Shown here piece after piece: positions 1-32,892 of a stretch of DNA of 32,892 nt; position 1 is the first letter of the stretch, and each line of letters opens with the position of its first letter. The position numbers and the translations under genes were made by a program. The stretch is from Desulfobacteraceae bacterium. GTDB lineage: Bacteria; Desulfobacterota; Desulfobacteria; Desulfobacterales; UBA11574. The notes below the pieces were generated by a model. The model was not told where the DNA came from. It did no database searches and saw nothing but the letters and a program-made list of their open reading frames with translations. Where the stretch lies: assembly GCA_030613575.1 (NCBI GenBank), contig JAUWLP010000008.1:1-32892 (forward strand). The letters run 5' to 3'.

Positions 1-76
1 GTAATTTTTGTATTAATATTTTGCTTATACTAGCCATTTTTCCAGCTTTAACAACCAGTCATACAAGGAGGATAGC

Positions 77-469
77 ATGGCAAAGAAAAAAGGGAAATCT
101 GTAAGTTTTGATGCAATGGTAAAGTTCTTCATGCAGTATTATAATATTCCGACCCGGAAAGATATTGACAAACTCATGGCCAAAATGGATCATCTGGAAA
201 TGCTCATAAAGTCGTCTGCAATGACCGGCAAAGGCGGCCCCATCTCCGGTGTAAAAGCCTCCAAAAGCAAGGTATCAACCGGCAAGACCGCCACGACTTC
301 TACTGACGAGGCGCTGGAAGTAATTAAACGATTCAGAAAAGGTGTAGGATTTGCCAATATTCAAGCACGAACAGATTTTGGAGACAAAAAACTTCGTAAC
401 ATTATTTATCGTCTGCATAAAATGGGCAAAATTGTTCGCAAGAGTCGCGGCCTGTATATTGCTGCTTAG
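77..469 (+). CDS. Small basic protein with C-terminal winged-helix-like domain
   Basis: This 130-residue protein is not a family I can name. The first 50 residues are Lys-rich and then helical (a heptad-like stretch around residues 28-45 could be a short coiled coil). Residues 50-77 are a Ser/Thr/Lys/Gly-rich linker. The last 50 residues read as a winged helix: a helix with EVIKRF, a turn, a recognition-helix-like stretch with DKKLRNIIYRLHKMGKI, and a wing ending in RGLYIAA. A strong Shine-Dalgarno (AAGGAGG, positions 65-71) precedes the ATG. It may bind DNA and form oligomers through the N-terminal helix; that is inference from fold appearance only. It stands alone before the protease gene, separated by a 152-base spacer. 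Confidence 0.8.
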   Translation: MAKKKGKSVSFDAMVKFFMQYYNIPTRKDIDKLMAKMDHLEMLIKSSAMTGKGGPISGVKASKSKVSTGKTATTSTDEALEVIKRFRKGVGFANIQARTDFGDKKLRNIIYRLHKMGKIVRKSRGLYIAA

Positions 470-621
470 CTCCTTGGGAATTGCCGATTGTCGATTGAAG
501 ATTGGAAACTCGAAAAATAGTCGAGTGGTAAGTGGTTGATGATTTCCCGGCAGTTTGGTGGGGCTGAACTATTGGGGGAAAAACAATAAATTTTAAGTAT
601 TTTTAATTAAGGGTTTGCTTT
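470..621. other. Spacer with reiterated GATTG-type words and a small inverted repeat
   Basis: The spacer starts with reiterated words (gccGATTGtcGATTGaaGATTGG, 484-505), followed by a 5-bp inverted repeat ACTCG/CGAGT (508-526). No open reading frame of its own is convincing. The repeated short words resemble degenerate simple repeats rather than a regulatory site. Confidence 0.4.
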
Positions 622-3621
622 ATGAGTACGCTTTTGGATCACAACGATCCTAACATCAAAGAAGGAGACCATATTTACGGCCATTTTATCAGGCAGGTAG
701 TAGAACTTAAAGAAATCGGTGCATCTCTTTATCTGCTTGAGCATACCGTAACAGGTGCCAGGCATATTCACATCAGTAATAACGACAAAGAAAATACATT
801 CAGCGTAGCTTTTAAGACGGTCCCTTCTAATTCAACCGGTGTTGCTCATATCCTTGAACATACCGTTTTGTGCGGTTCTAATAAATTTCCCGTACGTGAT
901 CCGTTCTTTTCCATGCTTAAAAGAAGTTTGAGCACTTTCATGAACGCCTTTACTTCATCGGACTGGACCATGTATCCCTTTTCCACCCAGAACCGGACAG
1001 ATTTTTACAACCTCATGGATGTTTATCTGGATGCTGCTTTTTACCCCAACATTGAAGAGCTTAGCTTTAAGCAGGAAGGACACCGATTGGAAATAGAAGA
1101 GGGTACAAAAGACTCTGATTTGGTGAAACTGGTTTATAAAGGCGTTGTATATAACGAAATGAAAGGTGCCATGTCATCGCCGAACCAGGTGATGATCCGA
1201 TCCATTTTAAACGCTCTTTACCCTGAGACAACATACAGCTACAACTCGGGAGGAGATCCTGCGGTAATCCCTGAGTTGACATATGATCAACTTAAGGCTT
1301 TTCACAGCCGGCATTATCATCCCAGCAACGCTTTTTTTTATACATATGGGGACATGCCTTTAAGAGACCATCTCAAATTTATCAATGATAAAATCTTTAA
1401 GCATTTTGAAAGCATCGATCCTAAAACCGATGTTCCTTCCCAGCCCCGCTGGAGCAAGCCGAGAAAGAAGACATATTATTACCCATTGGACAAAAATGAA
1501 GATCCATCAAAAAAATGTCAGATTTGTGTGGCATGGCTCACCGCCGATATCAAAGATCCTTTTGAGGTGCTTGTTCTAACGCTCTTAGGCCAAATTCTTC
1601 TTGGCAATTCCGCATCTCCCCTGCGCAAGGCACTGATAGATTCAAAACTCGGAACAGCCCTTTGTGACGGAACCGGCTTTGATTCTGACAACAGGGATAC
1701 AATGTTTGTTTGCGGGTTGAAGGACGTCGAGGAATCTGTCGCAGACAAAATCGGATCCATAGTATTCGATGTTTTGGAGGATCTTTCCAAAAACGGCATC
1801 GATAAAAAAATGATCGAGTCCGCCATTCATCAGCTGGAGTTTCATCGTAAAGAAGTAACAAACACACCTTATCCATATGGTATCAAGTTGTTGTTGACAT
1901 TTGCCGGAAACTGGTTTCATGGAGGTGATCCGGCAAGAATTTTGCAGTTCGATACCGATCTTCAGAGGCTTCGGAATGAGATTTCTAAAGGGGCCTTCCT
2001 TGAGAACCGGATTAAAAAATATTTTCTGGACAATGCGCACCGGGTGCTTTTTACTCTTGTTCCTGATCAGCTCATGGAACAGAAAGAACGCGATCGAGTT
2101 GCCTCAGAACTCGATCGGATTAGTGCTGAAATGACCCCATCGGAGTTTGAGACAATAAAAGCAGCTGCCAGAGCTTTAAAACAATTGCAGGAAGAGCAAG
2201 AAGACGCTTCCTGTCTTCCAACTTTGGCACTTGAAGAGATTCTGCCTACAGTTCAAATTGTAAAAGCATCGAAATCAAATGACAACGTGCCGGCCGTTTG
2301 TTATCAACAGCCAACTTCTGGTATTTTTTATTTTGCAGCGGTTGCCGGAAGTGGATCTCTTCAAAAAGAATCGATTCCTCTGGTCCCTTTTTTCTGCCAC
2401 GCCTTCTCCAGGATCGGAACAACCTTACGGGACTATACAGACATGGCACAGCGCATTGATGCTTATACCGGCGGCATCGGCTTAGGTTGCCATGCCCGAA
2501 CGAGTTTTGGCGATACGGCGCACTGTCTTCCCCTGGTTGCGCTTAACGGCAAATGCCTGGTTCGGAATCAGGATAAAATGTTCGAAATCATGGAAGAACT
2601 GTTATGCAACTTCGATTTTTCAGATCTGGTGCGCTTAAAAAGCCTTTTTCTGGAGTACCGGGCAGGCCTGGAATCGATGATCGTCCAAAACGGCCACAGA
2701 TTAGCAATATCTCTGGCTTCAAGGAACTTTTCACTAACCAGTGCACTTAACGAAGCCTGGCACGGAGTTCAACAGCTGCAAACCATAAAGGCGATAACAG
2801 ACGATCTTACAGACGAAAAACTGAAATACGTTGCCAAGAAACTATATGTTATCGGGAAAACCCTTTTTACAAGTAACAACCTTAAAATGGCGCTTATTAG
2901 TGAAGACCATGCGATTTCAGAAGCATCTTCTTCAACAATCTCCATCCAGAAAGGACTTGAACAGGGGGAAGAGTTTTTTAAGTCGTCTCATGGATTTATG
3001 CCGCCGGAAATCGATTTGAGTGACCAAATCCCCATGGAGGGGTGGAGTACTTCGTCAGCCGTTTCATTTGTTGCCCGTACATTTGAGACTGTCCACCTGG
3101 AACACGAAGATGCGCCGGCCTTATCAGTGATAAGCAAGCTGCTTAGATCCTTGTTTCTGCACCGCGAGATTCGGGAAAAGGGCGGAGCATACGGCGGATT
3201 TGCCATATACAACTCTGAAGATGGGCTGTTTTCTTTCGGTTCTTACAGGGATCCACACATTGTTGCTACCCTGAAGATATACGATGATGCCAGGGGTTTC
3301 ATAAGATCGGGGAACTACAGTAGTGAAGACATCAAGGAAGCAATCCTGCAGGTATGTTCTGAAATTGACAAACCCGATCCACCGGGACCTGCGGCCAGAA
3401 AGGCTTTTTTCAGGAAAATCGTTTCTTTGTCAGATGACACCCGTGAACAATTCAAGCAAAGACTTCTCACTCTGACCCGTAATCAGGTCATAGACGTTGC
3501 CCAAAAATATTTCGATGACAGCAACGATAAACAGGCTGTGGCGGTGATATCGAATGAAGACAGATTGAATGCGGCAAACAAGCAGCTTGCGCACAATCCT
3601 CTAACACTATTCAGGATTTAG
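622..3621 (+). CDS. PreP-like M16C zinc metalloprotease
   Basis: This is a 999-residue M16C peptidase of the presequence protease type, a clamshell enzyme that degrades short unfolded peptides. The inverted zinc motif HILEH lies at residues 76-80 and the distal glutamate ligand is E179 in VVYNEMKGAM. The second half carries the inactive M16 repeats and, near residue 855, the EKGGAYGG segment that corresponds to the substrate-binding Arg/Tyr region of the family. Length matches the usual 970-1000 residues. No signal peptide is visible, so it should be cytoplasmic. The ATG at 622 has only a weak Shine-Dalgarno (TAAGGG about 9 bases upstream). mtnA follows three to nine bases after the stop, so the two are probably co-transcribed, although no metabolic link is evident. 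Confidence 0.93.
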   Translation: MSTLLDHNDPNIKEGDHIYGHFIRQVVELKEIGASLYLLEHTVTGARHIHISNNDKENTFSVAFKTVPSNSTGVAHILEHTVLCGSNKFPVRDPFFSMLKRSLSTFMNAFTSSDWTMYPFSTQNRTDFYNLMDVYLDAAFYPNIEELSFKQEGHRLEIEEGTKDSDLVKLVYKGVVYNEMKGAMSSPNQVMIRSILNALYPETTYSYNSGGDPAVIPELTYDQLKAFHSRHYHPSNAFFYTYGDMPLRDHLKFINDKIFKHFESIDPKTDVPSQPRWSKPRKKTYYYPLDKNEDPSKKCQICVAWLTADIKDPFEVLVLTLLGQILLGNSASPLRKALIDSKLGTALCDGTGFDSDNRDTMFVCGLKDVEESVADKIGSIVFDVLEDLSKNGIDKKMIESAIHQLEFHRKEVTNTPYPYGIKLLLTFAGNWFHGGDPARILQFDTDLQRLRNEISKGAFLENRIKKYFLDNAHRVLFTLVPDQLMEQKERDRVASELDRISAEMTPSEFETIKAAARALKQLQEEQEDASCLPTLALEEILPTVQIVKASKSNDNVPAVCYQQPTSGIFYFAAVAGSGSLQKESIPLVPFFCHAFSRIGTTLRDYTDMAQRIDAYTGGIGLGCHARTSFGDTAHCLPLVALNGKCLVRNQDKMFEIMEELLCNFDFSDLVRLKSLFLEYRAGLESMIVQNGHRLAISLASRNFSLTSALNEAWHGVQQLQTIKAITDDLTDEKLKYVAKKLYVIGKTLFTSNNLKMALISEDHAISEASSSTISIQKGLEQGEEFFKSSHGFMPPEIDLSDQIPMEGWSTSSAVSFVARTFETVHLEHEDAPALSVISKLLRSLFLHREIREKGGAYGGFAIYNSEDGLFSFGSYRDPHIVATLKIYDDARGFIRSGNYSSEDIKEAILQVCSEIDKPDPPGPAARKAFFRKIVSLSDDTREQFKQRLLTLTRNQVIDVAQKYFDDSNDKQAVAVISNEDRLNAANKQLAHNPLTLFRI

Positions 3622-3624
3622 TTT

Positions 3625-4743
3625 TTGATTATGAAAATAGACGGCAAAGCTCTCCGGCCCATTTGGCTTGATTCGGATTTAAATGTTGTAAAAATTATCG
3701 ACCAGAGACGTCTTCCCCACGAATTTGTAATCGCGGATCTTGAAACAGTTGATGATGTTATCGCGGCCATCAAAGAGATGTATGTAAGAGGTGCGCCCTT
3801 AATAGGGGTAACGGCTGCGTACGGAGTATATCTTGCCGCCTTGAATTCACCGGTTAAAACCGTTGGGAATAACTACCTGATAGAGGAATGCAAAAGGTTA
3901 AAAGCGGCCAGACCCACGGCTGTTAATCTTGCCTGGGCTGTGAATAAAGTTTTATCTGAGGTGTTAACACTAAACAACGCCTCAAAAAAAATTAGTATGG
4001 CACGTAAGGAAGCCGAAAAGATTGCCGAGGCAGAAGCTGAAAACTGCCGAAAAATCGGCGAACACGGATTAAGTCTGATTCATGAAATAAGCCGTAAAAA
4101 ACAAGGAGATACCGTTAATCTGCTTACCCATTGTAACGCCGGATGGCTGGCCTGCATCGAGTATGGCACAGCTACGGCGCCGATCTATGCAGCATTTAAT
4201 AACGGAATAGATATTCATGTATGGGTTGACGAAACCAGACCCCTCAACCAGGGTGCAAGGCTGACGGCATGGGAACTTGGTAAACATGGTGTCAAACACA
4301 CGGTCATAACAGACAATGCCGGCGGCCATCTTATGCAGCACGGTATGGTTGATATGGTCATCGTCGGTACCGACAGAACAACTTTCACCGGAGATGTTGC
4401 CAATAAAATCGGAACGTATCTCAAGGCCCTTGCAGCCAGGGACAACAACATACCTTTCTATGTTGCCCTGCCATCCAGCACTTTCGACTGGAAGATAAAA
4501 GATGGAATAAAAGAGATACCCATAGAAGAGCGCGATCCGGATGAAATAAGGTATGTCCAGGGATTGGACCGGGGGACTATCAGAAGTGTATTAATTTCTC
4601 CGAAAGAAAGTCCGGCTGCCAATTTTGCCTTTGATGTCACACCGGCAAGACTTGTTACCGGTTTTATAACAGAAAGGGGGGTCTGTAAGGCATCAGAAAA
4701 AGATATACTCGGTCTGTTTCCTGAAAAGAAAGTATCAATTTAG
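3625..4743 (+). CDS. mtnA: S-methyl-5-thioribose-1-phosphate isomerase
   Basis: This eIF2B-related isomerase converts 5-methylthioribose-1-phosphate to methylthioribulose-1-phosphate in salvage of S-adenosylmethionine by-products. Family landmarks are RGAPLIGV (residues 55-62), the catalytic cysteine in LLTHCNAG (C170), TRPLNQGARLTA, and the catalytic aspartate in IVGTDR (D250). The 372-residue length is typical. The start is ambiguous: TTG at 3625 has AGGA (3613-3616) at 8-base spacing, while an in-frame ATG at 3631 sits 14 bases away and removes two residues. No other salvage gene (mtnP, mtnK, an aldolase) is in the window. The end overlaps the convergent small gene by nine bases. Confidence 0.95.
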   Translation: MIMKIDGKALRPIWLDSDLNVVKIIDQRRLPHEFVIADLETVDDVIAAIKEMYVRGAPLIGVTAAYGVYLAALNSPVKTVGNNYLIEECKRLKAARPTAVNLAWAVNKVLSEVLTLNNASKKISMARKEAEKIAEAEAENCRKIGEHGLSLIHEISRKKQGDTVNLLTHCNAGWLACIEYGTATAPIYAAFNNGIDIHVWVDETRPLNQGARLTAWELGKHGVKHTVITDNAGGHLMQHGMVDMVIVGTDRTTFTGDVANKIGTYLKALAARDNNIPFYVALPSSTFDWKIKDGIKEIPIEERDPDEIRYVQGLDRGTIRSVLISPKESPAANFAFDVTPARLVTGFITERGVCKASEKDILGLFPEKKVSI

Positions 4744-5067
4744 CTTTATAAAAATAATCACCTCTTCCTCTTTGTGCATTCTGCTTCTCGGCTTTGAAAT
4801 ATCCTCATTTTTTTGGAGTTCAACACGCCTTATATTATATCCTTCTTCTAGATGCCTGGATAGGGCCCTTGTCATATTTTGCTGAACATTTTCATCATTT
4901 TGAAATGCAAGTTTTTTACGAACGGTCACCGTTTCTTCGATCTCGTATTGATCTTCGGCCTGATGCGAATTTTCCTTTGCCTTCTCGCTGGTTGACAAAA
5001 ATAAGTTTGAGATGCTCTCCAGACCCCTTCTATCCTTTATACCTCTTTCCAGGCTCTTGTTTTCCAT
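4735..5067 (-). CDS. Small charged protein downstream of ParA
   Basis: I do not recognise this 110-residue protein. It is highly charged, with an acidic Gln/Glu-rich middle (residues 30-50, predicted helical), an IEETVTVRKKLAF segment, and a basic C-terminal third. A stop codon directly precedes its ATG, so the start cannot lie further upstream; AAGGGGG sits about 11 bases before it. It lies 56 bases downstream of parA on the same strand. Its 3' end overlaps the convergent mtnA by nine bases, which argues for a retained gene. By position it could be the ParA partner, as small basic or coiled-coil proteins often are in parB-less ParA systems. That role is inference. Confidence 0.65.
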   Translation of the reverse strand: MENKSLERGIKDRRGLESISNLFLSTSEKAKENSHQAEDQYEIEETVTVRKKLAFQNDENVQQNMTRALSRHLEEGYNIRRVELQKNEDISKPRSRMHKEEEVIIFIKLN

Positions 5068-5123
5068 TTAGAATGCGGCCCCCTTGCCCCCCTTTTTTGA
5101 TTAAGTCGTTATTTATTACCTTT

Positions 5124-6110
5124 CTATCCATCCTCATCGCTTAAAAAAGAATTCGTGGATTTGGTGGCAATAGCTTCAACCATCTGTGAATAATTGGATT
5201 GAGGAGAATGAGGGGAAAAATTCTCCATCTCAGAAATTGGCTGCTCAATCCCAGGTGGTTTCACGGACATATCAATATATTCTTCTGTCTTTTGTAAAAT
5301 ATCTTGCGTCACGTTCAAGGTGTTGAGGTCCGGGTACATCCTGGCCGCCTCTTGGCGAATAACCTCCTCAGCCAAGTTTTCGTAATCCTTATGACCAATG
5401 GCATTTTTATCATAATCTCCAACAGGCAAGCCACAATCTGCCGTTTCCCTGAGGCGGATATTGTAACGAATTACCGTTTCAAAGACATTGTTCCCAAATT
5501 CCGCTTTAACCTTCTCTAGAACAATCCTGGAGTAGCGTGTCCTGCGATCATACATTGTGATAAGAGCACGAGATCTAACATCATGGCCAATTTTGTCCTT
5601 AAGCAGGATGATGATATCTAAGAGTTTGGCAACACCACGAAGAGAAAAAAGGCTCATATCGATTGGGATAATCACTTCCTCGCAAGCACGAAGGGCATTA
5701 AAACATAGGTGTCCAATGCTTGGGGGGCAATCAATTATTATGTATTCATATTGTTCTTTGAGTGCCTGAATAGCCTGAAATAGCCTATCTTCCCTGCCCT
5801 CCATCCCTGAAAGCTCTTGTTCGACTGCACTGAGGATCAGGCTTGAAGGAGCAAGATCAAAGTTGTCTTTAATAGGCACCAAAATATCCTTAATCCCTAA
5901 CGATTTATTTTCCTTTGGCGTTATGACATCATAGATGCTATTCTTACGATCGGAAGGCTTTACGTTTAGACCCATGGTTGCGTGGGCCTGAGGATCAAAA
6001 TCAATGAGCAATACCCTCTTCCCTTTTAAAGATAAAGAAGACGAAAGGTTAATGGCTGTTGTTGTTTTACCACATCCTCCTTTTTGATTCGCACTCGCAA
6101 TAACTCTCAT
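5124..6110 (-). CDS. parA: ParA/Soj-type ATPase, orphan
   Basis: This 328-residue deviant Walker-A ATPase has KGGCGKTT at residues 10-17, the switch I/Walker A' segment LLIDFDPQAHAT, and Walker B IIIDCPPSIG, all diagnostic of the ParA/MinD group. Such ATPases form nucleotide-dependent dimers that bind DNA nonspecifically and position cargo. After about residue 255 there is a family-atypical tail of some 70 residues rich in Glu/Ser/Pro. No parB-like gene or repeated parS-like site was seen nearby; the only candidate partner is the 110-residue gene downstream. The start is well supported by AAGGAGGAG a few bases upstream. The role (chromosome, plasmid-like or organelle/cluster positioning) is undetermined. 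Confidence 0.92.
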   Translation of the reverse strand: MRVIASANQKGGCGKTTTAINLSSSLSLKGKRVLLIDFDPQAHATMGLNVKPSDRKNSIYDVITPKENKSLGIKDILVPIKDNFDLAPSSLILSAVEQELSGMEGREDRLFQAIQALKEQYEYIIIDCPPSIGHLCFNALRACEEVIIPIDMSLFSLRGVAKLLDIIILLKDKIGHDVRSRALITMYDRRTRYSRIVLEKVKAEFGNNVFETVIRYNIRLRETADCGLPVGDYDKNAIGHKDYENLAEEVIRQEAARMYPDLNTLNVTQDILQKTEEYIDMSVKPPGIEQPISEMENFSPHSPQSNYSQMVEAIATKSTNSFLSDEDG

Positions 6111-6170
6111 AAATCTCCTCCTTTTTTCTATTTGCGAACAGTTGTTATCCTCTCGACAGTATTAAGCGAC

Positions 6171-6199
6171 AAATTCCCCCTTTAAGAAAGGGGAAATTT
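6171..6199. repeat. Hairpin repeat, C-run/G-run palindrome
   Basis: AAATTCCCCCTTT (6171-6183) is followed by a 3-base AAG loop and AAAGGGGAAATTT (6187-6199), a 13-bp stem with one mismatch. A related C/T-rich block (cccccttgccccccttttttg, 5081-5101) lies at the parA-to-small-gene junction. Such C-run hairpins are familiar dispersed spacer elements in deltaproteobacterial genomes. Here it lies 60 bases upstream of the parA start. Confidence 0.6.
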
Positions 6200-6373
6200 T
6201 ATTACCTTGTTCATGAGAACTTGAGCTTTCAAATTATCTTCTATATTAAATAAAAAGCTTTTTCAAGAGAAAATACGACATATAGTGTTATTTTTTTGAT
6301 CACCCCCCAGTTATTGTATGTTGTTGATTTTCGGGATAGATGAGATTATTATTTCTGTTGTTTTTTGTTTTTC

Positions 6374-6401
6374 TTGACATTTCAAATTATTACGATAAAT
6401 T
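6374..6401 (+). promoter_or_regulatory. Candidate sigma-70 promoter for the AOR gene
   Basis: TTGACA (6374-6379), a 16-base spacer, and TAAATT (6396-6401) lie about 90 bases before the AOR start. The -10 is embedded in a short palindrome, ACGA-taaatt-TCGT (6392-6405), which could be an operator. No known regulator motif is recognised. Confidence 0.5.
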
Positions 6402-6490
6402 TCGTGACAGTACGGCATTTTGCAATCCATCAGGTTATTATATGACCGGATGAATATTTAATATCCTTCAATCGCACAATGGAGGTTTTC

Positions 6491-8227
6491 ATGGACAAAA
6501 TTCTAAGAATCAATATGGGAAATGAAGGTGGACCTCAAGCCAGTGAAGAACCGTTGGGTGATTATGCCGGTTTGGCCGGCCGCGGCATGACATCGGCAAT
6601 TGTTGCCACAGAAGTGCCGCCACTTTGTCACCCGCTCGGAAAATACAATAAACTGATCATTGCCCCCGGGATGCTTAGCGGAAGCCATGCCGCTCAGTCC
6701 GGGCGAGTTTCGGTAGGGTGTAAAAGCCCCCTTACCGGCGGGATCAAGGAAGCCAATTCCGGCGGCCAGGGTGCTCAAGTCCTCGCCCGGTTAAAATATG
6801 CTGCCATTGCACTCGAAGGTAAACCCAAAGATAACACCCTTTACAAAGTGGTTATTAACAAAGACGGAGTAGAAATAATTCCCGATAACAGTCTTAAAAT
6901 GGTGGGGAACTACGATTTGATTGATAAGATAAAGTCAGAATACGGTGACAAGGTTGCCTGCATCTCCATCGGTCCGGCCGGCGAAATGAAAATGGCTGCC
7001 GCTACGGTTGCCTTTACCGACATGGAGCAACGACCGACTCGTCATGCTGGTCGAGGCGGTGTTGGTGCCGTTATGGGGTCCAAAGGCGTCAAGGTCATCG
7101 TGTTAGATGATAGCGGGATGCCAACGAGGTCTCCCAAGGATCCGGAAAAGTTTAAAGCGGCAAACAAGGAGTTTGTCCGGGGCCTAAAAAAACATCCAAT
7201 AACGGGCCAAGGGCTTCCTTCATTCGGAACCAACATATTGACCAATCTGATAAACGAAGCCGGCGCATTACCAACTCATAATTTTCAAACCGGCCGCTTT
7301 GATGGTGCCGGCAATATCAGCGGCGAAACTCAGTCTAAGATCATGAAGTCCCGCGGGGGTACGGTCGCAAAAGGCTGCCACAAAGGCTGCGTCATCCGGT
7401 GCTCGGGCATCTACAATGATAGAGATGGCAACTACCTGACCAAACGGACGGAATATGAGACGGTCTGGGCCCACGGTGCCAATTGCTGCATTGATGATAT
7501 GGATGCCATTGCCATGCTTGACCGCCTGGACGATGATTACGGTCTGGATACCATCGAAATGGGCGCCGCCATCGGTGTGGCCATGGAGGCCGGACTGGCC
7601 AAGTTCGGTGATGGCGAAGCTGCTATTAACCTTTTAAAGGAAGTCGGCAAAGGAACGTCGTTGGGGCGTATTCTCGGAAGTGGGGCCGCTGTAACCGGCA
7701 AGGTTTTTGGTGTTGAACGGGTTCCCGTGGTCAAAGGCCAGGCCATGCCGGCCTACGATCCCCGCTCGGTCCAGGGTATTGGGGTGACCTACGCCACCAG
7801 CCCTATGGGCGCCGACCACACGGCCGGCTATGCGGTTACCGCCAATATCCTCGGTGTTGGTGGCACCGTGGACCCACTGAAACCTGAAGGTCAGGTGGAA
7901 CTTTCCCGAAACCTCCAGATTGCCACGGCCGCCATCGATGCAACCGGATTATGCTTATTTATTGCGTTTGCGATTCTGGATCAGGAGGATACGTTCAATG
8001 CCATGATTGACATGCTCGGGGCATTTACCGGTCAGGATCTTACTGCTGACGACGTAGTCGCATTAGGGAAAAAGATACTTGACTATGAAAAAGATTTCAA
8101 TACCCGGGCAGGCTTCACATCAAAGCAGGATCGGCTGCCCGATTTCTTTAAAAATGAACCTCTGCCGCCCCACAATGTAACTTTTGAGGTCAAAGACGAA
8201 GATCTTGACCAGGTATTTAACTGGTAA
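6491..8227 (+). CDS. aor: Aldehyde:ferredoxin oxidoreductase (tungsten/molybdenum)
   Basis: This enzyme of the AOR family oxidises aldehydes to carboxylates (or the reverse) with ferredoxin, using a bis-tungstopterin and one [4Fe-4S] cluster. The start is ATG 6491, because GGAGG (6481-6485) sits just before it; an in-frame ATG at 6479 would overlap that site. The 578-residue protein has the N-terminal pterin domain, three cluster cysteines C296-x3-C300-x3-C304 (GCHKGCVIRC), the GLDTIEMG motif near residue 351, and the distal cysteine C488 in ATGLCLF. The first spacing is x3, not the x2 of the Pyrococcus enzyme, so it belongs to another branch and the substrate is unknown. No redox partner, transporter or pterin synthesis gene is adjacent. 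It is expected to be cytoplasmic. Confidence 0.92.
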   Translation: MDKILRINMGNEGGPQASEEPLGDYAGLAGRGMTSAIVATEVPPLCHPLGKYNKLIIAPGMLSGSHAAQSGRVSVGCKSPLTGGIKEANSGGQGAQVLARLKYAAIALEGKPKDNTLYKVVINKDGVEIIPDNSLKMVGNYDLIDKIKSEYGDKVACISIGPAGEMKMAAATVAFTDMEQRPTRHAGRGGVGAVMGSKGVKVIVLDDSGMPTRSPKDPEKFKAANKEFVRGLKKHPITGQGLPSFGTNILTNLINEAGALPTHNFQTGRFDGAGNISGETQSKIMKSRGGTVAKGCHKGCVIRCSGIYNDRDGNYLTKRTEYETVWAHGANCCIDDMDAIAMLDRLDDDYGLDTIEMGAAIGVAMEAGLAKFGDGEAAINLLKEVGKGTSLGRILGSGAAVTGKVFGVERVPVVKGQAMPAYDPRSVQGIGVTYATSPMGADHTAGYAVTANILGVGGTVDPLKPEGQVELSRNLQIATAAIDATGLCLFIAFAILDQEDTFNAMIDMLGAFTGQDLTADDVVALGKKILDYEKDFNTRAGFTSKQDRLPDFFKNEPLPPHNVTFEVKDEDLDQVFNW

Positions 8228-8244
8228 ACAAACTTTTTTCATTC

Positions 8245-8318
8245 TGCCACAAAGGTACCAAGACACTAAGAAAGAATAACAAAATAAAATCCTTCGTGTC
8301 TTTGTGCCTTGGTGGCAA
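8245..8318. repeat. Hairpin repeat family A, copy 1
   Basis: The left arm (8245-8274, beginning TGCCACAAAGGTACCAAGAC) and right arm (8291-8318, ending TGTGCCTTGGTGGCAA) form a long imperfect stem around an A-rich loop. It sits between the convergent AOR and glycosyltransferase genes. A second copy of the same sequence (23758-23814) also lies between convergent genes. Confidence 0.75.
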
Positions 8319-8400
8319 ATATTTCTTGGTTCTCTCCGAGCCGTAGGCTCTACGAGCTGGAGGCCGGCTTGTCCGGGTTGGGCAGATGTCTTGCGATTTC

Positions 8401-9756
8401 TTAGTTCAATTGATCATACTGAGCCGGAAATTGATCGTCATTTAAATAGATAACACGTCGTTGGTCTGACAAGTTGTTGGATAGTTGCTGATGCTCGTGC
8501 TCGTTAAAGAAATCGTTTATAATAGCGCTGAATTGATTCCGAAGCACGGAGTAGGAATAGTGTCGCCAAGCAACTTCATAGTTGTTATTTACCATTTTTT
8601 GCCGTCGCTCTCGGGATTCAAGAATTTGTCTTACCTTTTGAACGGTTTTTTTGGAAATAAATCCATCCATGACCGCCAGATCAAAGTTCCTGGGTTCTAT
8701 ATCCTTAATAAAGATGGAATATCGATTTACCAATAAAGGCTTTTTAAAGTAGATAGCTTCAAGAAAGGCATTGCCGAATCCTTCATAAAGGCTGGGGTAT
8801 GTGATAAAATCTGCATGTGGATAAATATCCCATAGAGAATAATTTTTTTGACCATTTCCATTATTAAAGGGATCCACAATCTTTGTTGTTATCATGCGAA
8901 GATCTACCTGGTGTTCTAAGGCATATTCTTTAAGCCATTCGGCGTATTCAAACCCCTCGTCACCGGCTTCATGAGAGATAACTAGTTTATAACGAGGATC
9001 TTTCAGCTCCTTCACCAATTCAATAGCCTGCTCGATACCTTTTCGACGAATAATTCGTGTGGGTTGTAAAATCATTTTATCGTCGGCTTTCAAACCCATG
9101 GACTCTCGGAAGGCTTCAGTTCTTTTTACATCCACTAAAGGTGGATTCTCAAAGTCCAGAACATTAGGTATGATGATCGATGAAATTCCGGTTCGCAAAG
9201 CCAACTGTTCTTGAGCTTCTGAATTGATAACCACATGCTTAATGTTGGGCAAATTGGGGGGAAAGGCCATTCGCAGGTAATCGTTTACAGCATTAGTTGA
9301 AAACCGATCTCTTTCCCAGTAGAAATCATGGTGGTGAGCAATAGTGGGAATCTCTGTTTCAGCAATTACTTCGGATAACGCCAACCCTAATGGGATGTGA
9401 ATCGGTATAGTGAGTGCATTTTCGACAATCAAAAGATTAATTTTAAACTGATCGATAAAACAATGGAGTTGAACTTTCAATAGTGATCTTAATGCATGAA
9501 TTGCCTCAGTAACAGAAGGTTTTCGCCCTTTTTTACCCATGACCTGCTCGTTGATCCATCGATTTTGTACATGTAAAAAATGAGCTTCTAAGACGAGGAA
9601 ACTCTTTTCCGGATCCCGATCCAGCTTTCCCGCGAACCAGAAACAGCGTGAACCATTTTCTTCAAGAACCTGTGCCCACTTACTTGCTTCCAAGGAGACA
9701 CCGTCAGTACCAGCAAAACGTGTTGAAATAAAACCGATGTTTTTACGCTTCATCAT
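8401..9756 (-). CDS. GT4-family glycosyltransferase
   Basis: This 451-residue retaining GT-B glycosyltransferase has an N-terminal acceptor domain beginning NIGFISTRFAGTDGVSLEA and a C-terminal nucleotide-sugar domain. The second domain carries PTRIIRRKGIEQAI (232-245) and the GT4 E-x7-E motif in YEGFGNAFLEA (E325, E333). The N-terminal phrase reminds me of enzymes acting in mannosylglucosylglycerate-type solute synthesis, but acceptor and donor cannot be fixed from sequence. AAGGATGG lies nine bases before the ATG. It stands alone: no polysaccharide cluster or phosphatase is adjacent, which would fit a small-molecule or solute role as well as any. No signal peptide or membrane segment was seen. 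Confidence 0.85.
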   Translation of the reverse strand: MMKRKNIGFISTRFAGTDGVSLEASKWAQVLEENGSRCFWFAGKLDRDPEKSFLVLEAHFLHVQNRWINEQVMGKKGRKPSVTEAIHALRSLLKVQLHCFIDQFKINLLIVENALTIPIHIPLGLALSEVIAETEIPTIAHHHDFYWERDRFSTNAVNDYLRMAFPPNLPNIKHVVINSEAQEQLALRTGISSIIIPNVLDFENPPLVDVKRTEAFRESMGLKADDKMILQPTRIIRRKGIEQAIELVKELKDPRYKLVISHEAGDEGFEYAEWLKEYALEHQVDLRMITTKIVDPFNNGNGQKNYSLWDIYPHADFITYPSLYEGFGNAFLEAIYFKKPLLVNRYSIFIKDIEPRNFDLAVMDGFISKKTVQKVRQILESRERRQKMVNNNYEVAWRHYSYSVLRNQFSAIINDFFNEHEHQQLSNNLSDQRRVIYLNDDQFPAQYDQLN

Positions 9757-10401
9757 TTAATTGATCCATCCTTAAGAATATTTACAAGTTAGGAATATCG
9801 TATTAATTTAGTCATTTGAAAAAACATCTCATTCAGACAATTTGGTTTTGCTGCAAAATATCTGCAAAAGTCAGGCCAAATGCAGCAATGTTAAATAATG
9901 CAATATATATCAATTTGTTAGCCTGTCAGACAAAAAACCAACCTGCAATATCGAGTAGAAGATTCTTGATATATTGTGAAATTTATTTCACAATGTGAAA
10001 AATATTATACACTTTTGGAGTGATGTTGAGGGTAAAGAAGTTTAGTGGGTTGAGCAGGTGAAGGAACAAGTATTCGAGATTTGCAATCCAAAAAATCTAA
10101 AGTGGACCCAATGTCAAGGACAGATTATGCAATTCATTCTGATTGAGTGATCCGAAAAGGATTCTTGCGCTGTCTCCTGGTTTTCCGACAATATTTTCCC
10201 TTGGGACCTTTGTATTGTTTAAGAAGATCTCACGATGTTGCGAGACGATTGACATTTTTACGATATATTTGTAACCTCAATTTAGCTTAATCAGCGACCC
10301 GCTTGAAAACCGAATCGCCAAAATATTTCTTTAAAAAAAGTTAGTAACTCTGAACCTTGAGCTGTATTTGGGCTGTAGAAATTCCGGGATGTACGATTGT
10401 C
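9757..10401. other. 645-base spacer without a convincing gene
   Basis: AT-rich spacer between the minus-strand glycosyltransferase and der. It carries only a 52-codon minus-strand frame (10097-10255), described separately. No strong hairpin, consensus promoter or repeat arm of the families seen elsewhere was recognised. It may be decayed accessory DNA. Confidence 0.5.
10097..10255 (-). CDS. Possible short ORF or gene remnant
   Basis: The minus strand encodes a 52-residue frame from ATG at 10255 to TAG at 10097, with the protein-like stretch PRENIVGKPGDSARILFGSL. There is no Shine-Dalgarno before the ATG and no family was recognised. It could be the end of a degraded gene, given the long empty spacer around it. 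Chance is a real alternative. Confidence 0.2.
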   Translation of the reverse strand: MSIVSQHREIFLNNTKVPRENIVGKPGDSARILFGSLNQNELHNLSLTLGPL

Positions 10402-11721
10402 ATGAAACCGATTGTCGCCATAATAGGTCGTCCCAACGTGGGGAAATCGACTTTTTTTAACCGTGTAACCGGTACAAGGAAAGCCCTTGTGGACAATTTC
10501 CCCGGCGTTACAAGGGATCGTCATTATAGTGATGCTACCTGGGACGGTATTGAATTTACACTGGTTGATACCGGCGGATTCCCGGATCAAAATAAGGATG
10601 ACTTTGCCCACAAAATCCGTTTCCAGATCCTTCAGGCAATGGAAGACGCAGATGTTATTATTCTTCTGCTTGACGGCAGGAGTGGAATTTCTCCTTTTGA
10701 TGAAGATGTTGTCAAGATTCTTCGTGAAGTAGCAGCGCCTGTCTTCTATGCCGTCAATAAAATTGACGGAATTGAACAGGAGGCTAAACTTTACGATTTT
10801 TACAGCCTCGGTATAGAGAAATTATATCCCATTTCAGCCGAACACCGTTACGGCATTTCGGATTTTTTAGATGACCTGACATCGGTTCTGCCTGAAACAG
10901 TTTCAGATGAAACTGTCGATATGATCAAGCTTGCCGTGGTTGGCAAACCCAATGTCGGCAAATCATCGCTTATTAACAGAATTCTGGGTCAAAAGCGTTT
11001 GCTTGTCAGCGATACTCCGGGAACAACACGAGATGCCATCGACTCTGTTTGTAATATCAACGATAAGTCGTATCTTCTAATCGATACAGCCGGTATCAAA
11101 CGTAAGGCAAAGGTTTCAAAAAAACTTGAAAAGTTTTCCATTATTAAAGCTTTAAGAAGCCTGGATAGATGTGATGTGGCCCTTATTATCATCGACGCCT
11201 ACGAGGGGATTACCGAACAGGATGTAACTATTGCAGGTTATGCATTTGAGCGTGGATGTGGATGCATTTTCCTTTTGAATAAATGGGACCTTGTTGAAAA
11301 AGATAGTAAGACAGTAAAAAGGTACCATGACGAGTTGAGAATGCAGGCAAAATTTTTAAGCTTTGCTCCGATTATAACCATTTCGGCATTAACCGGACAA
11401 CGGGTTTTGAAAATATTCGGTCTTGTGGAAGAGGTATTCAGCCAGTACTCGGCACGTATCGGGACAGGGCAACTGAACAAGATATTTGAGCGGGCGATTG
11501 AACAAACAGAGCCGTCACTTTACAGAGGAAGACGTATTAAATTTTATTATGCCACCCAGATATCCGACGGCCCACCCACTTTTGTCTGTTTTGTAAATTA
11601 TCCTGATGCAGTCCATTTTTCCTACAAGCGCTACCTTATTAACCAGATCAGAGAGAAGGCGGGGTTTGACAAGACACCGATCCGAATAATCTTCCGCAAG
11701 CGAACAGGGCGAAAAAAGTGA
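10402..11721 (+). CDS. der: Ribosome-associated double GTPase Der (EngA)
   Basis: Der is an essential GTPase needed for assembly of the 50S ribosomal subunit. The start is ATG 10402, giving the canonical [17 protein letters not shown]; an upstream in-frame TTG would add a non-conserved 15-residue tail. The 439-residue protein has G domain 1 (P-loop 9-17, DTGGF 56-60, NKID 119-122) and G domain 2 (GKPNVGKSS 181-189, DTAG 228-231, NKWD 293-296). A C-terminal KH-like domain ends in a basic RKRTGRKK tail. All G motifs are intact. rarA follows after a 203-base spacer, so co-transcription is uncertain. Confidence 0.97.
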
Positions 11722-11924
11722 TATTGGGTATTTGGGCTTTGGTATTTCTCTGGAATTTGGAGCTTGGAGTTTGGAATTTATTTGAGATTTGATGCTTGTG
11801 GTTTGTGTGGCATTCTCATCCATAACTTTATGCCGGCTTGGTTAGCGCATCTCCTGTTGATCCTGTCAAAATTTTCGCTCGAAGAGCGCTAAGTCCAAAA
11901 TAGCAACTATCAAAAGGATAACCC
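11722..11924. other. Spacer with short tandem GGAATTTGGAG-like words
   Basis: Positions 11725-11780 carry degenerate tandem words (ggAATTTGGAgcTTGGAGtTTGGAATTT). The style is similar to the reiterated spacer at 484-505. The rarA ribosome binding site (AAAGGAT, about 11913-11919) closes the spacer. Confidence 0.4.
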
Positions 11925-13283
11925 ATGGACTTGTTTGAATATCATGCACAAAAGTCAGCCCGGGCGTCAAGGCCGCTTGCCGACAGAATGCGGCCCAAGA
12001 ACCTGGATGAATTCGTAGGGCAAACGCATGCTGTGGGAAAGGGAACATTGATTCGCCATGCCATTAAACAGGATCGGATTTTTTCCATGATTCTCTGGGG
12101 TCCTCCGGGATGCGGAAAAACAACCCTTGCAAGAATTCTTGCGGGTGAAACCCGTTATCATTTTGTCCATTTTTCTGCTGTACTGTCAGGTATCAAGGAT
12201 ATCCGATCTGTTATAGAGGATGCAAAAAACCAGCAAAAACTTTTTCAAAAAAGAACTGTTCTTTTTGTAGATGAGATACACAGATTCAACAAGGCCCAGC
12301 AGGATGCATTTCTTCACCATGTGGAAAGCGGACTGATAACCCTGATAGGAGCTACCACCGAAAACCCCTCGTTTGAGGTTATACCTCCACTTATGTCAAG
12401 ATGCCGTTTGATAACCTTAAAAGCTCTTTCATCAGATGATATTGCCGTCATCATAAAAAATGCCCTAAAAGACAAGGAAAGGGGCTTGGGAAATATAAAT
12501 CTGATTATCGAAAAAGATGCGCTTTCGCATCTTATTCGCATTGCGGACGGAGATGCCCGTGCTGCCCTGAACGGACTTGAAACCGTGGCATATCTGGTAA
12601 TAAATGGAATCGATGCTTCAAAAACAGGAAGCCCGGTGCAAATAACGCTTCAGGTTTTAGAAAATGCTCTGGAAAAAAAGGCTCTTTTGTACGACAAGTC
12701 CGGTGAAGAACACTTTAATCTTATCTCCGCCTTTCATAAGAGCTTAAGGGGGAGTGATCCCGATGCTGCTGTCTATTGGCTGGGGCGAATGTTGTCAGCC
12801 GGCGAAGATCCTTTTTATATAGCGCGCAGAATGGTCAGGTTTGCAAGCGAAGACATCGGGAATGCAGATCCCAATGCACTCGGAGTTGCATTGAACGCTA
12901 TGGAGGCGTTTAAGTTCCTCGGGCATCCGGAAGGTGAACTTGCAATGGCCCAGGCTGCCATATATCTGGCTACGGCCCCGAAAAGCAACAGCACATACAC
13001 AGCTTACCGTAAGGTTAAAGAAACTGTTGATAGTTACGGGGCGTTGCCCGTTCCTCTTCATATTCGGAATGCTCCCACAGGACTGATGAAAAAACTTGGG
13101 TATGGAAAAGATTACAAGTATGTCCATGATTATAAAGATGCATATGTTCCTCAGGACTATTTGCCGGAAAAACTGGAGGGCAGACTTTTTTATGCGCCCA
13201 CAGACCGGGGTTATGAAAAGACAATTAAACAGTGGCTTGACGGATGGAGAAACTTGAAAAAAAACGCTAAAACACAAACTTAA
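11925..13283 (+). CDS. rarA: Replication-associated recombination protein A
   Basis: RarA (MgsA) is a clamp-loader-like AAA+ ATPase acting at stalled replication forks with SSB. The 452-residue protein has the N-terminal RPLADRMRPKNLDEFVGQ box, Walker A GPPGCGKTT (59-67), Walker B LFVDEIHRF (113-121), the sensor-1 segment GATTENPSFE, and the C-terminal tetramerisation domain with ASEDIGNADP and YLATAPKSN. Length and motifs are complete. The start at 11925 has AAAGGATAA just upstream. No neighbour shares its pathway directly. Confidence 0.97.
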   Translation: MDLFEYHAQKSARASRPLADRMRPKNLDEFVGQTHAVGKGTLIRHAIKQDRIFSMILWGPPGCGKTTLARILAGETRYHFVHFSAVLSGIKDIRSVIEDAKNQQKLFQKRTVLFVDEIHRFNKAQQDAFLHHVESGLITLIGATTENPSFEVIPPLMSRCRLITLKALSSDDIAVIIKNALKDKERGLGNINLIIEKDALSHLIRIADGDARAALNGLETVAYLVINGIDASKTGSPVQITLQVLENALEKKALLYDKSGEEHFNLISAFHKSLRGSDPDAAVYWLGRMLSAGEDPFYIARRMVRFASEDIGNADPNALGVALNAMEAFKFLGHPEGELAMAQAAIYLATAPKSNSTYTAYRKVKETVDSYGALPVPLHIRNAPTGLMKKLGYGKDYKYVHDYKDAYVPQDYLPEKLEGRLFYAPTDRGYEKTIKQWLDGWRNLKKNAKTQT

Positions 13284-13600
13284 AACCGAAATAAATAGAA
13301 GCTTCGGATCTCTTGATGTTTTTATTATCTGATGCGACGACAAAAAGTCGGCTCAACGGAACGTTATCAGTTTCTTCTCCTGCCCTCTGTGATTTTTTCC
13401 CTTGACTTGTGGACCGGTCATATTTGAAATCAAACGAGGCCTTCGGCCTCCGGAACGAAACATTACTTTTATACCGTTATATTTTACTTTTTCTACTACT
13501 TACGCAGGCCAGGGTTTAAACAATTATTCCAAAACCTGGCTTGCTCTCTTGGGATTTTTCCTATATGAACAAAAATAATTATGGTTTCTTTTGAGGTTCC
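13284..13600. other. 317-base spacer with a small GC hairpin
   Basis: A compact hairpin GAGGCC-TTC-GGCCTC lies at 13436-13450, without a following T-run. It is more likely an RNA-stabilising or regulatory stem than a strong terminator. No coding sequence was seen. Confidence 0.5.
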
Positions 13601-14260
13601 ATGAAATATTATCCGGTCAATCTTGATATACGAAATCGAAAATGCTTGGTGGTCGGTGGTGGTGCCGTGGGCACACGCAAGGTAATGACTCTGCTCGACT
13701 GTGGCGCAAAAGTAACAGTTGTAAGCACTGATGTTGCCGAAAAGTTGCAGGAACTTTCAGATAATGACATAATAAAGCTTAAAAAAAGACCTTTTCAGAT
13801 TTCAGATCTTGATGAAATGTTCCTTGTTATGGGTGCAACAGACAACCAGGAAATAAACAGGGAGATACACTCTGAGGCTGAGCGGCTGGGAGTACTGTGC
13901 AATATCGCAGATCGCCCCGAAGATTGTAATTTTATCCTTCCGGCCATTGTAAACAGGGGCGATTTGATAATTGCCATATCGACTTCCGGGAAAAGTCCTG
14001 CTTTTGCAAAAAAGATACGAAAAGATCTTGAAAGGGTATTCGGAACCGAATATGCCGAATTTCTCAAACTTATGGGTGAAATCCGTAACAAACTTTTAAG
14101 TGAGGATCACGAGCCCGAGGCTCATAAGCATCTTTTTGAAAAGTTGATACAACGAAACCTTGTTAAAATGATAAAAGACCGCGATATCGCGGCTGTTAAT
14201 TCCTTGCTTTTTGAAATTCTTGGTGAAGGATATATATTTGACGAATTAATGGCAAAATAA
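13601..14260 (+). CDS. Precorrin-2 dehydrogenase / sirohydrochlorin ferrochelatase
   Basis: This is the Met8/SirC-type enzyme, equivalent to the N-terminal half of CysG. It oxidises precorrin-2 to sirohydrochlorin with NAD and, in bifunctional members, inserts iron to make siroheme. The 219-residue protein has the Rossmann motif VVGGGAVGTRK (17-27), the conserved ADRPEDCNFILPA segment, and the ISTSGKSPAFAKKIR active-site loop. No methyltransferase domain is fused. Its neighbours are a CcsA-like protein and hemA, the usual deltaproteobacterial tetrapyrrole cluster. Siroheme is the cofactor of dissimilatory and assimilatory sulfite reductases and a precursor of haem by the alternative route in sulfate reducers. 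Confidence 0.92.
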   Translation: MKYYPVNLDIRNRKCLVVGGGAVGTRKVMTLLDCGAKVTVVSTDVAEKLQELSDNDIIKLKKRPFQISDLDEMFLVMGATDNQEINREIHSEAERLGVLCNIADRPEDCNFILPAIVNRGDLIIAISTSGKSPAFAKKIRKDLERVFGTEYAEFLKLMGEIRNKLLSEDHEPEAHKHLFEKLIQRNLVKMIKDRDIAAVNSLLFEILGEGYIFDELMAK

Positions 14261-14302
14261 CCAACATCCAACCTGGTTTTGAAAAATGCATAGGTGTAAT
14301 CA

Positions 14303-15124
14303 GTGGAAATTTTGATTATTATAACCATTTTCTTTTACATGCTGAGCACGGCAGGATACTTTGCCTATCTTTTCCTGCAGAAAAATTACCTTCAAAAGGC
14401 CGGTTTTTATCTGATTTCAGGCGGCTTTTTATGTCATACGGCATCGATTGGTTATGGGTTTTTCCAATCCGGGCATTTTCCCGTAAATAATCTTCACCAA
14501 ACACTCTCCATGGCAGGCTGGACAATTGCCGGTGTTTTCCTGCTTTTTCACTACAGGTTCCATCTTAAGATTCTGGGGATATTTGCCGCTCCGCTGGTCA
14601 CCCTTGTAATGGTCATAGCATCCCGGTTACCGAGTGCGCCGCATAAGGCCGACAGTATCTTAAACAATATATGGCTTGTTGCTCATGTCATTACCATCTT
14701 TATGGGCGAGGCGTCATTTGCTCTGGCCTGCGGGGTGGGGTTTTTATATCTTGTGCAGGAACACACGATAAAATCCAAAAATCATGGATTTTTTTTTAAA
14801 CGGCTTCCATCTTTGGAACTTCTCGATACAGCCGGATATGGATGTATTGTTGCAGGGTTCACAATGCTTACTTTGGGACTTATAACAGGCTTTATCTATG
14901 CCAAATCGGTCTGGGGCAGGTTCTGGAGCTGGGACCCAAAAGAGGTCTGGTCAGGTATAACGTGGCTTTTATATGCAGTATTGCTCCATCAGCGCCTCAC
15001 TGTGGGATGGCGGGGTCGGCGGGCGGCAATTATGGCTATTATCGGTTTTGCAGTCATTTTATTTACTTTTTTTGGGGTTAACTTTTTATTGCAGGGCCAT
15101 CACGGAGAATTCACAAGATTGTAA
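14303..15124 (+). CDS. ccsA: CcsA/HemX-like cytochrome c assembly membrane protein
   Basis: This 273-residue polytopic membrane protein of the CcmF/CcsA/HemX superfamily has several hydrophobic segments (from residues 1-20 to about 245-268). The haem-handling tryptophan-rich motif is WGRFWSWDPKEVW in the last third, and histidines on both sides are candidate haem ligands. The start is a GTG at 14303 with AGGTG six bases upstream. It sits directly before hemA. In that position the family is often called HemX and influences glutamyl-tRNA reductase level, while CcsA proper exports haem for cytochrome c maturation. Which role applies here is not decidable from sequence; no ccsB/resB partner is in the window. 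Confidence 0.88.
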   Translation: MEILIIITIFFYMLSTAGYFAYLFLQKNYLQKAGFYLISGGFLCHTASIGYGFFQSGHFPVNNLHQTLSMAGWTIAGVFLLFHYRFHLKILGIFAAPLVTLVMVIASRLPSAPHKADSILNNIWLVAHVITIFMGEASFALACGVGFLYLVQEHTIKSKNHGFFFKRLPSLELLDTAGYGCIVAGFTMLTLGLITGFIYAKSVWGRFWSWDPKEVWSGITWLLYAVLLHQRLTVGWRGRRAAIMAIIGFAVILFTFFGVNFLLQGHHGEFTRL

Positions 15125-15158
15125 ATTGGGAGAAAAGCCCCCAATATTATTAAGAAAT

Positions 15159-16427
15159 ATGTTAGAAATTGTTTTATTGGGATTGAATCATAAAACAGCA
15201 CCGGTGGAGCTGAGGGAGTGCCTCGCTTTATCGCAAGACGAGACATCCAAAGCCCTGAAAGCTTTTCAAGAATCACCGGTGATCAGTGAAGCAGTTCTTA
15301 TCTCAACCTGCAACCGTGTAGAAATTCTCATGGCCACCGAGGACAAATCCAATGCGGTTCGGGCTGCAAAAATGTTTCTATCCGAATTTAAAAAGCTGCC
15401 CGCTTACGAATTTGAAAAATCTCTTTATATCCATAAGGGTGATGATGCTGTGCGGCATATGTTCCGGGTGGCTTCGAGTCTTGACTCCATGGTTGTTGGA
15501 GAACCGCAGATACTGGGTCAGATAAAAGAAGCTTATAAAATGGCTACCTTAAAAAAGACTTCCGGTGTTATTCTGAACAAATTGCTTCATCGAACCTTTT
15601 TCGTGGCAAAACGTGTTCGTAGTGAAACCGGGATCGGAGATCATGCGGTATCCATCAGTTATGCGGCTGTTGAGTTAGGGCGCAAAATATTCGGAACCTT
15701 TGAAGGAAAAAAGGTGCTTCTTATCGGAGCCGGGGAAATGGCGGAACTGGCGGTTGAACACCTGATACGAAATAAGGCCAGCGATATTTTAGTTGCGAAC
15801 CGAACCTTTGAAAACGGGGTTAAACTTGCCAAAAGATTCAAGGGCAAAGCCATCCGATTTGAAGAGATTGCAGACAGCTTACCGCATGTTGACATTGTTA
15901 TCAGTTCTACCGGTTCAACCGATTACGTTGTTACACACAAACAGGCCAAGGCGATGATACGCCGCCGCCGGAATCGTCCTATTTTCTTTATTGATATCGC
16001 GGTACCCCGAGATATTGATCCGGAAATAAACCGTCTTACCAATTCATATGTTTATGACATTGATGACCTGAAAGGGGTTATCGATGAAAGTATTGAAAAT
16101 CGCAACAAGGAGGCTGTTAAAGGGGAAAGAATTGTTGACGAGGCTGTCATCGGTTTCAGGCAGTGGTACGGCAATCTGGATGTGGTACCCACAATTGTTG
16201 CTTTAAGAAACAAAATGGACGCCATTGCCCAAACGGAAATAAAAAAAACATTGCACTCTTTAAAACATCTGTCAGATGATGATCGCCGGGCCATTACCCG
16301 AATGACGAGCGCCATGATAAATAAAATCCTGCATGATCCCACGCTGTTATTAAAGAGCAATGGATATCATCAAAACAAATCCGGCTACCTCGACATTACC
16401 CGAAAACTTTTTAAACTTGATGAGTAA
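15159..16427 (+). CDS. hemA: Glutamyl-tRNA reductase
   Basis: This enzyme reduces glutamyl-tRNA to glutamate-1-semialdehyde with NADPH, the first committed step of C5-pathway tetrapyrrole synthesis. The start is ATG 15159, giving MLEIVLLGLNHKTAPVELRE; reading further upstream would enter the ccsA-like gene in another frame. The catalytic cysteine is C51 in STCNRVEI, the NADPH fold shows LIGAGEMAELAVEHL (about 188-202), and the C-terminal dimerisation helix is present. The 422-residue length is normal. It follows the CcsA-like gene by 34 bases and is followed by fabD, so the three are likely one operon. Confidence 0.96.
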   Translation: MLEIVLLGLNHKTAPVELRECLALSQDETSKALKAFQESPVISEAVLISTCNRVEILMATEDKSNAVRAAKMFLSEFKKLPAYEFEKSLYIHKGDDAVRHMFRVASSLDSMVVGEPQILGQIKEAYKMATLKKTSGVILNKLLHRTFFVAKRVRSETGIGDHAVSISYAAVELGRKIFGTFEGKKVLLIGAGEMAELAVEHLIRNKASDILVANRTFENGVKLAKRFKGKAIRFEEIADSLPHVDIVISSTGSTDYVVTHKQAKAMIRRRRNRPIFFIDIAVPRDIDPEINRLTNSYVYDIDDLKGVIDESIENRNKEAVKGERIVDEAVIGFRQWYGNLDVVPTIVALRNKMDAIAQTEIKKTLHSLKHLSDDDRRAITRMTSAMINKILHDPTLLLKSNGYHQNKSGYLDITRKLFKLDE

Positions 16428-16440
16428 ATGGAGGACAAAA

Positions 16441-17379
16441 TTGAAAAAAACAGCATTCCTTTTCCCCGGTCAGGGATCACAGTTTGTGGGTATGGGTCTT
16501 GATTTTTATCAGGAATACGACAGTGTCAGAGAAATTTTTGACATGGCGGAAGAGATAACCCGAATCAATATATCCAAACTGTGTTTCAAAGGCCCTTTCG
16601 ATGAGCTTACCCAAACGGTGAATCTTCAGCCTGCTGTAACCGCTGTAAGTCTGGCCTGCCTTTCTGTAATTGAAAAAGAGGGTGTCAGTTCTGATATATC
16701 CGCCGGCCATAGTCTGGGCGAATACAGCGCAATGCATGCATCAAACATCATATCAAAAGAAGATGCCATCAGACTCGTTTTTAAAAGAGGTGAACTGATG
16801 CACCGTGAAGCAACCCGGTATAAAGGGGCCATGCATGCAATTATCGGGTTGCCTATAAATACCGTCGAAGAACTAGTAGCCGAGGTACAAAAAGAGGGAA
16901 TTGTTGCCGTGGCAAATCACAACACCGAACAGCAAATTGTAATAACCGGAGCACCGGATATGGTTAAAAAGGTTTCTTCCCTGGCAGCTTACCGGGACGC
17001 CAAAGCCATCCCGTTGAAAGTAAGTGGGGCATGGCATAGTGAATTGATAAAAGGCGCCCAGGAAAAGTTTAGTGATTTTATCGAATCAATACATTTTAGC
17101 ACACCGGACCGCCACGTGCTTTTTAATGTAACGGCCGACTATGCTGAAGATGCTGATGAAATCAAATCGATCATGGTTCGGCAGCTTTGCAACCCTGTAA
17201 AATGGTATGACTCAGTGTGCAGGCTTATGACAGAAAACGTGGAGGTCTTTGTTGAAGTCGGCCCCGGGAAGGTTCTTACCGGTTTATTAAAAAAGATTTT
17301 ACCAAAGGATTATCCCTGTAAAATATATAATGTAAACAGTATGAAGCAGCTTGAGCGATTCTTGAAAGAAATAACTTAG
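16441..17379 (+). CDS. fabD: Malonyl-CoA:ACP transacylase
   Basis: FabD loads malonyl groups onto acyl carrier protein for fatty-acid synthesis. The best start is TTG 16441, with GGAGG (16430-16434) six bases before it and the conserved N-terminus KKTAFLFPGQGSQFVGMG directly after. An upstream in-frame ATG at 16360 lies inside hemA and would add a non-conserved tail. The nucleophile is S91 in GHSLGEYSA and the catalytic histidine is H199 in SGAWHSELI. The 312-residue length is typical. The rest of the fab cluster (fabH, fabG, acpP, fabF) is absent here, an unusual separation. Confidence 0.96.
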   Translation: MKKTAFLFPGQGSQFVGMGLDFYQEYDSVREIFDMAEEITRINISKLCFKGPFDELTQTVNLQPAVTAVSLACLSVIEKEGVSSDISAGHSLGEYSAMHASNIISKEDAIRLVFKRGELMHREATRYKGAMHAIIGLPINTVEELVAEVQKEGIVAVANHNTEQQIVITGAPDMVKKVSSLAAYRDAKAIPLKVSGAWHSELIKGAQEKFSDFIESIHFSTPDRHVLFNVTADYAEDADEIKSIMVRQLCNPVKWYDSVCRLMTENVEVFVEVGPGKVLTGLLKKILPKDYPCKIYNVNSMKQLERFLKEIT

Positions 17380-17442
17380 GGCTTAGTAAAAAGTAAGAAA
17401 ATCGAGCTTTTTTTTCAAATAACAAAAAAATGAATTTTATTC

Positions 17443-17471
17443 TTTACATAGACATTTTATTGATATAAACT
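17443..17471 (+). promoter_or_regulatory. Candidate sigma-70 promoter for dksA
   Basis: TTTACA (17443-17448), a 17-base spacer and TAAACT (17466-17471) lie about 50 bases upstream of the dksA ATG in an AT-rich region. Spacing is optimal and both boxes differ from consensus by one or two bases. Confidence 0.45.
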
Positions 17472-17522
17472 GAACATTTTCAAAAAGAGCCCGAAGTTAT
17501 TTTTTATTGCAAAGGTTTTACC

Positions 17523-17885
17523 ATGAAAAAGAAGGATATCGAATATTTTAAAGGGTTTCTGACCAACCGGTTAGAAGAGCTTTTAAGTCATGCAGATAAT
17601 ACTGTTTCAGGCATGACCACCCCAAAAGAAAATTTTCCTGATCCAACAGATCGTGCTTCACTTGAATCAGACAGGAATTTTATGCTTCGCATAAGGGATA
17701 GAGAAAACAAGCTTATCAAGAAGGTAAAAAAGGCCTTAACACGTATTGAAGACGGCACTTTTGGGGTCTGTGAAAAATGCGGTGAAGATATTTCATCTAG
17801 TCGTCTTAAGGCCAGACCAGTTACTGCTTTATGTATTGATTGCAAAACCGAAGAAGAGGTTTTTGAAAAAGCCCTCGGATTATAA
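17523..17885 (+). CDS. dksA: DksA-type RNA polymerase-binding zinc-finger protein
   Basis: DksA binds in the RNA polymerase secondary channel and, with ppGpp, reprograms transcription in starvation. The 120-residue protein has the coiled-coil tip motif DPTDRAS with the functional Asp and Ala (D43, A45), a long helix ending DRENKLIKKVKKALTRIEDG, and the four-cysteine zinc finger C83-x2-C86 ... C104-x2-C107. It is about 30 residues shorter at the N-terminus than the E. coli protein. Conservation of the D-x-A tip favours a true DksA over TraR-like relatives. A bifunctional Rel in the same window could supply ppGpp. The PHP gene begins seven bases after its stop. Confidence 0.9.
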   Translation: MKKKDIEYFKGFLTNRLEELLSHADNTVSGMTTPKENFPDPTDRASLESDRNFMLRIRDRENKLIKKVKKALTRIEDGTFGVCEKCGEDISSSRLKARPVTALCIDCKTEEEVFEKALGL

Positions 17886-17892
17886 TAAGAAT

Positions 17893-18759
17893 GTGAAAAT
17901 AGACCTTCATATTCATTCAACAGCTTCCGATGGAACACTTTCTCCATTAGAAATCCTCAATCTGGCTCAAAGCCTCAATCTCGGGGCTATATCGATTACA
18001 GATCACGATACCATCGATGGAACAAAAGAAGCCCTTACCATTGGGATACCCCCTTCACTTAAATTCTTAACCGGTGTTGAAATAAGCGCGTATCCACCAC
18101 CGTCTTTTTCCTTTCCGGGAAGCTTTCATGTTTTGGGTTATGCTATCAATGTCGACGATTCTGTGTTAAATCAAACACTTGCAATACTCCAGGAAGCGAG
18201 GAAAAATAGAAATCCCCGGATTATTGAACTGCTTAATCGAATGGGGATCGAACTTTCGTTAAGTGAGATCCGGAAGGAGATCGGAGAATGTCAGCTTGGA
18301 AGACCTCATATTGCAAAGCAAATGATAAAAAAAGGCTTTGTTCAATCGATTTCTGAGGCATTTGACAAATATCTGGCAAAAGGTAAACCCGCATATGTTG
18401 ATAAATATCGTGTTAACTGTGACAGAGCAATTGAAGTCATACTCGATGCCGGAGGAATCCCTGTTTTGGCCCATCCAGTTCTTCTCAAAATCAAAAATGA
18501 TGATGTCCTTGAAAAGCTGATTACCAGTTTAAAGAAAATGGGTCTTAAAGGAATAGAAGCCTATTATCCTGAACACACGCCGGATCTTATTGCCCGATAT
18601 ACTGAGATAGCAAACCGGCATGGATTATTAATTACGGGAGGTACAGATTTCCACGGTTCTAATAAGCCCGGAATTAATATGGGGTCGGGTAGAGGGAATT
18701 TCTCCGTTCCCTATAAATTGTATGAGAAATTGACAACAAGTTTAGAAATAAGGGACTAA
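17893..18759 (+). CDS. PHP-domain metal-dependent phosphoesterase (RNase AM/YciV-like)
   Basis: The start is GTG 17893, giving MKIDLHIHSTASDG; earlier in-frame starts lie inside dksA. The 288-residue protein has a complete PHP metal site: DLHIHS (H6, H8), ITDHDT (about 36-41), GVEIS, LGRPHIAKQM, VLAHP and GGTDFHGSN near the C-terminus. The domain layout matches the YciV/TrpH family, whose characterised members hydrolyse 3',5'-nucleoside bisphosphates and act as 5'-to-3' exoribonucleases trimming rRNA 5' ends. Its stop abuts the ATG of rnc (TAA then ATG). That tight coupling fits an rRNA-maturation pairing, an inference. Histidinol-phosphatase activity is less likely given the insert pattern. 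Confidence 0.88.
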   Translation: MKIDLHIHSTASDGTLSPLEILNLAQSLNLGAISITDHDTIDGTKEALTIGIPPSLKFLTGVEISAYPPPSFSFPGSFHVLGYAINVDDSVLNQTLAILQEARKNRNPRIIELLNRMGIELSLSEIRKEIGECQLGRPHIAKQMIKKGFVQSISEAFDKYLAKGKPAYVDKYRVNCDRAIEVILDAGGIPVLAHPVLLKIKNDDVLEKLITSLKKMGLKGIEAYYPEHTPDLIARYTEIANRHGLLITGGTDFHGSNKPGINMGSGRGNFSVPYKLYEKLTTSLEIRD

Positions 18760-19461
18760 ATGACACAAACAGACCTGTCTGAATTAAGCCGCAAACTTAT
18801 GTATTCATTTAAGGATACCAATCTCCTCGTTGAATCCTTAAGACACAGTTCGTTTGTAAATGAACAACTCGACACAGACCTTCAGGATAATGAGCGGCTT
18901 GAATTTCTTGGGGATGCTGTTTTAAATCTTGTTGTGGGTCACATCCTTATGCAGCGATATCCGGATTTAAAGGAAGGTGATCTATCCAGGATGAGGGCCA
19001 ATCTGGTTAATGAATCTCAACTTGCATCCATTGCCCGCGAAATAGATCTTGGTTCCTATATACAACTCGGCAAAGGAGAGATCCATTCAAAAGGCTGGAA
19101 TAAGAAATCAATACTGGCAGACACGTTTGAAGCTGTAGTTGCAGCTGTTTATATAGATGGCGGTTTTGATGCTGTTTTTAAAATCATTGACAGCCATTTT
19201 TCGTTTTTAATTAATTCCGTGACTACACCTGCTGCTAATCATGATTTCAAAAGCCAGATTCAGGAACTTGTCCAGGTGGAACTAAGATCAATACCCATAT
19301 ACAATGTCGTCCATGAAAGCGGTCCGGATCACGACAAAACCTTTAGGGTGCAGTTGAAAGTTGGTGAGGTTCAGACAGAAGGAATCGGAAAGAGCAAGAA
19401 GGCTGCCGAACAGGATGCTGCCAGAAAAGGCCTGGATATTTTAAAATCCGGACAGAGTTAA
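18760..19461 (+). CDS. rnc: Ribonuclease III
   Basis: RNase III cleaves double-stranded RNA in rRNA precursors and mRNAs. The 233-residue protein has the signature NERLEFLGDAVL (44-55), the second acidic site LADTFEAVVAAVYIDGG (around 115-131), and a C-terminal double-stranded-RNA-binding domain (about 158-228, ending KKAAEQDAARKGLDIL). The ATG directly follows the PHP gene stop, so translational coupling is likely. The following radical SAM gene is a common neighbour of rnc in several bacterial phyla. Confidence 0.96.
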   Translation: MTQTDLSELSRKLMYSFKDTNLLVESLRHSSFVNEQLDTDLQDNERLEFLGDAVLNLVVGHILMQRYPDLKEGDLSRMRANLVNESQLASIAREIDLGSYIQLGKGEIHSKGWNKKSILADTFEAVVAAVYIDGGFDAVFKIIDSHFSFLINSVTTPAANHDFKSQIQELVQVELRSIPIYNVVHESGPDHDKTFRVQLKVGEVQTEGIGKSKKAAEQDAARKGLDILKSGQS

Positions 19462-19568
19462 CAAGTCGAGTTGTTTAAAAAATTCCTCAATAAGTTCCGG
19501 TGTATTAAATAATCATATTAACCCGCCAACTGACAATAAAATTAAACATGTCTGGAAATCCCATTTAA

Positions 19569-20600
19569 GTGAGCCTAAAGAAAAATACGCCCTTTATTAT
19601 TCCGATTTTTTTACCCAATCTCGGGTGTCCGCATCAGTGCGCTTTTTGCAACCAAACATCCATCACCGGTGTAACGCCTGACACTATTTCCACGGAAACA
19701 CTGTGTTCGCTGATAAATGAATTTCTTGAATATAAAACAATACAGAGACGGTCTGTTCAAGTGTCTTTCTACGGTGGAAATTTTCTGGGCCTGAAAAAAG
19801 AGTACATCAGGATTCTACTTGATGAAACGACAAAATTTGTAAAAAATAAAAGAATCAACAGTATTCGCTTTTCTACTCGTCCGGACACGATAAGCGATAA
19901 AAAGCTTGATATAATTAAGGATTATCCTGTTTCAACCATTGAAATCGGTGTTCAGTCTATGGACAATCAGGTGCTGGCCATGGCAAAACGGGGACATACT
20001 GCTTTAGAAACGGAAAAAGCGGCAGCCCTGCTAAAGGAGCGGAATTATGACGTCGGCATGCAGATGATGGTAGGCCTGCCGGGTGATGACGAAACCAAAT
20101 CCCTGTTTACCGCACAAAGAATTGCATCGTTTTCTCCTGATTTTGTCAGGATTTATCCTACGGTTGTTCTTGCACACAGCCGTCTTGCCGTATGGTATCG
20201 AAATGGAGAATATACGCCCTGGTCTCTTTCGCGATGCGTAGCCCTTGTAAAAAACCTTTACCTTTTTTTCAAAAGCAAAAAAATCCCGGTCATTCGTATG
20301 GGGCTTCAGGCCTCAGAGGATCTTGCAAAAGATACAACAATTTTAGCAGGACCGTACCATCCCGCTTTCGGACATATGGTTCATTCTAAAATCTTTCTTG
20401 ATATGGCCACATCCATCATGGGAGCTGGAAAAGGCTCTTGTGACAAAATTACCATAAAAGTTCACCCACGAAGCATTTCAAAAATGAGGGGTTTAAAAAA
20501 TAAGAACTTGGAGATCCTGAAAAGAAAATTTCAAATCAAATCCTTCGAGATTATCCCGGATCTTACCCTTGCTGAAGATAAACTGACGGTTGCATCATGA
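19569..20600 (+). CDS. Elp3-like radical SAM protein
   Basis: This 343-residue radical SAM enzyme has the cluster motif C20-x3-C24-x2-C27 (CPHQCAFC), followed by VSFYGGNFLGL, IEIGVQSMD and VGLPGDD. These match the Elp3-like group that has a radical SAM plus C-terminal domain but no acetyltransferase domain. The likely start is GTG 19569; its Shine-Dalgarno is weak. The substrate of the family is not established, and tRNA modification is a guess by analogy to Elp3. It follows rnc after 107 bases, a gene pair known from Firmicutes and other phyla. A hairpin (20607-20641) follows the stop. Confidence 0.88.
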   Translation: MSLKKNTPFIIPIFLPNLGCPHQCAFCNQTSITGVTPDTISTETLCSLINEFLEYKTIQRRSVQVSFYGGNFLGLKKEYIRILLDETTKFVKNKRINSIRFSTRPDTISDKKLDIIKDYPVSTIEIGVQSMDNQVLAMAKRGHTALETEKAAALLKERNYDVGMQMMVGLPGDDETKSLFTAQRIASFSPDFVRIYPTVVLAHSRLAVWYRNGEYTPWSLSRCVALVKNLYLFFKSKKIPVIRMGLQASEDLAKDTTILAGPYHPAFGHMVHSKIFLDMATSIMGAGKGSCDKITIKVHPRSISKMRGLKNKNLEILKRKFQIKSFEIIPDLTLAEDKLTVAS

Positions 20601-20606
20601 ACCTGT

Positions 20607-20645
20607 ATTACCCAAAACATCCTTGGGATGAAACGGGTAATCTTA
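20607..20645. terminator. Hairpin between convergent genes
   Basis: ATTACCC (20607-20613) pairs with GGGTAAT (20635-20641), and an inner CATCC-TTG-GGATG stem lies within. Only a weak T-rich tail follows. It lies between the radical SAM gene (plus) and the DUF3786-like gene (minus), so it could serve both strands. Confidence 0.55.
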
Positions 20646-20653
20646 TTTGATGA

Positions 20654-21256
20654 TCAATGGATAAGGTCAAGTATCTTTCTTGATGTGTATTCTCCTACAT
20701 CCGCCAGAGCGTCTATGGGCAAAAACAATAGGGCATTATTAGAATAAAGGCAGGTGACAGAAGCCGAAAAATCATCATCGGCTTCATAGAAAATATAGCA
20801 AAGGGCTATTTTGGGTAAAGGGTAGACAATGAATGAAAAATCGCCTGCCACACCTGGAGGAGCTTGACGGCCATTGAGCTTTTCCATAATATGTTTTCTG
20901 GCTTTTTCGATTCTTTCGACATGAGGCGCCAGAATCTGCTGGGTGTGGGTGACAAAAGCCCCGGCATAGGGCATGCTGTTTGGAAAATCCTTAAAGGCCT
21001 TTAACGGCTCTAATATGCATGTTTCGGGTTTGGCATGCAGGGCATAAAGAGAGATCAAAATGCCTATCACTCCGGTCTGTCGCTCCTCTTTAAGGAAGAT
21101 GCCGTCGGGTCTAATTTCGCACCTTTTGCCAAAAGCTTCAAATAATAATGCATCTCCATCCCGTTCAGCAGGTAAAGACCGTGCCAGATCCTTAGGGAGA
21201 TTCCTATAAAGTCTTTTAAGATTATCCTGAACAATTTTAGCGTAATTGTCGCCCAT
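20654..21256 (-). CDS. DUF3786-like protein
   Basis: This 200-residue protein resembles DUF3786 members from anaerobes. The C-terminal half has the characteristic YIFYEADDDFSASVTCLYS followed by ALLFLPIDALADVGEYTSRKIL; the N-terminal half is helical. No catalytic motif or confirmed function is known to me. The start is ATG 21256, with AGGTG at 8-base spacing; a GTG codon immediately precedes it. It is transcribed toward the radical SAM gene and diverges from trxA. It is probably cytoplasmic, as no signal peptide is present. Confidence 0.8.
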   Translation of the reverse strand: MGDNYAKIVQDNLKRLYRNLPKDLARSLPAERDGDALLFEAFGKRCEIRPDGIFLKEERQTGVIGILISLYALHAKPETCILEPLKAFKDFPNSMPYAGAFVTHTQQILAPHVERIEKARKHIMEKLNGRQAPPGVAGDFSFIVYPLPKIALCYIFYEADDDFSASVTCLYSNNALLFLPIDALADVGEYTSRKILDLIH

Positions 21257-21430
21257 CACTTCCGCACCTAATATTAATCATTTGTTTTTCAATTCGCCAA
21301 GTTTAAAACTCTCGCCTTTTTAAACAACCATTTTTTTGCTCATTTTATCACGACTATTCACAACATTTAATTATTATTTAATTTTTTAAATGAATTTATA
21401 TGGTTAGTAAAGTAGAAAAAATTGTGAGGG

Positions 21431-21459
21431 TTGACAATACATATTCATAGCACTATATT
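21431..21459 (+). promoter_or_regulatory. Strong sigma-70 promoter for trxA-trxB-bamD
   Basis: TTGACA (21431-21436), a 17-base spacer and TATATT (21454-21459) lie about 54 bases upstream of trxA. This is among the closest-to-consensus promoters in the window and fits an abundant thioredoxin. Confidence 0.7.
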
Positions 21460-21512
21460 TTAATCTGTTTTTCAATTTTATTAAGAAAAAATTAAAGAAA
21501 GGAAATACTGTT

Positions 21513-21836
21513 ATGACAAAAAATGTTATGGAAATAGCTGACAGCAGCTTTGATGACGAGGTGTTGCAGTCTGAAAAACCGGTATTGGTTGATTTCTGGG
21601 CTCCCTGGTGCGGTCCGTGCAGGGCAATAGAACCACTTGTTGAAGAGCTTGCCGAGGCTTTTGGCGATAAATTCAAATTTACGAGATGTAATGTTGATGA
21701 AAACCCGGTTACACCGGCTAAATACGGGATAAAATCTATTCCCACCCTTATTTTCTTTAAAGAGGGAAAAGTTCTTGATAAGATTGTCGGTATCGTTCCT
21801 AAATCAAAACTCGAAGAAATTATAACCAAGGCTTAA
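21513..21836 (+). CDS. trxA: Thioredoxin
   Basis: This 107-residue thioredoxin is a general dithiol reductant of the cytoplasm. The active site is WCGPC (C33, C36) in LVDFWAPWCGPCR, and the cis-proline loop is SIPTL. Length and fold landmarks are complete. A clear AAGGAAA precedes the ATG and a near-consensus promoter lies upstream. trxB follows after 14 bases, so the reductant and its reductase are co-expressed. Confidence 0.97.
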   Translation: MTKNVMEIADSSFDDEVLQSEKPVLVDFWAPWCGPCRAIEPLVEELAEAFGDKFKFTRCNVDENPVTPAKYGIKSIPTLIFFKEGKVLDKIVGIVPKSKLEEIITKA

Positions 21837-21850
21837 CAGGAAAATATGCA

Positions 21851-22780
21851 GTGAAAGGCGTCGATTACGAGCTTGTCATTATCGGCGGTGGCCCTGCCGG
21901 GCTCACCGCCGGTCTTTATGCGGCACGGGCCGGGTTAAATGTAGTCCTGATTGAAAAAGTTGTGCCCGGCGGGCAGGTCATTGTTTCCGACTGGATTGAA
22001 AATTATCCCGGATTTCCGGAAGGACTCAGCGGACCCGATCTGGTTCAGAAGATAACCGAGCAGGTCAAACGATTTGACCTCAACATCGAAAGCAATGAGG
22101 TCGTTTCTGTAGATTTGTCTGAACCGGCAAAAAAAATCACCTTAAACGACAGTACCATCACAACCCATACAATTATTATAGCAACAGGTGCTTCTCCAAA
22201 AAAGCTGGGTGTTCCCGGAGAAGATACTTTTTTCGGCAAAGGTATCTCTTCATGTGCCACCTGTGACGGTCCGTTTTTCAAAGACAGTATCGTTGCTACT
22301 GTGGGCGGTGGCGATACATCTGTACAGGAAAGTTTGTTTCTAACCAAATTTGCAAAAAAAGTATACCTTATTCATCGGAGAGACAAGCTGCGTGCTGCGG
22401 CAATTCTTCAGAAACGCGCATTGGCCAATGAAAAAATAGAAATTATATGGGATTCTGTATTGACCGATATTAGCGGTTTAACAAATGTTGAAAATATTAC
22501 CGTGCAAAATGTAAAAACAGGTGATAAAATACAACTTTCCGTGGATGGGTGTTTTATATGGGTAGGCACAATCCCCAACACTAAATTCCTGGCAGATACT
22601 GTAAAACTGGATGAATACGGTTTTATTGTTGCAGGTTTAAATATGGAGACATCAGTGCCCGGCGTATTTGCCGCGGGTGATGTCAGAAATACCCCTTTGC
22701 GCCAGATTGCAACCGCGGTTGGTGACGGTGCCATCGCAGCTATTTCTGCAGAAAATTATATCGAAAACGTAAAAAGATGA
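21851..22780 (+). CDS. trxB: Thioredoxin reductase
   Basis: This flavoprotein reduces thioredoxin. The 309-residue protein has the FAD motif IIGGGPAGLTAGLYAA (10-25), the redox pair CATC (C135, C138) and the second FAD motif GVFAAGDVR. The second nucleotide fold (VGGGDTSVQE) carries HRRDKLRA, the HRRxxxR arginines that favour NADPH. The start is GTG 21851, with AGGA about nine bases upstream. Its last bases overlap the bamD start (ATGA), indicating translational coupling. Confidence 0.96.
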   Translation: MKGVDYELVIIGGGPAGLTAGLYAARAGLNVVLIEKVVPGGQVIVSDWIENYPGFPEGLSGPDLVQKITEQVKRFDLNIESNEVVSVDLSEPAKKITLNDSTITTHTIIIATGASPKKLGVPGEDTFFGKGISSCATCDGPFFKDSIVATVGGGDTSVQESLFLTKFAKKVYLIHRRDKLRAAAILQKRALANEKIEIIWDSVLTDISGLTNVENITVQNVKTGDKIQLSVDGCFIWVGTIPNTKFLADTVKLDEYGFIVAGLNMETSVPGVFAAGDVRNTPLRQIATAVGDGAIAAISAENYIENVKR

Positions 22781-23445
22781 AACGTATCTTAGTGTTAGGC
22801 CTCATTTCATTGCTTTTAGTTTCGGGTTGTGCATGGTTTGAGTCCAAAGAAGAAAAAACGGCACAGGAACTTGCAAGCGATGGAATGGATCAATTCAACA
22901 GCGGAAAATATAAAGAATCGATAGAATCTTTTGAAAAACTCAAAGACTGGTATCCTTTCAGTAAATTTGCGATTCTTGCGGAATTGAAAACAGCCGATGC
23001 TTATTACAATATTAAAGAATATGAAGAATCTGTCGCATCATATGAAGAGTTTGAAAGCCTTCATCCCCGTAATGAAGCCATACCGTATGTCATCTTTCAG
23101 ATCGGGCTCTGTTATTTTGAGCAAATAGATACTATCGACAGGGATCAAACGCCGGCTAAAAAGGCACTTAATACGTTTAAGCGTCTTAAGAAACAGTTTC
23201 CGGGAGATTCATATACGATCAAAGGCGAAGAACATATCAAAAAATGTTTGAAAAGCCTTGCCGGGCATGAACTTTATGTTGGACTTTTTTATTTCAAGAG
23301 CAAGCATTACAAAGCAGCTTTAAGTCGTTTCAAGTCAGTCCTCACCAAATATTCTGATGTGGGAGTCCACCAAATGGCTTTGCAGCATATTGCCACCTGT
23401 GAGGCGTTATTAAAAAAACAGGAGGAGGAAAAGGCCTCTCAATAG
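22777..23445 (+). CDS. bamD: Outer membrane assembly lipoprotein BamD
   Basis: This 222-residue lipoprotein is the BamD component of the outer-membrane beta-barrel assembly complex. The signal peptide ends in the lipobox LVSGC (C18 to be lipidated). Four to five TPR-like helix pairs follow (for example SGKYKESIESFEKLKDWYP and KHYKAALSRFKSVLTKY), as in the YfiO family. Its presence supports a diderm host. The ATG overlaps the trxB stop by four bases. Confidence 0.9.
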   Translation: MKRILVLGLISLLLVSGCAWFESKEEKTAQELASDGMDQFNSGKYKESIESFEKLKDWYPFSKFAILAELKTADAYYNIKEYEESVASYEEFESLHPRNEAIPYVIFQIGLCYFEQIDTIDRDQTPAKKALNTFKRLKKQFPGDSYTIKGEEHIKKCLKSLAGHELYVGLFYFKSKHYKAALSRFKSVLTKYSDVGVHQMALQHIATCEALLKKQEEEKASQ

Positions 23446-23479
23446 AAAATAGACTCATTGCAGACGTTAGGAAAAATAC

Positions 23480-23508
23480 TTTACATCCTGCTTATTAAGA
23501 TGTACTTA
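23480..23508 (+). promoter_or_regulatory. Possible promoter for rpmB
   Basis: TTTACA (23480-23485), a 17-base spacer and TACTTA (23503-23508) lie about 34 bases before the rpmB start. The -10 match is moderate. Confidence 0.3.
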
Positions 23509-23541
23509 GCCAAGTTCAGAAAGATATAAGGAGAAATAATA

Positions 23542-23733
23542 ATGGCCAAAATATGTGAAATATGCGAAAAAAAACCGCTTGTTGGAAATAATATAAGCCA
23601 CGCCCACAATGTGACAAAACGTCGATTCAATCCAAACCTACAGAGGGTACGGACATTGTATAACGGCAGGGTCAAAAGGATAATGGTCTGCACCAACTGT
23701 ATCAAATCAGGCAGTATTGTTAAAGCGCCTTAG
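23542..23733 (+). CDS. rpmB: Ribosomal protein L28 (zinc-ribbon form)
   Basis: This 63-residue large-subunit protein starts [16 protein letters not shown] and has the conserved [16 protein letters not shown] segment. It retains four cysteines, C5-x2-C8 and C50-x2-C53, so it is the zinc-binding C+ form rather than the C- form induced under zinc limitation. AAGGAGA precedes the ATG closely. It is encoded apart from rpmG, its usual partner in many genomes. Confidence 0.96.
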
Positions 23734-23757
23734 CCCGGACGAGCTAAAACTAAATGT

Positions 23758-23814
23758 TTGCCACAAAGGCACAAAGGATAAATTTATTAATCTTTCTTGG
23801 TGTCTTAGTGGCAA
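23758..23814. repeat. Hairpin repeat family A, copy 2
   Basis: The left arm TTGCCACAAAGGCACAAAGG (23758-23777) pairs with the right arm ending TTGGTGTCTTAGTGGCAA (23797-23814). A third half-arm (TTTTGCCACAAAA) follows at 23825. It lies between convergent rpmB and rel, the same kind of junction as copy 1 (8245-8318). Confidence 0.7.
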
Positions 23815-23857
23815 TTGAAAAAGTTTTGCCACAAAATACACAATTAGGACCTACGCG

Positions 23858-26005
23858 TCAGGCGTCTATTCTCTTTACTTCTTGAATGTGTTTTATCTTC
23901 CTGATGGCTGATAGAACTCTTTTTAGATGTTCGGTATTTTCAACGGCTATGGTAAAATAACTGTCGACGATTTTACTCCCCCGGGTTTCCGTATTTGCGC
24001 TTACTATATTCGCACCATTTTTACTGATATTGGAAGTAATATCAGCAAGCATTCCGACTCTGTCGTAGGAACGAACTCGGATCTTTACAGGATATGTCTC
24101 TTTAATATCCACATTCCATTCCACGTCTATTTGTCTTTCGGGGCTCATTTTTAAAGCATTGACGCAACGTTTCCTGTGAACTGTAACCCCGTAACCCCTT
24201 GTAATATAACCTGTAATCGGATCTCCGGGAACCGGCTGGCAGCACTTGCCGAACTTTATCAGGATGTCATCAACACCCTTTACAACTACACCTGTGCTCG
24301 GCCTTTTCTTCCGTACACGGCCTACGATTTTGTTAAAGAGCGATTCGTGCTCTTTTTCCTCCTCGGGTTTGGGAGTAATTTTTCGTATGATCTGCAAAGG
24401 GGTAATTTTACCATAACCTACACTTGCAATCAGATCATAGATATTCTTAAAGCCAAAATTCTCAACAGCCTTATCCATTTCTTCTGATTTCAAAAGAGTA
24501 TTGAAATTGAGGCGGTATTTGCGAAAAGCCTTTTCACACATTTCCCGGCCAAGGGAGATGCTCCTTTCTTTTTCCTGAATTTTGATCCACTGCCTTATTC
24601 TGGAACGGGCCTTGACCGTCTTGACAAAATTCAACCAGTCTTTGCTCGGATGGCCTTTCTTTGATGTAAAAATTTCAACAGTGTCTCCGGTTTTTAATTC
24701 ATATTGCAGTGGGACAATACGACCGTTTACTTTGGCTCCGGTGCACTGATTTCCGACTTCTGTATGAATTAAATAGGCGAAATCAACAGGCGTGGCGCCT
24801 CTGGGCAAGGATTTTATTTCTCCTCGGGGAGTAAAAACGTAAACTTCATCAGAAAAGAGATCGATCCGAACATTTTCCAGAAATTCATCCGGGTCTCCGA
24901 AATCTTCCTGATGTTCGACAAGATCTTGAATCCAGGGGAATGTTTTGTTCATCTTTTCATCAAAACGGCGACCTTCCTTATAGCTCCAGTGAGCGGCGAT
25001 GCCGGATTTGGCGACCTTATCCATTTCATGGGTCCGCATCTGTAGCTCTATACGTTCACCAAAAGGCCCGATAACTGTTGTGTGTAAAGATTGGTACATA
25101 TTGAGTTTTGGAACGCCTATATAATCTTTGAACTTTTTGGCAACCGGTTTCCAGAGGGAATGTATCAAACCAAGAGCTTCATAGCACTGAGGTATTGTAT
25201 CGAGGATTATCCTGAATGCAATAATATCGTACACTTCTTCAAATTCAAGGTTCTGGGAAGCCATTTTTTTATAGATGCTGTAAAAATACTTATACCTTCC
25301 CAGAACTTCGCATTTCAAATTGTGCTCATCCATTTTTTTCTTAATAAAGCTTTTAACGGTTTCTATATATTTTTCGCCCTCTTTCTTGTCCTGGTTGACA
25401 TGACTTACTATTTTAGAAAATTCTTCGGGCTGAAGATACATAAACGAGGTGTCTTCCAGTTCCTCTTTTATCCAGTAAATACCGAGACGGGCTGCAATAG
25501 GCGCATAGATATCAATGGTTTCCTGCGCTATTTTTCTCCTTTTTTTCTCCGAGTGAAACTTTAGTGTCCTCATATTGTGAAGCCGGTCAGCGAGTTTGAT
25601 CAGTATGACCCGGATATCGTCCGCCATGGCAAGAATCATCTTTCTGATACTCTCGGCCTGACGTGCCTGAGAACTGCTGCTAAAGGGGAGAGCACTCAGC
25701 TTGGTTACCCCCGAGACGATATGGGTAATTTCGTCACCGAACATGGCATTGATCTCTTCCGGGGTGGCATGGGTATCTTCGATCACATCGTGCAACAGGC
25801 CGGATGCAACGCTGATAACATCGAGTTTCATATCAGCCAGAATGCCGGCGACTTCCAGGGGGTGAGAAAGATAGGGTTCTCCGGACAGACGAACCTGACC
25901 ATCGTGGACCCTGGCCGAGTAAATATAGGCACGGTCTATGATGTCCAGATCAGCCTCCGGGAAGTATCCGGTAATTTTGTCGATTATGTCGTTGATACGG
26001 ATCAT
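23858..26005 (-). CDS. rel: Bifunctional (p)ppGpp synthetase/hydrolase (Rel/SpoT)
   Basis: This 715-residue stringent-response enzyme has intact domains in order. The HD hydrolase shows H48 and LLHDVIEDT with H72-D73. The synthetase shows YKYFYSIYKKM, DIIAFRII, KFKDYIGVPKLNMYQSLHT and the GIAAHWSYKEG loop. A TGS domain (VFTPRGEIKSLPRGATPVDFAY) and a C-terminal ACT domain (from YPVKIRVRSYDRVGMLADI) follow. The basic FKD version of the synthetase motif, together with an intact HD site, indicates a bifunctional enzyme. The ATG lacks a clear Shine-Dalgarno. A MITE-like repeat lies directly upstream, between proS and this gene, so expression may depend on read-through from proS or on the repeat. 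Confidence 0.95.
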   Translation of the reverse strand: MIRINDIIDKITGYFPEADLDIIDRAYIYSARVHDGQVRLSGEPYLSHPLEVAGILADMKLDVISVASGLLHDVIEDTHATPEEINAMFGDEITHIVSGVTKLSALPFSSSSQARQAESIRKMILAMADDIRVILIKLADRLHNMRTLKFHSEKKRRKIAQETIDIYAPIAARLGIYWIKEELEDTSFMYLQPEEFSKIVSHVNQDKKEGEKYIETVKSFIKKKMDEHNLKCEVLGRYKYFYSIYKKMASQNLEFEEVYDIIAFRIILDTIPQCYEALGLIHSLWKPVAKKFKDYIGVPKLNMYQSLHTTVIGPFGERIELQMRTHEMDKVAKSGIAAHWSYKEGRRFDEKMNKTFPWIQDLVEHQEDFGDPDEFLENVRIDLFSDEVYVFTPRGEIKSLPRGATPVDFAYLIHTEVGNQCTGAKVNGRIVPLQYELKTGDTVEIFTSKKGHPSKDWLNFVKTVKARSRIRQWIKIQEKERSISLGREMCEKAFRKYRLNFNTLLKSEEMDKAVENFGFKNIYDLIASVGYGKITPLQIIRKITPKPEEEKEHESLFNKIVGRVRKKRPSTGVVVKGVDDILIKFGKCCQPVPGDPITGYITRGYGVTVHRKRCVNALKMSPERQIDVEWNVDIKETYPVKIRVRSYDRVGMLADITSNISKNGANIVSANTETRGSKIVDSYFTIAVENTEHLKRVLSAIRKIKHIQEVKRIDA

Positions 26006-26014
26006 CGAAGATTA

Positions 26015-26164
26015 ATGGTTTCGTAAAAAGTCAGATTTAGACGGTTTCGTAAAAAGTTCAAATTCAAGGCGTGCAAATTTTGTAATCATGAGGCGTACTT
26101 TTCGTACGTTGAATGATTGCGAAATGCAGTACAACGCAGAAGTTGGACTTTTTACGAGACCGTC
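26015..26164. repeat. Hairpin repeat family B, MITE-like element
   Basis: Core 26040-26164 (125 bases) has about 22-base terminal inverted repeats: GACGGTTTCGTAAAAAGTTC begins the left end and the right end reads TTTTTACGAGACCGTC, matching at 20 of 22. The interior is also an imperfect palindrome centred on CGTAC-tttt-CGTACG (26095-26109). A second left arm (26015-26036) precedes it. No transposase is encoded. Related arms occur at 28891-29001. Confidence 0.75.
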
Positions 26165-26168
26165 AAGA

Positions 26169-27689
26169 TTAATATGCCTTTGCAAATACTACCCGCCCGC
26201 TGCTCGGTCCGCTGCAATAAATACACTCACCTTTTTCCGATGGGCCGGACAGAGGGATGCATCTAATAGTCACACTTAGATCTTCTTTTATTTTCGACTC
26301 GCAACGATCTTCCCCGCACCAGTGTGACAATGCGAATCCACCATGAATCTCAGGCTCTTCGGGGTTTTCCGGGGTGAAAAATTTATAAAATTCTTTTTTA
26401 TCGTCTATGGTTATGGTATGCTCTTTTCTGAACAACAGGGCACGCTCAAAAAGGGTTTGCTGTATTTCATCCAGGATATCTGTTATTTCCCCAACAAAAT
26501 GATCCCTTTTTACCGATGTTTTGTCTCTGTGCCCCTTATCTCTCCTTCCAACATATACAGAATTATCGGCAATGTCTCTGGGACCAATTTCAACCCGCAG
26601 CGGTATTCCTTTTTTAATCCATTCCCATCCCCTGGCGCCCCCGATATCTCGATCGTCAATTTCCACTTCAAGACGGCAGTGGTGATAAAATTTATCTTTC
26701 AGTTCTTTTGCCAGGCTTTCAACATACGTCATAACGTTTATCCTGTCCTCAGGTTTTCGGATTATGGGCATCAGAACCACATGTGAAGATGCAACCCTGG
26801 GCGGAAGAATGATACCATCATCATCACCATGGGTCATTATGAGTCCGCCGATAAGGCGGGTGGACGCTCCCCATGAAGTGGTCCAGGCATATTCCTCTTT
26901 TTCTATGGAAGACTGGAACTTTATTTCAGAAGCCCTGGCAAAATTCTGCCCCAAAAAGTGTGAGGTGCCGGCCTGGAGACCTTTTCTGTCCTGCATCATT
27001 GCTTCGATGCACAAGGTGTCTACTGCTCCGGGAAATCTTTCTGAGGCAGTCTTTCTTCCTTTGATTACCGGCATAGCAAGGTATTCTTCGGCAAGCCTGG
27101 CATAAACCTCGAGCATCATTTGAGTACGTTCAACGGCTTCTTCTGCTGTGGCATGGACCGTATGTCCTTCTTGCCACAGAAATTCACTGGTCCGTAAAAA
27201 TACACGGGTTCGCATCTCCCATCTGACAACATTTGCCCACTGGTTTATAAGTAGAGGAAGATCGCGATAACTTGAAACCCACTTGGAAAATGAATCTCCA
27301 ATTATGGTTTCAGAAGTAGGTCGTATAATTAAAGGCTCATTGAGCATTCCTGCGGGTTCTAGACCACCGTTAGATTTTTTTTCAAGTCTGTGGTGTGTAA
27401 CAACGGCACATTCCTTTGCAAATCCTTCCACATGTTCAGCCTCTTTTTCAAGAAAAGAAAGCGGAATAAAAAGAGGGAAATACGCATTTTTAACACCTGT
27501 CTCCTTGAACATATCATTGAGTACGCGCATTATATTTTCCCAGAGAGCATACCCCCAGGGTTTTATCACCATGCATCCTCTCACGGGTGATTGGTCTGCC
27601 GTTTTGGACGCCTTGACCACCTGCTGGTACCATTCAGGATAATTTTCAGCTCGAGTAGGTGTTATCGCAGTTTTGTTTTTTCCCCCCAT
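26169..27689 (-). CDS. proS: Prolyl-tRNA synthetase, archaeal/eukaryotic type
   Basis: This 506-residue class II synthetase charges tRNA-Pro. It starts with the PTRAENYPEWYQQVV block and has the catalytic segments RPTSETIIGDSFSKW and RTSEFLWQEGHTVHAT, lacks the editing insertion of bacterial ProRS, and ends in a zinc-like domain (SHWCGEDRCESK ... GECIYCSG) closing with FAKAY. The terminal tyrosine is typical of the archaeal/eukaryotic form. AGGA in the ispG stop region gives a ribosome site seven bases from the ATG. It lies nine bases after ispG. In many bacteria ispG neighbours the bacterial-type proS, so this looks like replacement in place, an inference. Confidence 0.95.
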   Translation of the reverse strand: MGGKNKTAITPTRAENYPEWYQQVVKASKTADQSPVRGCMVIKPWGYALWENIMRVLNDMFKETGVKNAYFPLFIPLSFLEKEAEHVEGFAKECAVVTHHRLEKKSNGGLEPAGMLNEPLIIRPTSETIIGDSFSKWVSSYRDLPLLINQWANVVRWEMRTRVFLRTSEFLWQEGHTVHATAEEAVERTQMMLEVYARLAEEYLAMPVIKGRKTASERFPGAVDTLCIEAMMQDRKGLQAGTSHFLGQNFARASEIKFQSSIEKEEYAWTTSWGASTRLIGGLIMTHGDDDGIILPPRVASSHVVLMPIIRKPEDRINVMTYVESLAKELKDKFYHHCRLEVEIDDRDIGGARGWEWIKKGIPLRVEIGPRDIADNSVYVGRRDKGHRDKTSVKRDHFVGEITDILDEIQQTLFERALLFRKEHTITIDDKKEFYKFFTPENPEEPEIHGGFALSHWCGEDRCESKIKEDLSVTIRCIPLSGPSEKGECIYCSGPSSGRVVFAKAY

Positions 27690-27698
27690 TTTGAGTTC

Positions 27699-28769
27699 CT
27701 ATAATTCATTAAATTTTTCAACTTCAGCCAGTAAAACCTCGACAAGTTTTTCTTCAGGAAACTTTTTTATCACCTTTCCCTTCTTGAAAAGAATCCCTGT
27801 GCCATCACCGCCGGCAATACCGATATCAGCCTCCTTGGCTTCTCCCGGTCCGTTCACCACGCAGCCCATGATGGCAAGTTTAATCGGCAAGGGGTTTAAT
27901 AGTAACGCCTTTTCAATACGTTCCACAATATTAAAAAGATCGATTTTACAGCGTCCGCAGGTCGGGCATGATATAATGTCGGGGCCATGCTGTCGGATAT
28001 CGAGTGCTTTCAGGATTTCATATCCAACCCTGACCTCTTCAACCGGATCCCGTGTTAAAGAGACACGGATCGTATCTCCAATACCTTCTGAAAGAAGCAT
28101 TCCTATGCCAAGGGACGACTTGACGATTCCGGAATAAAGCCCCCCTGCCTCTGTTACACCCACATGAAGCGGGAGATCGGTTTTTGAGGAAAGGAGCCTG
28201 TAAGCATCTACGGTACGATGCACATCAGAGGCCTTAATCGAGATTTTTATATTGTGAAAATCGAATGACTTTATTAAATCAATATGCCGCAGGGCACTTT
28301 CAACCATGGCTTCTGCGCTTGCCCCATTATATTTCTTCAGGATATCTTTTTCAAGGGAGCCCGAATTAACCCCTATTCTAATAGGGATATTAAAAGTCTT
28401 TGCGCAGTCAACAACCGCTTTTACTTTTTTATCACTACCGATATTACCGGGATTTAGCCTCAGCCCGTCAGCACCTCTCCTTGCTGCGGTTATGGCCAGA
28501 CGGTAATCAAAATGTATGTCAGCTATAATCGGAATAGAAACCTTTTCCTTTATTGAAGAAATTGCCTCAGCCGCCTCCGGGTCGGGCACGGCCACCCTTA
28601 CAATTTCACATCCGGCCGCTTCCAGGCGCTGAATTTGTGAAACAGTGGCCGGAACATCTTGAGTAAATGTATTTGTCATGGACTGAACCACAACAGGAGC
28701 ATTGCCGCCCACCTTTACATTTCCAACCTTAATTTGACCCGTATTTTTGCGTTTAATAAAAAAGGACAT
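27699..28769 (-). CDS. ispG: 4-hydroxy-3-methylbut-2-enyl-diphosphate synthase
   Basis: IspG (GcpE) makes HMBPP from methylerythritol cyclodiphosphate in isoprenoid synthesis, using a [4Fe-4S] cluster. The 356-residue protein has the TIM-barrel start VVVQSMTNTFTQD, the ADIHFDYRLA strand, LRLNPGNIG, and the cluster ligands C268-x2-C271 (ISCPTCGRC) and C303 with E310 (GCVVNGPGEA). The set is complete and lacks the plant-type insertion. It appears to be the first gene of ispG-proS-rel. GAGG lies about ten bases before the start. Confidence 0.97.
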   Translation of the reverse strand: MSFFIKRKNTGQIKVGNVKVGGNAPVVVQSMTNTFTQDVPATVSQIQRLEAAGCEIVRVAVPDPEAAEAISSIKEKVSIPIIADIHFDYRLAITAARRGADGLRLNPGNIGSDKKVKAVVDCAKTFNIPIRIGVNSGSLEKDILKKYNGASAEAMVESALRHIDLIKSFDFHNIKISIKASDVHRTVDAYRLLSSKTDLPLHVGVTEAGGLYSGIVKSSLGIGMLLSEGIGDTIRVSLTRDPVEEVRVGYEILKALDIRQHGPDIISCPTCGRCKIDLFNIVERIEKALLLNPLPIKLAIMGCVVNGPGEAKEADIGIAGGDGTGILFKKGKVIKKFPEEKLVEVLLAEVEKFNEL

Positions 28770-28890
28770 GATGGAAGCCTCAAGAATATGAAGTTTTTTT
28801 ATTTCCGTAAATAATTAAAATAACAGACAGCTTATTTAAGTTCAAGAAAAATACAAATTTTGTGTTTGATGAATTCGTAATATGTTATTT

Positions 28891-29001
28891 TTTGGCTTTT
28901 TGCGAGACCATTGTATTTGTCTTGTAAAAAATTTGGCGGCATCATAATTTAAAAAAAGTCAAAATTGACGGTCTAAATCGGACTTTTTACGAGATCATCA
29001 A
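28891..29001. repeat. Hairpin repeat family B, degenerate arms
   Basis: TTTGGCTTTTTGCGAGACCA (28891-28910) and CGGACTTTTTACGAGATCAT (28979-28998) are direct copies of the right arm of the element at 26040-26164. The block 28968-29001 matches the complement of 26015-26048 at most positions. Together they look like a decayed or rearranged copy. It lies just before the small duplicated gene. Confidence 0.6.
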
Positions 29002-29021
29002 TATTATGAAAGGAGCAACAT

Positions 29022-29456
29022 ATGAATCTTCACAAAGACAAACAATTTGCACAAAAGCACGGTCCGGATGCGAAACCGGATATTTTAATTAAAAATGAAA
29101 TTATAAACAGGGCGAAAGAGAATAAAATCCCCTGTGCTGTGGCATTTGAAATCGCAAAGGAGCTGCAGGTATCAGAAGATGCGGTTGGTATGACCGTTGA
29201 TCTGATTAATTACAGGCTGGTAAAATGCCAGCTGGGATTGTTTGGGTATCAGCCAAAAAAAAAGATTGTAAAGCCTCAAAATAAGGTAAGTGAGGATTTA
29301 AAAGATGCCATTTCTGATGCGCTGGTCCAGGGGAGACTTTCTTGCAAGAGTGCATTGGATATCGCATCCCGTTTTAAAGTTCACAAAATGAAAGTCAGCG
29401 GGGCCTGCGAAACCATGGGTGTCAAGATAAAACACTGCCAGCTTGGAGCGTTTTAG
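29022..29456 (+). CDS. Small protein of two tandem C-x30-C / CQLG units
   Basis: This 144-residue protein is not one I can name. It contains two copies of one unit (about residues 22-74 and 90-144). Each has a helical stretch, a cysteine (C38, C108), an [ED]IA helix ending in V, and the terminal motif CQLG-x-F (C69, C139). The cysteine spacing is identical, 31 residues from first to second cysteine in both copies. Each unit looks like a helix-turn-helix with a short wing; the paired cysteines could bind metal or form a redox pair. A strong AAAGGAG precedes the ATG. Function is unknown; a DNA-binding or metal-sensing role is only a suggestion. Confidence 0.82.
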   Translation: MNLHKDKQFAQKHGPDAKPDILIKNEIINRAKENKIPCAVAFEIAKELQVSEDAVGMTVDLINYRLVKCQLGLFGYQPKKKIVKPQNKVSEDLKDAISDALVQGRLSCKSALDIASRFKVHKMKVSGACETMGVKIKHCQLGAF

Positions 29457-29642
29457 CTGGGCCTTCAAATTCCCAAACCTTGACGGATTTGGCTTTTAAA
29501 TCCATCACGTTTTTAGAAGGGCGAACCAGGGTCGTTGTCACAACCAGCAGGGTTTAGTATTATTAAGTAGGAAAATCATAAGGTTCAAGCTTCAAAACCG
29601 TGCACATAAGCAAATAAAGGATCAATATTTTAAAAATTATCC

Positions 29643-29671
29643 TTGCCTAAATGCACCATGTCAAGTATATT
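29643..29671 (+). promoter_or_regulatory. Promoter of the abiE operon
   Basis: TTGCCT (29643-29648), a 17-base spacer and TATATT (29666-29671) lie 33 bases before the antitoxin ATG. The start site would fall inside or beside the inverted repeat at 29672-29693. Confidence 0.55.
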
Positions 29672-29693
29672 TAATTAACAAAAATGTTAATTA
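29672..29693. promoter_or_regulatory. Candidate AbiEi operator (inverted repeat)
   Basis: TAATTAAC and GTTAATTA are perfect 8-base inverted arms separated by six bases (29672-29679 and 29686-29693), immediately after the -10 box. In the characterised abiE system the antitoxin represses its own promoter through inverted repeats, so this is the obvious operator candidate. It could alternatively be a 5' hairpin of the transcript. Confidence 0.5.
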
Positions 29694-29703
29694 GGCGTGC
29701 CTG

Positions 29704-30297
29704 ATGAAATACTTTCAATTGCGAGATATAAAAAAACTGTATTTTGGTTATGAAGATATTGCACGGATACTGGGCATTTCACAAAACTCTGCCAAAATAA
29801 CGGCACATCGTTATGTAAAGCAGGGAATGCTAATCCGGGTGAAACGCAATATTTACATTCTTAAAGAAAGATGGACGAGTTTTGACCGCGAACAGAAATT
29901 TGCCATCGCAAATATTTTTCAGGTTCCGTCCTACATTTCTCTTATGACCGCTCTGGATTACTATGAAATAACAACTCAAATACAGCGTGATTTTATCGAA
30001 TCCGTCGTGATTAAACGGACGATAAGAAAAGAAATTGATCATACCGTTCTTAACTATACAAAAATCAACGCCGACGTGTATTGGGGATTTCTGAAACACC
30101 AGGGGTTTTTTGTCGCGGAACCTGAAAAGGCTTTTCTGGATGGTGTCTATTTGATGTCTTTCGGACGGTATAAATTGGATATGCCCTCTATTGATTTTAA
30201 TAAATTGGATATGGAAAAAATCGAGCGCATGGCACAGTCGTTGCCTTTAAAAACCCAAAATTTTTTAAACAAATATGAATATTTTCGAAAAACATGA
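29704..30297 (+). CDS. abiEi: AbiEi-type antitoxin, autoregulator
   Basis: This 197-residue protein is of the AbiEi antitoxin family of type IV toxin-antitoxin systems. The N-terminal 55 residues form a winged helix (EDIARILGISQNSAKITAHRYVKQGMLIRVKRNIYIL). The C-terminal region, with SYISLMTALDYYEI and EPEKAFLDGVYL, is characteristic of AbiEi relatives. Family members repress their own operon and counter the toxin without binding it. A promoter and inverted repeat lie directly upstream. The gene overlaps the toxin gene by 23 bases. The ATG at 29704 has only a weak AGG upstream. Confidence 0.88.
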   Translation: MKYFQLRDIKKLYFGYEDIARILGISQNSAKITAHRYVKQGMLIRVKRNIYILKERWTSFDREQKFAIANIFQVPSYISLMTALDYYEITTQIQRDFIESVVIKRTIRKEIDHTVLNYTKINADVYWGFLKHQGFFVAEPEKAFLDGVYLMSFGRYKLDMPSIDFNKLDMEKIERMAQSLPLKTQNFLNKYEYFRKT

Positions 30298-30940
30298 AAT
30301 TTTTGAGATCGAGGTCCTGGAAAAACTGAAAAATGCACGTTTGCTGGATTCACTCGTTTTCGGCGGCGGTACGATGCTCAGGCTTTGCCACGAACTCAAA
30401 CGCTATTCGGTCGACCTGGATTTCTGGCGGATTAAAGACACGGCTGAAACCACCCTTTTCGATAAAATTAAAGATGTCCTGCAACAGAATTATGACATAA
30501 CAGATGCGCAAATGAAGCATTTTACAGTTTTGCTTGAAATCCGTTCAGGGTATTTCCCAAAGCGACTGAAAATTGAAATCAGAAAAGAAATAAGGGATTG
30601 GGATTTTCAGGAAAAGATCGCCTACTCGAGGTTCAGTACGAAACAGGTTGTTTTAAAAGCGCACACGCTCGAACAAACGATGAAAAATAAAATCGCTGCA
30701 TTATTGGAAAGAGTTGAGATCCGTGACGGGTTTGATATTGAATTCCTGTTGCGGCAAGGTATTCCGCTGCCAAACCTTTCTAACGCAGATAAGACGAAAA
30801 TGATTGCCAAATTGGACAGTTTCAAAAAGAATGACTTTAAAGTAAAACTCGGTTCTATTTTAGAAAGCGATATTCGGGCCTATTACATTGAGAATCAATT
30901 TAATTATCTCAGGCAGAAACTTGCGTCATTTGAAACATAG
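30275..30940 (+). CDS. abiEii: AbiEii-type nucleotidyltransferase toxin
   Basis: This 221-residue toxin of the AbiEii/AbiGii family has the nucleotidyltransferase motif GGGT (30-33) followed by RYSVDLDF (S45, D47, D49). Downstream, KNKIAALLERVEIRDGFDIEFLL carries the conserved Lys and Arg-Asp elements of the family. Related toxins inhibit growth by adding nucleotides to tRNA or by GTP-dependent action, and some abiE loci block phage. All motifs are intact, so the toxin is probably active. The start overlaps the antitoxin end by 23 bases and has no good Shine-Dalgarno of its own, which suggests coupled translation. Confidence 0.88.
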   Translation: MNIFEKHEIFEIEVLEKLKNARLLDSLVFGGGTMLRLCHELKRYSVDLDFWRIKDTAETTLFDKIKDVLQQNYDITDAQMKHFTVLLEIRSGYFPKRLKIEIRKEIRDWDFQEKIAYSRFSTKQVVLKAHTLEQTMKNKIAALLERVEIRDGFDIEFLLRQGIPLPNLSNADKTKMIAKLDSFKKNDFKVKLGSILESDIRAYYIENQFNYLRQKLASFET

Positions 30941-31092
30941 CTTCATAAATGGATTTCATGTTAAATTATTTTAAAGAAATTCTTCTCAAATACATTCTGT
31001 AGTGAATGCAAAAACAGCAGTTAGATTTTCTTTTGATAGTCTCGGATAATTTTCAATTGAAATTTTGAGATTGATTTCAAATCTGGAGCATT

Positions 31093-31524
31093 ATGGGTGT
31101 AGGTCTTCGAATCTTTATTGTTAATGATGATAATTCTTTGGAGCGTCTTTCGCTGAAAAAGTATGAAAGGTTGATGAAACGTGACCCAGATATATCCTTC
31201 CCACAATATGCCGGCAAGCGTGTGCGATATGCTGAGGTGGCGATTGAATTTGAAAATCGAAAGCTAGTAGAAATCATACGCATGTAATATTTCATTATGC
31301 ACTTCGATTCTAAAGGACGGATTGATATCTCTAAGCAAGACAACGCCAGAAGTTTAGGCGTGAATATGACGCCCCCTCTTCATGTTGAAAGTGATCCTGT
31401 GGTCATTGATGCCCAACACCACTTTGCTAAAAAACGTTTTGACCATCAACATAGATGGAAGCCTTCACCAAAAATAGAGATGGCAATTTTAAAGTCCATC
31501 TTTAAAAACAAAGCCATGATCTAA
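31093..31524 (+). pseudogene. Conserved-looking small gene split by one in-frame TAA
   Basis: The reading frame starts at ATG 31093 (GGAG five bases upstream) and meets TAA at 31285-31287 after 64 codons. It then continues in the same frame for another 78 codons to 31524. The first part begins MGVGLRIFIVNDDNSLERLS and the second contains MHFDSKGRID and HHFAKKRFDHQHRWKPSP. Both halves look protein-like, and together they would make one 143-residue protein. TAA differs from CAA (Gln) by one transition. I remember similar small proteins from other anaerobes reading through this point, but could not check. Options are a recent pseudogene, a sequencing error, read-through, or two separate genes. 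Function is unknown. Confidence 0.65.
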
Positions 31525-31863
31525 TCATGTAAGGTTTTGATTTACAAAAGTAATCTTCAATGATATTGGATTTATGCTCATGCAAGGTTTAAGCACGGAA
31601 CCTTGACCGGAAAACCGAAATTAGGGGAAAGTGACAAACACAAGATGTAGGGTCGGAGGCAAACCTGGACTATGCAATAATTTTTAACAAGAGCGATCGA
31701 TATCTGAATAGTATCACAACCTATTGACATTGCAGAATATTCCATGTATTGGCAAGGTATCTGGAATCGAGCTGTGCTTAGTCTGACCTCAATATTGTGA
31801 CTAAATCCCTTTCTGATATAGTGGGAATTGACATTTTCAATCTGCACCTGGCCTCAAATTGAT
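31525..31863. other. Spacer with no recognisable gene
   Basis: AT-rich DNA after the split gene. A minus-strand frame here (31578-31847) has a biased composition and no ribosome site and is not considered coding. No repeat of the families seen elsewhere was found. Confidence 0.5.
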
Positions 31864-31891
31864 TTGACTGCGCACTGTGACAAGCTATATT
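31864..31891 (+). promoter_or_regulatory. Promoter of the csp leader
   Basis: TTGACT (31864-31869), a 16-base spacer and TATATT (31886-31891). A second, weaker pair (TTGACC 31890-31895, TATATA 31915-31920, 19-base spacing) overlaps it. The start site would lie near 31898, about 215 bases before the csp ATG. Confidence 0.55.
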
Positions 31892-32004
31892 GACCTAAGG
31901 TTATGTTTTAAAGGTATATATATTTTATATTATCAATTTCTTTAAAAAAAATAATTAGCTTGCTTTCGGCACAAAGGGTGTTATTATTATTTTATTCAAC
32001 AAGG

Positions 32005-32035
32005 CCTCACCTTCAATTGGTGGGGTGGTTTTTTT
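32005..32035 (+). terminator. Intrinsic terminator inside the csp leader
   Basis: CCTCACC (32005-32011), a 7-base loop and GGTGGGG (32019-32025) form a 7-bp stem with one G-U pair, followed by TGG and seven T's (32029-32035). It lies 80 bases before the csp ATG on the csp strand and has no gene close upstream to terminate. It may end a small RNA or attenuate csp. Confidence 0.65.
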
Positions 32036-32062
32036 CTGAAGGAACAGTTCATTTTTTTAATG

Positions 32063-32112
32063 TGGCATCCTCCAGTTTAAGATTTTGAAAATTTTTTGAA
32101 AGGAGGATGTTA
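32063..32112 (+). promoter_or_regulatory. Shine-Dalgarno-sequestering stem of csp
   Basis: TGGCATCCTCC (32063-32073) can pair with GGAGGATGTTA (32102-32112), eight Watson-Crick pairs extended by two G-U and one U-A. The whole Shine-Dalgarno would be closed in the stem, with a 28-base AT-rich loop. The ATG follows at 32115. Confidence 0.6.
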
Positions 32113-32114
32113 TC

Positions 32115-32315
32115 ATGACCAATGGAACTGTTAAGTGGTTTAATGACCATAAAGGGTTCGGATTCATTGAGCAGGAAGACGGAGCGGATGTGTTTGTTCA
32201 TCATTCTGCAATCAATGCAGACGGGTTTAAATCCCTCAATGAAGGCGACCGAGTTTCCTTTGACATAGAGCAAGGACAAAAAGGTCCTGCTGCTGCAAAT
32301 GTCACTGTGATTTAA
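32115..32315 (+). CDS. csp: Cold-shock domain protein
   Basis: This 66-residue single cold-shock domain is an RNA/DNA chaperone. It has RNP1 KGFGFIEQ and RNP2 DVFVHHSAI, and the start [18 protein letters not shown] is canonical. AAGGAGGATG lies five bases upstream. It has a leader of roughly 215 bases with an internal terminator and a stem hiding the ribosome site, in the style of regulated csp mRNAs. A strong terminator follows. The next gene encodes a small basic protein often found with csp genes. Confidence 0.96.
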
Positions 32316-32330
32316 CCTTATGTTCTGAGT

Positions 32331-32371
32331 AAAAAGGGCATTCCTTCTAATATTGAGGGGATGCCCTTTTG
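32331..32371 (+). terminator. Intrinsic terminator after csp
   Basis: AAAAGGGCAT (32332-32341) pairs with ATGCCCTTTT (32361-32370), extended by TCC/GGG. The T-run on the distal arm gives a classic rho-independent structure that could work in both directions. Confidence 0.8.
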
Positions 32372-32491
32372 TTTGGTTTGAATTAGTACTAGCCCTCTCT
32401 GTCATTACAAGATCTTAAACCCTAAAAAAATCCTGGCCAAATCCCTTTTCTTTTCATCACTATCAAGAATAACGGCCTCCGAGGTGACAGT

Positions 32492-32743
32492 ATGGCGAAA
32501 TCACGTGATTCATTTAAAAAGCGTAATAAAGAATTAGCAAGAAAAGAAAAGAGGGATCAAAAAAGACAACGAAAACTGGATAAAAAGACTATAATAGCCG
32601 AAGAGACTCCAAATCAGTCCCAGAATGAAGGAGAGAATCTTTGGGGAGTCTGTGAACATATCCTGATAGGGAGTGCCAGGCAAATACTGCTGAGACGAGA
32701 CAAGGTAGCCTTATGTGTTAGCGGCGCCGTGAAAACGTCATAG
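32492..32743 (+). CDS. Csp-linked basic protein, C-terminus probably replaced
   Basis: The N-terminus MAKSRDSFKKRNKELARKEK and the following Lys/Arg-rich helix resemble small basic proteins commonly encoded beside cold-shock genes. GAGGTGA lies upstream of the ATG. From about residue 54 (codon at 32651) the sequence changes style, becoming cysteine- and leucine-containing. It coincides with DNA that looks like the end of an IS21-type element. The natural C-terminus, usually acidic and lower in hydrophobics, therefore appears to have been lost. The product may still be made, since the basic half is intact. Confidence 0.5.
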   Translation: MAKSRDSFKKRNKELARKEKRDQKRQRKLDKKTIIAEETPNQSQNEGENLWGVCEHILIGSARQILLRRDKVALCVSGAVKTS

Positions 32744-32892
32744 AAGTGGCGGTTTAAAAATGTGGCTTTTCTGGGCCTATAAAAGTAGGCCGCCGGAGAC
32801 ATTCCATCCCCGGCAACCAATCAACAAAGCATCAGTCCTCGATAACTTCTTTCATCCGATAGCTTTTTCCCTCGATGACAACCGTTTCAGTG
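32651..32892 (-). mobile_element. End of an IS21-like insertion sequence, truncated by the window
   Basis: The minus strand ends an IstB-like reading frame at 32832, followed by GC-rich blocks that repeat in the manner of IS21 right ends: GGCCTACTTTTATAGGCC (32774-32791) and, just after it on that strand, GCCACATTTTTAAACCGCCAC-type words. The outer boundary is uncertain. TGTGAACATA at 32651 is a candidate end, because IS21 elements begin with TG, and it matches where the csp-linked gene changes composition. Confidence 0.5.
32832..32892 (-). CDS. IstB-like ATPase, C-terminal fragment (partial)
   Basis: Nineteen codons before a TGA read TETVVIEGKSYRMKEVIED. The I-x-G-x-SYR-[ML]-K pattern is the usual C-terminal end of IstB helper ATPases of IS21 elements. 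The gene continues beyond the window. The call rests on this short motif and on the terminal repeats beside it. Confidence 0.45.
   Translation of the reverse strand, partial: TETVVIEGKSYRMKEVIED

Follow-up and report, generated by a model that had tools for sequence, protein, structure and literature searches.

In IscR and related regulators of the Rrf2 type, a winged helix and cysteine ligands are combined in one small chain, and the mycofactocin precursor MftA is likewise small, has a radical-SAM neighbour and ends in a motif that is conserved. The cysteines of FeoC (Klebsiella pneumoniae type) are clustered in its wing. An Fe-S cluster has been reported for FeoC, itself a small winged helix (PMC5519574). 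Here, we analyzed a stretch of 32,892 nucleotides from a Desulfobacteraceae bacterium (the window), in which one gene encodes a protein made of two similar units (Table 1); a single unit also exists as a stand-alone protein of ~57 aa in the same phylum. Both forms resemble FeoC in being small stand-alone proteins, here with a predicted winged-helix-like fold. However, their cysteines are spread as C-x30-C(-x3-C), at -31, 0 and one of +4, -28 or -10 counted from the cysteine of the CQLG motif, and no feoB neighbour was noticed. FeoC Pfam (E up to 1) and Rrf2 Pfam were both missing from the matches listed for the two-unit protein, for 38 members (the 25 commonest of 38 families) and for 18 members, and the cysteine positions also differ from those of the winged-helix Fe-S regulators of the IscR/Rrf2 group. 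If our reading is right, the two-unit and one-unit proteins would be comparable with FeoC in working while standing outside the FeoC family.

The open reading frame of the two-unit protein, which starts with ATG, is a real gene, because it follows a ribosome binding site, has a dN/dS of ~0.15 and turned up in a protein search of 60 related genomes in 48 of them, with very few exceptions as a single copy. Compared with two relatives (L031 and L032), dN was ~0.09 and dS ~0.6, with the differences mostly at third codon positions, indicating purifying selection. The named records of the relatives were MAGs labelled Desulfobacteraceae, Desulfobacterales or Deltaproteobacteria. Long open frames of ~370 aa, seen with the homologues L050 and L055, were rejected as fusions, being apparently read-through of the strand opposite ispG. 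A perfect 8-bp inverted repeat (AAAAAGTC...GACTTTTT) was present at 28953-28988, 5' of the two-unit gene, and the relatives do not have it. Autoregulation was considered and rejected, since the upstream regions of 24 relatives showed no common palindrome.

Our results revealed that the halves of the 144-aa protein are a true duplication. Aligned without gaps over 60 residues, they scored 64 (BLOSUM62); shuffled halves gave a mean of 22.8 (sd 4.3, maximum 50) and none of 5000 attained 64, so the internal duplication seen in the original prediction was borne out. The unit length was 56-60 aa. A tree put the first units, the second units and the one-unit proteins mostly in groups of their own, which is what a single old duplication at the origin of the two-unit form would leave: 75 of 82 first units formed one clade (support 0.89), and the grouping of the second units was weaker (0.48). 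L042, L108, L116, L117, L161 and L173 form a divergent subfamily, also of two units, that is extended at the N-terminus. Three genomes (G128, G216 and G026) carried two different two-unit paralogues each (L107, L108, L109, L110; L041, L042).

Table 1. Features of the two-unit gene and its divergent neighbour, in window coordinates. Cysteine positions are counted from the CQLG cysteine (0).
Feature	Coordinates	Strand	Remarks
Two-unit protein gene	29022..29456	+	144 aa, pI 9.4, 16.0 kDa
Ribosome binding site AAAGGAG	29009..29015	+	6 bases 5' of ATG; read from sequence
Unit 1 (aa 17-75)	29070..29246	+	C38-x30-C69-Q-L-G-L-F-G; conserved cysteines: two only
Basic linker (aa 76-85, YQPKKKIVKP)	29247..29276	+	P78 and K81 nearly invariant
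Unit 2 (aa 86-144)	29277..29453	+	C108-x30-C139-Q-L-G-A-F at the C-terminus, extra C129; modelled H-b-H-turn-H-b
Cys38 codon	29133..29135	+	unit 1, position -31
Cys69 codon	29226..29228	+	unit 1, position 0
Cys108 codon	29343..29345	+	unit 2, position -31
Cys129 codon	29406..29408	+	unit 2, position -10, third cysteine
Cys139 codon	29436..29438	+	unit 2, position 0
ispG (4Fe-4S enzyme), divergent neighbour	27699..28769	-	adjoins the two-unit gene in most closer relatives

A profile built from 38 members found the family in 188 of 395 genomes of one phylum, which includes many sulfate reducers and to which these distribution figures apply; a separate profile of the one-unit proteins likewise reached 188 of the 395. 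Many matches beyond the order were the stand-alone proteins of ~57 aa, which share the unit and its C-x30-CQLG-x-F signature with the two-unit protein but have only one unit, usually with a third cysteine at +4, and often lie in a radical-SAM operon. No sequence family match was obtained in Pfam, NCBIfam, PHROG, PADLOC or PDB, in agreement with the original prediction, which could attach no family name. The motif strings CQLGCF, CQLGAF and CQLGLF were not found in the open literature searched. We accordingly regard the family as new and its predicted winged-helix-like fold as a familiar one. Tiny as it is, the gene occurs in about half of the genomes sampled from the phylum, and still no family model gives it a name. 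A mobile or viral origin was rejected, since neither plasmids nor phages nor viral contigs matched the one-unit form.

A single unit is predicted to take up a small winged-helix-like fold (H-b-H-turn-H-b). AlphaFold2 gave a model of unit 2 from 13 unit sequences with a pLDDT of 83, comprising a helix (6-15), a strand (20-21), two helices (23-32 and 37-47) and a last strand (49-50), which agrees with the helix-turn-helix-like unit proposed from the sequence at the outset. C108 opens the second helix of the model and C139 follows its final strand. Pairing of the two short strands, in the manner of a winged helix, would place the beginning of helix 2 near the CQLG motif and the end of helix 3, so that the cysteines at -31 and 0 could meet. 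The full-length model of the two-unit protein was not used (pLDDT 46). Weak Pfam matches included many HTH families (GntR, HTH_36, NirDL-like HTH and Xre-like), with GntR at 11.6 bits for the two-unit protein, below its curated cut-off of 27. Profile-profile comparison with 23 neighbour families gave the HTH of the adjacent radical-SAM protein as the best match (E 0.0012 as a single comparison, probability 20%). These sequence hints agree with an HTH for the unit.

Cysteine conservation was followed in 206 units, namely 38 from one-unit matches, 84 first and 84 second units, anchored on the CQLG cysteine. The sole unit without this cysteine was cut by a contig end (L114), and one of the 38 matches was a contig-end fragment of a two-unit gene (L030), leaving 37 true one-unit proteins. 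A cysteine was present at -31 in 206/206 units (100%), at a spacing of exactly 31 to position 0, with Q at +1 in 95-98%, G at +3 in 97-100% and F or Y at +5 in 100%. In an alignment of 38 homologues, C38, G56, D60, C69, G72, G75, C108, C139, G142, A143 and F144 were invariant. The exact spacing noticed earlier, C38-x30-C69 against C108-x30-C139, thus held throughout, and homologues lacking the cysteines were sought among these CQLG-anchored units and none was found. However, the proposed "pair" per unit fits mostly the first units (79 of 84 without a third cysteine), whereas stand-alone and second units normally have three; C129, the third conserved cysteine of unit 2, had been passed over. 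Among the true one-unit proteins, 36 of 37 had a third cysteine, usually at +4 (CQLGC), and those without it at +4 nearly always had one at -28. Second units had it in 80 of 84 cases, at -10 in 72 (86%) and at +4 in eight. The two places were never both cysteine (0/72), and +4 was cysteine in 8 of the 12 second units without -10 (Fisher p 1e-8, uncorrected for ancestry). This exclusion, and the exchange of +4 for -28, are the pattern expected of a relocated ligand and may reflect the third ligand of one site shifting between neighbouring places. It is a lead, not proof, because independent exchanges were few and the p-values ignore ancestry. The positions of the third cysteine hint at a thiolate metal or Fe-S site.

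The explanation that we favour, with not quite an even chance of being right, is that each unit, or the second one, holds a thiolate-ligated metal or Fe-S site and that the protein serves metalloenzymes as a sensor or adaptor. The two-unit protein would have arisen by tandem duplication of a small winged-helix-like domain that also stands alone. In each domain, the cysteine that opens helix 2 would form a thiolate site with the CQLG cysteine after helix 3, and the third cysteine would complete it in most stand-alone and second units. The site would most likely hold an Fe-S cluster or another thiophilic metal. Depending on its cofactor, the domain would then regulate oxygen-sensitive metalloenzymes or serve them as an adaptor, and its targets would be radical-SAM enzymes, the maturation of Mo-formate dehydrogenase, siroheme decarboxylase and Fe-S carriers. 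In Desulfobacterales, the duplication would have joined two units in one chain, unit 1 retaining the basic pair only. However, two cysteines, as in 79 of the 84 first units, would be too few for a cluster of their own, which counts against the explanation.

The gene neighbourhoods bear on the putative role. In closer relatives, the two-unit gene was usually divergent from ispG, followed by proS and a RelA/SpoT-like gene; ispG is probably context and not a partner. One-unit genes were often followed immediately, on their own strand, by a gene for a radical-SAM protein whose C-terminus is HTH-like, and this in turn by one for a large CoA-dehydratase activase. The arrangement with the radical-SAM gene was found in 11 genomes of six families (sample of 99), within ~35 bp in 10 of the 11. 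In five loci (L086, L088, L094, L098 and L104) the one-unit gene, the radical-SAM protein and a ~1390 aa CoA-dehydratase activase formed an operon; several radical-SAM families scored for this radical-SAM protein, all far below their cut-offs, and its C-terminus was an HTH. FdhD was directly downstream of the one-unit gene in one copy from genome G251 and in the copy of G295, and the second G251 copy belonged to a formate dehydrogenase operon, with FdhE on one side of it and MoeA on the other. Other one-unit genes preceded the siroheme decarboxylase AhbA (score 138.3 against a cut-off of 140) and an Mrp/ApbC-type Fe-S carrier ATPase, and one two-unit gene came after AhbC, a gene that we take to be hemB, and AhbD (444.8 against a cut-off of 500). 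In L034, L035 and L042, the two-unit gene had in its vicinity a gene that at its start is similar to hybrid cluster protein. Over 99 genomes, co-presence was weak with the radical-SAM gene (p 0.003) and with CdhC (p 0.012), in tests that ignore ancestry. An alternative heme (Ahb) function was rejected, for despite several Ahb neighbours there was no co-occurrence with AhbA in the 99 genomes, and so was a link to sulfate reduction, as DsrA did not co-occur with the family in the same 99. Oxygen-sensitive cofactor enzymes are the theme common to these neighbourhoods, a modest inference because strict anaerobes are full of such enzymes. Against an accessory role, the contexts were diverse and the two-unit genes stood mostly alone beside ispG.

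The winged-helix-like model of the unit would also suit a DNA-binding transcription factor, in which the cysteine pair is a metal-free redox or thiol switch (disulfide or persulfide) and the fused dimer uses helix 3 together with the basic linker to bind a short operator. The pI of the window protein (9.4), that of most two-unit proteins (> 8.5) and the conservation of the basic linker fit this. However, the one-unit proteins range in pI from 5.4 to 9.4 and their helix 3 is often acidic, the 24 upstream regions share no palindrome, and a simple pair leaves the third cysteine unexplained; we consider such a factor unlikely. The same third cysteine, present in most one-unit proteins and second units, speaks against a purely structural Cys4 zinc or iron site between two units, formed by a homodimer of the one-unit protein and within the chain of the duplicate. 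Two invariant cysteines per unit, and both pairs retained in the covalent duplicate, are what such a site would need, but the full-length model gave no usable inter-unit geometry, and we hold it to be quite unlikely.

Since the conserved motif is the C-terminal end of the one-unit protein and a radical-SAM gene follows 0-35 bp downstream in many one-unit loci, the protein could instead be a substrate of that enzyme, either a RiPP-like precursor or a modified protein, with its C-terminal CQLGCF modified as in mycofactocin. This is very improbable. Conservation spans the whole domain and not the tail alone, the motif is internal in the two-unit proteins, none of which was seen beside that enzyme, and about half of the one-unit loci do not have it as a neighbour. 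The adjacent radical-SAM protein (Radical_SAM plus an HTH-like C-terminus) had no Pfam match to a SPASM domain, and the 18 one-unit members had no relevant NCBIfam match to known RiPP precursor families. Conservation of the whole domain and the internal motif of the two-unit proteins also set the family apart from MftA, to which there was no family match.

The favoured metal or Fe-S site can be put in a bolder form, which we regard as doubtful: a class of stand-alone winged-helix proteins not described before, whose third ligand is mobile (C-x30-C plus a cysteine at +4, -28 or -10), would bind an Fe-S cluster and couple cofactor state to the maturation of radical-SAM enzymes or molybdoenzymes in about half of the phylum, two such domains being fused in Desulfobacterales. 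If an Fe-S cluster or metal is bound, the family would be a new small sensor or adaptor tied to radical-SAM enzymes, the maturation of formate dehydrogenase and alternative heme synthesis. Comparing the one-unit with the two-unit form would then make it easy to test how a site of this sort is assembled.

Downstream of the two-unit gene, a pair of genes at 29704-30940 had Pfam matches to AbiEi/AbiEii, a type IV toxin-antitoxin, and AbiEii was also matched in PADLOC (E 9e-100). The pair was not found as a common neighbour at the other loci. A role of the two-unit gene in anti-phage defence was rejected, PADLOC giving no match to it though AbiEi/AbiEii are its next two genes. The window also carries, at 6479-8227, an aldehyde ferredoxin oxidoreductase-like gene (AFOR_N, AFOR_C), which is probably tungsten-dependent.
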